A stretch of 64,000 bases of DNA from Clostridia bacterium (lineage in GTDB: Bacteria; Bacillota; Clostridia; Oscillospirales; Acutalibacteraceae): assembly GCA_017410585.1 (NCBI GenBank), contig JAFQQM010000023.1, positions 1 through 64,000 on the forward strand, given 5' to 3'. This document shows positions 1-64,000 of the stretch, piece after piece. The translations under genes were made by a program, and so were the position numbers. Positions within the stretch are counted from its first letter, which is position 1. Each line of letters starts with the position of its first letter. The notes beneath the pieces were generated by a model. It saw only the letters and a program-made list of their open reading frames with translations. It ran no database searches and was not told the origin of the DNA.

Positions 1-39
1 AACCCTGATTCCCCAGTTCAAATCTGGGTGCCACCTCCA
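1..39 (+). tRNA. tRNA-Cys, 3' part only (window edge)
   Basis: The first bases are the 3' half of a tRNA cut by the window edge. The T arm is CCCAG, loop TTCAAAT, CTGGG (bases 14-30), followed by the acceptor strand TGCCACC, a U discriminator and an encoded CCA at 37-39. U at the discriminator position and the preceding AACCCT fit a cysteine tRNA (anticodon GCA just outside the window); glycine is the main alternative. A terminator follows directly. Confidence 0.7.
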
Positions 40-47
40 GAAAAAAA

Positions 48-76
48 CTCCTTGAGAAAATCTCAAGGAGTTTTTT
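48..76 (+). terminator. Rho-independent terminator of the tRNA
   Basis: A perfect 9-bp stem CTCCTTGAG / CTCAAGGAG (48-56 and 62-70) with a 5-base loop is followed by six T residues. It lies 8 bases after the tRNA CCA end. Confidence 0.9.
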
Positions 77-245
77 CAATGATGTTTGCCTTCGGCAAAT
101 GATGTCACTTCGTTAATGATGACGGCTTCGCCTAATGATGTCGCTTCGCTAATGTTTTTGGCAAACATTGCATCATTGCGAATGAAATGAGCAACATCAT
201 ATTTGCGAAGCAAATGCATCATATCGCGTTAGCGATATATCATTA
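77..245. repeat. Array of small hairpins with ATGATG / CATCAT spacers
   Basis: About 170 bp without a gene hold a chain of short palindromes. Left half: TTTGCC-ttc-GGCAAA (85-99), GGC-ttc-GCC (124-132) and a short GC-ttc-GC, separated by AATGATG. Centre: AATGTTT/AAACATT (151-169). Right half: ATTTGC-gaa-GCAAAT (201-215) and ATATCGC/GCGATAT (221-238), separated by CATCAT. The loops are TTC on the left and GAA on the right, so the right half is an inverted copy of the same repeat type. It looks like a palindromic intergenic element rather than coding DNA. Confidence 0.75.
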
Positions 246-249
246 TCCC

Positions 250-278
250 TTGCACCATCACCATCGATGTGTTATAAT
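250..278 (+). promoter_or_regulatory. Sigma-A-type promoter of the small membrane genes
   Basis: TTGCAC (250-255), 17 bp, TATAAT (273-278). It sits directly after the hairpin array and about 43 bases before the first gene. Confidence 0.7.
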
Positions 279-320
279 AAAATTAGGTGGAGATATGAAA
301 AAACTCAAGGTGGTGGAAAG

Positions 321-749
321 ATGCAAGTGGATTGGTATGCTAAATTACATCGTACCCCCGGGGATACTTCGGACGGCAGATGGCTGACGGTATTATTTTC
401 TGTCATTGGCGTTGGCCTATCGGTACTGGATTTTGTACTATACTGCCGCTACAAGCATTTTACTGTGCTTATGATCGCGTTAAGTGTATTAAATGTGGTT
501 TTTACTTACGCCGAGATCAGTCTTTTATGCATTCGAAAATACTGGTTTAGATATTATCGAAATCTGGCGGTAATTTTATTTTTGATGGGTTATTATGCGA
601 TAATTGTACTTGCAGAATATAGTCTCGTATCTCTATGTCAGACTCTTTCCTGGCATATTACTTACTTGTATTTTCCGTTTTTCTTGATGCCGCCGGCAAT
701 CGTTATTGTTATTGCATTTTATTATTTATTACGAGTTATCGGAGAGTAA
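321..749 (+). CDS. Small membrane protein of unknown function
   Basis: Not recognised as any named family. The 142-residue protein starts MQVDWYAKLHRTPG; the ATG at 321 is chosen because AAGGTGG ends about seven bases upstream, whereas the upstream ATG in this frame (267) overlaps the promoter. After a hydrophilic N-terminus of about 20 residues there are four likely membrane segments, separated by short basic loops (CRYKH, IRKYWFRYYR), ending with a short tail. It shares a promoter with the next small membrane protein and may form a pair with it. It is moderately AT-rich compared with the symporter gene that follows. Confidence 0.65.
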   Translation: MQVDWYAKLHRTPGDTSDGRWLTVLFSVIGVGLSVLDFVLYCRYKHFTVLMIALSVLNVVFTYAEISLLCIRKYWFRYYRNLAVILFLMGYYAIIVLAEYSLVSLCQTLSWHITYLYFPFFLMPPAIVIVIAFYYLLRVIGE

Positions 750-811
750 TGCCGTTTTTTGATGGCTATTTTTTGTCCGGAAATTGGTATTGATTAAAGA
801 GGATGAATTGG

Positions 812-1204
812 ATGGCAAAGAGAAAGCAACAAAGATCCTATATTAGCAAAGAAGAAAGGCGTCGGCGCGCGGAGGAGTTTCATATTCAAAAAATATTGTT
901 TGGATGTGTGGCAACTTCGCAAATCATTAACTGGCTGTTAACTGGCTTTGCACTTGATAATACCACTGGCGTTGTGTCACTAATCAGTGCAGTCATTGTT
1001 GCACTTCTAATTTGTATTGACAAGCGAAAGACACATATTAACTGGTTATATGTTTTTTTAATGTGTGCATTGTTTTTTATAGTTGGTGGAGTCGTTATTG
1101 TTAATTATCAAGTGTACTGGTGCTTGTGGCTGTACATACCGGAGATTATAGCATTCATCGCGGCATACGTAATATCATACTTTGCTTATCGCAAAGTGCG
1201 CTGA
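812..1204 (+). CDS. Small membrane protein of unknown function
   Basis: No family recognised. 130 residues: a very basic, probably cytoplasmic N-terminus (MAKRKQQRS, then a KEERRRRAEEF stretch likely to be helical) and then three or four hydrophobic segments with a conserved-looking RKTH loop. The ATG at 812 lies nine bases after AAAGAGG; the ATG at 803 touches that site and is less likely. Only 62 bases separate it from the preceding gene and no terminator lies between, so the two are probably co-transcribed. A terminator follows at 1222. Confidence 0.6.
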   Translation: MAKRKQQRSYISKEERRRRAEEFHIQKILFGCVATSQIINWLLTGFALDNTTGVVSLISAVIVALLICIDKRKTHINWLYVFLMCALFFIVGGVVIVNYQVYWCLWLYIPEIIAFIAAYVISYFAYRKVR

Positions 1205-1221
1205 AAATCTATTCTCCACCC

Positions 1222-1261
1222 AAAACTCCCGATCGGCCAGCGTTCGGGATTTTACTTTTTT
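1222..1261 (+). terminator. Rho-independent terminator
   Basis: Imperfect stem AAAACTCCCGA / TCGGGATTTT (1222-1232 and 1244-1253) followed by ACTTTTTT. It ends the two-gene membrane protein unit. Confidence 0.75.
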
Positions 1262-1324
1262 GCTATAACACTTTAAAGAATTAAAAAATATTGCGACATT
1301 CTTGAATAAATTTACATTTTTTTG

Positions 1325-1353
1325 TTGCAATATTGTAAATTTTCTGCTATGAT
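1325..1353 (+). promoter_or_regulatory. Promoter of putP
   Basis: TTGCAA (1325-1330), 17 bp, TATGAT (1348-1353), with TGC just before the -10 box (extended -10). The gene begins 52 bases downstream after AAAGGAGG. Confidence 0.75.
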
Positions 1354-1404
1354 AGGGATATTACTTTTCAAACGGATATCCTGTTTGGAAAAGGAGGTTT
1401 CATA

Positions 1405-2973
1405 ATGGATGCAAATACCATACAGATCCTGATTTCGATGGTCGTATATATGGCGGTCGTTATCGGTATCGGTGCGCTGTACGCCAAGCGCGCCAACAAA
1501 GACTCCGAATCATACTTCCTTGGCGGTCGTTCTCTCGGTCCGTGGGTGACGGCAATGAGCGCCGAGGCCTCGGATATGAGCGGTTGGCTTCTGATGGGCC
1601 TGCCGGGTGTTGCCTACTGGTGCGGTCTCGCTGATGCGGCGTGGACGGCGATCGGTCTGGCGATCGGTACGTATATCAACTGGTTACTCGTCTCCAAGCG
1701 TTTGCGCCGTTACAGCGTCCGTGCGAACAATTCGATTACGTTGCCGGAGTTCTTCTCCAACCGTTTCCGCGAGAAGAACAAGACCATTATGCTGATCGCC
1801 GGCGCGTTTATCTTGGTCTTCTTTACCGTGTATGCATCCAGTTGCTTCGTTACCTGCGGCAAACTGTTTTCTACGCTGTTTGGCGCCCCGTACGTTGTAA
1901 TGATGATCGTGGGCGCGGCATTCGTGTTGCTGTATACGTTGCTTGGCGGCTTCCTTGCGGAGAGCGTGTCCGATTTTATGCAGGCCATCGTGATGATCGT
2001 GGCACTGACCGTCATCGTGATCATCGGCACGGTGCAGGCCGGCGGTTTGAATGCTGTGCTGGATAATGCCCGTGAGATTCCCGGATTTATGGAATTCTTC
2101 GGTCTGGCCACCCCGACGTTGGATGCGAACGGTCAGCAGATCGTTGAGGCCGGCAAACCGCTGTTTGGCGCGGCTTCGGATTACGGCGCGCTGACCATCT
2201 GCTCGATGCTCGCTTGGGGTCTCGGCTACTTCGGTATGCCGCAGGTGTTGTTGCGCTTTATGGCTATCCGTAAGGAAGAAGAACTCAAACGTTCCCGCCG
2301 GATTGCAACCGTTTGGGTGCTCATTTCGCTGGCGGTGGCGGTGTTTATCGGCATTGTTGGACGTCAGTTGTTCCCGACTGCTCATCTCACCAAACCCGGC
2401 GCGGAGAATATCTTTATTACGATGGCAACCAGTTCGTTGCCGCCGATTCTCGCCGGCTTTGTGATGGCGGGTATTCTTGCCGCGACCATCAGTTCGTCCG
2501 ACTCGTATCTGCTCATTGCCGCTTCGGCGTTTGCCAAGAACATCTTCCAAGGCGTTGTGAAAAAGAAAGCGACCGATAAGCAGGTGATGATCGTCTCCCG
2601 CGTCACGTTGCTGGTGCTGGCGCTGATCGGCGTAATCATCGCGCTGGATGAAAACAGCGTTATCTTCTCGATCGTGTCCTTCGCGTGGGCCGGTTTTGGC
2701 GCCACCTTCGGCCCGCTGATGCTGTTCTCGCTGTTCTGGAAGCGCATCAACAAAGCCGGTGCGATCGCCGGTATGATCGGCGGTGCCGGTATGGTGTTCT
2801 TGTGGAAACTGGTGATCAGCCAACTCGGCGGCGTGTTTGCAATCTACGAACTGCTGCCGGCGTTCATCTTCTCGTCCATCTGCATTGTGGCAGTCTCACT
2901 GCTCACCAAGGCTCCCTCGCAGGAAGTGCTTGATGACTTTGAAGCGGTCCGTGCCGGTAAGGTGGAAGACTAA
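1405..2973 (+). CDS. putP: Sodium/proline symporter PutP
   Basis: Member of the sodium:solute symporter family, importing proline with Na+ across the cytoplasmic membrane for nutrition or osmoprotection. The 522-residue length is normal for PutP, and about 13 hydrophobic segments are evident. Typical PutP stretches are SYFLGGRSLGPWVTAMSAEA near residues 32-55, DMSGWLLMGLPG, and the Na+-site serine cluster ISSSDSYLLIAAS near residues 361-375. ATG at 1405 follows AAAGGAGG with good spacing. Monocistronic, with its own promoter and terminator. Substrate is assigned by resemblance; another amino acid is possible. Confidence 0.9.
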   Translation: MDANTIQILISMVVYMAVVIGIGALYAKRANKDSESYFLGGRSLGPWVTAMSAEASDMSGWLLMGLPGVAYWCGLADAAWTAIGLAIGTYINWLLVSKRLRRYSVRANNSITLPEFFSNRFREKNKTIMLIAGAFILVFFTVYASSCFVTCGKLFSTLFGAPYVVMMIVGAAFVLLYTLLGGFLAESVSDFMQAIVMIVALTVIVIIGTVQAGGLNAVLDNAREIPGFMEFFGLATPTLDANGQQIVEAGKPLFGAASDYGALTICSMLAWGLGYFGMPQVLLRFMAIRKEEELKRSRRIATVWVLISLAVAVFIGIVGRQLFPTAHLTKPGAENIFITMATSSLPPILAGFVMAGILAATISSSDSYLLIAASAFAKNIFQGVVKKKATDKQVMIVSRVTLLVLALIGVIIALDENSVIFSIVSFAWAGFGATFGPLMLFSLFWKRINKAGAIAGMIGGAGMVFLWKLVISQLGGVFAIYELLPAFIFSSICIVAVSLLTKAPSQEVLDDFEAVRAGKVED

Positions 2974-2980
2974 ATCAAAA

Positions 2981-3009
2981 AGCACGTTGCCTGAGCAACG
3001 TGCTTTTTT
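2981..3009 (+). terminator. Rho-independent terminator of putP
   Basis: Perfect 10-bp stem AGCACGTTGC / GCAACGTGCT around a CTGA loop, followed by a T run (to 3009). Confidence 0.95.
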
Positions 3010-3010
3010 C

Positions 3011-3039
3011 TTGCATAAATACAAAACGGATGATATAAT
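3011..3039 (+). promoter_or_regulatory. Promoter of the nag operon
   Basis: TTGCAT (3011-3016), 17 bp, TATAAT (3034-3039), with TGA before the -10 box. It begins two bases after the putP terminator. No operator or riboswitch is visible in the 22-base leader. Confidence 0.75.
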
Positions 3040-3061
3040 GCGGGTAAAGGGAGGGATTGCA

Positions 3062-3823
3062 ATGATTACGTGGACAAAAGACCAACTTCGTGTGAAGATC
3101 TACGAGACGAATACGGAAATGGGACAAGCGGCGGCTAAGGATATTGCGGCGGCGATCAACCGCTGTATCCGCGAAAAAGGGGAGGCCAACGTGATTTTTG
3201 CGGCCGCTCCCAGCCAAAATACCACGCTGTCGGCTTTACTGGCCGAGCCGGTGGATTGGGGATGCGTCAACGCCTTTCATATGGATGAATATATCGGGCT
3301 TCCGCCCGATTCCAAAAACACCTTCCGTCATTATTTGAAAACGCATTTCTTTGAAAACGTGTCTTTTCGGTCGGTGCATTATATCTCCTCGGATGCAGAG
3401 GATATCGGTGCCGAGTGCGCGCGCTACGCATCGTTATTGGAACGATATCCGACCGACGTCGTGTGCCTTGGAATCGGTGAAAACGGGCACATTGCCTTTA
3501 ACGATCCGCCGGTTGCCGATTTCGGTGATCCCTTGAGAGTTAAGGCGGTAGAACTTGAGATTCGTTGCCGCATCCAGCAGGTACACGACGGGTGTTTCCC
3601 GTCGCTCGAGTACGTTCCCACTCACGCTATCACGCTGACGGTACCCGCGCTGACGGCGGCAACGGCGATGTTTTGCGTAGTGCCCGGTACCACGAAGTCA
3701 AACGCGATTTACGAACTGCTGACCGGTCCGATCGGCGAGCATTGTCCTGCTACGGCGCTTCGTTATCACAGTGGCGCGATTCTGTATTGCGACAAGGAAA
3801 GTGCGGGTAAACTGGAGTTATGA
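3062..3823 (+). CDS. nagB: Glucosamine-6-phosphate deaminase (NagB family)
   Basis: Predicted to convert glucosamine-6-phosphate to fructose-6-phosphate and ammonia, in the cytoplasm. The ATG at 3062 is chosen because it follows AAAGGGAGGG and lies downstream of the promoter; 253 residues. Family motifs are FHMDEYIGL near residue 60 and GIGENGHIAFNDPP near 135-148. Compared with the E. coli enzyme the catalytic Asp/Glu positions read Asn/Asp, a pattern I associate with a Gram-positive/Bacteroidetes NagB-like subgroup, so the exact substrate is slightly less certain. Overlaps nagA by four bases (ATGA). Confidence 0.85.
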   Translation: MITWTKDQLRVKIYETNTEMGQAAAKDIAAAINRCIREKGEANVIFAAAPSQNTTLSALLAEPVDWGCVNAFHMDEYIGLPPDSKNTFRHYLKTHFFENVSFRSVHYISSDAEDIGAECARYASLLERYPTDVVCLGIGENGHIAFNDPPVADFGDPLRVKAVELEIRCRIQQVHDGCFPSLEYVPTHAITLTVPALTAATAMFCVVPGTTKSNAIYELLTGPIGEHCPATALRYHSGAILYCDKESAGKLEL

Positions 3824-4956
3824 TCAAACGATTGAAAAGCCGACGAATCGTTTTAAACGATTGCCTGTTTAACGGTTTTGTCTATGTGCAAAACGGACGG
3901 ATAACGGCGGTAACAAAGGATGATTTGCCGTTTGACGAGGAAATTGATCTGGGTGACAAGTATTTAGCACCCGGCTTTATTGATCTGCACGTACACGGCG
4001 GAAACGGCGTAGACTTCGGCAACTGCTCATCCGATGAAGTAAGGCGTGCGGTTGCTTTTCATCGGCAACACGGCACGACAGCCATGCTTGCGACGCTGGC
4101 CGCCGCCCCGCTTGCGGAAATGGAAAAAGCCGCCAAACGCGTTCGTCTTGCCGGTTGTCCTACCGTTTTGGGAGTGCATTTTGAGGGACCGTATCTTTCG
4201 CCGACACAATGCGGCGCGCAGGGCGTCGGTGCGCTTTCTTTGCCGGATGAGACGGCTGTTCGCTCGCTTTTACAACGATCAAACGGATATATCCGCCGCT
4301 GGACTTACGCGCCGGAACTGGACAAAGACGGCACCTTTTGCCGCACTATACGTGAGGCTGGGGTCATTCCGTCGGCTGGGCACACGGATGCGGTGTTGGG
4401 GGATTTACAGATCGCTTACCGTGAAGGTTGTCGGTTGATCACGCATCTCTATTCCTGCACTTCGACGGTGACCCGCACCAACGGATACCGAAACCTCGGA
4501 ACGGTGGAGTTTGCTTTTTTAGAAGATGACGTTTTCGCGGAGATCATCGCCGACGGCAAGCATCTTCCGCCCGAACTGATCCGCTTGATCGTCAAACTGA
4601 AGGGGCGGGAGCGCGTGTTGTTGGTTACCGATGCATTGAGCGTTGCCGGCTCTTCGGCGCCGTGCGGTGATCTCAACGGCGTTGCATACGTCGTTGAGGA
4701 CGGCGTATGCAAATTACCCGACCGTACCGCGTTTGCCGGAAGCATCGCCACGACCGACCGCTTGGTCCGCACCTGCGTGAAGGAAGTCGGGCTGTCGGTG
4801 GTAGACAGCGTTTATATGGCATCCACCGCACCGGCCGAACTTCTCGGTATTCAAAAGGGACGCATTGAGGCGGGATATGATGCCGATTTGGTCGTTTTTG
4901 ATGATGATATTCGGGTCACAGCCGTTTACCTTGGCGGGGAGAGGAGTGACGGTTAA
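3820..4956 (+). CDS. nagA: N-acetylglucosamine-6-phosphate deacetylase
   Basis: Removes acetate from GlcNAc-6-P, providing the substrate for NagB. 378 residues, normal length. Amidohydrolase-fold motifs: DLHVHGGNGVDF (metal-binding HxH, near residue 55), HFEGPYLSP (metal Glu, near 125), a GHTDA stretch near 190, and LVTDAL (catalytic Asp, near 268). The usual HLFNAM motif reads HLYSCTS here, a modest deviation. The ATG overlaps the nagB stop and its own TAA overlaps the next ATG (TAATG), so the three genes are translationally coupled. Confidence 0.88.
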   Translation: MIKRLKSRRIVLNDCLFNGFVYVQNGRITAVTKDDLPFDEEIDLGDKYLAPGFIDLHVHGGNGVDFGNCSSDEVRRAVAFHRQHGTTAMLATLAAAPLAEMEKAAKRVRLAGCPTVLGVHFEGPYLSPTQCGAQGVGALSLPDETAVRSLLQRSNGYIRRWTYAPELDKDGTFCRTIREAGVIPSAGHTDAVLGDLQIAYREGCRLITHLYSCTSTVTRTNGYRNLGTVEFAFLEDDVFAEIIADGKHLPPELIRLIVKLKGRERVLLVTDALSVAGSSAPCGDLNGVAYVVEDGVCKLPDRTAFAGSIATTDRLVRTCVKEVGLSVVDSVYMASTAPAELLGIQKGRIEAGYDADLVVFDDDIRVTAVYLGGERSDG

Positions 4957-6701
4957 TGCTGTTCAAACAGGGAATGCCTATCCGAGTCTTTAATGAAGCG
5001 GATGCAGATCCGATTGCGCGTTTTGCGGCAGAAGAACTGGCTTGTTATTTGCAGAAAATGCTGGCGGTTACGGTGGCGGAAGACGGATTTCCTTTTGAAC
5101 TGAAAATGGCCGATTCCGAGCCGGAGGAAGGGTTTTGCATCACGATCGCGGACGATCACGTGTGCTTGACGGGCGGTGACGGCCGTGGGCTTCTGTATGC
5201 GGTATATGAGTTTTTGGAAGCCGAATGGGGCTGTTGTTTTGGCGCTATGAACACGCCAGAAGCGGACGTCGGTGAGATCGTGCCGCAATATACGGAAAAG
5301 GAGATCACTTGCAAGATCCGGCATTGTTCTGCGGGATTGCCGTACCGAGCGGCCATCGTGCAGTTTGATTGTTGGGCGGGAAATGCCGACCGCGGTTTGA
5401 CGTTGCCGTTTATCAACTGGCTGGCGAAGAACCGTTACAACCGTATCGTGACGTGGCACAGTTGCTATGCACAGTTACGGGAACTCGGTTACCTGCCCGA
5501 ACTGGAAAAGCGTGGTATTCGGTTGACGGTGGGGCATCATCAGGCGTGTTCCGTTTGGCTTCCACCGGAGAAATATGCCGTTGAACATCCCGAATTTTAT
5601 CGGTTGTTATCAGACGGAAACCGCTATACACCAACCCTCGGTGATTATCACGGCCAATGGATCCTGTGCGCCCATTCGGAAAAGTGCGTTGACGAGGTAG
5701 CGCGCAATATCCTAACGTGGGCAGAGGAGAATCCGCTGGTGGATACGGTTGCTTTTTGGCCGCAGGATGACGTGGATGAAGATTGTCAATGTGAGCAATG
5801 CCGCCGCCACAGCAAAACGGAGAATTACTTATATTTTGAAAATGAATTGGCAAAGCGTCTGGCGGCGGTGCGTCCCGATCTGATGGTGGACGTCTTGATC
5901 TACAAGGACTTATGGACCTGTCCGGCAGATATCGAGTTGTGCGATAATATTCGTATCGATATGTCCACGTGGGGTGCCGACGGTCTGCGAACTTGCGGGC
6001 GTCCGGACGGCTCTTGCCTGATCGGAACACGCTTTGAAGAAACATTGCTCGGCTATCGGCAAAAGTGCCGTCATACGGTGTATTACGAGTATTATATGGG
6101 AAATTACGGTAACCGCCAGCGAGTGATGCCGGCGGCCGATGAACTGCAGGCAATCTTCCGTCGCTGTGCAGACGTGGAGATCGATGGGAGTGGTACGCAG
6201 ATCGAATGCTTTAATCTGTGGAACAACCTGCTGAATTTCTACAGTTTTGCCCGTTCTGCGTACGATTTGGAGATGACCGCCGAAAAAGCGATGCACGCGC
6301 TTTCTGCGATATGCGGAGAAGGGGCAGAGGCGGTTTGCCGCGTATGGGAACTCTGCGAGTCGTGCTTGGATGGGCAGGTGCCAATCGATCAAACGGGTGC
6401 GTTTGTGGCGGAGCATATTGACCGCGAGAAGGTGTATGCGTTGTTTGATCAAGCGTTGCAACAGACCGTCTCTGCGCGCTGTCGTAACAACCTTCGGATG
6501 CTTCGGATGGCGTTTCGCCATAGTGATCTTGCCACGGCGTTAGAAAAGAAAATTATTCTTCCGTCACAGCAAGCGGAACTGTCCTATTTGGCGTCACGCT
6601 TTGACAGCTATACGGTCAATCACACCGGCTACGGGATCTCGATTCCGTACGTACAGCCGAGTGATACTGATATCAACGACGTTTGGTATTCCTTCGAATA
6701 A
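4956..6701 (+). CDS. DUF4838 domain protein, likely glycan-processing
   Basis: 581 residues without a signal peptide, so probably cytoplasmic. The N-terminal about 100 residues (FAAEELACYLQKM ... GRGLLYAVYEFLEAEWG) resemble the small alpha/beta domain found before the barrel in several glycoside hydrolases (GH20/GH67-like). The middle region matches the DUF4838 pattern, including WPQDDVDEDCQCEQCRRH with paired cysteines and the following FENELAKRL. Catalytic activity is not established for this family. Its coupling to nagBA by a one-base overlap suggests it acts on N-acetylhexosamine-containing glycans or their phosphorylated fragments; this is inference. Confidence 0.75.
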   Translation: MLFKQGMPIRVFNEADADPIARFAAEELACYLQKMLAVTVAEDGFPFELKMADSEPEEGFCITIADDHVCLTGGDGRGLLYAVYEFLEAEWGCCFGAMNTPEADVGEIVPQYTEKEITCKIRHCSAGLPYRAAIVQFDCWAGNADRGLTLPFINWLAKNRYNRIVTWHSCYAQLRELGYLPELEKRGIRLTVGHHQACSVWLPPEKYAVEHPEFYRLLSDGNRYTPTLGDYHGQWILCAHSEKCVDEVARNILTWAEENPLVDTVAFWPQDDVDEDCQCEQCRRHSKTENYLYFENELAKRLAAVRPDLMVDVLIYKDLWTCPADIELCDNIRIDMSTWGADGLRTCGRPDGSCLIGTRFEETLLGYRQKCRHTVYYEYYMGNYGNRQRVMPAADELQAIFRRCADVEIDGSGTQIECFNLWNNLLNFYSFARSAYDLEMTAEKAMHALSAICGEGAEAVCRVWELCESCLDGQVPIDQTGAFVAEHIDREKVYALFDQALQQTVSARCRNNLRMLRMAFRHSDLATALEKKIILPSQQAELSYLASRFDSYTVNHTGYGISIPYVQPSDTDINDVWYSFE

Positions 6702-6703
6702 CG

Positions 6704-6730
6704 ACAAAAGCCGCCAGAGGCGGCTTTTGT
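6704..6730. terminator. Bidirectional terminator between convergent genes
   Basis: ACAAAAGCCGCC / GGCGGCTTTTGT stem around an AGA loop, with T or A tracts on both sides; it serves the plus-strand nag operon and the minus-strand tspO gene, whose stop codon is two bases away. Confidence 0.9.
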
Positions 6731-6731
6731 T

Positions 6732-7208
6732 TTACTTATTGAGGATCCAGATTGCCAGATTCAGATAACCGGCAAAGGTGACCCATACTGCATAGGGAAT
6801 CTGTAGATAGGCGGCAAGTGGTCTGATCTTGTAATAACGTATGATGGTGAGAACGATAAGGAACAACAGTAACAACAGCCAAATAAACGAAAACAAAAAT
6901 ACACGCATATTAAAGAACAGAATGCTCCAAAAAAAGTTGACCAACAAACTGACGCTGTAAGGGAAGAGGGCTTCACAGCGCGTTTCGGATGAATTGCTGT
7001 TATCCGTGTATATCATTGCCGCACTGATTCCCATTAGAATATACAGTAGCGTCCATACAACCGGAAACAGCCATCCGGGCGGAGCCAAAGGCGGTGTAAC
7101 GATCTCGCTGTAGAGGTCTTGATTTTGCGCGGTAAGTAGCGCTGACAGGCCACCAACCGCCAACGCCAGCAAAATGCTGAGGACGTACGGCTTTGCTTTT
7201 TGGAACAT
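6732..7208 (-). CDS. tspO: TspO/MBR family protein
   Basis: Tryptophan-rich sensory protein/translocator family; five-helix membrane protein that binds tetrapyrroles and related ligands, usually linked to stress responses. 158 residues. Five hydrophobic segments are visible; the family signature is PPLAPPGWLFPVVWTLLYIL (near residues 38-57) and the last helix carries GYLNLAIW. The ATG at 7208 is preferred, nine bases after AAAGGAG; a GTG two codons upstream is too close to that site. It is divergent from the phosphoribosyltransferase-like gene and shares the intergenic space with its promoter. Confidence 0.88.
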   Translation of the reverse strand: MFQKAKPYVLSILLALAVGGLSALLTAQNQDLYSEIVTPPLAPPGWLFPVVWTLLYILMGISAAMIYTDNSNSSETRCEALFPYSVSLLVNFFWSILFFNMRVFLFSFIWLLLLLFLIVLTIIRYYKIRPLAAYLQIPYAVWVTFAGYLNLAIWILNK

Positions 7209-7289
7209 AGGCACTCACTCCTTTGCAAGAATTGTATGCAGAAATCGCTCCAAAATGCCGATTTGTCGGAAAAATCTTGCGGACAACTA

Positions 7290-7318
7290 TTGCAATGCGG
7301 CCGAAAATATTGTACAAT
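7290..7318 (+). promoter_or_regulatory. Promoter of the phosphoribosyltransferase-like gene
   Basis: TTGCAA (7290-7295), 17 bp, TACAAT (7313-7318), 30 bases before the start codon. Confidence 0.7.
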
Positions 7319-7348
7319 TAGTGTATCCTAAAACAAGGGGGAAACCGT

Positions 7349-7993
7349 ATGCCGACTTTGAACATTATGAAATTAGAGACCAAGCGTAAGAATCTCTTCC
7401 TGCGCGTTGCGATGGGACATTTCGCCACCAGCAACTGCCACAGTAATTACTATATTGACGTTGTCGCCCAGAAGGCGCGCATTTCGGAAGCCCGCGCGGT
7501 CGCAAAAGAGTTGTGCTCCGACTACGCTTTCTCCGATACCACTGTCGATACCATTCTGTGTTTGGACGGCACCGAGGTGATCGGTGCGTGCTTGGCGGAT
7601 TGCCTCAGCGAAGGAAACGTGTTTAACGCCAACAGCCACAAGTCGCTGTATGTCGTTACGCCCGAATCGACGGCCGGAAGCCAATTGATGTTCCGCGATA
7701 ATATTGTTCCGATGATCGCCGATAAGCACGTGCTGATTTTGGCCGTTTCGGTGGCATCCGGCAAAACGGTCGAAGCGGCAATCGATGCGATCACCTATTA
7801 CGGTGGTACGGTCAGCGGTATCGCGTCCATTTTCTCCACGGCAAAGGAATGCCGCGGCTTGCCGGTACGCTCGGTGTTTGACCCGAATGATCTGGATCAT
7901 TATGCCTGCTATCCGGCACACGAATGCCCGCTTTGCAGAGCGGGCCAGAAGTTGGATGCGTTGGTCAACTGCCACGGCTTTTCCAAACTGTAA
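7349..7993 (+). CDS. Phosphoribosyltransferase-like protein
   Basis: 214 residues with the type I phosphoribosyltransferase fold pattern: a hydrophobic strand then VLILAVSVASGKTVEAAIDAI near residues 130-150, at the position of the PRPP loop. In active enzymes this strand ends in two acidic residues (for example VDDVxxTG); here it reads LAVSVASG, so the acidic pair is missing while the following Ser/Gly/Thr loop is kept. A C-terminal CYPAHECPLC stretch has spaced cysteines and a histidine that could bind metal. It may be a regulator or bind a nucleotide rather than catalyse. ATG at 7349 follows AAGGGGG. Single gene with promoter and terminator. Confidence 0.7.
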   Translation: MPTLNIMKLETKRKNLFLRVAMGHFATSNCHSNYYIDVVAQKARISEARAVAKELCSDYAFSDTTVDTILCLDGTEVIGACLADCLSEGNVFNANSHKSLYVVTPESTAGSQLMFRDNIVPMIADKHVLILAVSVASGKTVEAAIDAITYYGGTVSGIASIFSTAKECRGLPVRSVFDPNDLDHYACYPAHECPLCRAGQKLDALVNCHGFSKL

Positions 7994-8001
7994 CCCCAAA
8001 A

Positions 8002-8025
8002 AGCAAGCCAACGGCTTGCTTTTTT
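8002..8025 (+). terminator. Rho-independent terminator
   Basis: AGCAAGCC / GGCTTGCT stem (8002-8009 and 8013-8020), AAC loop, T run to 8025. The next gene begins only 22 bases later, so its expression may depend on read-through. Confidence 0.9.
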
Positions 8026-8046
8026 ATTGCTCGCGGAGGACATTTA

Positions 8047-8820
8047 ATGAATTACAATTATCATACGCATACGTTCCGTTGCCGTCACGCTTCCGGAACA
8101 GAGGAAGAATATATCCAAACGGCCATTGCGGGCGGTATCCGCAAAATGGGTTTTTCCGATCACGCACCTTTTGCGTTTCCGGATGGCCATCAATCCGGCT
8201 TCCGTATCCCGTTAGAACAGGCAGAGGATTACGTACGGACGGTCTCTGCTTTACGGGAAAAATACGCCGGTCAACTGCAAATTTATATTGGGTTTGAGAT
8301 GGAATACTATCCGACCCATTTCTCGAAAATGCTTGAAACCGTCAAGACTCTCGGTGCAGAATATCTGATCTTGGGGCAGCATTTCATCTTTGATGAGTAT
8401 CCAAACGGCGTGGCTTGCGGCAATGCCACGGAGGATGTTGAACGGTTGACTGAATACGTCGACTGCGTTGTAGCGGCGATCAAGAGCGGTGTGTTCACCT
8501 ATGTGGCGCATCCGGATGCCTGCCATTTTGTTGGCGATCCGGCGGCGTATGACCGCGAAATGCGGCGTATTTGCGTGGCCTCGCGGGAAGCCAATATTCC
8601 CCTGGAAATCAACTTTTTGGGACTTCGCACCAATCGGTATTATCCTAATGAGACCTTCTGGAAGATCGTGGGGGAGGAAGGGTGTCCGGTCACGTTTGGG
8701 TGTGATGCACACGATCCGCAGAGCGCTTTTGATGCCGAATCTCTCTGTAAAGCGAGACGCCTTGTCAGTGAATACAACCTTCGTTATATCGTTGAGCCGA
8801 CCTTGCAACCGTTGAAATAA
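8047..8820 (+). CDS. PHP-domain phosphatase (histidinol-phosphatase family)
   Basis: 257 residues. The PHP metal-binding motifs are present in order: YHTHTFRCRHA at the N-terminus, GFSDHAPF near residue 35, GFEMEY near 82, GQHFI near 108, VAHPDACH near 152 and GCDAHDP near 219. The family includes histidinol-phosphatase HisJ/HisK, converting histidinol phosphate to histidinol, but no his genes are nearby, so another phosphomonoester substrate is possible. ATG at 8047 follows GGAGGA with seven bases spacing. No separate promoter is seen between the upstream terminator and this gene. Confidence 0.8.
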   Translation: MNYNYHTHTFRCRHASGTEEEYIQTAIAGGIRKMGFSDHAPFAFPDGHQSGFRIPLEQAEDYVRTVSALREKYAGQLQIYIGFEMEYYPTHFSKMLETVKTLGAEYLILGQHFIFDEYPNGVACGNATEDVERLTEYVDCVVAAIKSGVFTYVAHPDACHFVGDPAAYDREMRRICVASREANIPLEINFLGLRTNRYYPNETFWKIVGEEGCPVTFGCDAHDPQSAFDAESLCKARRLVSEYNLRYIVEPTLQPLK

Positions 8821-8831
8821 TAGCCATTTTC

Positions 8832-8860
8832 TTGCTTTTTGTCGTGCTTTGTGTTACAAT
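8832..8860 (+). promoter_or_regulatory. Promoter of gtrA and the MBOAT unit
   Basis: TTGCTT (8832-8837), 17 bp, TACAAT (8855-8860), with TGT before the -10 box (extended -10). Confidence 0.65.
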
Positions 8861-8889
8861 GGAACAAATTGATCAAAAAGGAAAATGCT

Positions 8890-9288
8890 ATGAAGAACAA
8901 AAATTTGTGGCAAGCAATTAAGTTTACGCTGTTTTCTGTCTCGGCCGGCGTTATTCAGATCGTTTCTTTTACGCTTCTCAACGAGTTGTTGACGATGCCG
9001 TATTGGCCGGCGTATTTGATTTCGTTGGTTTTATCCATCGTTTGGAACTTCACCTTTAATCGGCGCTACACTTTCAAATCCGCCGCGAACGTTCCCGTTG
9101 CTATGGCAAAGGTGTTCGGATTTTATGTCGTGTTTACGCCGCTATCGACTTGGCTTGGGCAATTGGCGGAGACCGCCGGCGTCAACGAATACATCGTTTT
9201 AGCGGTCACGATGATCGCTAATTTTGTGCTCGAATTTTTGTTTTGCAAATTCGCGGTTTACCGCAATCAAGAAGATACGTTGGAATAA
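8890..9288 (+). CDS. GtrA family membrane protein
   Basis: 132 residues with four hydrophobic segments and the GtrA-type pattern KFTLFSVSAGVIQIVSF, NFTFNRRYTF and FLFCKFAVYR. GtrA proteins are small membrane proteins linked with moving or handling lipid-linked sugars in cell-surface glycan synthesis. ATG at 8890 follows AAAAAGGAAAA; upstream in-frame starts would lie inside the promoter. The gene leads a three-gene unit with an SGNH-like protein and an MBOAT acyltransferase. Confidence 0.82.
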   Translation: MKNKNLWQAIKFTLFSVSAGVIQIVSFTLLNELLTMPYWPAYLISLVLSIVWNFTFNRRYTFKSAANVPVAMAKVFGFYVVFTPLSTWLGQLAETAGVNEYIVLAVTMIANFVLEFLFCKFAVYRNQEDTLE

Positions 9289-9338
9289 TTGGATTTCGCC
9301 GAAGGGCTATTAAAACGACACAGTGTGAGGAGATCGCC

Positions 9339-10349
9339 ATGTCAAAATTTAAGCGTACTTTTGGAAATGTTGTCTTAAAGTTGTTGAAAATATTTTTAGC
9401 CGGAGTATTGGCTTTGGCAATTTTATCGGGAATTTGCTTTTTGATTTCCTTTTCCGGTATACATATTCATAACGATACGGGGGCAACGGATTATAAATGG
9501 GCGCCCCATCAGTGGAAGAGTACGGTTTTCGAGAGTTATTCGTGGATCAATATGGACGAAAACGGTTTCAGTAACGAAAACGTTTATCCCCGTGGTGACA
9601 TTGATGTATTGGTTATGGGCAGTTCCCATATGGAAGCGGCCCAGTTGCCGCCGGCCAAACATGCTGCCGGTCTGTTGGATGCTGCCTTGGAGGAAAACGT
9701 ATACAACATTGGTATTTCCGGTCATACGCTCTATACTTGCGTGAAGAATATACAAAACGCAATGGACGAATATGCGCCGTCCGATTTTGTGATTATTGAA
9801 ACCGCAACGATCGACTTATCCGTATCACAAATGCAAGAAGTACTTGCCGGCGAATATGCGACTATTCCGTCTTATGACAGCGGGGTCCTGTATTACCTCC
9901 AAAAATACGTCCCCGCAATAAAAACGCTATATAAAAATATTTCAGATTGGCGTGATGCGGAAGCGGATAAAAGTGAATCTGTGGTTATTCCGACGGACGA
10001 ATCCGACTATGCGAAAACGCTTCGGGAATTTCTTCGAACGGCAGCATCGCCGGTGGAAGCAACCGGTGCGCAACTGATTATTTTTTATCATCCTCAATTT
10101 GAACGGAACGACTCAGGTGAGTACACTCTGCAGGTAAACCAACAAAAGATGGCTGTTTTTCAAGATGCTTGCAAAAATGAAGGGATCATCTTTCTGGATA
10201 TGTCCGAAGCGTTTACCGATATGTATATGTGTGAACACGTGTTTCCGCACGGCTTTTCAAATAGTGCGGTCGCTGCCGGCCACTTGAACGAATATGGTCA
10301 TCAAGCGATTGCCGCGGAATTGATTAAAGCGATAGAGGAGAACAGTTAA
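9339..10349 (+). CDS. Membrane-anchored SGNH-like protein, MBOAT partner
   Basis: 336 residues. One N-terminal membrane segment (about residues 15-40) places the rest outside the cell. The outer domain begins with DVLVMGSSHMEAAQ (near residue 90), resembling the Ser-containing block I of SGNH/GDSL and DltD/AlgX-like proteins, and ends with AGHLNEYGHQAI, which supplies a candidate catalytic His. Proteins of this kind complete O-acetyl or other acyl transfer started by an MBOAT protein, and the next gene is one, beginning right after this stop codon. ATG at 9339 follows AGGAG. The acyl group and acceptor are unknown. Confidence 0.72.
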   Translation: MSKFKRTFGNVVLKLLKIFLAGVLALAILSGICFLISFSGIHIHNDTGATDYKWAPHQWKSTVFESYSWINMDENGFSNENVYPRGDIDVLVMGSSHMEAAQLPPAKHAAGLLDAALEENVYNIGISGHTLYTCVKNIQNAMDEYAPSDFVIIETATIDLSVSQMQEVLAGEYATIPSYDSGVLYYLQKYVPAIKTLYKNISDWRDAEADKSESVVIPTDESDYAKTLREFLRTAASPVEATGAQLIIFYHPQFERNDSGEYTLQVNQQKMAVFQDACKNEGIIFLDMSEAFTDMYMCEHVFPHGFSNSAVAAGHLNEYGHQAIAAELIKAIEENS

Positions 10350-11810
10350 ATGGCACTAAACAGTTTTTCTTTTTTAATATGGTTTTGCGGCTTATTTTTG
10401 GTTTTACTGGTTATTGAATTATTAAAAAAACGCATCCATTCTCCGCTGATACAGCAGAGTCAGCCGGTTGTCTTATTGATCTTCAGCTATTTGACCTTAT
10501 TTGCGGTTGATTGGCGTTTTTTACTCTGTGTTCTACTAATAACTGCGTGGACGTTTGCCTTTGGTTTTTTTCTGGGCAATGCGGCCGCAACCGTCCGGAA
10601 GCGGCTACTGCTCGCTGCTGGAATTACGGGCATCTTGCTGTCGCTTGGATACTTTAAGTATACGAATTTTTTCCTTACAGAAGTGGCTGCGTTGTTAGGG
10701 ACGACCGCTCAACGTATTGAGATCATTCTCCCGATCGGTATTTCCTTCTATTCTTTTTCTGCAATATCCTATCTGATGGACGTCTACCGAAAAAAGTATC
10801 CGCCGGTTACTAATGCCTTGCACTTCGCTTTGTACATTGCGTTTTTTCCGAAATTTATGTCCGGACCGATCGTCCGAGGAGACGTATTTTTTCCGCAGGT
10901 CAAAAATTATCGCGGGGTTACGTTCAAAACCGCTACAGAAGGCGTTCAGATCTTTGTGTTCGGCTTATTTAAGAAAATCGTTTTAGCAGATCATTTAAGC
11001 GTGTTTGTCGATGATGTCTTTGCCGCGCCGTCGGTGTTTAATACGGCTACGGTCATTCTGGCGGTTATCAGTTATTCGCTACAGATCTATTTCGATTTTT
11101 CCGGATACTCTGATATGGCAATCGGCATATCGAAAATGATTGGATTTGACTTTCCGGCTAACTTTAATTTGCCGTATATTGCTAATGGTTTTTCCGATTT
11201 CTGGAAACGCTGGCACATCAGTTTGTCATCTTGGTTCCAAGAATATCTTTATTATCCTCTGGGGGGGAGTCGAAAAGGCCGCCTGCGCACCTACATCAAC
11301 TTATTGATCGTTATGCTTGTGAGCGGATTATGGCACGGTGCCGGCACCACTTTCCTTTTGTGGGGCTTACTGCACGGCGTTTTCAGCTGTGCTGAACATT
11401 TGCTACGACAAAAAAAGCGTTCGTATAATCCGCTCTCAATTTCCAATCTCATTCGGATTATCGCGGTATATGCGATCGTTGCATTGCTCTGGGTTCCTTT
11501 CCGCGCGGATACAGTTGGTGGCGCGCTTGCCATTTGGAAGTGTTGCTTTGTACCACAAAGCGGTGTTTTTCAACCGTATTTTTGGACCTTTATTGCCGTT
11601 TTCTGCTTGATCGTATCGACGATATATGCGGTAGTAAAGTGGAAAAAAGAATGTGCGGGTGTAGCTGAAGGCCGACCGCCGATCAACGGTTCTTATCCGC
11701 TTTTAGATCTCACGAGTTTTGTTCCACTGTGCCTGTTTTTTGTCTTCTGCGGTCTGACAATCATTTTAGGGTATTTTGGTAACACCGCGTTTATCTATGG
11801 GAAATTCTAA
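10350..11810 (+). CDS. MBOAT family O-acyltransferase (AlgI/DltB-like)
   Basis: 486 residues, about 11 hydrophobic segments; normal length for AlgI-type proteins. Key motifs: SFYSFSAISYLMDVYR (near 132), FPKFMSGPIVRG (near 168), DFWKRWHISLSSWFQEYLYY (near 283) and the catalytic-His motif LWHGAGTTFLLWG (near 326). These enzymes pass acyl groups across the membrane to extracellular polymers. It abuts the SGNH-like partner (stop TAA immediately before ATG), and AGAGGAG lies inside that gene's end. The pair could acylate the polysaccharide made from the locus that starts at 12609, or a teichoic acid; neither is shown. Confidence 0.88.
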   Translation: MALNSFSFLIWFCGLFLVLLVIELLKKRIHSPLIQQSQPVVLLIFSYLTLFAVDWRFLLCVLLITAWTFAFGFFLGNAAATVRKRLLLAAGITGILLSLGYFKYTNFFLTEVAALLGTTAQRIEIILPIGISFYSFSAISYLMDVYRKKYPPVTNALHFALYIAFFPKFMSGPIVRGDVFFPQVKNYRGVTFKTATEGVQIFVFGLFKKIVLADHLSVFVDDVFAAPSVFNTATVILAVISYSLQIYFDFSGYSDMAIGISKMIGFDFPANFNLPYIANGFSDFWKRWHISLSSWFQEYLYYPLGGSRKGRLRTYINLLIVMLVSGLWHGAGTTFLLWGLLHGVFSCAEHLLRQKKRSYNPLSISNLIRIIAVYAIVALLWVPFRADTVGGALAIWKCCFVPQSGVFQPYFWTFIAVFCLIVSTIYAVVKWKKECAGVAEGRPPINGSYPLLDLTSFVPLCLFFVFCGLTIILGYFGNTAFIYGKF

Positions 11811-11831
11811 GCTTTATCTAAAAAATATTCA

Positions 11832-11867
11832 TAAAGAAAGCCGTTGGCAATTGCCAACGGCTTTCTT
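11832..11867. terminator. Bidirectional terminator
   Basis: A perfect 36-base palindrome, 18 bases in each arm (AAAGAAAGCCGTTGGCAA and its complement), between the MBOAT gene and the convergent ppa gene. Confidence 0.93.
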
Positions 11868-12401
11868 TTATTTGCGGAAGTTTTCGATGTAGTTTCCGAT
11901 GGCATCACCGATCACTTTAATAGCTTCGGCGTGACCGTGGACATCATCGACAACCGTGTCTTTGTTTTCGAGGTTTTTGTACACTTGGAAGAAGTGGCGC
12001 ATTTCGTCAAAGATGTGACCGGGCAACTGATCAATGTCCGTGTACTGATTGTAGGTGGGATCGTTAAACGGAATGGCGATGATCTTTTCATCGCTTCGGC
12101 CGTTGTCGATCATGGTGATGACGCCGATGGGGTAGGCGCGCACCAACGTCAGCGGTGTCAGCGGTTCGGAACAGAGAAGCAAGACATCGAGTGGGTCAAA
12201 GTCATCACCGTAGGTGCGGGGGATAAACCCGTAGTTGGCCGGATAGTGGGTCGAGGTATACAATATGCGATCCAGCATAATGTAGCCGGTTTCTTTATCC
12301 AATTCATACTTGTTTTTGCTGCCCTTGGAGATCTCCACCACACAGACAAAGTCTTCAGGCGTGATGCGCTTGGGCGAAATGTCGTGCCAGATGTTTGACA
12401 T
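11868..12401 (-). CDS. ppa: Inorganic pyrophosphatase, family I
   Basis: Hydrolyses pyrophosphate in the cytoplasm, pulling nucleotide-activating reactions forward. 177 residues. The family I pattern is intact: SKNKYELDKETG near residue 28 (active-site Lys/Glu), ANYGFIPRTYGDDFDPLDVLLL near 54-75 with the metal-binding aspartates, and DEKIIAIPF near 103. ATG follows AAAGGAG. It is divergent from the large polysaccharide operon, whose sugar-nucleotide synthesis releases pyrophosphate; a functional link is only suggestive. Confidence 0.93.
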   Translation of the reverse strand: MSNIWHDISPKRITPEDFVCVVEISKGSKNKYELDKETGYIMLDRILYTSTHYPANYGFIPRTYGDDFDPLDVLLLCSEPLTPLTLVRAYPIGVITMIDNGRSDEKIIAIPFNDPTYNQYTDIDQLPGHIFDEMRHFFQVYKNLENKDTVVDDVHGHAEAIKVIGDAIGNYIENFRK

Positions 12402-12422
12402 ACAATCAACTCCTTTGCCGAT

Positions 12423-12451
12423 AGTATACCGTATTTATCCTAAAAATGCAA
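12423..12451 (-). promoter_or_regulatory. Promoter of ppa
   Basis: Read on the minus strand: TTGCAT (12451-12446), 17 bp, TATACT (12428-12423), about 22 bases before the start codon. Confidence 0.7.
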
Positions 12452-12516
12452 TAGCATCCTTTTGCATTTTCCAAAAAATAGCGCATTTGAAAACAAGAAT
12501 GTTACCGATTGCAATA

Positions 12517-12545
12517 TTGACATCCCGCATATAAAGTATTATAAT
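12517..12545 (+). promoter_or_regulatory. Consensus promoter of the polysaccharide operon
   Basis: TTGACA (12517-12522), 17 bp, TATAAT (12540-12545): a full match to the sigma-A consensus. The leader to the first gene is about 55 bases and shows no clear hairpin, antiterminator element or riboswitch. Confidence 0.85.
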
Positions 12546-12608
12546 ATTAAATAAATATGTCCAACTATAGTTTTTATTGCTATATTACCTTTTGGCGGAG
12601 AGATTGTA

Positions 12609-13727
12609 ATGCGAGTTTTGCATATCAATTGCAATTATATCAGTTCGGCGCTTCATTGCCAACTGATCGATGAATTGAATAATCAAGGTGTGCATAACGT
12701 CGTGTTTGCGCCGATCTCATCAGCGACGATTCGTCGCGTAACACCGAGCGAAAATGACGTCGTCGCGGAATGTTTCCGCAAATGGGATCGGATCTGCTTT
12801 GACTATAAGCAAAGCAAGATCGGCAAGGCATTGGACAAGGCACTCGGTGAGGAGCGGTTTGATCTGATCCACGCATACACGCTTTTTACAGACGGCAACA
12901 CGGCTATGAAACGTTCGCTGAAGACCGGTGAGCCGTATGTGGTAACGGTGCGCAATACGGATATCAACGCTTTTCTGCGTTGGCGACCGTACCTTCGTCC
13001 GCGTGCCATCAAAATCATGCAAAATGCAAAGGCTGTCTTTTTCTTGTCAGAAGCATATCGCAAAACGATGTTTGATAAGTACGTTCCCGAACGTTACCAC
13101 TCCGAACTGTTGGCCAAGAGTTATATTATGCCTAATGGATTGGCCGGATTTTGGAGTAGCCATCTCCGCAATGATGTGGATCCGCCTCATCTTGCGGCAG
13201 AGAAACCGTTGAAGTTGCTGTATGCCGGTCGCATTGATCGCAACAAAAATATTCCTACTACGCAAAAGGCGATGGCGATCTTACGGGAGCGGGGGATCGA
13301 CTCGACGCTGACTGTCGTCGGTGAAGCAGAGGATAAGCAAGAGTATGCCCGCATCGCCTCGGATGCGTTTACCGATTGTCTGCCGGCAACCAATGAGGAA
13401 GGGCTGTTGCCGATCTATCGAAATCACGATATTTTCGTGATGCCGTCCTTTACCGAGACGTTTGGCCTCGTCTATCTGGAAGCGATGTCGCAAGGTTTAC
13501 CGGTTGTGTATACGGCCGGACAAGGCTTTGATGGCCAATTACCGGAAGGTACAGTCGGTTATCACGTGGATCCCCATTCGCCGCAGAGCGTAGCGGATGC
13601 CATCCAACAGATCGTTGCTCATTATGCTGAAATCGCTTCGGCGGTACCGCAACTGACAAGGCAATTTACTTGGCAGGGTATTGCCGCTAAATATATCACC
13701 ATCTATCGCCGTATTGTGGAAGGATAA
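12609..13727 (+). CDS. Glycosyltransferase family 4
   Basis: First gene of the polysaccharide operon; 372 residues, GT-B fold, GT4-like. The C-terminal donor-binding half begins at LKLLYAGRIDRNKNIPTT (near residue 197) and contains the ExxxxxxE-type motif FTETFGLVYLEAMSQGLPVV near 281-300. It would transfer a sugar from a nucleotide donor to the lipid-linked growing repeat unit at the inner membrane face. Donor and acceptor cannot be read from sequence. ATG follows GGCGGAGAG. Confidence 0.85.
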   Translation: MRVLHINCNYISSALHCQLIDELNNQGVHNVVFAPISSATIRRVTPSENDVVAECFRKWDRICFDYKQSKIGKALDKALGEERFDLIHAYTLFTDGNTAMKRSLKTGEPYVVTVRNTDINAFLRWRPYLRPRAIKIMQNAKAVFFLSEAYRKTMFDKYVPERYHSELLAKSYIMPNGLAGFWSSHLRNDVDPPHLAAEKPLKLLYAGRIDRNKNIPTTQKAMAILRERGIDSTLTVVGEAEDKQEYARIASDAFTDCLPATNEEGLLPIYRNHDIFVMPSFTETFGLVYLEAMSQGLPVVYTAGQGFDGQLPEGTVGYHVDPHSPQSVADAIQQIVAHYAEIASAVPQLTRQFTWQGIAAKYITIYRRIVEG

Positions 13728-13732
13728 CCGTT

Positions 13733-15196
13733 ATGTGGGATGTCGGCAACAGCGTGTTTCGCTTTTATTTTGGAAAATCGAATACTGCTGAAGCCGCACC
13801 GCCGGCAGAAAACTTTGGCGAGTATATCTTTCTACACGACAAACAGACCCCGATATGTCACGCCATTGACGGTGACAAGGAAATCTTGCTTTTCGGTTAT
13901 GCGACCGACGTTTCCGCCGACGATAGCGCACCGGCCATTGAGCATCTAATGAAATCCCATACTATTGAGACACTTCTGCAGAGGGAACATTCTCTGGGAG
14001 GCAAGTATCTGGTATTTGCCCGTTTTGATCAGCAGTATTACGTTTTGCCTGATGCCACAAGCAGCATCCCGTTGTTTTATCGATTTGAGGATGGTTTCTG
14101 CTGTAGTTCCGATCCGGTACAGGTAACAGACGGGTTGATCCCGAATGATGTGTTACAGGCGATTCGGCGCGCCGGCGATATTTCGCAGGCAATGCCGTGT
14201 GATGTGACGGTGTATTCTGAAATCCGTCAACTGCTTCCTAACCACTACCTTTCGCTGAAAGAGCGGAAAGCCATTCGGATCGTACAACAGCCGCAGACCC
14301 TTCCGGCGTTGTCCGCCGAGGAAGCCGCCGAGGAAACGCTACCGCGTCTGCGTCGCCTTACTCGCTTCTATGCACAGCAATTTCCGCTGTATTGCCCGCT
14401 GACCGGCGGGCGTGACAGCCGTGTGGTGCTGGCACTGTTGATGGAAACCAATCCGCAGATTGCTTGCTACACGATGAGGCATCCTGAACATAACGGAGCC
14501 GAGCCGGACTTGACCGTACCAGCGGAGATCGCCAAGGCTTTCTCCCTGCCATATTGTCAAATTCAAGACGTGGCTGTGACCGAAGAAGCGCACCGCCGTC
14601 TGGATGTGATCATAGGGGAGGGTGCCTATTCAGAACGTACCCTTCGCTTGGCGCTGACGGTTTTTGCCCATTGTGGGGATGGCGCGGTAGTGAACGGAGA
14701 TATCATCGGACAGATCGGCAAATGTTCGCTTCATCGGGATATTCCCGACATCTTCGCGACGTCCGGATACTTTCGCTGTAAATTGCACAACTACAGCCGC
14801 GATGCCAAGCGTCTGCTTCGTGAGTGGCTGAAGGAGATCAATGCTTGCGGCGAGACCGTTTCGCCGTTTGATCTGTTCTCCGTGGAAAACCGCCTTGGGC
14901 GATGGGCCGCTCAAGAGAATACGGTGTATAACGCGGTCGGCCAGCGGTATATCAACTTGTTTAATTCCCGAAGTATTATCTATGCTTGGACGCGCGTTTC
15001 TCGCGGACAGCGTAAAGATGCCGCCATTCATACGGCGCTTCTTCGGCGGCTTTGTCCTGAACTGGCGAATATGACGTATGAGTCGGACGGTTTGATGGCG
15101 AGGATCGCCAAATCCAACGGGCTGTTTTATTGGGCTTCCTCGTACTTAAAATACGGGCTCGAAAAAGCCAAATTCATTTTCAAACGAGGCAAATGA
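13733..15196 (+). CDS. Asparagine-synthase-like protein, no glutaminase Cys
   Basis: 487 residues. The synthetase half carries the PP-loop CPLTGGRDSRVVLALL (T224-S229, an SGGxDS variant) that binds ATP and adenylates a carboxyl group. The N-terminal half keeps the look of the class II glutaminase fold (GKYLVFARF, YVLPDATSSIPLFY) but begins MWDVGNS, without the cysteine at position 2 that releases ammonia from glutamine. AsnB homologues such as WbpS and WbqG amidate uronic acids in O-antigens; with UDP-GalA and a UDP-HexNAc dehydrogenase encoded downstream, amidation of a uronic acid is a reasonable guess. It would then need free ammonia or another donor. Starts five bases after the upstream stop. 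Confidence 0.7.
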   Translation: MWDVGNSVFRFYFGKSNTAEAAPPAENFGEYIFLHDKQTPICHAIDGDKEILLFGYATDVSADDSAPAIEHLMKSHTIETLLQREHSLGGKYLVFARFDQQYYVLPDATSSIPLFYRFEDGFCCSSDPVQVTDGLIPNDVLQAIRRAGDISQAMPCDVTVYSEIRQLLPNHYLSLKERKAIRIVQQPQTLPALSAEEAAEETLPRLRRLTRFYAQQFPLYCPLTGGRDSRVVLALLMETNPQIACYTMRHPEHNGAEPDLTVPAEIAKAFSLPYCQIQDVAVTEEAHRRLDVIIGEGAYSERTLRLALTVFAHCGDGAVVNGDIIGQIGKCSLHRDIPDIFATSGYFRCKLHNYSRDAKRLLREWLKEINACGETVSPFDLFSVENRLGRWAAQENTVYNAVGQRYINLFNSRSIIYAWTRVSRGQRKDAAIHTALLRRLCPELANMTYESDGLMARIAKSNGLFYWASSYLKYGLEKAKFIFKRGK

Positions 15197-15197
15197 T

Positions 15198-16040
15198 ATG
15201 AAGAAACTGATCGTTACAGCGGATGATTACGGTATGTCGTCGGCTGTCAACGCCGCGATCGATGCCGGTATTGCCGCCGGTTTGATCACCTCAACCAACG
15301 TGATGACCAATATGCCACTTTATGCAGAAGCCGCTAAACTGCGCGATCTGCCGGTGTCTGTGGGCATTCATTGGACATTGTCGTGCGGCAAACCGACTCT
15401 TCCGCCGGAAGAGATCCCGACGTTGGTTACGGTGGCCGGTGAGTTTTACAGTTATCCGGAATTTCGCAAGCGTTACCGCAAAAAACAGATTTCCGATGAG
15501 GATATCCGCAAGGAATTGGCTGAACAGTATAAACGCTTTACAGAGGTTTGCGGTGAGGCGGATTACTGGAACACCCACCAAAACGTCCACGTGGACTTTG
15601 GAATTTATCGATTGTTCGCGGATACGGCGGTATCGCTCGGTATTCCGCGTATGCGCAGTCATCAGCGGATCTACGTTCCCGAAAGCGTGATGGCGGATCG
15701 CCAACCGCTTTTGTGGCGATTGATCGAACCGATAAAGTCGCGGCTGCTGAATATTTGGCAACGCAACGCACATAAGCGCGGGTTACGTTCGCCGGACGGT
15801 TTGATCGTTTGTCTCAACAATAAAGACACCGAACGGTTGGAACACGTGCTTGCCAACATCCAATGGAAGAAAAATGAGATCGGCGAGTTTGTGATCCATC
15901 CGGCAACCGAATGCGATTCTCCGTATTTCGGCAAGATCGTCGATCGGCGTATTCGAGAATATGAATTGTTTACAGCGGATAAGACGCGCAAATTGATTGA
16001 GAAAAATAACTTAACGCTGGTCACTTACGAGAGCGTATGA
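15198..16040 (+). CDS. ChbG/HpnK family carbohydrate deacetylase (YdjC-like)
   Basis: 280 residues. The YdjC-like metal-dependent deacetylase pattern is clear: VTADDYGMSSAVN (residues 6-18, metal Asp-Asp), VGIHWTL near 55 with a metal His, and THQNVHVD near 130 with two further histidines; VIHPATE near 234 gives the late His. Family members remove N- or O-linked acyl groups from sugars, for example chitobiose-phosphate (ChbG) or hopanoid intermediates (HpnK). Inside a glycan operon it probably de-N-acetylates a lipid-linked intermediate. Starts one base after the upstream stop codon. Confidence 0.82.
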   Translation: MKKLIVTADDYGMSSAVNAAIDAGIAAGLITSTNVMTNMPLYAEAAKLRDLPVSVGIHWTLSCGKPTLPPEEIPTLVTVAGEFYSYPEFRKRYRKKQISDEDIRKELAEQYKRFTEVCGEADYWNTHQNVHVDFGIYRLFADTAVSLGIPRMRSHQRIYVPESVMADRQPLLWRLIEPIKSRLLNIWQRNAHKRGLRSPDGLIVCLNNKDTERLEHVLANIQWKKNEIGEFVIHPATECDSPYFGKIVDRRIREYELFTADKTRKLIEKNNLTLVTYESV

Positions 16041-16058
16041 TCGCGAGGAGGCGAGGGA

Positions 16059-17243
16059 ATGTCGGCAAAACAGAAGATCTTACTAGTCGATAAATCCTTC
16101 GCCTACGGGGGCATACAAACGTCACTGATCAATCTTGTGGATGCACTGAAAGATCGTTATGATATCGACGTGCTGATGTTTTACGGCGAGGGGGAACTGA
16201 AGTCCCGCTTTCCGGCCGGTGTTGGCCTGTTGCGACCTTCCTTCTTCGTGCGACTGCACGGTATGACGCTGGCAGATGCCAAACGAACGAAGAACCCGTT
16301 GGTTATTCTTTTTCGGTATCTCTTTGCGGTTTTGGATAAATTGTTCACCAATCGCTTGTCCGTTGCCTTTTCTCTTTTGTTTCAGCCGGTACTCAAAGGC
16401 TATGACGCGGCGATTGCTTTTCATCAAGAGGATTCCCCAAAGGCAATCGTTTCCGGCTTTTACCGTTTCGTTTTAAAGCGTACGGATGCGCCGGTCAAAC
16501 TTGGGTGGGTCCATTACGATCCGCGTCGGGTATCGTATGACGATACCGCAAACGTGAAATATATGAAACAGATGGATCGGATCGTCTGCGTTTCCAAGGG
16601 TTGCTCCGAAGTTTTTGCGGCCGCTCATCCGGAACTGGCCGAGAAGATTACGTATTGCTACAATTTCCACGATGCTGATCGTATCCGTAAACTGTCCGAG
16701 CAATCGCCCGCTGTTCCGATGGATGAGCAAGCGTTTTGCTGTTTTAGTGCCTGCCGGCTGACGGCAGAAAAAGCCCTTGTCCGTGCGATTAATGCTTTGG
16801 CGGATACGTTCCGTCGCCACCGTGATATCAAATGGTATATTGCCGGCGATGGGAGTGAACGTGAGGCCATCGCTTCAACAATATTGGTAAACGAATTGGA
16901 AGAGCAGATCGTGTTGCTTGGCTCGCAGGAAAACCCGTTTGGTTATATGCGTCGTGCCGATCTGTATCTGCAGGTTTCGGAGCACGAAGCGGCACCGATG
17001 GTCTTTACGGAGTCCTTGCTCTGCGGTCTGCCGGTGTTTGCTACCAAAACCATTTCTGCGGAGGAATGCATTTTGCCGCAGTACGGTCTGATCTGCGAGA
17101 ACAGCGCTACTGCGCTGGCAACGGCTTTCGCCGGTCTTATGGAAGATCGTGGGATCGTTGCCGAATGGAAGCAAAATTTAAAGGAGTACACTGCATCAGC
17201 AGAAACGAACGTTGCGCGGTTTGCCGATTTGCTGAAACATTAA
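16059..17243 (+). CDS. Glycosyltransferase family 4
   Basis: 394 residues, GT-B fold. The N-terminal loop AYGGIQTSLINLVDAL (residues 15-30) is the usual acceptor-side glycine-rich stretch, and the donor side shows FSACRLTAEKALVRAI (near 227), WYIAGDGSERE (near 260) and SEHEAAPMVFTESLLCGLPV (near 307), the ExxxxxxE-type nucleotide-sugar motif. Cytoplasmic, peripheral membrane. ATG follows GGAGGCGAGG. Linkage unknown. Confidence 0.85.
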   Translation: MSAKQKILLVDKSFAYGGIQTSLINLVDALKDRYDIDVLMFYGEGELKSRFPAGVGLLRPSFFVRLHGMTLADAKRTKNPLVILFRYLFAVLDKLFTNRLSVAFSLLFQPVLKGYDAAIAFHQEDSPKAIVSGFYRFVLKRTDAPVKLGWVHYDPRRVSYDDTANVKYMKQMDRIVCVSKGCSEVFAAAHPELAEKITYCYNFHDADRIRKLSEQSPAVPMDEQAFCCFSACRLTAEKALVRAINALADTFRRHRDIKWYIAGDGSEREAIASTILVNELEEQIVLLGSQENPFGYMRRADLYLQVSEHEAAPMVFTESLLCGLPVFATKTISAEECILPQYGLICENSATALATAFAGLMEDRGIVAEWKQNLKEYTASAETNVARFADLLKH

Positions 17244-17262
17244 GTAAACTTGAGGTTATTGT

Positions 17263-18675
17263 ATGCTCGGAGTTGTATTTAAAGACAAGTGGATATTGCT
17301 TTTGATACCGGCTGCAATAGCCATGGTGATACTTGGCGTGATCGTCTCGCCGGTGCTTTCGCTGATCGCATTGCTCGCTTGTTCGGTGATCGCATTTTTT
17401 CTCAATGACGATCAACTATTCTGCCTGTTGGTTGGGCTGATGCCGTTCGGCAACATCTTTAAAGCGGATGCCGATGCATTCAGTTACTTTACGCTTCTTG
17501 AAATCGTTGTATTGGCTGTTTTGTTACTAAGAAACAAAACGTTTTCTCCGTTTTTTACCGCTGGGTTTACCTTGCTGGCGTTTTTCCTTTTCCTCGGAAA
17601 CGTCTGCGGTTTGTCGTCGGATCTGATGGACATCGTCAAGTTGTTGTTACATCTGGTGCTCTTGTATCTATTTTCACAGCGACTTAGCATTGATGGCATC
17701 AACAAGGCAATTTTCTATTTGACGATCGCTTTGATCACGGCATTGATCCTGTCGTTGATCGACGAGTTTTATTTTTTGGTTGATTCCTATTTTGACAACA
17801 AGGAACTTCGCGTCGAAACGATGCTCGGTACCGATATGATCCGTCGGTGCAGTGGTCTGTTCAATGATCCGAACTATTGCTCGGTAGCGATCATCACCAA
17901 TATTTCATTGCTGATGGTGCAGTATTATTATCGCTACAGTGGTTTGGAATTCTGGATCTTTTTGGCTGTGCTCGTTCCGATGGGCATGCTTACCTACAGC
18001 AAATCATACTTTCTTGTCATCATCGTTCTGCTTGTCTTATTTTATCTGTTCGTACTCATTCCACGTCACCGCGTGATGGCCGTTTTGGCAACAGTAGCCG
18101 GAGCCGCTCTGGTGTATTTTGCGCTACTCGGCGAGTTTGAATCGGTCAACATCATTCTTGACCGCTTGTCCATTCGCGGTGATATTACGACCGGCCGAAT
18201 GGATCTGTTGGAATATTACGTGAATTACCTTTCGCAAAATACCGATGCTTTGCTTTTTGGACGTGGTATTTCGGCACAGCCACTGTTCGGTCAGGTGTTC
18301 GTGCATAATTTCCCTGTGGATATGGTGTACCGCATCGGCGTGGTCGGTTCTGCCGGCTTTTTGTTTGTCTTGTGGCGTGCCTTCCCGAAATGCTCTTTCA
18401 AGAAATTGCGTCCGGCTCATTTCATTCCGTCAATCTGCTTGTTTGTGATGTATTTCTTCCTGGCGGGCGTAACCTCTTATGATTTCTGGTATTATTTCGT
18501 TCTTTGCTTTGCGGCGTTTAAAATGAGCGAACTCGTGGAAGAAAAGCCGGACGGCTTTTTGAAGAAACTGCAGAAATTGCTTGCCAAGCCGAGTCACAAA
18601 GTGAAATACAGACAAAAGGAGTATCCTTATGTTAAATGTGCTGAAAAAGATTCGGAGCCGTCGCCGCTTTCATAA
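17263..18675 (+). CDS. Wzy-type polymerase / O-antigen ligase-like protein (first)
   Basis: 470 residues with about 11 hydrophobic segments and a large loop near residues 180-205 containing [14 protein letters not shown] and another near 300 with [15 protein letters not shown], the arrangement of the Wzy_C/O-antigen ligase family. It would join lipid-linked repeat units on the outer face of the membrane. The C-terminal tail from about residue 440 is hydrophilic, and its last 15 or so codons overlap, in another frame, the start of an acyltransferase remnant at 18629. A second polymerase-like gene lies at 27594. Confidence 0.78.
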
Positions 18676-18757
18676 ATGGGCAACGGTTGGTGAGGAGTTT
18701 CAGTTGCTCCCCATACGGATGGAAACATCTGAAAGCCGAGGAAATCATTATGAGTAA
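18629..18757 (+). pseudogene. Remnant of an acyltransferase N-terminus
   Basis: A 42-codon open frame with an excellent ribosome site (AAAAGGAG, seven bases, ATG). Its first 28 residues, [14 protein letters not shown] then [14 protein letters not shown], look like the N-terminus of hexapeptide-repeat (LbH) acyltransferases, but the frame then ends without any repeats, overlapping the start of the complete LbH gene at 18750. It looks like a deletion product of an older acyltransferase gene. A functional small protein cannot be excluded. Confidence 0.5.
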
Positions 18758-19268
18758 GTTGTCAAAAGCCATCGGCTTGTGCGGACTGCGTTTTTTCGAT
18801 ATTTTTCCGAATAACGAGGGACCGATTCTCGGAAAAACTGCCAAGGCCATTCGCGGTTTCTTCGGGAAACTCTACCTCGACGAATGTGGCGTAGGAGTCA
18901 ATATTCAGAGACGTACACGCTTTTCATCGCATTGCCGTCTTGGCGATCATTCCGGTATCGGTGAAGGTTCTGTCTTGGGATTGGTAACGATCGGCAAGGA
19001 CTGTATGATGGGACCGGAATGCCGCATCATCACACAGCAACATAACTTTGATCGAACCGACCTCCCGATGCGCCTTCAGGGAAAAGGTGAAGTGAAACCC
19101 GTCACTATCGGAGACGACGTTTGGATCGGCGCTCGAGTCACTATCTTGCCCGGTGTTCAAATTGGCACGGGTGCCATCGTCGGCGCGTGTTCAGTTGTCA
19201 CCAAGAACGTTCCCAATTACGCCGTAGTTGCTGGCAACCCGGCGAGAATCATTCGCATGAGAAAGTAA
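18750..19268 (+). CDS. Hexapeptide-repeat (LbH) acyltransferase
   Basis: 172 residues. After about 45 residues of N-terminal helix region the protein shows left-handed beta-helix hexad repeats, ending with [20 protein letters not shown] and [20 protein letters not shown] then GNPARIIR, typical of colanic acid WcaF-like and maltose/galactoside acetyltransferases. The candidate catalytic His is in TQQHNFDR near residue 94. It would O- or N-acetylate a sugar of the repeat unit using acetyl-CoA. ATG at 18750 follows GAGGAAAT; it overlaps the remnant frame upstream. Confidence 0.85.
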
Positions 19269-19296
19269 CAATAAAAGGCAGAAAGGGGAGAAGATC

Positions 19297-20790
19297 ATGC
19301 TTAAACATCGCCTGTCGCGAGTCTTAAACGGTCCGTCTGTCGATTCTTTTCTTCTCCTTTTTGTTCGTGTGATTACACTGTTTCTGGGGATTATCACTAC
19401 TCGCGTTTTATCTCAAGAACTGTCGGTGGCCGACTATGGCACCTATTCGGAAATTACACTTCTTATCACAACCCTCTCATCATTGACGATCTTCGGAATG
19501 ACCGATGCCTGCAATTATTTTTATTGTCAACAGCAGGATACTGAAGACCGTAACGAGTACATTTCGACGATTTTTTCCCTGCAATACATCATCAGCGCTG
19601 TTTCCGGTATTTTGATCTTGTCTTGCACGGTCCCGTTGACACGGTATTTCAATAACGAAGACATCAAGAAATTAATCGTTTTTGCGGCTCTGCAACCCTT
19701 ACTGCAAAATCTCATCAATATGTTGCAGGTGTTGTTCATCTCCATCGGTAAAGCCAAGGCAATTGCGGTGCGGAATTTTCTGGTTTCCGCTTTCCGTTTG
19801 GGCGCATTTTCGGCGATTTGCTACTGCTTTAACAATAACTTGCAACTCATTTTCTTGTCCACTTTGATTTTGGACCTTGCACAAGCGGTTTATTTTGGCG
19901 TTATATTGCATAAGAACGGCTGTCGCATCCTGCTCAAGAAAACCAATTTTGGTTTGCTTCGCCACATTCTTTCTTACTGTGCGCCGATGGCGGTGTTTGT
20001 GATCACCAACAGTCTCTGCCGCGATCTGGATAAATACGTTGTGGCGGCCTTCACCGATACCGAAACCTTGGCAATTTTCAGCAACGCCGCGAAGACGCTC
20101 CCATTTGATATGGTCGCCATATCCTTTGTAACAGTGCTGATTCCGTATATCACTCGCTACGTGGCGGCGGAGCAGTTTGAAAATGCTCGCCGGCTACATC
20201 GCAACTTTTTAGAACTGGCATACGTCAGTACGATCATGTTAGCCGGTGCCGCTTTGGCGGCGGCACCGCAACTGCTGGAGTTCCTATATACGGAAAAGTA
20301 CAAAAGCGGTTTACCGGTTTTTGTACTGTATCTGCTTGTCGATATTCTGCGATTTACTAACATTACGTTGGTGCTTTCCGCTTGCGGTAAGACCAAAGAA
20401 TTGTTCTATATCGCGATCGGCACGCTCAGCGCCAATTTGATACTCAACATTCTGCTATTCCACCTACTGGGCATTGTTGGTCCGGCACTGGCAACCGTTA
20501 TAGTAACACTTGCTTCGGGCGTATTGATGCTGTGGCGCAGTGCCAAAGCACTGCATTGTCGTTTGAATGACCTGTTCGACGTGCGATTCCTGCTGTTGTT
20601 CGCGATCGAGGCCCTCATTTGCCTTGGCGGAGCGACGTTACTCCGTCTGTGGTTGCAATCACAGAACGTTCCTTATTTTGCGATCCTACTGATCACCGGC
20701 GGCGCCTACGGCGGCATTATGCTGCTTCTTAACCTCAAACGCCTGCTTGGCAATATCCGAAAAATCAATCAGAATAAACTGGCATTGTAA
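19297..20790 (+). CDS. Wzx-type polysaccharide flippase (first)
   Basis: 497 residues, 12-14 hydrophobic segments, MOP/PST superfamily. The N-terminal SFLLLFVRVITLFLGIITTR followed by LSQELSVADYGTYSEI is characteristic of polysaccharide exporters. It would flip undecaprenyl-diphosphate-linked repeat units to the outer face for polymerisation. The ATG follows AAAGGGGAG. A second, differently related flippase is encoded at 26111. Confidence 0.85.
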   Translation: MLKHRLSRVLNGPSVDSFLLLFVRVITLFLGIITTRVLSQELSVADYGTYSEITLLITTLSSLTIFGMTDACNYFYCQQQDTEDRNEYISTIFSLQYIISAVSGILILSCTVPLTRYFNNEDIKKLIVFAALQPLLQNLINMLQVLFISIGKAKAIAVRNFLVSAFRLGAFSAICYCFNNNLQLIFLSTLILDLAQAVYFGVILHKNGCRILLKKTNFGLLRHILSYCAPMAVFVITNSLCRDLDKYVVAAFTDTETLAIFSNAAKTLPFDMVAISFVTVLIPYITRYVAAEQFENARRLHRNFLELAYVSTIMLAGAALAAAPQLLEFLYTEKYKSGLPVFVLYLLVDILRFTNITLVLSACGKTKELFYIAIGTLSANLILNILLFHLLGIVGPALATVIVTLASGVLMLWRSAKALHCRLNDLFDVRFLLLFAIEALICLGGATLLRLWLQSQNVPYFAILLITGGAYGGIMLLLNLKRLLGNIRKINQNKLAL

Positions 20791-20813
20791 GCCGGTTATT
20801 ATATAGGAGTTGA

Positions 20814-22025
20814 ATGTATATGATGAACATTCCGTTTTCCCCGCCTGATATTTCCGAAGAGGAGATTTTGGAAGTTGCGGCCGCGTTGCGTTCCGGTTGG
20901 ATCACGACCGGTCCGCGCACCAAACAGTTGGAGAAGGAGATAGCCGCCTATGTCGGTACCGCAAAATGTGTCTGTTTAAATTCGCAGACCGCATGTGCGG
21001 AAATGGCGTTGCGCGTACTTGGTGTGGGGCCGGGCGATGAGGTGATCGTTCCCGCCTATACCTATACCGCTTCTGCATCGGTTGTGTGCCACGTCGGCGC
21101 TACGCCGGTTATGATCGATACGCAGGTGGATTCGTTCGAGATGGATTACGATGCTGTTGCGGCAAACATCACGGAGAAGACCAAGGCGATCATTCCGGTC
21201 GATCTGGCGGGCATTCCGTGCGACTACGATCGCCTATACGCAATCGTAGAGGAAAAGCGTGCGCTGTTTAAGCCGGCATCGGATATGCAAGCCGCTTTAG
21301 GTCGCGTTGCGATCATGGCGGATACCGCTCACGCATTTGGTGCTTCGCGAAATGGTGTGATGGCCGGTAGTTTGGCGGACTTTTCTTCTTTCTCGTTCCA
21401 TGCCGTAAAGAATTTGACCACAGCGGAAGGTGGTGCGTTGACCTGGAGAACCGTGGATGGCATCGATGATGATGAGATTTATCGCCAATTGCAGTTGCTA
21501 TCGCTTCACGGTCAGTCGAAGGATGCACTTGCGAAGACCAAACTCGGCGCTTGGGAGTACGACATCATCGGTACTTGGCACAAATGCAATATGACCGACG
21601 TTGCCGCGGCAATTGGCTTGGCTCAGTTTAAACGTTACCCCGGTATGCTTGAACGCCGCCGTGAGATCATTGAGCGCTTTGATGCCGCTCTCAAACCGCT
21701 CGGGATCGAAGTGTTGGATCATTACGGCAATGGTCACACTTCCTCCGGCCACTTATATTTAACGCGCGTTCCCGGCATAACTGCCGAACAGCGTAGCGAG
21801 ATCATTATCAAGATGGCAGAACGCGGCATCGCTTGCAACGTCCACTACAAACCGTTGCCGATGCATACGGCATACAAACGCTTTGGCTTTGCAATTGAAA
21901 ATTACCCGAATGCCTATGCGCATTTTGCCAATGAGATCACCTTACCGTTGCATACCTGTCTCACCGATGAGCAGGTGGATTATATCATTACTAACTATTG
22001 TGAGATTGTCGGGACATATTTATGA
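20814..22025 (+). CDS. DegT/DnrJ/EryC1 family sugar aminotransferase
   Basis: PLP-dependent transfer of an amino group to a nucleotide-linked keto sugar. 403 residues from the ATG at 20814; ATGs at 20820 and 20823 are also possible (4, 10 and 13 bases after GGAG). PLP-lysine motif SFHAVKNLTTAEGG with K199; also GWITTGPRTKQLE near residue 33 and the PAYTYTASA stretch near 82. Its stop overlaps the ATG of the initiating transferase, which suggests that the amino sugar it makes is the first sugar of the unit, as in the pglE/pglC and epsN/epsL pairs. No matching dehydratase with an adjacent position is present. Confidence 0.87.
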   Translation: MYMMNIPFSPPDISEEEILEVAAALRSGWITTGPRTKQLEKEIAAYVGTAKCVCLNSQTACAEMALRVLGVGPGDEVIVPAYTYTASASVVCHVGATPVMIDTQVDSFEMDYDAVAANITEKTKAIIPVDLAGIPCDYDRLYAIVEEKRALFKPASDMQAALGRVAIMADTAHAFGASRNGVMAGSLADFSSFSFHAVKNLTTAEGGALTWRTVDGIDDDEIYRQLQLLSLHGQSKDALAKTKLGAWEYDIIGTWHKCNMTDVAAAIGLAQFKRYPGMLERRREIIERFDAALKPLGIEVLDHYGNGHTSSGHLYLTRVPGITAEQRSEIIIKMAERGIACNVHYKPLPMHTAYKRFGFAIENYPNAYAHFANEITLPLHTCLTDEQVDYIITNYCEIVGTYL

Positions 22026-22762
22026 TCAAACCGTGGGATACTCTTCCGAAAAGTCTGCAGACGGATGCTGTCAGACCATATTACGATGCGTTGTACAGCA
22101 AGCGGTCTCAATTATGGTTGAAACGTGTGTTTGACGTTGTGGTTGCCCTCTTGATGTTGCTGGTGCTGTCACCGCTGTTTTTGCTGTTAGCGATCGCCAT
22201 CAAGTTGGATTCTCAGGGGCCGGTATTTTACCGCCAACTTCGCGTGACGCAGTATGGCCGCCAATTTCGTATCTTCAAGTTCCGCACTATGATTGCCGAC
22301 GCCGATCGTGTCGGCAGTCACGTTACAACGCAAAACGACCCCCGCATTACGAGGGCTGGCGCTATGATTCGAAAGTGTCGCTTGGATGAAATTGCGCAGT
22401 TGCTCAACGTGATCGACGGTTCGATGACTTTTGTCGGAACGCGACCGGAGGCGCTAAAATACGTTAATTCGTACACCGATGAAATGATGGCAACGTTGCT
22501 ACTGCCGGCCGGCATTACATCTGAAACAAGCATCTATTTTAAAGACGAAGATCAACTCCTTGCCGATGCAGAGGATATTGATCTGGCATACGTTGAAAAG
22601 GTGTTGCCGATTAAAATGCGATACAATCTATCGGCGCTAAATAATTTCGGTTTTTTGCGTGACATTCGTATTATGTTTATGACGGTAGCGGCTGTGCTTG
22701 GTAAAAAGTACGATCCGCCGCAAACTGTTGATGAGCAGGCTACGGTTTCTAACAAACCATAA
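22022..22762 (+). CDS. Initiating phosphoglycosyl transferase (PglC/EpsL type)
   Basis: Moves a sugar-1-phosphate from UDP to undecaprenyl phosphate, the first committed step of repeat-unit synthesis. 246 residues: a hydrophobic re-entrant helix (VFDVVVALLMLLVLSPLFLL, near 38-57), then GPVFYRQLRV, FKFRTM, the catalytic Asp-Glu pair in CRLDEIAQLLNV (D122-E123) and FVGTRPE. The short length and single domain match the monotopic class rather than WbaP. It is the only initiating transferase in the locus. Four-base overlap with the aminotransferase. Confidence 0.9.
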   Translation: MIKPWDTLPKSLQTDAVRPYYDALYSKRSQLWLKRVFDVVVALLMLLVLSPLFLLLAIAIKLDSQGPVFYRQLRVTQYGRQFRIFKFRTMIADADRVGSHVTTQNDPRITRAGAMIRKCRLDEIAQLLNVIDGSMTFVGTRPEALKYVNSYTDEMMATLLLPAGITSETSIYFKDEDQLLADAEDIDLAYVEKVLPIKMRYNLSALNNFGFLRDIRIMFMTVAAVLGKKYDPPQTVDEQATVSNKP

Positions 22763-22777
22763 ACACGGAGGCCAGTT

Positions 22778-23929
22778 ATGAGAGAACATAAGAAACTCAT
22801 TGCCGTATTGACAAATAACGATGACGATATTTACTGCTTCCGCAAGGAAGTGATCGAAGCACTTATTGCCAACGGCTATGACGTATTGATCTCTTGCCCG
22901 TACGGTGAAAAATTTGAATTGATGTCGGATATTCCGTATATCTATGATGATCCGATCATTGATCGTCGCGGCACGAATGTTATTCACGATTTCCGTTTGT
23001 TCCGTCATTACCGGAAATTGTTGAAAACCTACCGTCCATCCGCCGTGCTGGCTTATACGGCAAAGCCGAACGTATATGGGGGCTTGGCCGCTAAGTCGCT
23101 CGGGATTCCGTACATCAGCAACATTACCGGCTTTGGTAGCGTCTTGAATAAACAAGGGTTAGTCCGTGCCTTTATTATGTGGTTGTTCAAACTGGTCTAC
23201 CGAGGCGCCGCATGCCTAATGTTCCAAAATGCGACCAATCGGCAATTGGCAATTGAACAAGGAATGGTCAAAGGGGAAAACCGCTTAATTCCCGGCTCCG
23301 GCGTCAATACCGAACGCTTTCATCTGCTGAGTTACCCTGCCGGCGGAGATGGAGTAGACGGAGAAGCGGTCGTTTTTAACTACATCGGCCGCATTCTTCG
23401 CGACAAGGGCGTCGAGGATTATATTGAGTTGGCGCGACGCGTGAAGGCGAAGTATCCGCAAACGGAATTCAATATGCTTGGGTTTATCGAGCCAACCGAA
23501 GCCCACTACGAAACCGATCTCCAACATCTGCAGGATAAAGGAATCATTGTGTATCGCGGCAGCCAAAAGGATGTCCGTCCCTTTATAGAACGTTCCCACG
23601 CCACGATCCATCCTTCTACTTACGGAGAGGGAATGAGTAACGTATTGTTGGAAAGTGCGGCTTCGGGCCGTGTCTTGATCACTACGGATAATCCGGGTTG
23701 CCGAGAAACGGTCAATGATGAGGAGACCGGCTACATCTATGCCGGTGGTAATGTGGATCAGTTGTTTGCGGCTGTTGAAAAATTCTTAGCAATGCCCAAT
23801 GAACAACGCAAGGCGATGGGTGAGAGGGGCAGAGAAAAAGTCTGCGCCGAATTCTCCCGCACCATTGTCATCAACGCCTACCTAGAGGAACTTGAACGGA
23901 TTTTGACGAAAGAGGATACAAGCAGATGA
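22778..23929 (+). CDS. Glycosyltransferase family 4 (PglA-like)
   Basis: 383 residues, GT-B fold. N-terminal block PSAVLAYTAKPNVYGGLAA then ISNITGFGSVL (residues 85-125) is typical of transferases that add the second sugar (PglA, TuaC/WbpX-like subfamilies); donor side shows YIGRILRDKGVEDYIEL near 205 and HPSTYGEGMSNVLLESAASG near 278. Placed right after the initiating transferase, it is the best candidate for adding sugar two. ATG follows GGAGG. Overlaps the next gene by four bases. Confidence 0.85.
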   Translation: MREHKKLIAVLTNNDDDIYCFRKEVIEALIANGYDVLISCPYGEKFELMSDIPYIYDDPIIDRRGTNVIHDFRLFRHYRKLLKTYRPSAVLAYTAKPNVYGGLAAKSLGIPYISNITGFGSVLNKQGLVRAFIMWLFKLVYRGAACLMFQNATNRQLAIEQGMVKGENRLIPGSGVNTERFHLLSYPAGGDGVDGEAVVFNYIGRILRDKGVEDYIELARRVKAKYPQTEFNMLGFIEPTEAHYETDLQHLQDKGIIVYRGSQKDVRPFIERSHATIHPSTYGEGMSNVLLESAASGRVLITTDNPGCRETVNDEETGYIYAGGNVDQLFAAVEKFLAMPNEQRKAMGERGREKVCAEFSRTIVINAYLEELERILTKEDTSR

Positions 23930-25191
23930 GCACGAACATTCTATGGGTGACCAACGGCATTATGCCGGATATGCGTGAAGCAATGGGGATGCCGGGAAGC
24001 TATGGTGGCAGTTGGCTACAAGAACCAGCCCGCTTACTTACCGAAGATGGCGACTATCACCTGCATATTATTACCCCATACGACGGCAAAGAATTGGTGC
24101 ACAAGACAGTTAAGGGGATGGATTTCTATCTTCTCCCGTCTTCCTATCTTGACCGCATGAAGCGTCCGAGCAAGAAATATCGCGCCGCTTGTCACAAACT
24201 GATCAAAGAGATTGATCCGGCGGTGATTCATTTACACGGCGGCGAGTTTGCCATCGGTATTCCGTTTGCGGAGTATCCCGGTAAACCGAAGTTGCTTTCT
24301 ATTCAGGGGATCATTTCGAAGATCAATTCCGATTACTTCTATGGAGGTATTTCCGTTCCTTCTTGGGTTGGTTGCCTGATGCCGTGGAATATTCGAACGT
24401 TCCTGCCGATGAAGTTACAACACGCTCGCAACAAATGGCGAGCCGCTTCGGAAATTCGACAGATGCAACAGATCGACGCCATTACAGGCTGTACTCGCTG
24501 GGATTATACCTATTCGATGCTGATCAACCCAAAACTTGGCTACTACGACGTAGATTATGCCATCCGCCGAGAATTTTCACAGCATCGTTGGGATGTCAAC
24601 AAATGTGACCGGCACACCTTCTTGATTGGTAGTATGGCAGTTCCCCTTAAGGGTATGCACCGTGCATTGGAGGCGTTGGCGCTTTTAGTGAAGAAATACC
24701 CGGATGCTAAACTCCGTGTCGTTGGCGGCAATACATTTGCATCGCGTTTCCGCGTCGGATATGCACATTGGCTTTATAAAAAAGCAAAAAAACTCGGTGT
24801 ACTGGATCATATTGAACTGTTGGGACCGCAAGACACACGCGGGATGGTGAATACGATGTTGCGTACTCACTCCTTTGCGCTTTCCTCTTGCATTGAAAAC
24901 GGCCCAAATATGATGATGGAAGCGATGTATCTCGGTATGCCTTGCGTGTGTTCTTACGTAGGCGGGGCAATGCAGTTTGCTAAGGAAGGCGACGAAGCGC
25001 TGTTTTACCGCTTTGAGGAGCCGGAAATTCTGGCGTATGAACTGGATCGCATTTGGCAGGATGATGATTTTGCCACTTCGCTTTCAGAAAAAGCCGCCCG
25101 TCGGGCGGCCGCTTTCGAGGATTTTAACGATGTTTCTTTGCATTACAAAGACATTTATGCCGATATGATTAAAAAATACACGAAGGAATGA
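23926..25191 (+). CDS. Glycosyltransferase family 4
   Basis: 421 residues, GT-B fold. The N-terminal GMPGSYGGSWLQEPARLL (near 22-40) and the acceptor-side HLHGGEFAIGIPF (near 103) are followed by a donor domain with SMAVPLKGMHRALEALALL (near 235) and SSCIENGPNMMMEAMYLGMP (near 325-344). The region from 145 to 200 is longer than in most GT4 enzymes and rich in basic and aromatic residues, suggesting membrane contact. Four-base overlaps on the upstream side couple it to its neighbour. Specificity unknown. Confidence 0.82.
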   Translation: MSTNILWVTNGIMPDMREAMGMPGSYGGSWLQEPARLLTEDGDYHLHIITPYDGKELVHKTVKGMDFYLLPSSYLDRMKRPSKKYRAACHKLIKEIDPAVIHLHGGEFAIGIPFAEYPGKPKLLSIQGIISKINSDYFYGGISVPSWVGCLMPWNIRTFLPMKLQHARNKWRAASEIRQMQQIDAITGCTRWDYTYSMLINPKLGYYDVDYAIRREFSQHRWDVNKCDRHTFLIGSMAVPLKGMHRALEALALLVKKYPDAKLRVVGGNTFASRFRVGYAHWLYKKAKKLGVLDHIELLGPQDTRGMVNTMLRTHSFALSSCIENGPNMMMEAMYLGMPCVCSYVGGAMQFAKEGDEALFYRFEEPEILAYELDRIWQDDDFATSLSEKAARRAAAFEDFNDVSLHYKDIYADMIKKYTKE

Positions 25192-25196
25192 AAATA

Positions 25197-26114
25197 ATGA
25201 GCAACACACTTGCTCCGGTCATATTGTTTGTGTATGACCGGCCCGATCATGCTAAACAGACGCTGGATGCGTTGGCGGCAAACGAGTTGGCCGAACAAAG
25301 CGAACTGTTCGTTTTTTGCGATGGACCGAAAAAAGAATCGGTAATCGAGCGTAACCGCCAGGTGGTCGAGTTGATTACCGCCGAAAAGGAACGGGGGCGT
25401 TTCGCTTCGGTGACGCTCACGGTATCGCCTGTCAATAAAGGGTTGGCCGCCTCCATTATTGGCGGCGTGACCGACATTATCCATCGCTATGGCAAGTGTA
25501 TCGTGGTGGAAGATGACGTAGTTACATCACCGAATTTCTTAAGTTTCATGAATCGTTGCCTTGACTATTATTCGGATAAGCAGAACGTATTCTCTATTTC
25601 CGGCTTCACCTATCCGTTGAAGGCACTGGAAAAATACAAATATGATGTATATCTCAGCTATCGTGCCTGCAGTCAGTGTTGGGCGTGCTGGGAAGACCGT
25701 TGGGATACGATCGACTGGGATGTCAAAGATTTCGCTGAACTGAGCCGCTCGTTTATTAAACGCTATCGGTTCAACCGAGGTGGCAACGACCTTTATCGTA
25801 TGTTGCGCCATCAAATGCGTGGGGAACGGAATTCGTGGGCAATCCGCTTTTGCTATGCACAGTCTAAACAAAATCGGTACACTGTTTATCCGCGCCAGTC
25901 TCTCACTCGAAATACCGGATATGATGGTAGCGGAACGAATTGCGAAAATAACGCAGAGAAACGCCAAGTTGAAACGGCGTTTGTTTCAAATGAGTTTGTT
26001 TTGTGCGACCCACTTCCCAATAAAAGAGTCTTGCGTGATTTTAAGAATCAATATCGTGTTACTTTTTTTGAAGCGATCGCATGGGCGTGGAAAAAGGTGT
26101 TTAAGAATTCATGA
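25197..26114 (+). CDS. Glycosyltransferase, GT-A fold (GT2/GNT-I-like)
   Basis: 305 residues. Begins with the GT-A type strand APVILFVYDRPDH, then LFVFCDGPKK, VSPVNKGLAASIIGGV and the metal-binding-type acid motif IVVEDDVVTS (near residue 105), in the manner of HlpA-like and GNT-I-like transferases. C-terminal half is rich in aromatic and basic residues. The ATG at 25197 is preferred, nine bases after AAGGA; an in-frame ATG at 25188 overlapping the upstream stop is too close to that site. It ends with a four-base overlap into the second flippase. Confidence 0.75.
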   Translation: MSNTLAPVILFVYDRPDHAKQTLDALAANELAEQSELFVFCDGPKKESVIERNRQVVELITAEKERGRFASVTLTVSPVNKGLAASIIGGVTDIIHRYGKCIVVEDDVVTSPNFLSFMNRCLDYYSDKQNVFSISGFTYPLKALEKYKYDVYLSYRACSQCWACWEDRWDTIDWDVKDFAELSRSFIKRYRFNRGGNDLYRMLRHQMRGERNSWAIRFCYAQSKQNRYTVYPRQSLTRNTGYDGSGTNCENNAEKRQVETAFVSNEFVLCDPLPNKRVLRDFKNQYRVTFFEAIAWAWKKVFKNS

Positions 26115-27580
26115 CTAATGAAAACAATCTAAAAAAATCAGTAATTTCCGGCGTAATCTGGAAATTTATTGAAGTACTGACAACAGATGGTATTTCATTT
26201 GTTGTTTCCGTGGTACTCGCCCGTTTGCTCTCGCCGGATGATTATGGTGAAATCGCTCTGGTGAATGTCTTTATTGTGATCGCCAACGTTTTTGTTGTCA
26301 ATGGTCTCGGCACGGCGTTGATTCAGAAAAAAGAAGCGGATTCACTGGACTTTTCGTCTGTATTTTACTTTAATTTTGCCTTCTCATTGACGCTATATGG
26401 CATTATTTTCCTGACGGCACCTGCTCTGGCTCGGTTTTATGAAACGCCACACTTGGTGATCGTTTTGCGCGTGCTCGCCTTACGTATTCCGATCGCTTCG
26501 ATCAACTCCGTACAAAGCGCTTACGTTTCGCGTCAGATGGCCTTTAAGAAGGTCTTTTGGGCTTCTCTTATTGGCACCGTTTTATCAGGCGCAGTCGGCA
26601 TCGCTATGGCGCTTGCCGGTTATGGCGTGTGGGCATTGGTCGGACAAGTGCTTTTTGGCGCTTTGATCAATACAATAGTTATGTTTGTGGTTATTTCTTG
26701 GCGTCCCACACTGGAATTTTCTTGGAAACGTCTTAAGAGTCTGGTGGATTACGGTTGGAAAATCTTGGCCTCAAGCCTAATTAAAGTTGGTTATGAGCAA
26801 CTATCAAGCCTGATTATCGGAAAACTATATACAACCGAAAACCTAGCACACTACACCAAGGGGAAGCACTATCCTGAACTGGTTGTGTCCGGTGTTAATT
26901 CTTCAATCAGTTCAGTACTATTTCCGGCTTTTTCCAAAAAACAAACCGATCTCAACGAACTCAAGCAAATGGTCAGGCGTTCAATGCATATGGGGACCTA
27001 CGTTTTGATGCCGCTGCTTTTTGGACTTGCCGCGCTTGCCAAACCGTTTATCTCTTTTCTTCTGACTGACAAATGGCTTCCATGTGCTATCTTTCTTCAG
27101 ATCAGTTGTATATACTATGCCTTTCAGCCTGTTCAGACTGCCAATCTGCAGGCGATTCGTGCTATCGGAAGAAGTGATGTCATTTTAATTCTTGACATCA
27201 TCAAACGAGGCGTCGGCTTACTGTTTTTGTTGGCCTTTATGCATCAAGGTGTTTTAGCGGTTGCTATAGCACCGCTTGTGGTATCCTTTGTGGCTATGAT
27301 TGCTAATGCCATTCCAAATCGCAAGTTTATTAAATACCGTTTTTGTGAGCAGTTATCCGATCTGCTTCCTAACTTGTTTTTATCACTACTGATGGCAATA
27401 GCGGTTTACTTTCTGTCGCAATTACTACACCAATTAGGAATGTCAAACTTTTTAATCTTACTGGTGAGCTTTTTTGCCGGTGTAGTTATTTATGTGTTAG
27501 AGTCAATACTGACTCGCAACAAAAGTTTCTTCTATATCTTACGAACCATAAAAGAGTACCTTCCCGGCAACCGGAAATAA
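26111..27580 (+). CDS. Wzx-type flippase (second; WzxC/TuaB-like)
   Basis: 489 residues, about 14 hydrophobic segments. N-terminus KKSVISGVIWKFIEVLTTDG and the stretch LARLLSPDDYGEIALVNVFI with VVNGLGTALIQKKEAD are typical of the WzxC/TuaB branch of the polysaccharide exporter superfamily, distinct from the first flippase at 19297. It marks the start of a region with visibly lower GC content. Having two flippases implies either two repeat-unit types or an acquired second module. Confidence 0.86.
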   Translation: MTNENNLKKSVISGVIWKFIEVLTTDGISFVVSVVLARLLSPDDYGEIALVNVFIVIANVFVVNGLGTALIQKKEADSLDFSSVFYFNFAFSLTLYGIIFLTAPALARFYETPHLVIVLRVLALRIPIASINSVQSAYVSRQMAFKKVFWASLIGTVLSGAVGIAMALAGYGVWALVGQVLFGALINTIVMFVVISWRPTLEFSWKRLKSLVDYGWKILASSLIKVGYEQLSSLIIGKLYTTENLAHYTKGKHYPELVVSGVNSSISSVLFPAFSKKQTDLNELKQMVRRSMHMGTYVLMPLLFGLAALAKPFISFLLTDKWLPCAIFLQISCIYYAFQPVQTANLQAIRAIGRSDVILILDIIKRGVGLLFLLAFMHQGVLAVAIAPLVVSFVAMIANAIPNRKFIKYRFCEQLSDLLPNLFLSLLMAIAVYFLSQLLHQLGMSNFLILLVSFFAGVVIYVLESILTRNKSFFYILRTIKEYLPGNRK

Positions 27581-27593
27581 CATTGAAAGGAGC

Positions 27594-28892
27594 GTGAACA
27601 TCATCGTTAATGCGATCACCCAAAAAGCAAAGCATAAGCCCTCTTTGCTGACCATTGAACGACTGTGTGCGCTATACGTCGTATTATGGATCTTCGTTCC
27701 GCCCATTCAGATAGGTGCATTATATCGCTTGATTGCGGTTGCCTGTGCGACAGTTTGGTTTATACTGGTTTCCGTTCAAAACAGTGAGAAAACCGGGAAG
27801 ATGGCTGATTTTTTACGAATCGCTCTTCCGTGTTTGTTTTTGTTGATTATTCAAGCCTTCCCGCGTTTTGGCTTTCCTGGAGTAATTATTCGAAATCTAC
27901 AGTTCATCATTGTTCTGATCTGTGCGCTGATAGGTATTTATTATTCTGTCAATGAGCCTGAGTTTCTTAAAAAAATAATTTGCATTTCCATGTTGGTTAT
28001 GGTGATATTTTCAATCACCACCATCCAAGGCCTGATCAACGACCCCTATGCATCGCGTGTTGCAAACGTCCAGTCGATGGAAGATCGCTTTGAGGGAATC
28101 AAGAACGTCGGCTTATATGGCTATATTTATATGGGCGTTATGTTGGCACCACTCTTGCTGTTTAAGATCATAAACCGGATCTCTTTCGGGAAATTCTTTG
28201 ACTTTGTTTCTGTGATTCTGTTTCTGCTGTTTTCGGTTATGACAATTCTATCCGGCTATATGATTGCCAATTTCTGTTTTATTCTTGGCTGTAGTCTGAT
28301 TTTGATTTTTAATAACCCTAAAAACTTTTCACTGAAACTGGTGCTTTTGATCGTGTGTGCGATCCTGTTTCTACTTCTGTACAAAGCAATATTATCAGCG
28401 GCTTTTGAATGGTTGATGGATGTTTTTCAAGATAATCCCGTTTACTATTCCAAACTTATTGATTTCCGTGCCTTATTTCTTAGTGGCGACGCGTCCGGTT
28501 CCAACGTTGAAGGTCGCTTTTCCAGTTATGTTAGAAGTATCGAAAACGCACTCCACTACCCGCTTATTGGTTCTTATCTGTTTGGTAAAGATCACGGCGG
28601 CGGACATTCGGACGTAATTGATACGATCGGACGTTATGGCTGGTTGGTTGCGTATCTGAAATTTAAGATCTATTGGCACTTACCTTATCAAACATATAAA
28701 GCAACATACAAGCATTTCTCCTTGAACGCATTGGTTGTTGTCTTTATCTTGTTTGGCATCTTTGATCCGTATTCCCAGGAATTCTGCATTGCGCTTTACT
28801 TATTTTTACCGTACATATTGCGTTGTGCGGATGGCTTGGCAAGCCAGAATGATGCCTATCTCAAGTATTTACGGAGGGAGAATACGCAATGA
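27594..28892 (+). CDS. Wzy-type polymerase (second)
   Basis: 432 residues, about 10-11 hydrophobic segments, with a periplasmic-type loop GDASGSNVEGRFSSYVRS (near 296-313) followed by GSYLFGKDHGGGHSDVIDTI, similar in layout to O-antigen/capsule polymerases. The GTG start at 27594 lies only one base after AAAGGAG; the next codons AAC and then ATC (27600, seven bases from that site) leave the true start uncertain. The gene is strongly AT-rich (one 60-base line near 27961 counts about 27% GC). Confidence 0.72.
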   Translation: MNIIVNAITQKAKHKPSLLTIERLCALYVVLWIFVPPIQIGALYRLIAVACATVWFILVSVQNSEKTGKMADFLRIALPCLFLLIIQAFPRFGFPGVIIRNLQFIIVLICALIGIYYSVNEPEFLKKIICISMLVMVIFSITTIQGLINDPYASRVANVQSMEDRFEGIKNVGLYGYIYMGVMLAPLLLFKIINRISFGKFFDFVSVILFLLFSVMTILSGYMIANFCFILGCSLILIFNNPKNFSLKLVLLIVCAILFLLLYKAILSAAFEWLMDVFQDNPVYYSKLIDFRALFLSGDASGSNVEGRFSSYVRSIENALHYPLIGSYLFGKDHGGGHSDVIDTIGRYGWLVAYLKFKIYWHLPYQTYKATYKHFSLNALVVVFILFGIFDPYSQEFCIALYLFLPYILRCADGLASQNDAYLKYLRRENTQ

Positions 28893-29926
28893 AGCGTTGC
28901 ATCTTCGTCTGCCCATATTACGGCAAGTGGCCTGAGACGTTTCGCGAATGGGTTTATACTGCAGGTTATTTGAAAGAGCAAAACGTGGATTTTTTATTGA
29001 TCACCGATTTAACGATTGATTTTGAACTACCTTCGAATTTTCGTGTACTCCCGTTGTCTTTTTCTGAATTGCAGGCCCGTTATCAGCAAATTCACGATTT
29101 CGATATATCACTCAATTCTCCTTATAAACTTTGCGACTTCAGACCGACAATGGGGCAGGTGTTTAACAAAGAACTGGAAGGCTATGATTTTTGGGGACAC
29201 TGCGACTGCGATTTGGTCTGGGGCGATTTTCGGGCTATGTTACCGGATGAAGTGTTCGAAAAATACGATAGAATTCAATATCTTGGACACTGTATTTTAT
29301 ACAGAAACACGCCGATGATGAATCAAGCGTATAGTCTTCCCGGTGATTATTACAGCCACCGCAAGGTTTATTCTTCGCCACTATATTATTCGTTTGATGA
29401 ACATCCCGGTATGCTGAATGTCGTTCTCAAGAATAAGATCACGAACTATATCGGTGACGTGGTGGCTGATATCTCGCCTATGTATAGCCGTATGCGGATT
29501 TCTCGCCGTAACAATTATCGGCATCAGATTGTATACTGGCATAATGGCCGTGTTTTCCGAACCGGTGTGGACGAGCAGGACGAATTGCACACAGATGAGT
29601 TTTTGTACTGCCACTTCCAACAAAAGCATCCAACAGCACTTGATTGTTGGGAAGAAGACAAAGAGCCGGTGGCTTTTATTTTGTATGCCGATCACTTGGA
29701 GGAGTTTGATCCTAAAGAGATAACGGCTCAATTCGTAAAAGCGCATTCTGATTTTGTATCGGAAGAGCAAGATAAAACGGATCGTCGAAACTATTTAATT
29801 AAGAAAATCAAACTTTTTCTGAAAATGCCCTTAAAAGAAAAACTTGTTTGGATCCGGTTACGTTCGGCAACTAAGCGGGCAACGAAACGCCTGCCACTAT
29901 TGATGGGAACCTTTGATCCGAAGTAG
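28889..29926 (+). CDS. DUF6625-type putative glycosyltransferase
   Basis: 345 residues. The N-terminus CIFVCPYYGKWPETFREW, the DFLLITDLTIDFELPSN stretch and especially PYKLCDFRPTMGQVFNKEL followed by GYDFWGHCDCDLVWGDFR (near residues 80-115) match a family found in capsule loci, annotated DUF6625 as far as I recall. The DCD triplet in WGHCDCDLVWG would serve as a metal-binding DXD motif of a GT-A transferase. The sugar is unknown. A basic C-terminal tail may bind the membrane. ATG overlaps the upstream stop by four bases. Confidence 0.7.
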   Translation: MKRCIFVCPYYGKWPETFREWVYTAGYLKEQNVDFLLITDLTIDFELPSNFRVLPLSFSELQARYQQIHDFDISLNSPYKLCDFRPTMGQVFNKELEGYDFWGHCDCDLVWGDFRAMLPDEVFEKYDRIQYLGHCILYRNTPMMNQAYSLPGDYYSHRKVYSSPLYYSFDEHPGMLNVVLKNKITNYIGDVVADISPMYSRMRISRRNNYRHQIVYWHNGRVFRTGVDEQDELHTDEFLYCHFQQKHPTALDCWEEDKEPVAFILYADHLEEFDPKEITAQFVKAHSDFVSEEQDKTDRRNYLIKKIKLFLKMPLKEKLVWIRLRSATKRATKRLPLLMGTFDPK

Positions 29927-29929
29927 GGG

Positions 29930-31105
29930 GTGTTTGATACGCATATTCTATATCTTGGTTATTACTGTCCGGACGAGTTGTTCGAGGAGTTATACCGACA
30001 GGATAAAGACGTTTCGGTGGCGGCTCATAAACTCGAAAAACAACTTATATCACACTTGAAAGAACACAAGGACGTCAACCTTACGGTACTTTCCAGTATC
30101 GCAATGGAAGAGCGGGCCGGTGTGGCAGAAAAAAAAGGATGGTGCGAGGATTCTATTCAATACGTCTGGCGGAAGCGTGGATCCGGCATCGCCCTTAGCA
30201 ATCTCAGAAAAGTTTATAAATCCGTGCAAAATTGGCTGAATCAAACCGAAGGTCAGCAACGAGTTGTGCTTGCCTATGCAATCAATCCAACGCTTTTGTG
30301 GCCGCTTTTTGTCGGACGCCGCTCTGTGAAGGTTGTTACGATCTGCACGGAGATTCCGCGCTTTCGGATCATTCCGGGAAAAGCCTGGGCTGTTTCCATC
30401 AAGAAGTACATAAGTGAATGGTTTAACAGCCGTATGGATGGTTACGTGTTTCTTTCAAAGCAAATGAACGACGTCACCAATCCAAAAGAAAATCCTTATA
30501 TCGTCATTGAAGGATTTCCGGATATTCCGATGGAACCCGTGTTTCCAGAAAACGATAGCACGCGTCCGGAGAAGCTGTTTTATGCCGGATATTTGCATAA
30601 AGATAACGGCGTCGACGTGCTATTGGATGGTTTTTCGCGTCTTTCGCGAAACGACGTCTCCTTAGTTTTGTGCGGGACCGGTGATCTTGTGCCGGAAATT
30701 CAACGCCTTAGCGAGACCGACTCCCGTATTTGCTATTTGGGGAGCGTAACAAACGACCGCGTTCTTAAACTGGAACGGGAAGCCACTCTTTTGATCAATC
30801 CGCGCAAGCCGGATCATCCGCTTACCCGCTATTCTTTTCCATCTAAGACCTTCGAGTATTTCACCTCCGGGACACCCACGATGATGTCTCGACTTGACGG
30901 AATTCCTGAAGAGTACTATCAGTACTGTTATACTTGTGACGTCACTTCTGCAGATGCATTTTTGGCTGATCTCGAGCAAGTTCTCTCAATTTCGGGTGCG
31001 GAACGCGACAAAAATGCCAAGTCCGCCTTTGAATTTGTGGTGACAAAGAAGTCGTCTGCTATGCAGGTGGGACACCTGTTGGAGTATTTAGAGCGATTGG
31101 TATAA
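29930..31105 (+). CDS. Glycosyltransferase family 4
   Basis: 391 residues. The N-terminal THILYLGYYCPDELFEEL and donor domain EKLFYAGYLHKDNGVDVLLDG (near 220), LVLCGTGDLVPEI (near 246) and YSFPSKTFEYFTSGTPTMMS (near 303-322) give a GT4-like GT-B protein. The ExxxxxxE motif is shortened around KTFEYFTSG. The only in-frame conventional start is GTG at 29930, which overlaps the G-run of the apparent ribosome site; a non-standard start (ACG 29939 or ATT 29945) is possible. Three bases separate it from the upstream stop. Confidence 0.8.
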   Translation: MFDTHILYLGYYCPDELFEELYRQDKDVSVAAHKLEKQLISHLKEHKDVNLTVLSSIAMEERAGVAEKKGWCEDSIQYVWRKRGSGIALSNLRKVYKSVQNWLNQTEGQQRVVLAYAINPTLLWPLFVGRRSVKVVTICTEIPRFRIIPGKAWAVSIKKYISEWFNSRMDGYVFLSKQMNDVTNPKENPYIVIEGFPDIPMEPVFPENDSTRPEKLFYAGYLHKDNGVDVLLDGFSRLSRNDVSLVLCGTGDLVPEIQRLSETDSRICYLGSVTNDRVLKLEREATLLINPRKPDHPLTRYSFPSKTFEYFTSGTPTMMSRLDGIPEEYYQYCYTCDVTSADAFLADLEQVLSISGAERDKNAKSAFEFVVTKKSSAMQVGHLLEYLERLV

Positions 31106-31124
31106 AGGACATAAGGAGTATCGA

Positions 31125-32246
31125 ATGAACTTTCTTTACTATTATAGTAAATTGAATATCGGCGGGGCGGAACGTTCCACAGTTCGTCTTCTTAACTTGT
31201 TGGCGGAACACGGTCATTCTGTTACTCTGCTCCTGCGGTGGAGTGGTGGTACGCTGGAAAACGAACTATCATCCAAGGTGCGGGTCATTCATCTTAAACA
31301 AGCCGGAAATGGCTCGAAACTACATTTTATAGCCGAGACAGTCAAGTCGTTTTACCGTGCGAGAACGCTTCGGCGCGAACACTATGATGTAGCCATCAGC
31401 GGGTTGTTTGGATATGATCCCGGTTTTCTCTTTAAAAACATTCGCTCCAAGCAGTATTATCAACTGCTGCGAAATGATGTGGAAAAAACCGGTGATTTTG
31501 GGAAAACGGCGGAATATATGCAGAAATATGGTAATCGGTTTGATGCGTATATCGGCGTCTCTGAATATACGACCGAGTCATTTCGCCGGTGTTATCCAAA
31601 CCATGCTGACCGCGCGCATACGATCTACAATATTTTACCTACCGTCGACGTAGATGCTGCATATAAGGCTCCCGATCCAATTGCGGAGGGGAGAGGCCGT
31701 TTTCGCATTGTGACGATTTGTCGCTTGGCAGATCAAGCCAAGGGTTTATTTCGTATGGTCGACGTTTGCACGTCATTATATAAAGAATTCGGAGATACTT
31801 TCATCTGGTATATCGTAGGTAAAGGCCCGGATGAGAGCGAACTTCGCCGCCGCATTACGGAATCCGGTTTAGATAGCGTGATGAAGCTGTGTGGCGAGAC
31901 ACAAGACCCCTTTCCTTACTATGCCAACGCCGATTTGGTGGCGGTGCTCTCCTATAACGAAGGGCTTTGCGGTGTGGTGAATGAGGCGAAGATTATGTGC
32001 CGACCGGTGATCGCCACACGCTTTTCGGGAATTGGTGAGCAGATTACCGATGGCAAAAATGGATTTATTGTTGAGAATAATGGATCGGCTATTTTAGAGA
32101 AACTGCGCGCTATCTTAGCGGATCCGACTTTGCTATGCGATATGCAAATCAACGGAATGCCTGCCGTTTTGCTGGACAATGATCGGAAGATCGCACAGTA
32201 CGAAGAACTTTTTCAATCTATCGAAAAGAAGGAAGATCGATTATGA
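31125..32246 (+). CDS. Glycosyltransferase family 4
   Basis: 373 residues, GT-B fold. Acceptor-side loop LNIGGAERSTVRLLNLLAE (residues 9-27) and donor-side FRIVTICRLADQAKGLFRMV (near 190), WYIVGKGPDESELRRRI (near 225), LSYNEGLCGVVNEAKIMCRP (near 272-291) with the ExxxxxxE-type motif. ATG follows AAGGAG. It ends with a four-base overlap into the GT2 gene. Acceptor unknown. Confidence 0.86.
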   Translation: MNFLYYYSKLNIGGAERSTVRLLNLLAEHGHSVTLLLRWSGGTLENELSSKVRVIHLKQAGNGSKLHFIAETVKSFYRARTLRREHYDVAISGLFGYDPGFLFKNIRSKQYYQLLRNDVEKTGDFGKTAEYMQKYGNRFDAYIGVSEYTTESFRRCYPNHADRAHTIYNILPTVDVDAAYKAPDPIAEGRGRFRIVTICRLADQAKGLFRMVDVCTSLYKEFGDTFIWYIVGKGPDESELRRRITESGLDSVMKLCGETQDPFPYYANADLVAVLSYNEGLCGVVNEAKIMCRPVIATRFSGIGEQITDGKNGFIVENNGSAILEKLRAILADPTLLCDMQINGMPAVLLDNDRKIAQYEELFQSIEKKEDRL

Positions 32247-33307
32247 AGGATGGTCAAATTGCCGTTAGCATCATCGTTCCTGTCTATAACGTTGAGGCCT
32301 ACCTCAAGCAATGCTTGGATTCGGTGGTAAACCAAACTCTGAAAAATGTTGAAATTATACTGGTCAACGATGGATCGACCGATAAGTCTGAGGAGATCTG
32401 CAAGCAATATCTTAGCGATGAGCGGGTCATTTTGCTCAACCAAAGTAATTCCGGTCTGGCGGCAGCTAGGCAAGCTGGGATGAACATTGCCAAAGGCGAG
32501 TACATCGGCTTTGTTGATTCGGACGATTGGTTGGAACTGACGATGTATGAGGAGTTGTACGCGGCGGCCAAGCAAAACGATGCCGATATCGTTTTTTGTA
32601 ACGTCTATCGCAACGAAGACAAAAAGGAACAGATTTATTTCCCGCCCGGATTCTACGACCGTACCGGTATAGAAAAAACTATTTTTCCGCAATTATTAGC
32701 GGCATTTAATGCCGATCAGGATGAGTGCACCATCCGTTGGTGCAACTGGTTGCGCATTTATCGTCGCACGTTAATCGAAGAGAATCAGATCTGCTTTGAT
32801 CCGAGATTCCGTCGCTGCCAAGACCTTCCGTTTACCTTTGAGTGTACGATCCATGCGGAAAAATATTACTATTTAGGGGATCGATATCTCTACCACAATC
32901 GTATGAACTTTGAATCGCTTTCTAAAGGTTATACGAAAAATATGTGGGAATTATTAAAACCGTTAGTCGCACACCTCCAAAGGGTTGTAACAAATTATAC
33001 TCGCTATGATTTTACCGCACAGATGCATTTGCGCGCCATGTTAACGGCGTTTGAGTGTGCCGATAACGAGTCCAAACCCAACAACACTCGCCGTCTTCGT
33101 GAACGTATATCGACCATTCGAACGATCATGAAGGAAGCCAATGCTTTTGGCTATCTGCCGAGTACTCAACCGTCGGGAATGCGTAGAATCTACAAACTTA
33201 ACTATTTTTGTTTCCGTCATCGCTTGCCGTTGTTGTACTATCTGCTCTCTCGCAAACGTTATGCGTCGCGGCAAAAAGAATATAATGTATCATTTAAACG
33301 TAAATGA
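32243..33307 (+). CDS. Glycosyltransferase family 2
   Basis: 354 residues. The first 115 residues are a classic GT2 domain: VSIIVPVYNVEAYLKQCLDS, ILVNDGSTDKSEEIC, GLAAARQAGMNIAKGEYIGF and the VDSDDW metal/donor motif (near residues 93-98). The remainder, including PRFRRCQDLPFTFEC, is the usual variable acceptor region and the last 50 residues are basic. It would extend the repeat unit with a beta-linked sugar if it inverts, as GT2 enzymes do. Confidence 0.88.
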   Translation: MKDGQIAVSIIVPVYNVEAYLKQCLDSVVNQTLKNVEIILVNDGSTDKSEEICKQYLSDERVILLNQSNSGLAAARQAGMNIAKGEYIGFVDSDDWLELTMYEELYAAAKQNDADIVFCNVYRNEDKKEQIYFPPGFYDRTGIEKTIFPQLLAAFNADQDECTIRWCNWLRIYRRTLIEENQICFDPRFRRCQDLPFTFECTIHAEKYYYLGDRYLYHNRMNFESLSKGYTKNMWELLKPLVAHLQRVVTNYTRYDFTAQMHLRAMLTAFECADNESKPNNTRRLRERISTIRTIMKEANAFGYLPSTQPSGMRRIYKLNYFCFRHRLPLLYYLLSRKRYASRQKEYNVSFKRK

Positions 33308-33325
33308 TGATAGGGAGGAATTTAG

Positions 33326-35041
33326 TTGTATTCGGATATTAAAAGCGTACAGCTATTGGTTGCGCTGTTAAAGCAGTACAGCATAAGTAAAGTGGTTGTT
33401 TCCCCAGGGAACCGCAACGTACCGATTGTTCATTCTCTGGAACAGGATCCGTTTTTTACCACGTATTCGGTGGTGGATGAGCGTAGTGCCGGCTTCTTTG
33501 GCATCGGGTTAATTCAACGTTATCGTGAGCCAGTAGCGATTTGTTGCACATCGGGAACGGCGGTCTGTAACTATTATTCCGCCATCGCCGAGGCCTATTA
33601 TCAGAAATTACCGCTTTTGGTGATCAGCGCCGATCGAAATCCTTATTATTTGAACCAAGACGAAGAGCAGATGGTTCCTCAAACCGAAGGTTTTACAAAA
33701 GTAACAAAAGCAATCGTGAATCTACCAATGTGCCGAGATACAGCCGATGAACGTGTGTGCTACCGGAAAATTTGCGAAGCAATATTAGAACTCAATCATC
33801 ATGGCTGCGGCCCGGTTCAGATTAATGTGCCAATGGAAACACAAATCAGTTCTTTCCATACGCCCGAACTTCCGGATATTCGGGCGATTCAACGACATCA
33901 CCTCGATGAAGATTGGTCGGCACTGGCGGATATGCTCCGTGCTCATAAAGTATTGGTTCTTTATGGTCAGGCGTCACCACTATCCGCAGAAGATACATCG
34001 CTCGTTGAAGAATTCGCACGTAAAACCGGTGCCGTAATCGCAGTAGACGTTCTATCAAATTTACAATGTGCTGGCACAATTCCAACCTTCCATCTTTCCA
34101 GAGTCATAACGGAAGAATTCTTTATTCAAAACCTAAAGCCGGATATTGTTATCACCCTGAATAGTGGTTATATTACCTATATTCGCCGGTATCTGAAATG
34201 CAGCAAGGCGACTATGGCACATTGGGCGGTGAATGAAAACGGAAACATCACCGATACGTTCCAATGTATCTCCGATGTGTTTGAGGCCTCACCTCTGGAA
34301 TTTATGAAAAAAATTGCCGAGACTATTGTCGAAAAAATCCCAGAAGAAAACGACTATTACTTAACTTGGAAGGAGCAGGTAAACAAGTTGGACGCGGATA
34401 CGGCGGCTATTCCATATTCCAATTTGCTTCTTGCGCGTGAATTTTGCGGAGTTCTTCCTAAACATTCTAAGTTGCACGTTGCAAACAGTTCTAGCGTACG
34501 CATGATCGCCCATTTCGACTTGGATCCTTCCGTTGAGGTCTTTTGCAATCGTGGTACCAACGGTATTGACGGTTCGGTGTCGGCGTATGTTGCCATGGCT
34601 GCCACTTCCGACGTTCCGGCTTATCTGCTGGTGGGGGATCTTAGCTTTTTCTACGATATGAACGCCTTGTGGAATAACTATATTTCACCCAATATGCGTA
34701 TTGTTTTGAATAACAATGCTGGAGCCACGCTGTTTCACTATACAGTCGGCAAGGAGAACGTTCCAACGCTAAACCAAAACATCGCGGCAGAGCACAACGC
34801 CACCGCTAAAGGGTGGGTGGAATCCCGTGGGTTTGATTATCTTGCGGTGAATTGTGAGTCGGAATTAAAGACGGCGATGGATGAATTGTCTAAATCAACG
34901 CGTGATAAACCGCTATTTGTTGAGGTGTTTACCGATAAGGAGTCCGATGCCTGCGTTTTGAGAAAATTCTACGAAGGTGATACCAGAAAAGCGCCGAAAG
35001 ACGTTGGCAAGGCGATACTAAAATCCATTTTTTCGAGGTGA
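33326..35041 (+). CDS. MenD-like thiamine-diphosphate enzyme in glycan locus
   Basis: 571 residues, the full length and three-domain order of MenD (SEPHCHC synthase), which joins decarboxylated 2-oxoglutarate to isochorismate. ThDP features are intact: activating E52 in VVDERSAGFF, and GDLSFFYDMNAL through LNNNAG (G437-N463). NSSSVR (S388, R392) matches the MenD substrate site, but the usual SPGSRSTP reads SPGNRNVP (26-33) and the TADRP...NQ region is changed, so the acceptor probably differs. No other menaquinone gene is present; neighbours are an SDR, a pyruvyl transferase and glycosyltransferases. I infer a 2-oxoacid-derived C-C bond formation on a sugar or a small acid that decorates the glycan. 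TTG start, seven bases after AGGGAGG. Confidence 0.8.
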   Translation: MYSDIKSVQLLVALLKQYSISKVVVSPGNRNVPIVHSLEQDPFFTTYSVVDERSAGFFGIGLIQRYREPVAICCTSGTAVCNYYSAIAEAYYQKLPLLVISADRNPYYLNQDEEQMVPQTEGFTKVTKAIVNLPMCRDTADERVCYRKICEAILELNHHGCGPVQINVPMETQISSFHTPELPDIRAIQRHHLDEDWSALADMLRAHKVLVLYGQASPLSAEDTSLVEEFARKTGAVIAVDVLSNLQCAGTIPTFHLSRVITEEFFIQNLKPDIVITLNSGYITYIRRYLKCSKATMAHWAVNENGNITDTFQCISDVFEASPLEFMKKIAETIVEKIPEENDYYLTWKEQVNKLDADTAAIPYSNLLLAREFCGVLPKHSKLHVANSSSVRMIAHFDLDPSVEVFCNRGTNGIDGSVSAYVAMAATSDVPAYLLVGDLSFFYDMNALWNNYISPNMRIVLNNNAGATLFHYTVGKENVPTLNQNIAAEHNATAKGWVESRGFDYLAVNCESELKTAMDELSKSTRDKPLFVEVFTDKESDACVLRKFYEGDTRKAPKDVGKAILKSIFSR

Positions 35042-35044
35042 GTT

Positions 35045-35872
35045 ATGTTTGGTTTTCTGAAAAAGCCAAGAATCGTGGTTAAGACGAAAACGGAATACGT
35101 CTATGTTGATCCCACAAAACGACTAACCGATAAAATTGCTTTGGTTACCGGCGCTTCCGGTTCGATTGGCAGTGCCATTTCATACCGATTAGCACTCGAG
35201 GGCGCAACCGTAATCCTTGCCGGTCGTTCTGCGGATAAATTAAATGCATTGGCTCAACAACTCAAACACGACAACCTAATGGCTGATGTAATTATCATGG
35301 ATGTAACTGACGAGACTTCCGTTTCATGCGCAATGCGTAAGGTCGCGGAGAAATACGGTCGTATTGATATTTTGATCAATAACGCCGGCTTCAGTGCACG
35401 TTCCGCCAAAAAAATGTTACATGATCAGGATATTCAACATATCGACGAGTTGCTTTCTACCAACCTACGCGGACCGTTGCTTACAAGCCGCGAAGTGATT
35501 CCTTATATGCAAAAGTCAGATTTCGGACGAATCATTCACGTGTCTTCTATTGTTGGCTTGCAGGGAAAAGCATGTCACGCAGAATATGCTGCAGCCAAAG
35601 CCGGACTGTTTGGTCTGATGAAATCACAAGCAATTGAGGTTGGGTGTTACGGCATTACGGTAAACTGTGTTTCTCCCGGTCTCGTTCCAAGAAAGGATGC
35701 TTCTGAGGAGAAACTCGCTAAGTTTCAAGAAACCAATTGCCTTAACCGTATTTGCAGCCCTGAAGATATTGCGCATACCTGTGCTTTTCTGGCTTCGAAC
35801 GAGGCTTGCTTTATTACAGGTCAGAATATTGTTGTTGATGGTGGCCGTAGCCTCGGATTACGCGGCGACTAG
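35045..35872 (+). CDS. Short-chain dehydrogenase/reductase
   Basis: 275 residues. After an unusual 30-residue N-terminal extension (basic KKPRIVVKTKTEYVYV), the classic SDR pattern follows: ALVTGASGSIGSAIS (NAD(P) loop, near 34-48), INNAGFS, HVSSIVGL with the catalytic Ser, and YAAAKAG with Tyr/Lys. It begins three bases after the MenD-like stop, so the two are almost certainly one functional unit; the simplest idea is reduction of the ketone left by the ThDP enzyme. FabG-like in sequence style, but fatty acid synthesis is unlikely here. Confidence 0.82.
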   Translation: MFGFLKKPRIVVKTKTEYVYVDPTKRLTDKIALVTGASGSIGSAISYRLALEGATVILAGRSADKLNALAQQLKHDNLMADVIIMDVTDETSVSCAMRKVAEKYGRIDILINNAGFSARSAKKMLHDQDIQHIDELLSTNLRGPLLTSREVIPYMQKSDFGRIIHVSSIVGLQGKACHAEYAAAKAGLFGLMKSQAIEVGCYGITVNCVSPGLVPRKDASEEKLAKFQETNCLNRICSPEDIAHTCAFLASNEACFITGQNIVVDGGRSLGLRGD

Positions 35873-35918
35873 ACTTTAATTATCACGAATTAACCAAACA
35901 GTCAAAGGATATTGAAGT

Positions 35919-37016
35919 ATGAAAATTGCGATTCTTACTTTTTTTGAATCGGATAATTATGGCACGGTGTTACAGGCGTACGCGTTACAGCATTACTTGA
36001 ATCTGCAAGGACATCAGGCGGAACTGTTGTATATTAAACGCGATATTTACTGTAAATCGACTCACTATGCCGTTTCGGTTGCGGACGAAACGATTTTTGA
36101 GCGCGCTTTACAGAAGTTTGTTGCGCTTTATCATCGCAAAGATAATGCGCGAAAAGCAGAGCGTTTTCAATCTTTTCGAGAGCACCACCTTCACATTGGC
36201 GATTTTTGTGATACAGATGAAGTGTTGTTTGCACAACTGGAGAAGTACGATCTTTTCCTAAACGGCGGAGATCAAATTTGGAATCCGTATCACAAATCCT
36301 TTTCTTATCGCTATATGTTTGATTTTCTTCCGGAAGCGAGCCGTCGTGCGGCATACGGTTCCAGTTTTGGCATCAAACAAATCGACGATCCGCAGATCAA
36401 GAGCTCCATGGCAGAATTGTTGTCAAAATACAACGCTGTATCTGTTCGCGATGAAAGCGGTGTTCGGATACTGGCAGATATGGGAATATCAGCGAATTAT
36501 GTACTGGATCCCGTTTTCTTACTTTCTGCAGAAACTTGGAAGGCGCTGACGGGTGATCGTCTCTGTAAAAAACGCTATTGTCTGGTCTATGCATTGAGTG
36601 ATTATGACAAAGCAGAGGAGAATCAAATTCGCCACTTCGCCAAAGAACATAACCTTGAAGTGATCGTTATGCCGGAAAATCGCCGTAACCGCACCAATCA
36701 TTTTCATAAAGCATTTGATACGTCACCGCAGGACTTTATCAATTTAATTTATCACGCCGATTATGTTTTTACCAATTCCTTTCACGGTATGGCGTTTTCA
36801 ATACTTTTTCAAAAACAGTTCTTTCTTCTTCAAAGCACTTCGTCAGAGGCGAAGGATAAATACATCCGTCTGACCGATTTGCTGGAGATTCTTGGGATCA
36901 GCGAACGCAATTTCTCAAAAAACACACAAGAAATTGATTACAGTGAAATCCAACAAAAGCTAAACGCTTACCGTCAAGACTCATTAAACTACTTAAATAA
37001 TATTGTTTTAGAATAA
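35919..37016 (+). CDS. Polysaccharide pyruvyl transferase family protein
   Basis: 365 residues, GT-B-like pyruvyl transferase family (PF04230 pattern): MKIAILTFFESDNYGTVLQAYAL at the N-terminus, LFLNGGDQIWNP near 110, AAYGSSFG near 145, SVRDESGVRIL near 177, and the hallmark FTNSFHGMAFSILF near 286. Members add a pyruvyl ketal from phosphoenolpyruvate to a sugar, giving the polymer negative charge; some homologues transfer other groups. AT-rich (one 60-base line at 36001 counts 38% GC). Last gene of the low-GC block. Confidence 0.85.
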   Translation: MKIAILTFFESDNYGTVLQAYALQHYLNLQGHQAELLYIKRDIYCKSTHYAVSVADETIFERALQKFVALYHRKDNARKAERFQSFREHHLHIGDFCDTDEVLFAQLEKYDLFLNGGDQIWNPYHKSFSYRYMFDFLPEASRRAAYGSSFGIKQIDDPQIKSSMAELLSKYNAVSVRDESGVRILADMGISANYVLDPVFLLSAETWKALTGDRLCKKRYCLVYALSDYDKAEENQIRHFAKEHNLEVIVMPENRRNRTNHFHKAFDTSPQDFINLIYHADYVFTNSFHGMAFSILFQKQFFLLQSTSSEAKDKYIRLTDLLEILGISERNFSKNTQEIDYSEIQQKLNAYRQDSLNYLNNIVLE

Positions 37017-37030
37017 CAGAGGGATAAATT

Positions 37031-38203
37031 ATGAAATGCAGTGAGGTATTTTTAAAAACCTACAACCGCGATCCGGAGGGGATTGCGTTCTGCCCGTATC
37101 GTATTTGCCCTCTTGGGGCGCATTCCGATCATCAGTTCGGAAAAATCACCGGTTTGGCAATTGACAAGGGCATTCATATCGCCTATTCGGCAAAACAAAA
37201 CGGCGTCATTGAACTTACCTCGCTACAGTTTGATAAGCGAGCACAGTTTCATATCCGTTCGGTGCCGGCTGAGCGGCAGTACGATTGGGCGGATTATCTG
37301 CGTGGTGCGACGATTGCACTCGCTGAAAAGTATCCGCTACACGTCGGCTTTTGCGGCGTCATTGAGGGGAGTTTGCCGATCGGCGGTTTGTCTTCCTCGG
37401 CGGCTGTGATTATTGCATTCTTATCCGCACTATGCCGCGTGAATGATATTCATCTGACCGAATCCGAAATGATCATGACGGCGTTGAAAGCCGAAAATGA
37501 ATACGTCGGCGTTTCTTGCGGCAAGTTAGACCAATCATGCGAGGTTTATTCCCGTAAAGGCAAACTGCTTTACTTGGATACGAAAGACGATTCGTATGAG
37601 TTGATTAACACCCATCCGGATATGAAGCCGTATAAGATTGCCATCTTCTTCTCTGGTGTGGAACGTACCTTGGCCGGTTCGAAATTCAATATGCGTGTAG
37701 ATGAATGCCGCTCGGCGGCCTACGCTTTGAAAGCGTATTCGGGGGTAGAATACGGTAAATTTTCCGAAACGTATCTGCGTGACGTGCCGTTGGAGGTGTT
37801 TGAGCAGTATAAGGACAGGCTACCGGACACGTGGCGCCGCCGTGCAGAGCATTGGTACAGTGAATACGCCCGTGTGGAAAAAGGCGCAGAAGCGTGGCGA
37901 AACGGCGATATTGATACTTTTGGAAAATTGTCGTTTGAAAGCGGTCATTCTTCGATCTATAGTTGGGAAACCGGTTCACCGGAACTCAAAGAACTGTATG
38001 AGATCATGACCAAAACCGACGGTATCTACGGAGGGCGCTTTTCCGGCGCCGGCTTTAAGGGTTGTTGCATGGCGTTGATCGATCCGTCTTTTGAGGCGTC
38101 GATCACGCGTTCCGTGACGGATGATTACTTGAAGGCATTTCCCGAATTAAAGGGGAAATTCTCTGTACATATTTGCGAAAGCGCAGATGGGGTGATATTA
38201 TGA
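37031..38203 (+). CDS. GHMP sugar kinase, galacturonokinase-like
   Basis: 390 residues, GHMP kinase family, galactokinase-like length. The substrate motif is PYRICPLGAHSDHQFG (residues 22-37) instead of the RVNLIGEHTDY of galactokinase; the RxCPLGAHxDHQ form is what I recall from plant galacturonokinase. ATP motif GLSSSAA (119-125) and the C-terminal RFSGAGFKGCCMAL are intact. With the adjacent nucleotidylyltransferase, UDP-glucuronate 4-epimerase and UDP-glucose dehydrogenase, the likely reaction is GalA plus ATP to GalA-1-phosphate. GC-rich again (a 60-base line at 37801 counts 60%). Overlaps the next gene by 31 bases. Confidence 0.75.
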   Translation: MKCSEVFLKTYNRDPEGIAFCPYRICPLGAHSDHQFGKITGLAIDKGIHIAYSAKQNGVIELTSLQFDKRAQFHIRSVPAERQYDWADYLRGATIALAEKYPLHVGFCGVIEGSLPIGGLSSSAAVIIAFLSALCRVNDIHLTESEMIMTALKAENEYVGVSCGKLDQSCEVYSRKGKLLYLDTKDDSYELINTHPDMKPYKIAIFFSGVERTLAGSKFNMRVDECRSAAYALKAYSGVEYGKFSETYLRDVPLEVFEQYKDRLPDTWRRRAEHWYSEYARVEKGAEAWRNGDIDTFGKLSFESGHSSIYSWETGSPELKELYEIMTKTDGIYGGRFSGAGFKGCCMALIDPSFEASITRSVTDDYLKAFPELKGKFSVHICESADGVIL

Positions 38204-38934
38204 AATGTCTGATCTTAGCGGCCGGTTATGCTACCCGCCTATATCCATTGACCGAAAATTTTCCGAAACCACTTTTGTGTGTGCGCGAAAAAACCATCCT
38301 CGATTGGCTGATCGAGGATATCGATTCCGCCCATCTGGTGGACGAGTACGTCGTAATTTCCAACCATAAATTCGCACATCATTTTGAGGCTTGGGCAAAG
38401 GACAAGCCGTATCGTATCACAGTTGTGGATGATGGCACCGAGTCTAACGAAACTCGCCTTGGCGCGGTTATGGACATTCAGTTTGCTATTGACAAACTTC
38501 AGATCGACGATGAAATGTTGGTGATCGCCGGTGATAATCTGTTGGATTTCAGTTTGACAGCATTTATTCGCTATGCAAAAGAGAAAAGCGCTTCCTGCAT
38601 TATGCGGTATTACGAACCGTCGGAAGCGCGTTTGTCAAAGTGTGGTGTAATAGAGATCGACGAGCACGACAGAGTGCTTTCTATGGTCGAAAAGCCGGCA
38701 GAGCCGAAATCACACTGGTGTGTCCCTCCGTTTTACTTTTATACCCGTCAGGACTCTCGATTGGTGAAGGCGGGCATTGCGGCCGGTTGCGGCACAGATG
38801 CGCCCGGAAGTTATGCGGCGTGGCTTTGCGGCCAAACGCCGGTTTTTGCGATGGAAATGCCCGGTCATCGCTATGATATCGGCAACTTGGAAAGTTATGA
38901 GAAAGTGCAGGAGGAGTATCAAGGCGTATGCTAA
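38173..38934 (+). CDS. Sugar-1-phosphate nucleotidylyltransferase
   Basis: RmlA/GalU-type nucleotidyl transferase. The open frame could start at 38173, but the ATG at 38200 that gives MKCLILAAGYATRLYPLTENFPKP (nine codons in) is the natural N-terminus, with GGGGTGAT-type spacing upstream; the true start is probably 38200. Signature GxGxRL-type loop AAGYATRLYPLT with the KP lysine, then VIAGDNLLDFSL (metal Asp, near residue 100) and YDIGNLESY. It likely makes UDP-GalA (or a related UDP-uronate) from the kinase product upstream. Overlaps the epimerase by seven bases. Confidence 0.82.
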   Translation: MRKRRWGDIMKCLILAAGYATRLYPLTENFPKPLLCVREKTILDWLIEDIDSAHLVDEYVVISNHKFAHHFEAWAKDKPYRITVVDDGTESNETRLGAVMDIQFAIDKLQIDDEMLVIAGDNLLDFSLTAFIRYAKEKSASCIMRYYEPSEARLSKCGVIEIDEHDRVLSMVEKPAEPKSHWCVPPFYFYTRQDSRLVKAGIAAGCGTDAPGSYAAWLCGQTPVFAMEMPGHRYDIGNLESYEKVQEEYQGVC

Positions 38935-39998
38935 CACCAAACGTTTTTCTTGAAAATAAAACGGTACTTATCACCGGCGCCGCCGGCTTTATCGGATCCA
39001 ATCTGGTGCTGGAACTGGTTAGGAACGTTCCGCAAATTCACATTGTCGGCATTGACAATATGAACGATTATTACGACCCGTCTCTGAAAGAATACCGTTT
39101 AAGCCGGATTGAAGAGGCAGTGGCGGCATCTGATGGCGCAAAATGGGATTTTGTTTATGGTAATATCGCCGACCGCGAACTGATGGATGCTCTGTTTGAT
39201 GAGTATCGTTTCGATGTGGTTGTCAATTTGGCCGCACAAGCCGGCGTGCGGTATTCTATCGAAAATCCGGATGTGTATATCGAATCGAACCTGATCGGAT
39301 TTTACAACATTTTAGAGGCGTGCCGGCGCTATCCCGTTTCGCATCTTGTGTATGCGTCCAGTTCCTCGGTATACGGTTCAAATAAGAAGATTCCGTACTC
39401 AACCGACGATAAGGTAGACAATCCCGTGAGCCTCTATGCTGCGACCAAAAAATCCAATGAGTTGATGGCGCACGCCTATTCCAAGTTATACAACATTCCG
39501 TCTACCGGTTTGCGCTTTTTTACGGTGTACGGGCCTGCCGGTCGACCGGATATGGCGTATTTTGGCTTTACCAATAAACTCCTTAACGGCGAAACCATCA
39601 AGATCTTTAATTATGGCAATTGCAGACGCGATTTCACCTACGTCGATGATATCGTAGAGGGCGTGAAGCGAGTGATGACCTGCGCCCCTGAGAAGGCAGA
39701 AGGGGAAGACGGTTTGCCGATTCCGCCGTATCGCGTCTATAACATCGGCAACAATCATCCGGAAAATCTGTTGGATTTTGTGGATATCCTGCAGCAGGAA
39801 CTGATTCGAGCCGAAGTCTTACCGCCGGATTACGACTTTGAAGCACACAAAGAGTTGGTGCCAATGCAACCCGGCGATGTTCCGGTAACCTATGCGGACA
39901 CTACCGCATTGGAACGCGATTTCGGCTTTAAACCCTCAACCAGTTTACAGAGCGGTCTGCGGAAGTTTGCAGAATGGTATAAACAGTATTATCAGTAA
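38928..39998 (+). CDS. UDP-glucuronate 4-epimerase family protein
   Basis: Extended SDR, 356 residues. [10 protein letters not shown] Rossmann loop near residue 17; [16 protein letters not shown] and [23 protein letters not shown] are the diagnostic stretches of UDP-GlcA 4-epimerases (CapI/WbnF type); catalytic SSSSVYG, and Tyr/Lys in [24 protein letters not shown] and [15 protein letters not shown] complete the family pattern. It interconverts UDP-glucuronate and UDP-galacturonate in the cytoplasm. Together with the dehydrogenase that follows it supplies UDP-GalA de novo. Confidence 0.9.
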
Positions 39999-40011
39999 GG
40001 AGATGCTTGTT

Positions 40012-41253
40012 TTGAATAAAACGATAATTGCCGTTGCCGGCACCGGTTACGTAGGATTGAGTCTGGCGGTGCTTCTGGCGCAACACAACAAAGTCTACGC
40101 GGTTGATATCGTTCCCGAAAAAGTGGATATGATCAACCGCCGACAATCCCCGATCCAAGATAAAGAAATCGAAGAATATCTGGCAACTAAGGAACTGGAT
40201 CTGACGGCAACTTTAGATGCAAAAACGGCGTATTCGGAAGCGGATTTTGTTGTAATCGCCGCCCCGACCAACTACGACCCCAAAAAGAACTATTTTGACA
40301 CCTCGGCGGTAGAAACGGTCATCTCATTGGTGCAGGAGTGCAATCCCAATGCAATTATGATCATCAAGTCTACTGTTCCGGTCGGATTTACGGCTTCTGT
40401 CAGAGAGAAATTCGGGAGTCGGAACATTTTGTTCAGTCCGGAGTTTTTGCGCGAAAGCCGTGCGTTATACGACAATCTGTATCCAAGCCGCATTATTGTG
40501 GGGACGGATACGGAGGATGCGCGTTTGACGGCAGCGGCAACGACCTTTGCCAACCTATTACAACAAGGCGCACTTAAAGCGTCCATCGATACGTTGCTGA
40601 TGGGCTTTACGGAGGCTGAAGCGGTCAAGTTGTTCGCTAACACCTATTTGGCTCTGCGTGTTTCCTATTTCAATGAACTGGATACCTATGCAGAAATGAA
40701 AGGATTAGACACCCAGAAGATCATTGACGGCGTTTGTCTGGATCCGCGCATCGGTTCTCATTATAATAATCCCTCCTTCGGCTATGGTGGGTATTGTTTA
40801 CCGAAGGATACGAAACAACTGTTAGCCAACTACGAGGACGTTCCCGAAAATCTCATCCAGGCGATCGTAGAATCCAACCGCACACGTAAGGATTTTATAG
40901 CCGATCGTGTATTGGGAATGGCGGGATATTACGATGCTAACAGTTCGTGGGATGCCAACAAGGAACGCTCGGTTACCATTGGTGTATATCGCTTGACGAT
41001 GAAGAGCAACAGCGATAATTTCCGCCAAAGCAGTGTTCAGGGTGTGATGAAGCGCATTAAGGCCAAGGGTGCAACCGTAATTATCTATGAGCCGACGTTA
41101 AAAGATGGAGAAATGTTTTTCGGTAGCCGCGTCGTTAACGATTTGGAGCGCTTTAAGGCGGAATGTGACGCGATCATTGCCAACCGATATGATAGCTGTC
41201 TGGATGATGTTTCGGAAAAAGTTTATACGCGGGATGTATTCCGCAGAGATTAA
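40012..41253 (+). CDS. ugd: UDP-glucose 6-dehydrogenase
   Basis: Oxidises UDP-glucose to UDP-glucuronate with NAD. 413 residues from the TTG at 40012, which lies nine bases after AAGGAG; the in-frame ATG at 40003 directly touches that site and is unlikely. Family marks: [55 protein letters not shown] (near 140), the [22 protein letters not shown] helix region and the catalytic cysteine in [12 protein letters not shown] (C262). Product feeds the adjacent 4-epimerase. Confidence 0.92.
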
Positions 41254-41265
41254 GGAGTGTTGAGG

Positions 41266-42303
41266 ATGGGTCTGTTTACTGGTAGAACCTTGCTGATCAC
41301 CGGTGGCACCGGAAGTTTTGGCCACGCGGTATTAAATCGGTTTTTGAAGACAGATATCGGCGAGATCCGCGTGTTTTCTCGTGACGAAAAAAAGCAGGAC
41401 GATATGCGTCATGAATTCCAGTCCACGATGCCGGAAGTGGCGGAAAAGATCAAATTTTACATCGGAGACGTGCGAGATATTTCTTCGGTGAGAAATGCTA
41501 TGCATGGGGTGGATTATATTTTCCATGCTGCCGCCTTAAAGCAAGTGCCATCGTGTGAATTTTTTCCGATAGAAGCAGTCAAGACCAACGTTCTCGGTAC
41601 CGAGAACGTTCTCACCGCTGCGATCGAAACCGGTGTTAAGTCGGTGATTTGTTTATCCACCGACAAGGCGGCCTATCCGGTCAACGCGATGGGCACCTCC
41701 AAGGCGATGATGGAAAAGGTGGTCGTGGCGAAGTCGCGCACCGTATCTCCCGAAAAGACTAAGATCTGTTGTACACGCTACGGCAACGTAATGTGTAGCC
41801 GTGGATCGGTCATCCCGCTTTGGATCGATCAGATTCGTGCCGGCAAACCGATCACCTTGACCGACCCGAACATGACACGCTTTGTTATGTCGCTTGATGA
41901 AGCGGTTGATCTGGTGCTGTTTGCGTTCGAGAATGGACAAAGCGGTGATATTTTGGTTCAGAAGGCTCCGGCTTGTACCATTCAGACGCAGGCAGAGGCC
42001 GTCTGCCAGTTGTTTAACGGTGATACGAACAACATCAAGGTGATCGGTATTCGCCATGGTGAAAAGATGTATGAAACACTGCTCACCAACGAAGAATGCG
42101 CCAATGCCATCGATATGGGGAATTTCTACCGTGTACCTTGCGACAAGCGCGGCCTAAACTATGATAAGTATTTCAATGACGGTGACGTCAAGCGGAACAC
42201 CTTGTCAGAGTTCAATTCCAATAACACGGAACTTTTGAATGTCGATCAGGTGGCAGAAAAAATGCTCGCGTTGGATTATATTCAAGATGAACTTGCAAAA
42301 TGA
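41266..42303 (+). CDS. capE: UDP-GlcNAc 4,6-dehydratase/5-epimerase (CapE)
   Basis: Extended SDR, 345 residues, soluble type without membrane helices. Marks: TGGTGSFGHAVLNRFL, FSRDEKKQDDMRHEF, FHAAALKQVPSCEFFPIEAV and STDKAAYPVNAMGTSKAMMEK (catalytic region near 128-147). First step of UDP-L-FucNAc synthesis from UDP-GlcNAc; CapF and CapG homologues lie at 43656 and 44856. The ATG at 41266 is preferred, eight bases after AAGGAG; a GTG at 41257 overlaps the site. Confidence 0.88.
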   Translation: MGLFTGRTLLITGGTGSFGHAVLNRFLKTDIGEIRVFSRDEKKQDDMRHEFQSTMPEVAEKIKFYIGDVRDISSVRNAMHGVDYIFHAAALKQVPSCEFFPIEAVKTNVLGTENVLTAAIETGVKSVICLSTDKAAYPVNAMGTSKAMMEKVVVAKSRTVSPEKTKICCTRYGNVMCSRGSVIPLWIDQIRAGKPITLTDPNMTRFVMSLDEAVDLVLFAFENGQSGDILVQKAPACTIQTQAEAVCQLFNGDTNNIKVIGIRHGEKMYETLLTNEECANAIDMGNFYRVPCDKRGLNYDKYFNDGDVKRNTLSEFNSNNTELLNVDQVAEKMLALDYIQDELAK

Positions 42304-42316
42304 GGAGGAAAAATCC

Positions 42317-43639
42317 ATGTCATTGTACGAAAAGTTGCTCGGAAAACAAGAAAGCCTTTCCCTTGTCGGTCTCGGTTACGTTGGCATGCCGATTGCGGTT
42401 GCGTTTGCAAACGAAGGTGTGAACGTTATCGGTTTTGATACCAATAAAGCCAAGATCGATCTGTACAAGTCCGGTGTCGATCCCACGCATGAAGTGGGGG
42501 ATGAGGCAATTAAAAGTTCTACGGTAAAGTTTACTTCGGACGAAACAGAACTGCGGCAGGCGAAATTCCATATCGTCGCCGTACCGACGCCTGTCAACCA
42601 AGATCACACCCCCAATCTGGCGCCGGTCATCGGTGCCAGCGAGGTGGTCGGCCGTAACCTTGTGAAAGGGGCAATCGTTGTTTATGAGTCGACGGTTTAT
42701 CCCGGCGTAACGGAAGATATCTGCATCCCGATTCTTGAGAAGGAATCCGGTTTGGTTTGCGGGAAAGACTTCAAGGTCGGTTATTCGCCGGAACGTATCA
42801 ATCCCGGCGACAAAGTGCATCGTCTTGAAAACATTCACAAGATCGTGTCGGGTATGGATGCGGAATCGCTGGAAGAAATTCAGAAGGTATACGATCTGGT
42901 CATCAAAGTCGGTACCCATCCGGTATCCACCATCAAGACGGCAGAGGCTGTCAAAGTGGTAGAGAACAGCCAGCGTGACATTAACATCGCTTTCATGAAC
43001 GAGTTGGCGATGGTGTTTGACCGTATGGGCATTGATACCAACGAAGTGGTAGACGGTATGAATACCAAATGGAACGCCCTAGGCTTCCGCCCCGGCTTGG
43101 TCGGCGGTCATTGCATCGGCGTCGATCCCTATTATTTCACCTATGAGGCGGAAAAACTCGGCTACCACAGCCAGATCATTCTGGCCGGCCGCAAAGTCAA
43201 CGACGGTATGGGGCAATTTGTAGCGGATGCTACCATTAAACAGTTGGTGTTAGCCGGTAAGGCTCCTGCACAGTGCAAAGTGGTTATCTTCGGTTTGACT
43301 TTCAAGGAGAACTGCCCGGATACGCGTAACTCAAAAGTGGAGGATATTATCATTCGTTTAAAGGAGTACGGCATTGAACCGGTCGTTGTGGATCCGTGGG
43401 CTGACGAAAAAGATGCTCTGCATGAATACGGTGTAGAGTTGCAACCGATCGAAGCCGCCGACGGTGCCGATTGTATTATTTTTGCAGTTGCCCATGAGCA
43501 ATTCCGCGCGATGACGCTGGCAGATATCAATGCCCTGTATAAGAGCGAAGATAACGACAAGAAGGTTTTAATCGACGTGAAAGGCCTCTTTACTATTGAG
43601 GATGTAAACGATTACGGTTTCCGCTACTGGCGCCTGTAA
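42317..43639 (+). CDS. UDP-N-acetylhexosamine 6-dehydrogenase (TviB/WbpO-like)
   Basis: 440 residues, UDP-glucose/GDP-mannose dehydrogenase family, TviB/WbpO/WecC branch. SLVGLGYVGMPIAVAFAN at the N-terminus, YESTVYPGVTEDI, GYSPERINPGDKVHRLENI (near 156) and the catalytic cysteine in GGHCIGVDPYYFTY (C266); the C-terminal domain has GLTFKENCPDTRNSKV. Likely makes a UDP-HexNAc uronate (GlcNAcA or GalNAcA) using NAD. It sits between capE and capF, so the locus interleaves two sugar pathways. ATG at 42317 follows GGAGGAAA. Confidence 0.88.
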   Translation: MSLYEKLLGKQESLSLVGLGYVGMPIAVAFANEGVNVIGFDTNKAKIDLYKSGVDPTHEVGDEAIKSSTVKFTSDETELRQAKFHIVAVPTPVNQDHTPNLAPVIGASEVVGRNLVKGAIVVYESTVYPGVTEDICIPILEKESGLVCGKDFKVGYSPERINPGDKVHRLENIHKIVSGMDAESLEEIQKVYDLVIKVGTHPVSTIKTAEAVKVVENSQRDINIAFMNELAMVFDRMGIDTNEVVDGMNTKWNALGFRPGLVGGHCIGVDPYYFTYEAEKLGYHSQIILAGRKVNDGMGQFVADATIKQLVLAGKAPAQCKVVIFGLTFKENCPDTRNSKVEDIIIRLKEYGIEPVVVDPWADEKDALHEYGVELQPIEAADGADCIIFAVAHEQFRAMTLADINALYKSEDNDKKVLIDVKGLFTIEDVNDYGFRYWRL

Positions 43640-43655
43640 TCTAGGGAGTGAAAAT

Positions 43656-44852
43656 ATGCGAATTTTAGTGACCGGCGCAAGCGGCTTTGTTGGGCGGAAT
43701 TTAGTGGCCGCTCTGCGTAACATTCAAACGGGCAAGGACCGCACTCGTGCTGTGTCTGTCTCGGCAATTTATGAGTACGATATCGATACCGATCCGGCGT
43801 TGCTGAATGTGTATTGTGCGGATACGGATTTTGTTTTCAATTTAGCCGGCGTTAATCGTCCAAAAGATCCCGCCGAATTTATGACCGGAAACTTTGGTTT
43901 TGGCTCGCAACTTTTAGATGCTTTGAAACAGACAGGGAATGCCTGTCCGGTCATGCTGGCATCCTCGTTGCAGGCGACGCTTATCGGTCGTTACGCAGAT
44001 GGCGATTACGGTAAAAGCAAAAAAGCGGGTGAAGATCTGTTCTTTGCTTATGAACAGGAGACCGGCACCAACGTATACATCTATCGTTTCCCGAATTTAT
44101 TTGGTAAATGGTGCCGGCCCAATTATAATTCGGCTGTTGCCACCTTCTGTCATAACGTTGCCAACGATCTCCCGATCACGGTAAGCGATCCGTCTGTTGA
44201 ACTGGAATTGCTGTATATTGATGATCTGATCGAGGAGATGCTGTGTTGCCTAAGTGGGAAGCCACATCGTTGTAACTACGATGGCTTGCATCCATGTGCT
44301 GATGATCACGGGGCGTTTTGCTATGCGCCGATAACGCATAAGGTTACGTTGGGCGAGATCGTCGAACTCTTAGAAACCTTTAAAGCCCAACCGACAACGT
44401 TGCTTCTGCCGGAGATCGCGCCAAATTCGTTTGCAAAGAAACTATATTCTACCTATCTTTCGTATTTGCCGAAAGAAAAGGTTTCGTTCCCGCTAAAAAT
44501 GAACTGCGACGCTCGCGGCAGTTTTACCGAACTTTTAAAAACGCAGAATTTCGGGCAGGTGAGTGTCAATATTTCCAAACCGGGAATCACAAAAGGGCAA
44601 CACTGGCATCACAGCAAATGGGAATTTTTTATTGTCGTTTCCGGTCACGGTTTGATACAGGAACGACGCATTGGTTCGGACGAAGTTATTGAATTTGAAG
44701 TCTCCGGTGACAAGATCGAAGCGATCCATATGTTACCCGGTTATACCCACAACATCATCAATTTGTCCGATTCGGAGGATCTGGTGACAGTGATGTGGGC
44801 TAACGAATTGTTTGATCCGAATAAACCGGATACATTCGGCGAGGAGGTTTAA
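43656..44852 (+). CDS. capF: CapF-like reductase with C-terminal cupin
   Basis: 398 residues. N-terminal SDR domain (RILVTGASGFVGRNLVAAL, FNLAGVNRP, DYGKSKKAGEDLFF with Tyr/Lys, RFPNLFGKWCRPNYNSAVATF) followed from about residue 275 by a cupin domain (NISKPGITKGQHWHHSKWEFF, metal-type histidines, then MLPGYTHNIINLS). This two-domain layout is that of CapF, which handles the CapE product in the route to UDP-L-FucNAc. Ends one codon before the CapG start region. Good ribosome site upstream. Confidence 0.9.
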   Translation: MRILVTGASGFVGRNLVAALRNIQTGKDRTRAVSVSAIYEYDIDTDPALLNVYCADTDFVFNLAGVNRPKDPAEFMTGNFGFGSQLLDALKQTGNACPVMLASSLQATLIGRYADGDYGKSKKAGEDLFFAYEQETGTNVYIYRFPNLFGKWCRPNYNSAVATFCHNVANDLPITVSDPSVELELLYIDDLIEEMLCCLSGKPHRCNYDGLHPCADDHGAFCYAPITHKVTLGEIVELLETFKAQPTTLLLPEIAPNSFAKKLYSTYLSYLPKEKVSFPLKMNCDARGSFTELLKTQNFGQVSVNISKPGITKGQHWHHSKWEFFIVVSGHGLIQERRIGSDEVIEFEVSGDKIEAIHMLPGYTHNIINLSDSEDLVTVMWANELFDPNKPDTFGEEV

Positions 44853-44855
44853 TTG

Positions 44856-46034
44856 ATGAAACTGGATTACAGTGATACGGCGTTTCGTAATAACGGTAAA
44901 TTAAAGTTGTTGATCATTGTTGGCACGCGTCCGGAAATCATACGTTTGGCTGCGGTTATCAATAAATGCCGCACCTATTTTGATTGCTTGCTGGCGCACA
45001 CCGGACAGAACTACGACTATAACTTAAACGGCGTGTTTTTCAAAGATCTGAAGTTGGCTGATCCGGACGTATATATGGATGCGGTCGGTGATGATTTAGG
45101 GGCTACGGTTGGCAATATCATTAACTGTTCTTATAAGTTGATGACACAGATGCAGCCGGATGCGTTACTGATTTTGGGAGATACTAACTCCTGCCTGTCC
45201 GCCATTGCCGCCAAGCGTCTGCACATCCCGATCTTCCACATGGAAGCCGGCAACCGTTGCAAGGACGAATGCTTGCCGGAGGAAACCAATCGGCGTATTG
45301 TGGATATCATTTCGGACGTAAACCTCGCATATTCCGAACATGCGCGCCGTTATCTTGCAGAATGCGGTCTTCCGAAAGAACGAACCTACGTTACCGGTTC
45401 GCCGATGGCGGAGGTGCTTGCGGAGAATCTGTCGGATATTGAAGCATCGGATATTCTGACGCGCTTAAACCTACAGCCTAAGAAATACATCTTGTTATCC
45501 GCACATCGCGAAGAAAATATTGATACGGAAAAGAATTTCTTGTCGCTTTTCAATGCCGTCAATAAGATGGCAGAAAAGTATGATATGCCGATTTTGTATT
45601 CCTGCCATCCGCGTTCCAAGAAACGTTTGGAAAGCACCGGTTTCGTTTTAGATCCTCGCGTCATCCGACACGAACCGCTCGGCTTCCACGATTATAACCA
45701 TCTGCAGATGAATGCGTTTGCGGTTGTTTCGGATAGCGGCACTTTGCCGGAAGAGTCCAGCTATTTTACCTCTATCGGAAAACCGATTCCGGCAGTTTGT
45801 ATTCGGACTTCGACCGAACGACCGGAAGCATTGGATAAAGCGTGCTTTATCCTCGCCGGTATCGATGAGGTTTCTTTACTGCAGGCCGTCGACACGGCTG
45901 TTGCATTGACTGAAAATGCTCACCACGGCATTCCGGTACCGGATTATGTGGAGGAAATCGTATCCACCAAAGTGGTCAAGATCATCCAGTCGTATACCGG
46001 CGTAGTCAATAAAATGGTGTGGCGCAAAGATTAA
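44856..46034 (+). CDS. capG: UDP-sugar 2-epimerase (CapG, WecB family)
   Basis: 392 residues, non-hydrolysing UDP-GlcNAc 2-epimerase family. VGTRPEIIRLAAVI (near 23), AHTGQNYDYN, HMEAGNRCKDECLPEETNR (near 128) and SDSGTLPEESSYF (near 290). SDSGTxxEES rather than SDSGGxQEE is the form I associate with CapG, the last step of UDP-L-FucNAc synthesis. ATG at 44856 is preferred; the preceding TTG (44853) is closer to the GAGGAGG site. The alternative is a WecB making UDP-ManNAc. Confidence 0.85.
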   Translation: MKLDYSDTAFRNNGKLKLLIIVGTRPEIIRLAAVINKCRTYFDCLLAHTGQNYDYNLNGVFFKDLKLADPDVYMDAVGDDLGATVGNIINCSYKLMTQMQPDALLILGDTNSCLSAIAAKRLHIPIFHMEAGNRCKDECLPEETNRRIVDIISDVNLAYSEHARRYLAECGLPKERTYVTGSPMAEVLAENLSDIEASDILTRLNLQPKKYILLSAHREENIDTEKNFLSLFNAVNKMAEKYDMPILYSCHPRSKKRLESTGFVLDPRVIRHEPLGFHDYNHLQMNAFAVVSDSGTLPEESSYFTSIGKPIPAVCIRTSTERPEALDKACFILAGIDEVSLLQAVDTAVALTENAHHGIPVPDYVEEIVSTKVVKIIQSYTGVVNKMVWRKD

Positions 46035-46049
46035 CCGAAAGGAGGGCGA

Positions 46050-47204
46050 ATGGTGATGGAGAAACTGTTTTTCGCATTATTGCGGTGTTCCATCACAGGG
46101 GAGGAAATTCCATCCGAATTGCGTGCGCGGTTAGACCTTCCTTGTATTAAAGCGGTACTCTCGTTGGCGAGAAAACACGATTTGTCTCACCTTGTTGCCA
46201 AAGCCCTCATTGATAACGATTGTGCTTCGGATGAGCAAACAAAAGAAGATTTCTTGTCTTATCAAATGTCCGCTTTGATCCGCAGAGAGCAGGCGAATTA
46301 CGATTTTAAAACATTGAAAGATTTCTTTGAAAAGGAGCATATAACGTATATTCCGTTAAAAGGTGCCGTTATTTGTCAATATTATCCCGAAGCATGGATG
46401 CGCACCAGTTGCGACATCGACATTCTGGTAAGAGAAGAGGCGGTTGAACATATTGCCGGTTTAATGGTAGAACACCTGGCATATTCCCGTAAGACAACCA
46501 CCTACCATGACATTTCATTACAGTCCCCATACGGTACACACGTCGAACTTCATTTTCATATTAAAGAAAATGAAGACGGGATCGATCGATTGCTCTCAAA
46601 AGCGTGGGATCACGCCAACCCCCTTGGCGCAACGGTCACGGAATGGTTCTTTACCAACGAATATTTCCTATTCCATCTCTATGCTCACATGGCTTATCAT
46701 TTTCTACATGGCGGTTGTGGAGTGCGCCCCTTTCTAGATCTTTGGATCTTACGAGCAAAGATGACATATTCCGAAGAAAAACTGGTATCTATGTGTCAAG
46801 AAACGGATATACATTGCTTCTATCAAAGCGTTAACGCGGCTTTAGAAGTCTGGTTTAACGGGAAAGAAGAAACTGAACTGGTAGCGGCGATGCGGGAATA
46901 CGTATTGAACGGCGGTGTATATGGAACGGTGGAAAACCGTATTGCCGTACAGCGAAGTAAGCTTGGAACAAAAAGTTTTATTTGGTCTCGCTTGTGGCTT
47001 TCTCGCGAAGAACTTCGCACTTCCTATCCTGTTTTGGATAAACATCCGTTCCTGCTTCCGCTATGCCAGATAGGACGGTGGTATCACGCTTTGATCAGTG
47101 GGCGCGCCAAGCGTTCAAAGACCGAAATGCGTGTCAATCAAAGTCTGTCGGAAGAGTGTGTCCACAATACTGCAAAACTCCTTCAATCTCTCGGATTATC
47201 ATAA
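46050..47204 (+). CDS. NTP_transf_5-type nucleotidyltransferase-like protein
   Basis: 384 residues. The core YIPLKGAVICQYYPEAWMRT followed by SCDIDILVRE (near residues 100-130) is the signature of the uncharacterised nucleotidyltransferase family PF14907, with a DxD pair for metal. A later EYFLFHLYAHMAYHFLHGGCGVR helix region also matches family style. These proteins occur often at the ends of capsule loci; their substrate is unknown. ATG at 46050 and ATG at 46056 are both possible after AAAGGAGG. Last gene of the long operon. Confidence 0.75.
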   Translation: MVMEKLFFALLRCSITGEEIPSELRARLDLPCIKAVLSLARKHDLSHLVAKALIDNDCASDEQTKEDFLSYQMSALIRREQANYDFKTLKDFFEKEHITYIPLKGAVICQYYPEAWMRTSCDIDILVREEAVEHIAGLMVEHLAYSRKTTTYHDISLQSPYGTHVELHFHIKENEDGIDRLLSKAWDHANPLGATVTEWFFTNEYFLFHLYAHMAYHFLHGGCGVRPFLDLWILRAKMTYSEEKLVSMCQETDIHCFYQSVNAALEVWFNGKEETELVAAMREYVLNGGVYGTVENRIAVQRSKLGTKSFIWSRLWLSREELRTSYPVLDKHPFLLPLCQIGRWYHALISGRAKRSKTEMRVNQSLSEECVHNTAKLLQSLGLS

Positions 47205-47209
47205 TAGAA

Positions 47210-47242
47210 AAAAGTCTCCCGATATTTATCGGGAGACTTTTT
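47210..47242. terminator. Bidirectional terminator ending the polysaccharide operon
   Basis: Stem AAAAGTCTCCCGATA / TATCGGGAGACTTTTT with a two-base loop region, A and T tracts on both sides; it separates the operon from the convergent acyltransferase gene. Confidence 0.93.
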
Positions 47243-47244
47243 AA

Positions 47245-48348
47245 TTACAGTTGATTGTAAAAGTTTTGTGGTTTTTCACATAGTTTCTTAAGAAAAGAAT
47301 CGACTTTAATCCACTTGAATAGTGCGGTTTGTGCGATATCTATTAGACTGCAAACTGTATAAATTACAAGAGCTGTCCCTAAAATCGCGCCAATCATTCC
47401 TATTGATGAATAGGAAGTATATTTTGCAAATTGCCCCTGCATAAAAGTATGCTTCAAAAAAGGTTGGCAATTGATCAAATAAACACCGAAGGTTGATACT
47501 GAAACAGTGAATAGTAGGCGATTACCTTTCTGGTATTTGTCAGGAAGACGAACGAAGAAACCTAACAATGCGACGGAAAATACGATCATAGTCGGTGAAA
47601 TGTAGGATAACAAGAAACCGCCACCGGCTACTGTGTTCAGGGTTTTATACGTAACAAATTCAATTGCAAATTTACTTAGTGCTGTCACGCCAAAGGCTGC
47701 AAGTGCAAGAAGCAGATACTGGTACAAACGTAGTTTTTCGAAAAGCCGATATTGACGGAAATAGGCACCAATCAGATATAGCACAGCAAGCCAGAGGAAC
47801 GAATAGCCATCTCCCACATCAAAGGGGTCAGAATGCCGGAGAGTCGGCAACAGGGAAAACAAGATGAGAATCACCGCTATTAGCAAGGTCGCAGTCTGTT
47901 GGTTGAGCATCTTAAACAGACGATTCAAAAACGGTGTGATAAAGAACAAGGCAAAATATGCAGAAAAATACCAATAAGTTCCGCTCGTTGCGGGTGTTAA
48001 TGCCGTCACCCAATCCATCAAAGAAACTGTATGCGGGCAACAAATCGCGAAGCATGCAGTTGCCGTCAAAGTATAGAACACGACTTTAAGCCATAGTGAA
48101 GGTAAGCGATAGAATCGAAAGGACGATTCTATTCCGAGATAACCACTGATCAGCGCGTAGCAATTGACTGCTCCATAGCAAAAAGTCATAAGCGTCCAGC
48201 CGAGATAGTAATTGGGCGTAAATGGCTGAAGTTGGCTGAGTATGCCGCCTTGTGTGCAAACATGCGTAACCGTTATCATAAGCATGGATAAAATCCGTAG
48301 ATATTCTATTCCGGCGCGGCGGGTGCTGCGCTCTGATTTTAGTGACAT
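47245..48348 (-). CDS. Acyltransferase 3 family membrane protein
   Basis: 367 residues with about 10 hydrophobic segments. The N-terminal GIEYLRILSMLMITVTHV, with the motif histidine, is the hallmark of the acyltransferase 3 (OafA/WecH-like) family that O-acetylates surface glycans. ATG follows GGAGGGCAGTT. It has its own promoter, is convergent to the polysaccharide operon, and is a plausible modifier of that polymer. AT-rich relative to the SpoVB-like gene upstream, so possibly acquired with the low-GC material. Confidence 0.82.
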   Translation of the reverse strand: MSLKSERSTRRAGIEYLRILSMLMITVTHVCTQGGILSQLQPFTPNYYLGWTLMTFCYGAVNCYALISGYLGIESSFRFYRLPSLWLKVVFYTLTATACFAICCPHTVSLMDWVTALTPATSGTYWYFSAYFALFFITPFLNRLFKMLNQQTATLLIAVILILFSLLPTLRHSDPFDVGDGYSFLWLAVLYLIGAYFRQYRLFEKLRLYQYLLLALAAFGVTALSKFAIEFVTYKTLNTVAGGGFLLSYISPTMIVFSVALLGFFVRLPDKYQKGNRLLFTVSVSTFGVYLINCQPFLKHTFMQGQFAKYTSYSSIGMIGAILGTALVIYTVCSLIDIAQTALFKWIKVDSFLKKLCEKPQNFYNQL

Positions 48349-48380
48349 AACTGCCCTCCGTTATGTAAAATAATACTTAT

Positions 48381-48409
48381 AGAATAACGCATAGCAGTTA
48401 AAAAGTCAA
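48381..48409 (-). promoter_or_regulatory. Promoter of the acyltransferase gene
   Basis: On the minus strand: TTGACT (48409-48404), 17 bp, TATTCT (48386-48381). The -35 box overlaps the last codon and stop of the upstream SpoVB-like gene. Confidence 0.6.
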
Positions 48410-49926
48410 GTATTACGCCGCCAATCACTAATGGTTATCGTTTTAGAAATCAGATACAATACAACAGTGATACTAATAAATATCAAACTCCCGCCAACTG
48501 CTTGTATCAAGGTTGAAGTGAGCCTTAGAATCGGCAGGAACAATAGCGCCCTAACTATAGCACCGCCCAGAACCGTACAGCCAAGTGGGCGGAGGAGCCA
48601 GTGGGTGAGGTCGACAGGGAGATGTGTGACGCGGCAGAGGCGGCCGGTATTCAGCAGGCAGGTAAGCAGGTTACTGAGAACCATAATATACAAGAATCCG
48701 CGCATACCGAATCGTGGCACCACCAAGGCGATCAAAACGATTCGCAAGGCGGAGTCGATCAGGCTGTATTTCAGTGACTTTGCCTGTTGATTTAAGCCCT
48801 TTAAAATGCCATCCACGACGCTTTCCAGATACATCAACGGCACAAGTGGCGCCAACACGCGGATATAAAATCCAACCTCTTTACTGCCATAAAACAGTTC
48901 TCCGAGTGGATAACCGAGCAGCCAGAAACAGCCGGCGCATAGCCAAGCACCCGCCATCGTGATACGAATGGTGGTATCAGCAATATGACGTACACGAAGA
49001 TGCTGATCTAACGCCAGCGCCTCCGACATCTCGGGTATCAGCAACGTCGAAAAAGCCGACAGCAACGAAGACGGAAAGAAGATCAAGGGCATTGCCATGC
49101 CTTTGAGATTTCCAAAGGCGGTCAATCCGAGTTCGTTGGAGCCCGAAAACACCGCAAGACAACGGGGGACTTGAATATTTTCAATCGTGCGTAAAATGGT
49201 ATTCAAATAACGTCCGGCGGTAATCGGCGCGGCTATCCCAATCAATCGGCGCGTGACGCGCAGGGGAGGACGATTTCCTCTTGGCGGCTGTACTTTGTCA
49301 CGCTCGAAGGCGTAGCAACAGGCGGAAAAACCGGCGGATAGTGCCTCGGATAGTACGTCACTCAACATAATGGCAAAACAGTAGGATGCGATGCTGGCGT
49401 CTGTCTGTAAAAATAACCATACAGTGATGCCGATCCGAGTTAACTGCTCGAAAATCTGTGCCATAGACGGCAGTTCGGCGCGACGTCGAGCGATGAAATA
49501 ACCTTTAAGCGTGGCGGAAATGCCCATAAACGGAAATCCGAATACTAAAATGCGCAATGCCGGTATCGCTCGGTTGTCGCCGATCCACAAAGAGCCAATC
49601 AGAGGTGCGGCCAAATAAAAGAGAACGGTTGACAGCACAGATAGACCGACAGCCAACAACAGCGCCTGACGCAAAATTCGGGGAATATCACGCTCGTTTT
49701 TGGTAGCCGAGGCTTCGGTGACCAGCCGCGTGACCGCCGTCGACAATCCGGTGGTTGCAACTGTTGACCCCAGAATATAAATGGAAAAGATCAGTTGATA
49801 CAATCCCATCCCTTCGCCGCCGATCTGATTGGAAAGCCAAATACGGAAGAACATACCGATTGCCTTTAGTAACAAAGACGTTCCGGACATAACGGCGGCA
49901 TTTTGTACAAACAATTTCTTTTTCAT
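48406..49926 (-). CDS. SpoVB-like polysaccharide flippase (MOP superfamily)
   Basis: 506 residues, about 14 hydrophobic segments. N-terminus FVQNAAVMSGTSLLLKAIGMFFRIWLS then GGEGMGLYQLIFSIYILGST matches the stage V sporulation protein B/YtgP branch of lipid-linked precursor flippases, used in spore cortex or cell wall synthesis. It overlaps the upstream peptidoglycan-binding gene by four bases and lacks a clear ribosome site of its own, so translation is probably coupled. The neighbourhood supports a spore-envelope role. Confidence 0.82.
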   Translation of the reverse strand: MKKKLFVQNAAVMSGTSLLLKAIGMFFRIWLSNQIGGEGMGLYQLIFSIYILGSTVATTGLSTAVTRLVTEASATKNERDIPRILRQALLLAVGLSVLSTVLFYLAAPLIGSLWIGDNRAIPALRILVFGFPFMGISATLKGYFIARRRAELPSMAQIFEQLTRIGITVWLFLQTDASIASYCFAIMLSDVLSEALSAGFSACCYAFERDKVQPPRGNRPPLRVTRRLIGIAAPITAGRYLNTILRTIENIQVPRCLAVFSGSNELGLTAFGNLKGMAMPLIFFPSSLLSAFSTLLIPEMSEALALDQHLRVRHIADTTIRITMAGAWLCAGCFWLLGYPLGELFYGSKEVGFYIRVLAPLVPLMYLESVVDGILKGLNQQAKSLKYSLIDSALRIVLIALVVPRFGMRGFLYIMVLSNLLTCLLNTGRLCRVTHLPVDLTHWLLRPLGCTVLGGAIVRALLFLPILRLTSTLIQAVGGSLIFISITVVLYLISKTITISDWRRNT

Positions 49927-50417
49927 GAGGTGTAAACGGCATAGAGCCGTACCAAGAGTTGCAGGATCTCTTCGCGTGAAACACGATCCCTGTCGATCTG
50001 TACCAAATCGGCAAAATCTCCTAAAACTCTGTCAAGTGCGGTCTGTTCCGCATGAGCAGGAAGATTAGTGAACACTCGCGATAACGCCGTAAACATTGTT
50101 TCAACGGTGCGAACGGTCTCGTTTTCACTGTCAAGGGGAACGGCTTTATCCAACATGTTGATCGAGGCTTTGTTTCGAATGCCGTTCCGACGTACCGCAA
50201 ACAGCCACATCCAAGTTTCATAGTCCACAATTCCGGTCGCTTCGCGTCCGGCAAGACGTTGAGCCGCTAATATGACCTCAGTGGTTTCCGGCCCAAAGAT
50301 GCCATCAATGTTGATCAACGGAATCTCATTCGGATAAAGAAAATGAATATCTCGAAGAGCCGACTGGAGTTCGCGAATATAGAGCGGTGTATCGTATCGG
50401 ATATCGTTTGCCAGCAT
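49923..50417 (-). CDS. Peptidoglycan-binding domain protein
   Basis: 164 residues without signal peptide. One PG_binding_1-like repeat is visible: YIRELQSALRDIHFL, then INIDGIFGPETTEVILAAQRL and GIVDYETWMWLF (residues 13-75). The rest is helical with no recognised motif. It follows the larger SpoIID-like protein by one base and probably forms part of the same assembly. ATG follows AAGGAG with nine bases. Lack of a signal suggests action inside the mother cell or export by another route. Confidence 0.75.
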   Translation of the reverse strand: MLANDIRYDTPLYIRELQSALRDIHFLYPNEIPLINIDGIFGPETTEVILAAQRLAGREATGIVDYETWMWLFAVRRNGIRNKASINMLDKAVPLDSENETVRTVETMFTALSRVFTNLPAHAEQTALDRVLGDFADLVQIDRDRVSREEILQLLVRLYAVYTS

Positions 50418-50418
50418 A

Positions 50419-51828
50419 TCATTCCACTCCTTCCTCGGTTAATACGCTACCGGGGTACTGCTCTTCAACCTTTTCAAAGCCCATCATTAGATCGGAATAT
50501 TCGCTGACAAGTTCATTCCACGTAACGGCGCCGACGATGCCGTTCGGTTCTAATCCTTCCAGTTCTTGAAAAGCGATGACAGCCGCTTGCGTTTGGTTAC
50601 CGAATACACCGTTAACGGGAACGACCGGAATTTGCGTGAACGTTTCACCGATCGCATTTAAGTATTGTTGTACCTGCGTGACATTCTCGCCACGGCTACC
50701 GATACGAAGGACCTCACCCGGAAAAAGCGGATATCCGCCCTGCAGTTGTGGGACCGTATCAATGATGCCGTAATAAGCGCGTGTGATGGTGTTCCAAGTG
50801 ACAACGTCGACCACGCCGGTGACCGGCAAATTGGCGAGCAATTGAAATGCTTCGACCGATTCTTCGGTCATGGTATCAAACTCGCCACTGATGTTGACCG
50901 GCGGGATTTGATTGTAGAACAAATTCAAAACCGCCAGATAATATTGCAATTCGCGGACACCGGCACCGTTGCTTCCGCGGCGAAGATCTTCCACAAACTG
51001 TCGGCTTACCTCCTCTAAACTCAAACCCTCGGAATCCAGTTCGGATAGGCGCTTGACAGCAGAATAGATGTAACCGATGCGGTACCACGTTGCTTTACCG
51101 ATAATACCGTCCGGCTCTAATCCGAAAATGGATTGAAACGCTTTGACCGCATCCTCGGTTTCGGTTCCGAAAAATCCGTCAACAGTCGGGATCTTCGGAA
51201 TAGCGGGGTAGTTTCTGGAAATTCGGTTGAGTTGTATTTGCTTACGTAATACCTCATTACCGCTTTGACCGCGACGAAAACTGACACCGGGATAGGATGG
51301 GGTTGCCAGATCAACGGGGGCGTTTTCCACCAGATTGATATCCGTTCCGTAAAAGCGGGTGAGAATATCGTAAGGTCCCAACCCTTCTTCCGCCAATGGC
51401 ACAGTACCCCATTGAGACAAGCCGTCGCAAGTAACGGTGGTGCCGTTGCAGTACTGCGTAAAGTACGGCTCAATGCCGTTTCCGCGCACCACATAGTCAT
51501 TAAACAACTCATCTACGAGCGCACTGATGTTTTCATAGATCGGACGACCGTGGATATAAGCCTGGTCGAAGGCAGTTGAGTTGGTAATATCGAAGTTATA
51601 GCCTTGATTTCGGTAAAATTCGGTATAGATCCGATTGAGCGCAAAAGAAACCTCCGCATAAATGTTGGCACGCAAAGCGGCTTCCGGCCACGTGGGATAG
51701 ATCTCGCTGGATGCGACGTTCTTAATGTAGTCGGGGAAAGGGACGGTTACGTTCTCGGCATCCGAGTCGGGACGTCCGAGATGAACGGTGATGTTTTGAG
51801 GAATAAACGGTGTATCTGCCGGTGGCAT
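50419..51828 (-). CDS. SpoIID-like protein with three peptidoglycan-binding repeats
   Basis: 469 residues. The first 150 or so resemble the SpoIID/LytB amidase-enhancer pattern: ALRANIYAEVSFALNRIYTE, then TVTCDGLSQWGTVPLAEEG near residues 130-148. Three PG_binding_1-type repeats follow, each with the GxFGxxTxxAVxxFQ...GIxGxxTW pattern, near residues 212-245, 308-340 and 400-435. No signal peptide is visible. Likely helps spore cortex or septal peptidoglycan remodelling. The ATG at 51828 is chosen, eight bases after GAGAGGAG; a GTG at 51837 overlaps that site. Confidence 0.72.
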   Translation of the reverse strand: MPPADTPFIPQNITVHLGRPDSDAENVTVPFPDYIKNVASSEIYPTWPEAALRANIYAEVSFALNRIYTEFYRNQGYNFDITNSTAFDQAYIHGRPIYENISALVDELFNDYVVRGNGIEPYFTQYCNGTTVTCDGLSQWGTVPLAEEGLGPYDILTRFYGTDINLVENAPVDLATPSYPGVSFRRGQSGNEVLRKQIQLNRISRNYPAIPKIPTVDGFFGTETEDAVKAFQSIFGLEPDGIIGKATWYRIGYIYSAVKRLSELDSEGLSLEEVSRQFVEDLRRGSNGAGVRELQYYLAVLNLFYNQIPPVNISGEFDTMTEESVEAFQLLANLPVTGVVDVVTWNTITRAYYGIIDTVPQLQGGYPLFPGEVLRIGSRGENVTQVQQYLNAIGETFTQIPVVPVNGVFGNQTQAAVIAFQELEGLEPNGIVGAVTWNELVSEYSDLMMGFEKVEEQYPGSVLTEEGVE

Positions 51829-51843
51829 AATCAGCACTCCTCT

Positions 51844-52386
51844 CTATTGTAGATCGACCGGCGCACCGGTAGTGAAAATGTATTCAAGGTCGGACACGGC
51901 CTCGGGTAAGGGAATCAGGTTGACTTCCTGCATCGATTTCACAGAACCATATAGAGGAACTTGTCGATTTAAGACCGAGGCATAGCCATCGGCATATACA
52001 GCGACCGAATAAAAAGCCGGCAAAGCGGTCGGATCGGGACGCTCGAAATCCAGCGGATCGGGTGCCGGCAAGGTCCACAGATCCGAGAGTCCGCTTTGGT
52101 CGGTTTCACCCAAAGCGACCAGTCGGTCACCGGCAGTCACCACGACCAGTGCACCGGCGACCGGAACCGACATCTCCGCCGCTGTAGTTTGAACCTGCAA
52201 ATACCCTACCGAGGAAAACTCCGGAACAACGGTATTGACAGGCGGCGTTGGCTTGGGGGAGGGCGGTTTCGGTGTTTCGGCTACCGGAGGTTTTTCTGCT
52301 TCCGGCGGGCGATTTTGCCGATATAAATTCAGTAGTTCAGCGCTACTGGCGGCGATACGGTCGGAAAAGTCCGAAAATTCATTCAT
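51844..52386 (-). CDS. Proline-rich protein with a beta-sandwich-type domain
   Basis: 180 residues. An acidic helical N-terminus of about 25 residues is followed by a proline-rich linker (about 26-55, many PP and KP pairs) and a domain with GYLQVQTTAAEMSVPVAGAL, VTAGDRLVALGETDQSG and VYADGYASVLNRQVPLYG, the style of carboxypeptidase regulatory-like/Ig-like folds. No enzyme motif. It heads the operon with two peptidoglycan-binding proteins. ATG at 52386 lies eight bases after AAAGGAG; an in-frame ATG two codons earlier is too close to it. Confidence 0.65.
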   Translation of the reverse strand: MNEFSDFSDRIAASSAELLNLYRQNRPPEAEKPPVAETPKPPSPKPTPPVNTVVPEFSSVGYLQVQTTAAEMSVPVAGALVVVTAGDRLVALGETDQSGLSDLWTLPAPDPLDFERPDPTALPAFYSVAVYADGYASVLNRQVPLYGSVKSMQEVNLIPLPEAVSDLEYIFTTGAPVDLQ

Positions 52387-52446
52387 AGTCATAACTCCTT
52401 TCGGCAACTCTGCTTAATATCTATGTTCCCAATCTCCAAAACATTC

Positions 52447-52475
52447 TTGCGAACTTTTGATAAGCATGATATAAT
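52447..52475 (+). promoter_or_regulatory. Promoter of the VanZ-like gene
   Basis: TTGCGA (52447-52452), 17 bp, TATAAT (52470-52475), with TGA before the -10 box. Confidence 0.75.
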
Positions 52476-52497
52476 AAAGCAAAAGGAGGGGAGAGAT

Positions 52498-52989
52498 TTG
52501 CGCAGACGAATAATCAAAACGTCTATTCTGTGGGCACTGACCGCCGTCTGGATGGTGTTCATTTTTTTAATGTCAGCACAAACCGGCGAATCTTCTTCCG
52601 CATTGTCCGGCTCGCTTACACAAGCGTTGGTTTCATTATTGACGCCGGATTTTCATTCACTGACGGTTGCTGAACAAACCGCCTTGGTGGAGAATTGGCA
52701 TTTCGTCATCCGTAAATTAGGGCATTTTACAGAATACGCCGTACTGGGGATTTTATGGTTTTCCAGTTTGTGCGTCTCTCGCGTCCCTCAGAAACTCTCT
52801 TTACCGATCGCTTTCGGCGTTTCTGTTTTGTATGCCATTGGAGATGAATGGCATCAATCGTTTGTTGGCGGTCGAGGACCATCGGTTGTCGACGTTGGTA
52901 TTGACACTGTCGGAATTTTAGCCGGCATCGCGGCCGCTCTCTTGGCGGGTACGATTATTCGCCGCCGCAGAAGAAAAGAAAAATCTTGA
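52498..52989 (+). CDS. VanZ-like family membrane protein
   Basis: 163 residues with four or five hydrophobic segments. VanZ-like marks: MVFIFLMSAQTGESSSALS near residue 20, RKLGHFTEYAVLGIL near 73 and DEWHQSFVGGRGPSVVDVGIDTVG near 117. The function of the family is not settled; VanZ itself gives low-level teicoplanin resistance and others act on surface lipids. Start is TTG at 52498, six bases after AAAGGAGGGG. The upstream in-frame ATG at 52423 lies before the promoter and is excluded. Confidence 0.85.
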   Translation: MRRRIIKTSILWALTAVWMVFIFLMSAQTGESSSALSGSLTQALVSLLTPDFHSLTVAEQTALVENWHFVIRKLGHFTEYAVLGILWFSSLCVSRVPQKLSLPIAFGVSVLYAIGDEWHQSFVGGRGPSVVDVGIDTVGILAGIAAALLAGTIIRRRRRKEKS

Positions 52990-53007
52990 ATTTTTTCTTT
53001 TTGCTAC

Positions 53008-53036
53008 TTGACTTTTTGCGGATATTCATATATAAT
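53008..53036 (+). promoter_or_regulatory. Promoter of tRNA-Lys
   Basis: TTGACT (53008-53013), 17 bp, TATAAT (53031-53036), about 16 bases before the mature tRNA 5' end. Confidence 0.85.
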
Positions 53037-53052
53037 GGGCTGGTGCCAAAAC

Positions 53053-53128
53053 GACTCATTAGCTCAGTTGGCAGAGCACTTGACTTTTAATCAAGGTGTC
53101 CGGGGTTCGAATCCCCGATGGGTCACCA
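53053..53128 (+). tRNA. tRNA-Lys (anticodon TTT)
   Basis: 76 bases including the encoded CCA. Acceptor stem GACTCAT / ATGGGTC with one G-U pair, D arm with AGCTCAGTTGGCAGAGC, anticodon stem CTTGA / TCAAG with loop CTTTTAA, T arm CGGGG-TTCGAAT-CCCCG, discriminator A. All arms pair well. Confidence 0.96.
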
Positions 53129-53132
53129 AAAA

Positions 53133-53160
53133 GCCTGACGTTTTTGCGTCAGGCTTTTTT
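53133..53160 (+). terminator. Terminator of tRNA-Lys
   Basis: GCCTGACG / CGTCAGGC stem (53133-53140 and 53147-53154) followed by a T run. It begins five bases after the CCA end. Confidence 0.92.
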
Positions 53161-53182
53161 CTTAAAAGAGAGGAGGACGCCG

Positions 53183-54061
53183 ATGGATAAACTGACTTTT
53201 ACCGTGTCACCGGATGATAACGGATTGACACTCGGAACATTCTTGCGCAAACGTTGCGGTTTATCTGCCCGCGTCGTTAACAGTTTGAAACGTCAGCCGG
53301 ATGGATTGATCGTTGACGGAGATCGTCTATGGACCATTCATACGTTGCTGGCAGGGCAGCAGGTAACGGTTACCTTACCGACCGATGATCCGGTCATTGA
53401 GGGCGTAGCGATGCCGCTGGATATTATCTATGAAGACGAGCATCTGCTGGTTATAAATAAACCACCGTATCTGGCCGTCCATCCTTCGGCAGGTAAGCCG
53501 GAGCCGACGCTTGCAAACGGTGTTGTGGCTTACTTCGAGAGCCAAGGCATACCGCGGTCCTTTCGCCCTACCAATCGTTTGGATCGCAATACCTCAGGGT
53601 TGCTGCTTGCTGCCAAGCATCAGCCGGCCGCCTTCGCGCTGAATGGTCGTGTCAATAAGGAATATCGCGCCATAGCGCTGGGACGCTTGACCGGATCCGG
53701 CACGATCGATGCGCCGTTGCGCATCAAAGACGGTTGCGCCATCAGCCGCGAAGTCGGCATGGGCGGCAAGCGTAGCATAACGCATTGGGAAGCGTTGCGG
53801 GGAAACGACCGTTTCACCGAACTGCGTGTGATCATTGAAACCGGTCGGACTCACCAGATTCGTGCACATCTTGCGTGGCTTGGCCATCCGCTGGCAGGGG
53901 ACACGATGTACGGCACGGATGATGTGATGATGCCACGCCATGCGTTGCATTGTGAACGAATGGTTATCCACCATCCCTTCACAGGCGAAACGCTGGATCT
54001 GTCGGCACCCTTGCCGGAGGATATGCAATCAGCCATCAAAAAGCACGGGCTTACTCGTTAA
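53183..54061 (+). CDS. RluA-family RNA pseudouridine synthase
   Basis: Converts specific uridines in rRNA or tRNA to pseudouridine. 292 residues, typical. Weak S4-like N-terminal region (LGTFLRKRCGLSARVVNSLK) and catalytic domain with INKPPYLAVHPS, the catalytic Asp motif NRLDRNTSGLLL (near 138-149) and ETGRTHQIRAHLAWLGHPLAGD. The target base is not predictable. ATG at 53183 follows GAGAGGAGGAC; a longer frame would run through the tRNA. The last codons form the left arm of the terminator. Confidence 0.88.
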   Translation: MDKLTFTVSPDDNGLTLGTFLRKRCGLSARVVNSLKRQPDGLIVDGDRLWTIHTLLAGQQVTVTLPTDDPVIEGVAMPLDIIYEDEHLLVINKPPYLAVHPSAGKPEPTLANGVVAYFESQGIPRSFRPTNRLDRNTSGLLLAAKHQPAAFALNGRVNKEYRAIALGRLTGSGTIDAPLRIKDGCAISREVGMGGKRSITHWEALRGNDRFTELRVIIETGRTHQIRAHLAWLGHPLAGDTMYGTDDVMMPRHALHCERMVIHHPFTGETLDLSAPLPEDMQSAIKKHGLTR

Positions 54062-54075
54062 GCCCGTGCTTTTTG
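54042..54075 (+). terminator. Terminator overlapping the end of the RluA-type gene
   Basis: 12-bp stem AGCACGGGCTTA / TAAGCCCGTGCT (54042-54053 and 54059-54070), CTCGT loop, T run. The stop codon TAA lies in the right arm. Confidence 0.92.
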
Positions 54076-54108
54076 TGAAAAAATTGCTTGATTTCGTTGG
54101 GAAAGCCC

Positions 54109-54137
54109 TTGTAATTTACTAAAATATATTATATAAT
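54109..54137 (+). promoter_or_regulatory. Promoter of the yicC-gmk-priA operon
   Basis: TTGTAA (54109-54114), 17 bp, TATAAT (54132-54137). The surrounding DNA is very AT-rich; the yicC start is 61 bases further on. Confidence 0.75.
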
Positions 54138-54198
54138 AAATAAGATTAAAATCCCGTAGTAGGACTTTCGGCGTTTTGATATGAAGGGGAGTTGTCGT

Positions 54199-55092
54199 AT
54201 GATCAAAAGTATGACCGGTTTCGGCCGCCATCAAGCCACCGTCAACGGCTTGGATATTCAGGTGGAGATCCGTTCGGTCAATCACCGTTACTGTGAAGTT
54301 TCCACCCGTGTGCCGCATGCGTACGGTTACCTTGACAACAAGTTAAAAACGTTTATGCAGGGCAAGATCGCCCGTGGCAAAGTAGACGTTAACGTCTGGA
54401 TCACCGCTACCGAGACAGACGGATGCGAAGTGACGGTCAACCGCCCGTTGGCATTGGCTTACTACAACGCGCTTTCCGAGGTACGTTCCCTGATTGCTGA
54501 AAACGACGAGGGATTTCGCAACGACATTTCGGTGGTTTCGGTTGCCAAAATGCCGGACGTGCTGACGGTGCATTCGGTTGAATTGGACGAAGAAAGCGTC
54601 TGGGAAAGCGTTCGTACGGTTGCCGAAGTGGCAGTGGAAAAATTCATTGCCATGCGCGAAGTGGAGGGGGCGCGTCTCCGCGATGACGTGTTAGCCAGAG
54701 CAGATGCGATCTTAGAATTTGTTTCCTTCGTTGAATTGCGCGCTCCGCAGACCGTAAAGGAGCGTATGGAGAAAATCGAAGCCCGCATGCGCGAACTGCT
54801 TGACGGTGTGGCCGTCGATGAATCGCGTTTGCTGACCGAAGCCGGTCTGTTGGCAGATCGGTTGGCGGTGGACGAGGAGACCGTCCGTTTGCGCAGCCAT
54901 ATTGCGCAACTCCGCCAAATGGTCAATTCGGATGAAGCGATCGGTCGCAAACTGGATTTTCTGGTGCAGGAGATCAACCGCGAAACCAACACCATCGCCT
55001 CCAAGTCGCAAGACGTGGATCTGGCAAAAACCGCGGTCAATATGAAATCGGAGATCGAAAAGATCCGCGAACAGATCCAAAACATCGAGTAA
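54199..55092 (+). CDS. YicC family endoribonuclease
   Basis: 297 residues. N-terminal MIKSMTGFGRHQ and the IRSVNHRYCEVSTRVP stretch are the YicC_N signature; the C-terminal DUF1732 half carries GRKLDFLVQEINRETNTIASKS (near 255-276). E. coli YicC is a hexameric RNase acting on small RNAs. ATG at 54199 follows AAGGGGAG by seven bases. First gene of a conserved clostridial run; remA follows after 12 bases. Confidence 0.92.
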   Translation: MIKSMTGFGRHQATVNGLDIQVEIRSVNHRYCEVSTRVPHAYGYLDNKLKTFMQGKIARGKVDVNVWITATETDGCEVTVNRPLALAYYNALSEVRSLIAENDEGFRNDISVVSVAKMPDVLTVHSVELDEESVWESVRTVAEVAVEKFIAMREVEGARLRDDVLARADAILEFVSFVELRAPQTVKERMEKIEARMRELLDGVAVDESRLLTEAGLLADRLAVDEETVRLRSHIAQLRQMVNSDEAIGRKLDFLVQEINRETNTIASKSQDVDLAKTAVNMKSEIEKIREQIQNIE

Positions 55093-55104
55093 GGAAGTGC
55101 TGTT

Positions 55105-55368
55105 ATGAAGCTTATCAATATTGGCTTCGGCAATATGGTTTCGGATGCCCGTTTAATTGCGATCGCCAGTCCGGAATCAATGCCCATTAAGCGCATTATT
55201 CAAGATTCCAAAGAGCGCGGCACACTGATCGATGCGACCTTCGGACGAAAGACACGCGCCGTGCTGGTGATGGATAGTGATCACGTGGTCTTATCAGCGC
55301 TACAACCCGAAAAGATCGCGGCACGAATGGCAGGGGAGAGCGAAGCGGAGGAGACGGACGATGAGTAA
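55105..55368 (+). CDS. remA: Extracellular matrix regulator RemA (DUF370)
   Basis: 87 residues, typical. [20 protein letters not shown] and [22 protein letters not shown] are the RemA/YlzA signature. In Bacillus subtilis RemA is a DNA-binding activator of the matrix eps and tapA operons and osmoprotection genes; whether it controls the polysaccharide operon at 12609 here is unknown. The acidic C-terminal tail ([11 protein letters not shown]) is longer than I recall for the family. Overlaps gmk by eight bases. Confidence 0.9.
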
Positions 55369-55933
55369 ACGCGGACTTTTGATCATTTATACCGGCCCGT
55401 CCGGATGCGGCAAAGGTACCGTGATGGCCAAGTTCCTTCCCAAAAATCCGGAAACACGTATGTCGGTTTCCTGCACCACGCGTGCACCGAGGCAGGGCGA
55501 GATCGACGGTGTGCATTATTTCTACATCACACGGGAAAAGTTTGAGGCGATGATCGCCGAAAACGCATTTCTTGAGTATGCAGAGTATGCCGGAAACTAC
55601 TACGGCACACCGAAAGCGTGGGTTGATGAACAACTCGAGCAGGGAAACAACGTGGTTTTGGAGATTGAGGTGCAAGGTGCACTCAACGTGATGAAACAAC
55701 GTCCCGATGCACTTTCGGTATTCCTGTTGCCGCCGTGCTGGGAGGAATTGGAACGCCGTCTGCGCGGACGCGGTACGGAAGCGGAAGAAGTGATTCTTCG
55801 GCGTTTAGAGGCCGCCAAGTGGGAGTTGCAACAAAAGGATCATTATCGTTTCCAACTGATCAACGATGACGTCGATGAGACCGTTGCGGCGTTGGAACGT
55901 TTAATTGAAGATGAAAAAAGTAAAATCAATTAA
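55361..55933 (+). CDS. gmk: Guanylate kinase
   Basis: Phosphorylates GMP to GDP with ATP. 190 residues. P-loop [14 protein letters not shown] (near residues 12-25), [19 protein letters not shown] (GMP-binding, near 38-56) and [12 protein letters not shown] (near 98). ATG at 55361 follows GGAGGAGAC and overlaps the remA end; a start at 55277 in the same frame would lie deep within remA and lacks the site. Confidence 0.95.
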
Positions 55934-55947
55934 GGAGGATATACATT

Positions 55948-56148
55948 ATGTTAAGACCGATGGATATTGAACAATTGAAGGGCAACAAAAGCCGTTACGC
56001 GATCGTGATCGGCGTTGCCAAGCGCGCCCGCGAGATCACCGACAAAGCCAATGACGAGAGCACCATTCTTATCGAAAAACCGGTGAGTCTGGCGATTACC
56101 GATCTGCTTTCGGGCGATTATAAGATCATGATGGGCAGCGAAGACTGA
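55948..56148 (+). CDS. rpoZ: RNA polymerase omega subunit
   Basis: 66 residues, normal for the Firmicutes form. MLRPMDIEQLKGNKSRYAIV, then VAKRAREITDKA and KPVSLAITDLLSGDYKI match the omega pattern; it helps assemble beta-prime into the polymerase. ATG follows AAGGAGGATATACATT. The usual neighbour coaBC is absent between this gene and priA. Confidence 0.92.
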   Translation: MLRPMDIEQLKGNKSRYAIVIGVAKRAREITDKANDESTILIEKPVSLAITDLLSGDYKIMMGSED

Positions 56149-56181
56149 TCGCCCTAAATACGAAATCGAGGAGGGAATTCC

Positions 56182-58632
56182 GTGCTGTTACCGCTGACCG
56201 TGAAAATCGCCGTGGAACAGGCGGAATTTCACTACGATAAACTCTATAGTTACGCGTGGCCGTCTCGCTTAAAAGAGCCGGTGCGCGGTCTGCGGGTGCT
56301 GGTGCCGTTTGGCGGCGGAAACCGTAGACGTCAAGGCGTTATTATGGAAATCTGCAAAACGGCGGATTTCGACAAATGCAAGCCGGTCTACGATTGTCTG
56401 GACGATCAACCGCTGTATACCGACGAGATGTTAAAACTCGCGCAATGGATGAAAGAGCGTTGCTTCTGTACGCTGTTTGACGCCTTGCGTTCGATGATCC
56501 CGCCCGGATTATATATGCAGTTGAAGCCGTCTTACCGCGTGGCTACGGATTTCAAGGGCAAGTTGACCGAAACGGAACGGTTATTGTTTGAAGAAGTGGC
56601 CTTGCACGCTGACGGCGTGGATTTGGAAACATTGCAGAAACTCCTTGGCAAAGACGTTGCAGAGCGCGAGACATTAGATGCCTTGGTGAAAAGATCCGCA
56701 TTGATCCGCGCCGACGAGGTTGAGCAGAAAGGCTCGACCGCAACGGTGCGGATGGTGCGTTCGGTGTATTCGGCAGAGGAATTGCTGGCTATGCCGGAAG
56801 CGGAAAAACTGACGCCCAAGCAAAAGAAAGTGCTGTCGATCCTTCACGAATGCGGCAGCGCGACGTTTAAGGAGGTCTGTCAGTACGCATCGGTCACCAA
56901 TGCGGTAGTCAACACACTGCATAAACGGGGATACGTCGAGTTTTATGACCGCGAAGTGTTGCGTTCTCCAACCGCCGTGACCGAGATCGCAGAAGCGGCT
57001 TCGCCGATTTCTTTAAATGAAGAACAGCAAGCCGCGTTTGATACGTTGTTCAATCAAATGACTGCCGGACGACCGTCCGCCGCGTTGCTCTATGGCGTCA
57101 CCGGCAGTGGCAAAACGCAGGTTTATCTGCGGCTGATCGATGCGGCGTTAGAACAAGGCAAGCAGGCGCTGGTGTTGGTTCCGGAGATATCCTTAACTCC
57201 GCAATCGGTCCGCTTATTCATCGGTCGCTTCGGTTCCCGTGTGGCGGTACTGCACAGCGGCTTGTCGGTCGGTGAGCGAATGGATGAATGGAAACGGATT
57301 CGCGCCGGCGATGCCGACGTTGTGATCGGAACCCGTTCGGCGGTCTTTGCGCCCCTGAACAAGTTGGGACTGATCGTCATAGACGAGGAACAGGAGCATA
57401 CCTATAAATCGGAGAGTTCTCCGCGTTTCCACGCCCGTGATATCGCCAAGTTCCGTTGCAACGAGCACAAAGCCTTGTTGCTTCTCGCTTCGGCTACGCC
57501 GTCGATGGAGACCTACCATCTCGCGCTCAACGGAAAATATACCCTTTGCCGCTTAAATGCCCGATTTGGCAAATCGGTACTACCGACCGTTACCACGGTG
57601 GATATGCGGCAGGATGCCGGCAGTAACTTAACGGTAGGGAACACGTTGCGTAGCGCGATGGAACAATGTCTGGAAGCGGGACAGCAGGTCATTTTGCTGC
57701 TCAACCGTCGCGGTTTCAACACGTTTTTATCCTGTCATTCCTGCGGCAGTGTGCTGATGTGTCCGTCTTGCAGTATCTCACTGACCTATCACAGTGCCAG
57801 CGAACAACTGGTCTGTCATTATTGCGGTTATACCACGATACCGCCGCGTATCTGTCCGACCTGCGGCGAAAAGAAGATCCGCTATGCCGGCACCGGAACA
57901 CAAAAGGCGGAACGCGAACTGCAAGAAATGTTTCCGGAATACCGCATTTTGCGTATGGATGCCGATACCACGGTATCGCGCTATGCCTATGATGAAAAAT
58001 TTAAAGCGTTTGCCGAAGGCGAATACCAGATTATGATCGGTACACAAATGGTAGCGAAAGGTCTGGATTTCCCAAAGGTCGGTTTGGTTGGTGTCATCAA
58101 CGCCGATCAGGCACTGTACAACGATGATTTTCGCGCCTACGAAACGGCCTTCTCGTTGCTGACGCAAGTGATCGGTCGCGCCGGAAGACGGGATACACCG
58201 AGCCGAGCGATCATCCAGACCTTCACGCCGGATAATCCGGTCATCCAACTGGCAACCGAACAAAATTACGATGGCTTTTATGAAACGGAGATTGCCGCTC
58301 GGCGGCTGATGCATTATCCGCCGTATTCCAGCCTTTATCAGTTTGGCTTTGTCGGACGGGATGAAGAGGAGGTTCGTCGCGTGGCGCATATCTTCCTCAA
58401 AGCCCTCAAGGAACAAGTTACCGCTGAGGGGATTCCGGTGATCGCTTTGGACGTTTCGCCGGCGATGGTACTCCGCATTTCCGGAAAGTACCGCTATAAA
58501 TTACTGATCAAAACACGCAACACCGTCGCCACGCGGCGGGTGGTAGCCGATCTGCTGTGTGAATTCGGGCGCAGCAGTCGATATAAGAACGTAACCGTCT
58601 ATGCGGATATCGATCCGGCGGTTATGATGTAA
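56182..58632 (+). CDS. priA: Primosomal protein N' (PriA helicase)
   Basis: Superfamily 2 helicase that restarts stalled replication forks. 816 residues, full length. Walker A YGVTGSGKTQVYL (near 304-316), Walker B IDEEQEHTYKSESSPRFHARD (near 398-418), zinc module with eight cysteines (CHSCGSVLMCPSC, CHYCGY, CPTCG, near 515-560), GTGTQKAERELQEMFP and GTQMVAKGLDFPKVGLVGV late motifs. Start is GTG at 56182, seven bases after GAGGAGG. Confidence 0.96.
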   Translation: MLLPLTVKIAVEQAEFHYDKLYSYAWPSRLKEPVRGLRVLVPFGGGNRRRQGVIMEICKTADFDKCKPVYDCLDDQPLYTDEMLKLAQWMKERCFCTLFDALRSMIPPGLYMQLKPSYRVATDFKGKLTETERLLFEEVALHADGVDLETLQKLLGKDVAERETLDALVKRSALIRADEVEQKGSTATVRMVRSVYSAEELLAMPEAEKLTPKQKKVLSILHECGSATFKEVCQYASVTNAVVNTLHKRGYVEFYDREVLRSPTAVTEIAEAASPISLNEEQQAAFDTLFNQMTAGRPSAALLYGVTGSGKTQVYLRLIDAALEQGKQALVLVPEISLTPQSVRLFIGRFGSRVAVLHSGLSVGERMDEWKRIRAGDADVVIGTRSAVFAPLNKLGLIVIDEEQEHTYKSESSPRFHARDIAKFRCNEHKALLLLASATPSMETYHLALNGKYTLCRLNARFGKSVLPTVTTVDMRQDAGSNLTVGNTLRSAMEQCLEAGQQVILLLNRRGFNTFLSCHSCGSVLMCPSCSISLTYHSASEQLVCHYCGYTTIPPRICPTCGEKKIRYAGTGTQKAERELQEMFPEYRILRMDADTTVSRYAYDEKFKAFAEGEYQIMIGTQMVAKGLDFPKVGLVGVINADQALYNDDFRAYETAFSLLTQVIGRAGRRDTPSRAIIQTFTPDNPVIQLATEQNYDGFYETEIAARRLMHYPPYSSLYQFGFVGRDEEEVRRVAHIFLKALKEQVTAEGIPVIALDVSPAMVLRISGKYRYKLLIKTRNTVATRRVVADLLCEFGRSSRYKNVTVYADIDPAVMM

Positions 58633-58643
58633 GGAGTTTCATT

Positions 58644-59105
58644 ATGGCAATTCGTACGATTCTTAACGAAAGCGATGAGCAGTTGCACAAGATCTGCCGA
58701 CCGGTAACGGAATTCGGCGAGCGCCTTTGGCAACAACTGGATGATATGGCAGAAACGATGGAACAGGCCAATGGCGTGGGCCTAGCCGCTCCGCAGGTCG
58801 GTATTCTGCGTCGGTTCTTCGTGATGGATGTCGGCGATGGCCTCGTTGAGGCGATCAATCCGATGATCATTGCGAAGAAAGGGACGCAGGAAGGTACCGA
58901 AGGTTGCCTTTCCAGCCCCGGTAAATGGGGAATTGTCGAACGCCCCAAAAAAGTTATCCTAAAAGCGCAAGATCGCTATGGCAAGGAGTTTACCTTGTCA
59001 GCTGAAGATCTGGCCGCTCGTTGTATTTGTCACGAATCCGACCATCTCGACGGCATTCTGTTCACGCAAAAAGCAAGCAGTATGCTGGAACCGGATGACC
59101 GATAA
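58644..59105 (+). CDS. def: Peptide deformylase
   Basis: Removes the formyl group from new proteins. 153 residues. All three metal/catalytic motifs are intact: GVGLAAPQ (44-51), EGCLS (86-90, metal C88) and HESDH (130-134). Followed by fmt, as in most bacteria. ATG 11 bases after the priA stop, with AAGGAG. Confidence 0.96.
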   Translation: MAIRTILNESDEQLHKICRPVTEFGERLWQQLDDMAETMEQANGVGLAAPQVGILRRFFVMDVGDGLVEAINPMIIAKKGTQEGTEGCLSSPGKWGIVERPKKVILKAQDRYGKEFTLSAEDLAARCICHESDHLDGILFTQKASSMLEPDDR

Positions 59106-59120
59106 TCGGGGGAGAGTATC

Positions 59121-60044
59121 ATGCGCATTATCTTTATGGGAACACCCTCCTTTGCCGTCCCATCCCTGCGCCGCCTCGTTGAGGACGGACATGAGGTCGT
59201 TTTGGCCGTTTCCCAGCCGGATAAACCGGTCGGGCGTAAACAGATCCTAACGCCAACCCCCGTAAAGGCCGAAGCCTTGTCGCACGGTATTGAGGTGTTT
59301 CAGCCACCGTTCTTGAAAACCGACGAGGTTTATGAGAAATTGGCATCCTATAACGCCGAACTGATGGTGGTTGCCGCCTACGGACGTATTCTTTCGCAAC
59401 GTTTGCTGGATCTGCCGAAATATGGATGCATCAACGTCCATGCATCGTTATTGCCGAAATACCGCGGCGCCGCTCCGATTCAATGGTCGGTTATCAACGG
59501 CGATGCCGAGACCGGTGTGACGACGATGCAAATGAGTGCCGGATTGGATACCGGCGATATTTTGCAAACAGTCAAGCGTACCATTCCGCTGGATATCACC
59601 TCCGGTGAATTGTACGATCTGTTGGCGGAGGACGGGGCAGAGGTGCTTTCTTCGACGCTGACAGCCTTGGAAAACGGTACGATCACACGGACACCGCAAC
59701 CGGAGGAAGGCGTCTGCTATGCGCCGATGCTGGATAAAACGCTCAGCCCTTTGGATTGGAACAAGCCCGCAGAGGTACTGCATAATCAAGTCCGCGGTTT
59801 AAATCCATGGCCGGTCGCAACCTGCAACTGGAATGGCATGCGCTTAAAAGTATGGCGTTCCGAAATTGGCGGACCAACAGACCAAGCGGCCGGAACGCTG
59901 GTATCGTTGCAACCGTTGACGGTTGCTTGCGGTGACGGCAACACACTGAAATTGCTACAGGTGCAGGCAGAGAACAGCAAGGCGATGGCGGCGACTGATT
60001 TCGTGCGCGGACACGCCCTGCCGATCGGTACGATTTTACAATAA
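59121..60044 (+). CDS. fmt: Methionyl-tRNA formyltransferase
   Basis: Formylates initiator Met-tRNA with 10-formyl-THF. 307 residues. MRIIFMGTPSFAVPSL at the N-terminus, NVHASLLPKYRGAAPIQWSV (active-site Asn/His, near 106-125), TGVTTMQMSAGLDTGDIL (catalytic Asp region, near 133) and the C-terminal LNPWPVATC domain. ATG follows GGGGGAG. Confidence 0.96.
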   Translation: MRIIFMGTPSFAVPSLRRLVEDGHEVVLAVSQPDKPVGRKQILTPTPVKAEALSHGIEVFQPPFLKTDEVYEKLASYNAELMVVAAYGRILSQRLLDLPKYGCINVHASLLPKYRGAAPIQWSVINGDAETGVTTMQMSAGLDTGDILQTVKRTIPLDITSGELYDLLAEDGAEVLSSTLTALENGTITRTPQPEEGVCYAPMLDKTLSPLDWNKPAEVLHNQVRGLNPWPVATCNWNGMRLKVWRSEIGGPTDQAAGTLVSLQPLTVACGDGNTLKLLQVQAENSKAMAATDFVRGHALPIGTILQ

Positions 60045-60056
60045 AGGACGGTCATT

Positions 60057-61403
60057 ATGGCGGAAAACGCTCGTATTGAAGCGGTCAAGATCCTGCAAAA
60101 ATTGCATCTTTCGCACAGTTACTCGCATATTGCATTGGATAACCTGCTTCGCAAAGAACGGTTTTCCGATGCGGAGCGCGCCTTACTTTCTCGCCTTGTC
60201 TACGGCGTCGAGGAACGCCGCTTGACGTTGGATCATATGCTGGCTTGCTGTTGCACGCGTTCGCTCGCGCGGTTGCATCCAACCGTGTTGGAAATCCTGC
60301 GTGTCGGCGCCTATCAACTGCTGTTTATGGATCGTATTCCGGTTTCGGCCGCGGTCAATGAAGCCGTAAAGGCGACCCGCAGTTTGAAGCAAGGAGCGGC
60401 ATCTGGCTTTGTTAATGGCGTTTTGCGCGCGCTTGACCGAAAAAAAGCGGAACTTTGGGATACGCTGGGTAACGATATTGCCGGTCTATCCATCCGTTAT
60501 TCCTGCCCGCGGGAGACGATTTCTCTTTGGATGGACAGTTACGGCGAGGAACGTACCCTTGATCTGCTGAAATTTATCAATGAAACACCTCCTACAGTGC
60601 TTCGGTTGAATTCACTGCGCACAACGCCGGCGGAATGGCGAGCGTTTGCATTGCAAGAAGAAATAGCCTACCACACGCTTCCGTCGCTGGAAAACAGCGT
60701 GGTGATCGAAGGCGGTATCGCCCGTCGGATTTTAGATAAATTCGGCGACCGCTATTATTATCAAGACGGTGCGTCGCAGTATTGCGTAGCGGCGCTGTCA
60801 CCACAGATCGGCGAGCGCCTAGCGGACGTTTGTGCCGCACCGGGCGGTAAAAGTTTCACCGCCGCGCAAGAGATGCAAAACGATGGATACATCCTTTGCG
60901 GCGATATTCACGGAGAGAAGTGCGATACCATCATCCGGCGTGCCAGAGAATTAGGCATCACGATCGTCGATGCGGTTGCGCGGGATGCTTCGAAAGAATG
61001 CCCTCGCCCGTTACATGGTCGGTTTGACCGCGTCATCTGTGACGTTCCGTGCTCCGGATTGGGGGTCATCCGCCGTAAGCCGGAAATCCGCTATAAGTCT
61101 CTCTCCGAGTTCGCGGAGTTACCTAAACTTCAGTATCAGATTTTAGAACAGGCATCGCGGATGGTGCGACCGGGCGGAGTTTTACAGTATTCCACCTGCA
61201 CCTTAAATCCGGCTGAAAACGAAATGGTCGTTCGCCGTTTTGCGGCTGAACACCCCGAGTTTACTCCCCGTATCCTGCCAATCACCGATTGCTTCACTGC
61301 GCTTGGGATCGAACCGGATTGGTACATCACCCTGTTTCCGCCGGTGCATGGCACCGATGGCTTCTTTATCGCCGGTTTCACACGAAATGAGGACCCGCAA
61401 TGA
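60057..61403 (+). CDS. rsmB: 16S rRNA m5C methyltransferase RsmB
   Basis: 448 residues. NusB-like RNA-binding N-terminus (about 1-140, with RIEAVKILQKL and VNGVLRAL) and a C-terminal SAM domain: VCAAPGGKSFTAA (near 258), CDVPCSGLGVIRRKPEIRYK with one catalytic Cys (near 320) and the second in YSTCTLNPAENE (near 377). Methylates C967 of 16S rRNA. Overlaps rlmN by four bases. Confidence 0.94.
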   Translation: MAENARIEAVKILQKLHLSHSYSHIALDNLLRKERFSDAERALLSRLVYGVEERRLTLDHMLACCCTRSLARLHPTVLEILRVGAYQLLFMDRIPVSAAVNEAVKATRSLKQGAASGFVNGVLRALDRKKAELWDTLGNDIAGLSIRYSCPRETISLWMDSYGEERTLDLLKFINETPPTVLRLNSLRTTPAEWRAFALQEEIAYHTLPSLENSVVIEGGIARRILDKFGDRYYYQDGASQYCVAALSPQIGERLADVCAAPGGKSFTAAQEMQNDGYILCGDIHGEKCDTIIRRARELGITIVDAVARDASKECPRPLHGRFDRVICDVPCSGLGVIRRKPEIRYKSLSEFAELPKLQYQILEQASRMVRPGGVLQYSTCTLNPAENEMVVRRFAAEHPEFTPRILPITDCFTALGIEPDWYITLFPPVHGTDGFFIAGFTRNEDPQ

Positions 61404-62452
61404 GTAAGATGGATATCAAATCGATGCATGACGGGGAACTGTCAGCGATATTCAAAGAGTGGGGGATGCCCGCATTCCGCACCAAGCAGATCCGTAACTG
61501 GCTGGATAACGGCGCCACGTCGTTTGATCAAATGAATAACCTGCCGGCAACCTTGCGACAGCAACTTTCGGAACATTTTCGCATTCCGTCGGTTAAGATC
61601 CTGCGGCGATTGGTTTCCCAGATCGACGATACCACCAAGTATCTGTTCGAACTGGAAGACGGTCAAACGGTCGAATCGGTTTTGATGAAATACAAGCACG
61701 GTTGGTCGCAATGCCTGTCCACTCAGGTCGGTTGCCGGATGGGGTGCAGTTTCTGTGCCACCGGTATTGACGGATTGGCGCGCGACTTGTTACCGTCAGA
61801 AATGATTGCTCAGATCGAAGCCGCCGAAGCGGATCGCGGTATTCGCGTTTCTTCGGTCGTTTTAATGGGAATGGGCGAACCGCTGGATAATTACGAGAAC
61901 GTTCTCCGTTTTTTGGAGATGCTTGAGACCGAAGGCGGTGTGCACATAGGAATGCGCCACGTCTCGCTTTCCACCTGCGGGTTGGTTGACCGTATTTATG
62001 ATCTGATGGAGAAGGATCTGCAGATCACGCTGTCTATTTCGCTTCACGCACCGAATGACGAACTGCGCCGCCGGTTGATGCCGGTTGCCAGAAAGTGGAG
62101 TGTCGACGAATTGCTGGCCGCTTGCAAGGCTTACACCGACCGCACCGGCCGCCGTATTTCGTATGAATATGCCATGATCGACGGTGTCAACGACACCGAT
62201 GCCTGTGCGTTGGAACTGGTCAAGCGCTTACGCGGTACGCTTTGCCACATCAATCTGATCCCCGCTAACGCCGTGGAAGGAAAAACACAACGCCGTAGCA
62301 GTAAAGCGCGGTTGCAACGTTTTACCGAAATTCTGACAAACGGCGGGTTAAACGCCACCGTGCGCCGAACGCTCGGATCGGATATCAACGCATCCTGCGG
62401 ACAGTTGCGCCGCAGTCAGGAACAAGGAATTGAGCAGCAATTTGCTGATTAA
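61400..62452 (+). CDS. rlmN: Dual-specificity RNA methyltransferase RlmN
   Basis: Radical SAM enzyme making m2A2503 in 23S rRNA and m2A37 in tRNAs. 350 residues. Iron-sulfur cluster cysteines C112, C116 and C119 in CRMGCSFCATG, GMGEPLDNYENV (near 156), and the C-terminal catalytic cysteine in NASCGQLR (near 332). N-terminal FRTKQIRNWL is typical. Confidence 0.95.
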   Translation: MSKMDIKSMHDGELSAIFKEWGMPAFRTKQIRNWLDNGATSFDQMNNLPATLRQQLSEHFRIPSVKILRRLVSQIDDTTKYLFELEDGQTVESVLMKYKHGWSQCLSTQVGCRMGCSFCATGIDGLARDLLPSEMIAQIEAAEADRGIRVSSVVLMGMGEPLDNYENVLRFLEMLETEGGVHIGMRHVSLSTCGLVDRIYDLMEKDLQITLSISLHAPNDELRRRLMPVARKWSVDELLAACKAYTDRTGRRISYEYAMIDGVNDTDACALELVKRLRGTLCHINLIPANAVEGKTQRRSSKARLQRFTEILTNGGLNATVRRTLGSDINASCGQLRRSQEQGIEQQFAD

Positions 62453-62466
62453 GGAGGAACTTACCT

Positions 62467-63189
62467 ATGCAAGTTTACGGACGCACAGACAAGGGACGTG
62501 TTCGCCAAAATAACCAAGACGCGTTTGTTACCGGCAAATTGTCGGATTCCGTTCACTTTGCGGTCGTCTGCGACGGTATGGGCGGTGCCAATGGCGGAAA
62601 CGTTGCCAGTTCTTTGGCGGTCAAAGTAATTACGAATCGCATTGTCGAAGGCTATCGCGAGAATATGTCGCTTCAATCCATACATTATATGTTAGAAAGC
62701 GCGATCGCCGCCGCCAACGTCTTGGTGTACGATACTGCGGTAAGCGATCCGGATCTTCACGGTATGGGAACGACCGTCGTGGCGGTCATCGTCAGCGGGC
62801 AGGATGCGGTCATCGCCCACATCGGCGACAGCCGCGCTTATATGATCGCCGACGATATTCGCCAACTGACCCGTGACCACAGTGTGGTCTGGGAGATGGT
62901 GGAAAAAGGCGAGATCACCGAAGCAGAAGCCCGCATTCATCCCAACAAGAATTTCATCACCCGTGCGCTGGGCGTCGAAGAGCAAGTCGAATGTGAAATT
63001 ACCGACGCGGAAATTCCCGAAAACGGGATGTTGCTTGTCTGCACCGACGGTTTGACCAACATGGTGGAGAATAGCGAGATCGCCCGTATCCTAAAGAAAC
63101 TGTCACCGCAGGATGCTGTTGAAAAATTGATCGTTTCTGCCAATATGTCCGGCGGCAGCGACAACATCACCGCCTGCTTATTCGCTTGA
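62467..63189 (+). CDS. prpC: PP2C-type protein phosphatase
   Basis: 240 residues, PrpC/Stp1 type, reversing phosphorylation by the kinase encoded next. PP2C motifs in order: RQNNQDAF (13-20), VCDGMGGANGG (37-47), GMGTT (97-101), HIGDSRAYM (near 118), VCTDGLTNMV (near 195) and GGSDNITA (near 230). ATG follows AAGGAGGAAC. The pair regulates cell wall metabolism and growth in Firmicutes. Confidence 0.95.
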   Translation: MQVYGRTDKGRVRQNNQDAFVTGKLSDSVHFAVVCDGMGGANGGNVASSLAVKVITNRIVEGYRENMSLQSIHYMLESAIAAANVLVYDTAVSDPDLHGMGTTVVAVIVSGQDAVIAHIGDSRAYMIADDIRQLTRDHSVVWEMVEKGEITEAEARIHPNKNFITRALGVEEQVECEITDAEIPENGMLLVCTDGLTNMVENSEIARILKKLSPQDAVEKLIVSANMSGGSDNITACLFA

Positions 63190-63209
63190 ACTGGAAAGGA
63201 GAAGGATTT

Positions 63210-64000
63210 ATGGACAAGTATATCGGCAAACGCCTGCAGGGCCGTTACGAGATCGAAGAACTGATCGGTGTTGGCGGTATGGCCTTTGTGTATAAGGCAA
63301 AGGACACCATCGAAGAACGACCCGTGGCCGTTAAGATCCTGAAGGATGAATTTCTGACCAACGAGGAGTTTACCCGTCGGTTCAAGAACGAATCGAAGGC
63401 GATCGCGATTATGTCGCACCCGAATATCGTGAAGGTGTACGACGTGAATTTCGGTGAACGCCAGCAGTATATCGTGATGGAATATATCGACGGTATCACC
63501 TTAAAAGAATACATCGATCAACAACGCATCTCGTGGAAAGAAGCGGTGCATTTCACCGTGCAGATCCTGCGCGCACTGCAACACGCTCATGACAAGGGTA
63601 TTGTCCATCGTGATATCAAGCCGCAAAACATTATGTTGCTTGCTGATGGCACCATCAAGGTAACCGATTTTGGTATTGCACACTTTTCGCATAACACGAT
63701 GCGTACCGGCCTCGGTGACCGTGCTATCGGCTCTGTCCACTATATCAGTCCGGAGCAGGCCCGCGGCGGTCTGACCGACGAGAAAGCGGATCTCTATTCG
63801 GTGGGCATTATGATGTATGAGATGCTGACCGGCAAACTGCCGTTTGAGGCGGACAACGCCGTTTCGGTAGCGATCATGCAGTTGCAATCGCAGGCGAAAA
63901 AACCGACCGCACTCAACCCCGATATTCCGGAGGGCTTGGAAGAGATCACCTTAAAAGCGATGCAAAAGGATCCGGAACACCGTTACCAGTCGGCGGCTGA
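63210..64000 (+). CDS. prkC: Serine/threonine protein kinase (PrkC-type), truncated by window
   Basis: 263 codons are visible before the window edge, covering almost the whole kinase domain. ATP loop GVGGMAFVYKA (20-30), lysine in VAVKIL (K42), catalytic loop HRDIKPQN (H133-D135-K137), DFGIA, and GSVHYISPEQARG activation segment. A PASTA-domain outer region and a membrane segment are expected beyond the edge but cannot be seen. ATG at 63210 follows AAGGAGAAGG, 20 bases after prpC. Confidence 0.92.
   Translation, partial: MDKYIGKRLQGRYEIEELIGVGGMAFVYKAKDTIEERPVAVKILKDEFLTNEEFTRRFKNESKAIAIMSHPNIVKVYDVNFGERQQYIVMEYIDGITLKEYIDQQRISWKEAVHFTVQILRALQHAHDKGIVHRDIKPQNIMLLADGTIKVTDFGIAHFSHNTMRTGLGDRAIGSVHYISPEQARGGLTDEKADLYSVGIMMYEMLTGKLPFEADNAVSVAIMQLQSQAKKPTALNPDIPEGLEEITLKAMQKDPEHRYQSAA

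Follow-up and report, generated by a model that had tools for sequence, protein, structure and literature searches.

The glycan locus and its MenD-like gene

The window analysed here is a stretch of 64,000 nucleotides from a contig assigned to a Clostridia bacterium (JAFQQM010000023.1). According to its open reading frames and family assignments, it carries a Wzx/Wzy-type glycan locus (19297–47204, + strand) with flippases, a polymerase, glycosyltransferases, a WbaP-like initiating transferase and genes for UDP-GlcA and UDP-L-FucNAc, family models recognizing among its products the UDP-GlcNAc 4,6-dehydratase FnlA. This locus surrounds three genes of the same strand: a MenD-like ThDP enzyme (33326–35041, +; 571 residues, TTG start, stop included), a classical FabG-like SDR reductase with a YxxxK motif (35045–35872, +; 275 residues) and a PS_pyruv_trans family protein (35919–37016, +; 365 residues; Pfam PF04230, E 7.8e-36). 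In the ORF calls, the SDR frame begins three bases after the MenD-like frame, and the MenD-like and PS_pyruv_trans genes lie two genes apart, as an earlier note on this DNA had described in placing an SDR directly downstream and a pyruvyl transferase close by.

Regarding the reductase, it possesses the Rossmann glycine motif TGASGSIG (TGxxxGxG) and YAAAK (YxxxK), and a basic N-terminal extension precedes the nucleotide-binding motif in its sequence (MFGFLKKPRIVVK..., 35045–35134, +). This extension counts about 30 residues in the window SDR and 36–62 residues in 20 of the 21 partner SDRs in which the motif was located; in these proteins also it is basic.

Two further features of the locus deserve mention. 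At 37031–38934, a galactokinase-like GHMP kinase gene overlaps a sugar-1-phosphate nucleotidyltransferase gene; both products score below every named family cut-off, so this would be a sugar-activating pair of unassigned specificity. Amid the glycosyltransferases, a DUF6625 family protein is encoded at 28889–29926 (E 1.6e-74).

A MenD fold with a modified active site

The window protein reaches 276.1 bits on TIGR00173, for which the curated cut-off is 244.2 bits, and at most 48 bits on acetolactate synthase models, which places it closer to MenD than to the acetohydroxyacid-synthase-type enzymes to which YerE belongs. Among relatives of solved structure, it matches S. aureus MenD at E 3.9e-47. 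Its predicted structure (pLDDT 91.2) has MenD as best fold match, YerE-type structures ranking lower. With Listeria MenD (9e9b), the Z score is 37.2 over 539 residues with a whole-chain rmsd of 18 Å, a value at which the comparison establishes no more than the MenD fold itself, and the placement of the domains in this monomer model does not bear detailed interpretation. The fold matches also include E. coli pyruvate oxidase, which is a ThDP enzyme peripherally bound to the membrane.

Active-site residues were tabulated in B. subtilis MenD numbering (2x7j) for 52 copies from glycan loci, with mutant data from the literature (PMC2914249). The catalytic glutamate E52 (33479–33481, +; B. subtilis Glu54) is invariant in all aligned MenD and MenD-like proteins, and the window protein also carries I414, D438 and N464, the last two within the GD-to-NN ThDP/metal motif; across the glycan copies, catalytic, ThDP and metal residues are likewise invariant. 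The earlier claim of a full-length MenD homologue with intact ThDP residues is thus borne out, as is that of an intact S388/R392 pair. Indeed, in the alignment, S388, R392 and R409 (34487–34552, +) correspond to Ser405, Arg409 and Arg428 of the B. subtilis 2-oxoglutarate pocket, in which Arg409 and Arg428 bind 2-oxoglutarate, while Arg32 and Arg106 recognize isochorismate (PMC2914249). The window protein retains all five residues (R32, R106, S405, R409 and R428 in B. subtilis numbering).

The isochorismate side is less well preserved. In the window protein Phe490 is kept, but Lys299 is absent, Ile489 is replaced by Leu and Leu493 by Thr. K299 is absent from 52/52 glycan copies, at a position that falls in a gappy stretch of the alignment, and L493 is lost in 50 of the 52; this side of the active site has therefore changed in the glycan copies. 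Two main residue classes can be distinguished among them. The class of the window protein keeps Ser405, Arg409 and Arg428, a set that is lost in most of the glycan clade; in the second class, Arg428 gives way to Ile, Val or Thr and Ile489 to Glu, while Ser405 is mostly Asn or Leu, which makes 2-oxoglutarate an improbable donor for it. The SPGSRSTP block had also been singled out as altered. It does read SPGNRNVP in the window, but an asparagine after the arginine is found in 25 of 26 Bacteroidota MenD proteins (SPGSRN), so that the change is only partly special and was rejected in part as a diagnostic feature.

The C-terminus also differs from that of true MenD. Tail comparison revealed an extra basic, helix-forming segment (residues 555–571; 34988–35038, +), where the window model places a separate low-confidence helix (559–570). 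Measured from the conserved EVF motif, the tail has a median length of 49.5 residues in glycan copies versus 23 in the men-operon MenD of Bacteroidales, and the mean net charge of the last 30 residues is +5.2 versus +0.8. From these sequence features, membrane contact of the window protein appears possible, and such contact would in turn imply a lipid-linked substrate.

A clade apart from menaquinone biosynthesis

The genome of the window organism, a gut bacterium, measures 2.13 Mb and is 98% complete, and searches for menB and isochorismate synthase gave no match in it, while identical searches were positive in control genomes. A single protein, the window copy, exceeds the MenD cut-off, accompanied by a weak second ThDP enzyme. 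In the absence of menB and isochorismate synthase, the gene does not serve menaquinone synthesis; the lack of menaquinone genes noted earlier for the window thus extends to the whole genome, where no men pathway is present elsewhere.

Relatives were gathered from genomes sampled at family and class level, from GTDB species genomes and from the order to which a Tolumonas MAG belongs, with the exclusion of one locus (L051) from which no intact MenD frame was recovered. Clustering of neighbouring genes splits men-operon loci from glycan loci, and the glycan copies form one clade, both in a quick tree of 92 sequences (SH-aLRT 97) and in a careful tree of 60 (bootstrap 100, SH-aLRT 98). With Bacilli MenD as outgroup, this clade is sister to the men-operon MenD of Bacteroidales. 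The window protein consequently falls outside men-operon MenD (100/98), its partner in the tree being a protein of a goat-gut Tyzzerella MAG (64% identity). The two outcomes that would have refuted the earlier note, a men pathway elsewhere in the genome without a menD of its own and grouping within true MenD, are thus both decided in favour of that note.

That an ordinary menaquinone MenD sits in the glycan locus by chance could be argued from the TIGR00173 score and from the retention of all four arginines. Yet a true menaquinone MenD was rejected in view of pathway absence and tree placement, and both kinds co-occur in Bacteroidota genomes, where, in the clearest cases, the men-operon MenD scores 357–393 bits and the glycan copy about 250–280 bits; we regard the probability of such a coincidence as very nearly negligible. 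The genomes of Bifidobacterium pseudolongum, Collinsella and Eisenbergiella possess the glycan-type copy only.

Compared with the SEPHCHC synthase MenD (B. subtilis 2x7j, Listeria 9e9b), the window copy hence has a similar length and the same fold, with the ThDP, metal and 2-oxoglutarate residues and the two arginines for isochorismate all in place, but differs by its separate clade, its basic C-terminal tail, the loss of Lys299, the replacements at positions 489 and 493, and the presence of PS_pyruv_trans and SDR neighbours in place of menaquinone partners.

Conserved partners and fusions

In 51 of 55 glycan loci, the MenD-like gene has a PS_pyruv_trans gene no more than three genes away; none of the 37 men-operon loci has one within five genes. 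When fusions are left out, it is directly adjacent in 30/48 loci versus 11.2 expected, and a reductase (SDR, aldo-keto reductase or zinc dehydrogenase) in 27/48 versus 7.0 expected; none of 2000 permutations within co-directional blocks reached either value, although these results are optimistic since the loci share descent. The association is far above chance and recurs in dozens of genomes, in agreement with the earlier proposal that a MenD-type enzyme and a reductase cooperate in making the glycan. The occurrence of different reductase folds in one position suggests that the ThDP enzyme yields a carbonyl compound which is then reduced, and the existence of loci lacking a reductase suggests that this reduction is optional: no recognized reductase was found within three genes in 14 of 55 glycan loci, most of which still keep PS_pyruv_trans.

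Three loci (L017, L018 and L066) encode PS_pyruv_trans and the MenD-like domain as a single protein, with the transferase first. These fusions show only that the transferase and the ThDP enzyme work together. In another (L020:1717–7365), an aldo-keto reductase and a 4Fe-4S domain precede the MenD-like domain in the same protein, and the next gene encodes an F420-hydrogenase-beta-type domain (FrhB_FdhB_C) fused to PS_pyruv_trans. A common neighbour of about 500 residues was considered as a possible new enzyme and rejected, as it corresponds to Wzx flippases wherever it matched anything.

Concerning the transferase, R177 and H289 of the window protein are invariant in 34 partner transferases; their equivalents are Arg217 and His339 in yeast Pvg1, which bind PEP, and Arg148 and His308 in CsaB, both pairs being needed for PEP use. 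At the position of the residue that contacts docked PEP (CsaB R306, Pvg1 R337), the window protein has Ser287, and the region of CsaB K328 falls outside the alignment. Because the PEP-binding residues are conserved, the window transferase most likely uses PEP itself.

A proposed module for carbon-extended acid ethers

From this gene set, we infer a module, in each of its catalytic steps, by which the three proteins would decorate a sugar of the surface polysaccharide through formation of an enolpyruvyl ether, acyl-anion addition and ketone reduction, a proposal that we judge somewhat likelier to be right than wrong. PS_pyruv_trans would transfer pyruvate from PEP onto a single sugar hydroxyl, probably of a lipid-linked intermediate; attack by only one hydroxyl would have as its natural product an enolpyruvyl ether, i.e., a 2-alkoxyacrylate and Michael acceptor. 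The MenD-like enzyme would then decarboxylate a 2-oxoacid on ThDP, and the resulting acyl anion would add to the enolpyruvyl double bond to give sugar-O-CH(COOH)-CH2-CO-R. Finally, the SDR, with NAD(P)H, would reduce the ketone to sugar-O-CH(COOH)-CH2-CH(OH)-R. For Eisenbergiella tayi DSM 26961, where no reductase was recognized, the module would be expected to stop at the 4-oxo acid. MenD itself performs a 1,4-addition of the type proposed for the second step, and isochorismate is an enolpyruvyl carboxylate. That PS_pyruv_trans is the constant partner suggests, for the acceptor, an enol ether derived from pyruvate. What counts against the proposal is that characterized PS_pyruv_trans enzymes yield cyclic ketals, not enol ethers: CsaB, Pvg1 and WcaK (PF04230) belong to the same family as the third window gene and share the PEP-binding Arg and His, but they are ketal pyruvyltransferases, whereas an open enol ether is proposed here. 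The Ser287 of the window transferase and the glycan loci with no recognized reductase nearby likewise weigh against it.

The nature of R would depend on the donor pocket. In relatives with a changed pocket, R would probably be methyl, from pyruvate, leading to lenose and, after reduction, to a 2,4-dihydroxypentanoic acid ether. The window enzyme has kept the 2-oxoglutarate pocket, and R is therefore probably CH2CH2COOH. The earlier note had anticipated the addition of a 2-oxoglutarate-derived unit, which the pocket residues make plausible for the window protein; the keto-sugar acceptor suggested along with it is not retained. The longer, dicarboxylic group predicted here from sequence is the least supported step of the mechanism. 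It is accordingly offered as a tentative and, on balance, doubtful specification that the window subclass consists of MenD paralogues which use 2-oxoglutarate to extend an enolpyruvyl sugar ether and, together with the SDR, form O-linked 2,4-dihydroxyheptanedioic acid. To our knowledge, no dicarboxylic glycan ether of the 2,4-dihydroxyheptanedioic type has been described so far.

Known glycans offer a comparison. Plesiomonas shigelloides O37 contains D-lenose, (2S)-O-(4-oxopentanoic acid)-D-Glc, and the MenD homologue and WcaK of its gene cluster were linked to lenose synthesis by a 2021 assignment that involved no biochemical test (PMC9723277), whereas Providencia alcalifaciens O31 contains 2-ethers of 2,4-dihydroxypentanoic acid (PMC10609480). 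By analogy, D-lenose would fit the unreduced product of the proposed module and the O31 ethers the reduced one. Since the enol-ether idea had been drawn from the gene set beforehand, the fit of lenose, whose ether linkage involves one hydroxyl only, as expected from an enolpyruvyl acceptor, represents a modest independent check. According to its published description, the O37 cluster (presumably MN115824, the fourth of MN115821–MN115829) resembles the window in having a MenD homologue beside a PS_pyruv_trans family protein in a Wzx/Wzy cluster, but this description mentions no reductase, and the keto group is left in place; the donor there is presumably pyruvate, while the window enzyme has a 2-oxoglutarate pocket. 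In view of the 2021 assignment, to call the chemistry undescribed, as was done earlier, is too strong: this kind of module has already been proposed by one paper for lenose, and the reductase-bearing module inferred here would be a new version of it.

Other possible uses of the ThDP enzyme

The precedent invoked in the earlier note, YerE with YerF in the synthesis of yersiniose A, would have the acyl anion attack a nucleotide-activated 4-keto sugar at its keto group, with the SDR reducing the side chain. YerE and its relatives do act in this manner in O-antigen synthesis (PMC12247030), the pairing of a ThDP carboligase with a reductase in surface glycan synthesis is the same, and FnlA of the window makes a 4-keto sugar. 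However, the complete FnlA/B/C set for L-FucNAc already accounts for FnlA, and YerE, which is acetohydroxyacid-synthase-like and acts on CDP-4-keto sugars, has no pyruvyl transferase partner, whereas the glycan copies are MenD-like, with YerE-type structures lower in the fold ranking. Moreover, their constant partner is PS_pyruv_trans, suggesting an enol-ether acceptor, and not a 4,6-dehydratase, the epimerase/dehydratase cluster of neighbours occurring in only 9 loci, and the basic tails suggest action at the membrane. A yersiniose-type addition is for these reasons rather unlikely, and a lenose-type module equipped with a reductase explains the chemistry better than sugar branching does.

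The retained 2-oxoglutarate pocket, the reductase next door and the homologue fused to an aldo-keto reductase would also agree with the production of a free small molecule, 2-oxoglutarate being converted into succinate semialdehyde and then by the SDR into 4-hydroxybutyrate, for attachment to the glycan by another enzyme. Such a route leaves the transferase fusions unexplained, as well as the roughly one quarter of loci that have no nearby reductase and mostly retain PS_pyruv_trans; no acid-activating enzyme was recognized among the neighbours scanned for families, and we hold this route to be improbable. Alternatively, the acyl anion might attack PEP or the pyruvate-modified sugar differently or in another order, for instance before transfer, with which the fusions, showing cooperation only, would also agree. 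The conserved PEP-binding residues, which make PEP itself the likely substrate of the transferase, and the single-hydroxyl ether of lenose speak against this variant, which we nevertheless give a minor share of credence as an unlikely form of the enol-ether module.

Distribution and significance

The glycan clade is present in Bacillota, Bacteroidota, Actinomycetota, Lentisphaerota, Saccharibacteria and the Tolumonas-order sample. Considering this range of phyla and the tree placement, an origin from a Bacteroidota-type MenD followed by spread between phyla is most likely. As most copies scored reach about 248–284 bits and so pass the curated TIGR00173 cut-off of 244 bits, annotation pipelines name them MenD, and genomes without menaquinone, including those of Bifidobacterium and Collinsella, thus appear to hold a menaquinone gene. 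If the proposed module is correct, it would explain the carbon-extended acid ethers found on surface glycans (lenose and 2,4-dihydroxypentanoic acid), bring Stetter-type chemistry into a new enzymatic role and make such decorations predictable from gut genomes. Should the more doubtful 2-oxoglutarate reading hold as well, the window subclass would form the dicarboxylic arm of this widespread and misannotated family, which produces lenose-type groups too.

E. coli genomes queried with three Tolumonas-order relatives, in search of a serotype of known structure, gave no match. One contig filed under a Tolumonas MAG (L062) carries a men operon with a MenD almost identical to that of Bacteroides graminisolvens, and is for this reason probably a contamination of that assembly. 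In Bifidobacterium oedipodis, a single glycan locus (L056:9998–17874) contains two MenD-like genes of different subclades, one copy accompanied by PS_pyruv_trans and the other by two reductase-type genes. Lastly, a MenD-like gene (product WP_013483600.1) is carried by a cultured strain, Ruminococcus albus 7, on whose mobilizable plasmid pRUMAL01 (L159) pyruvyl transferase, flippase and MenD-like genes are consecutive, with an epimerase-type reductase next to them.
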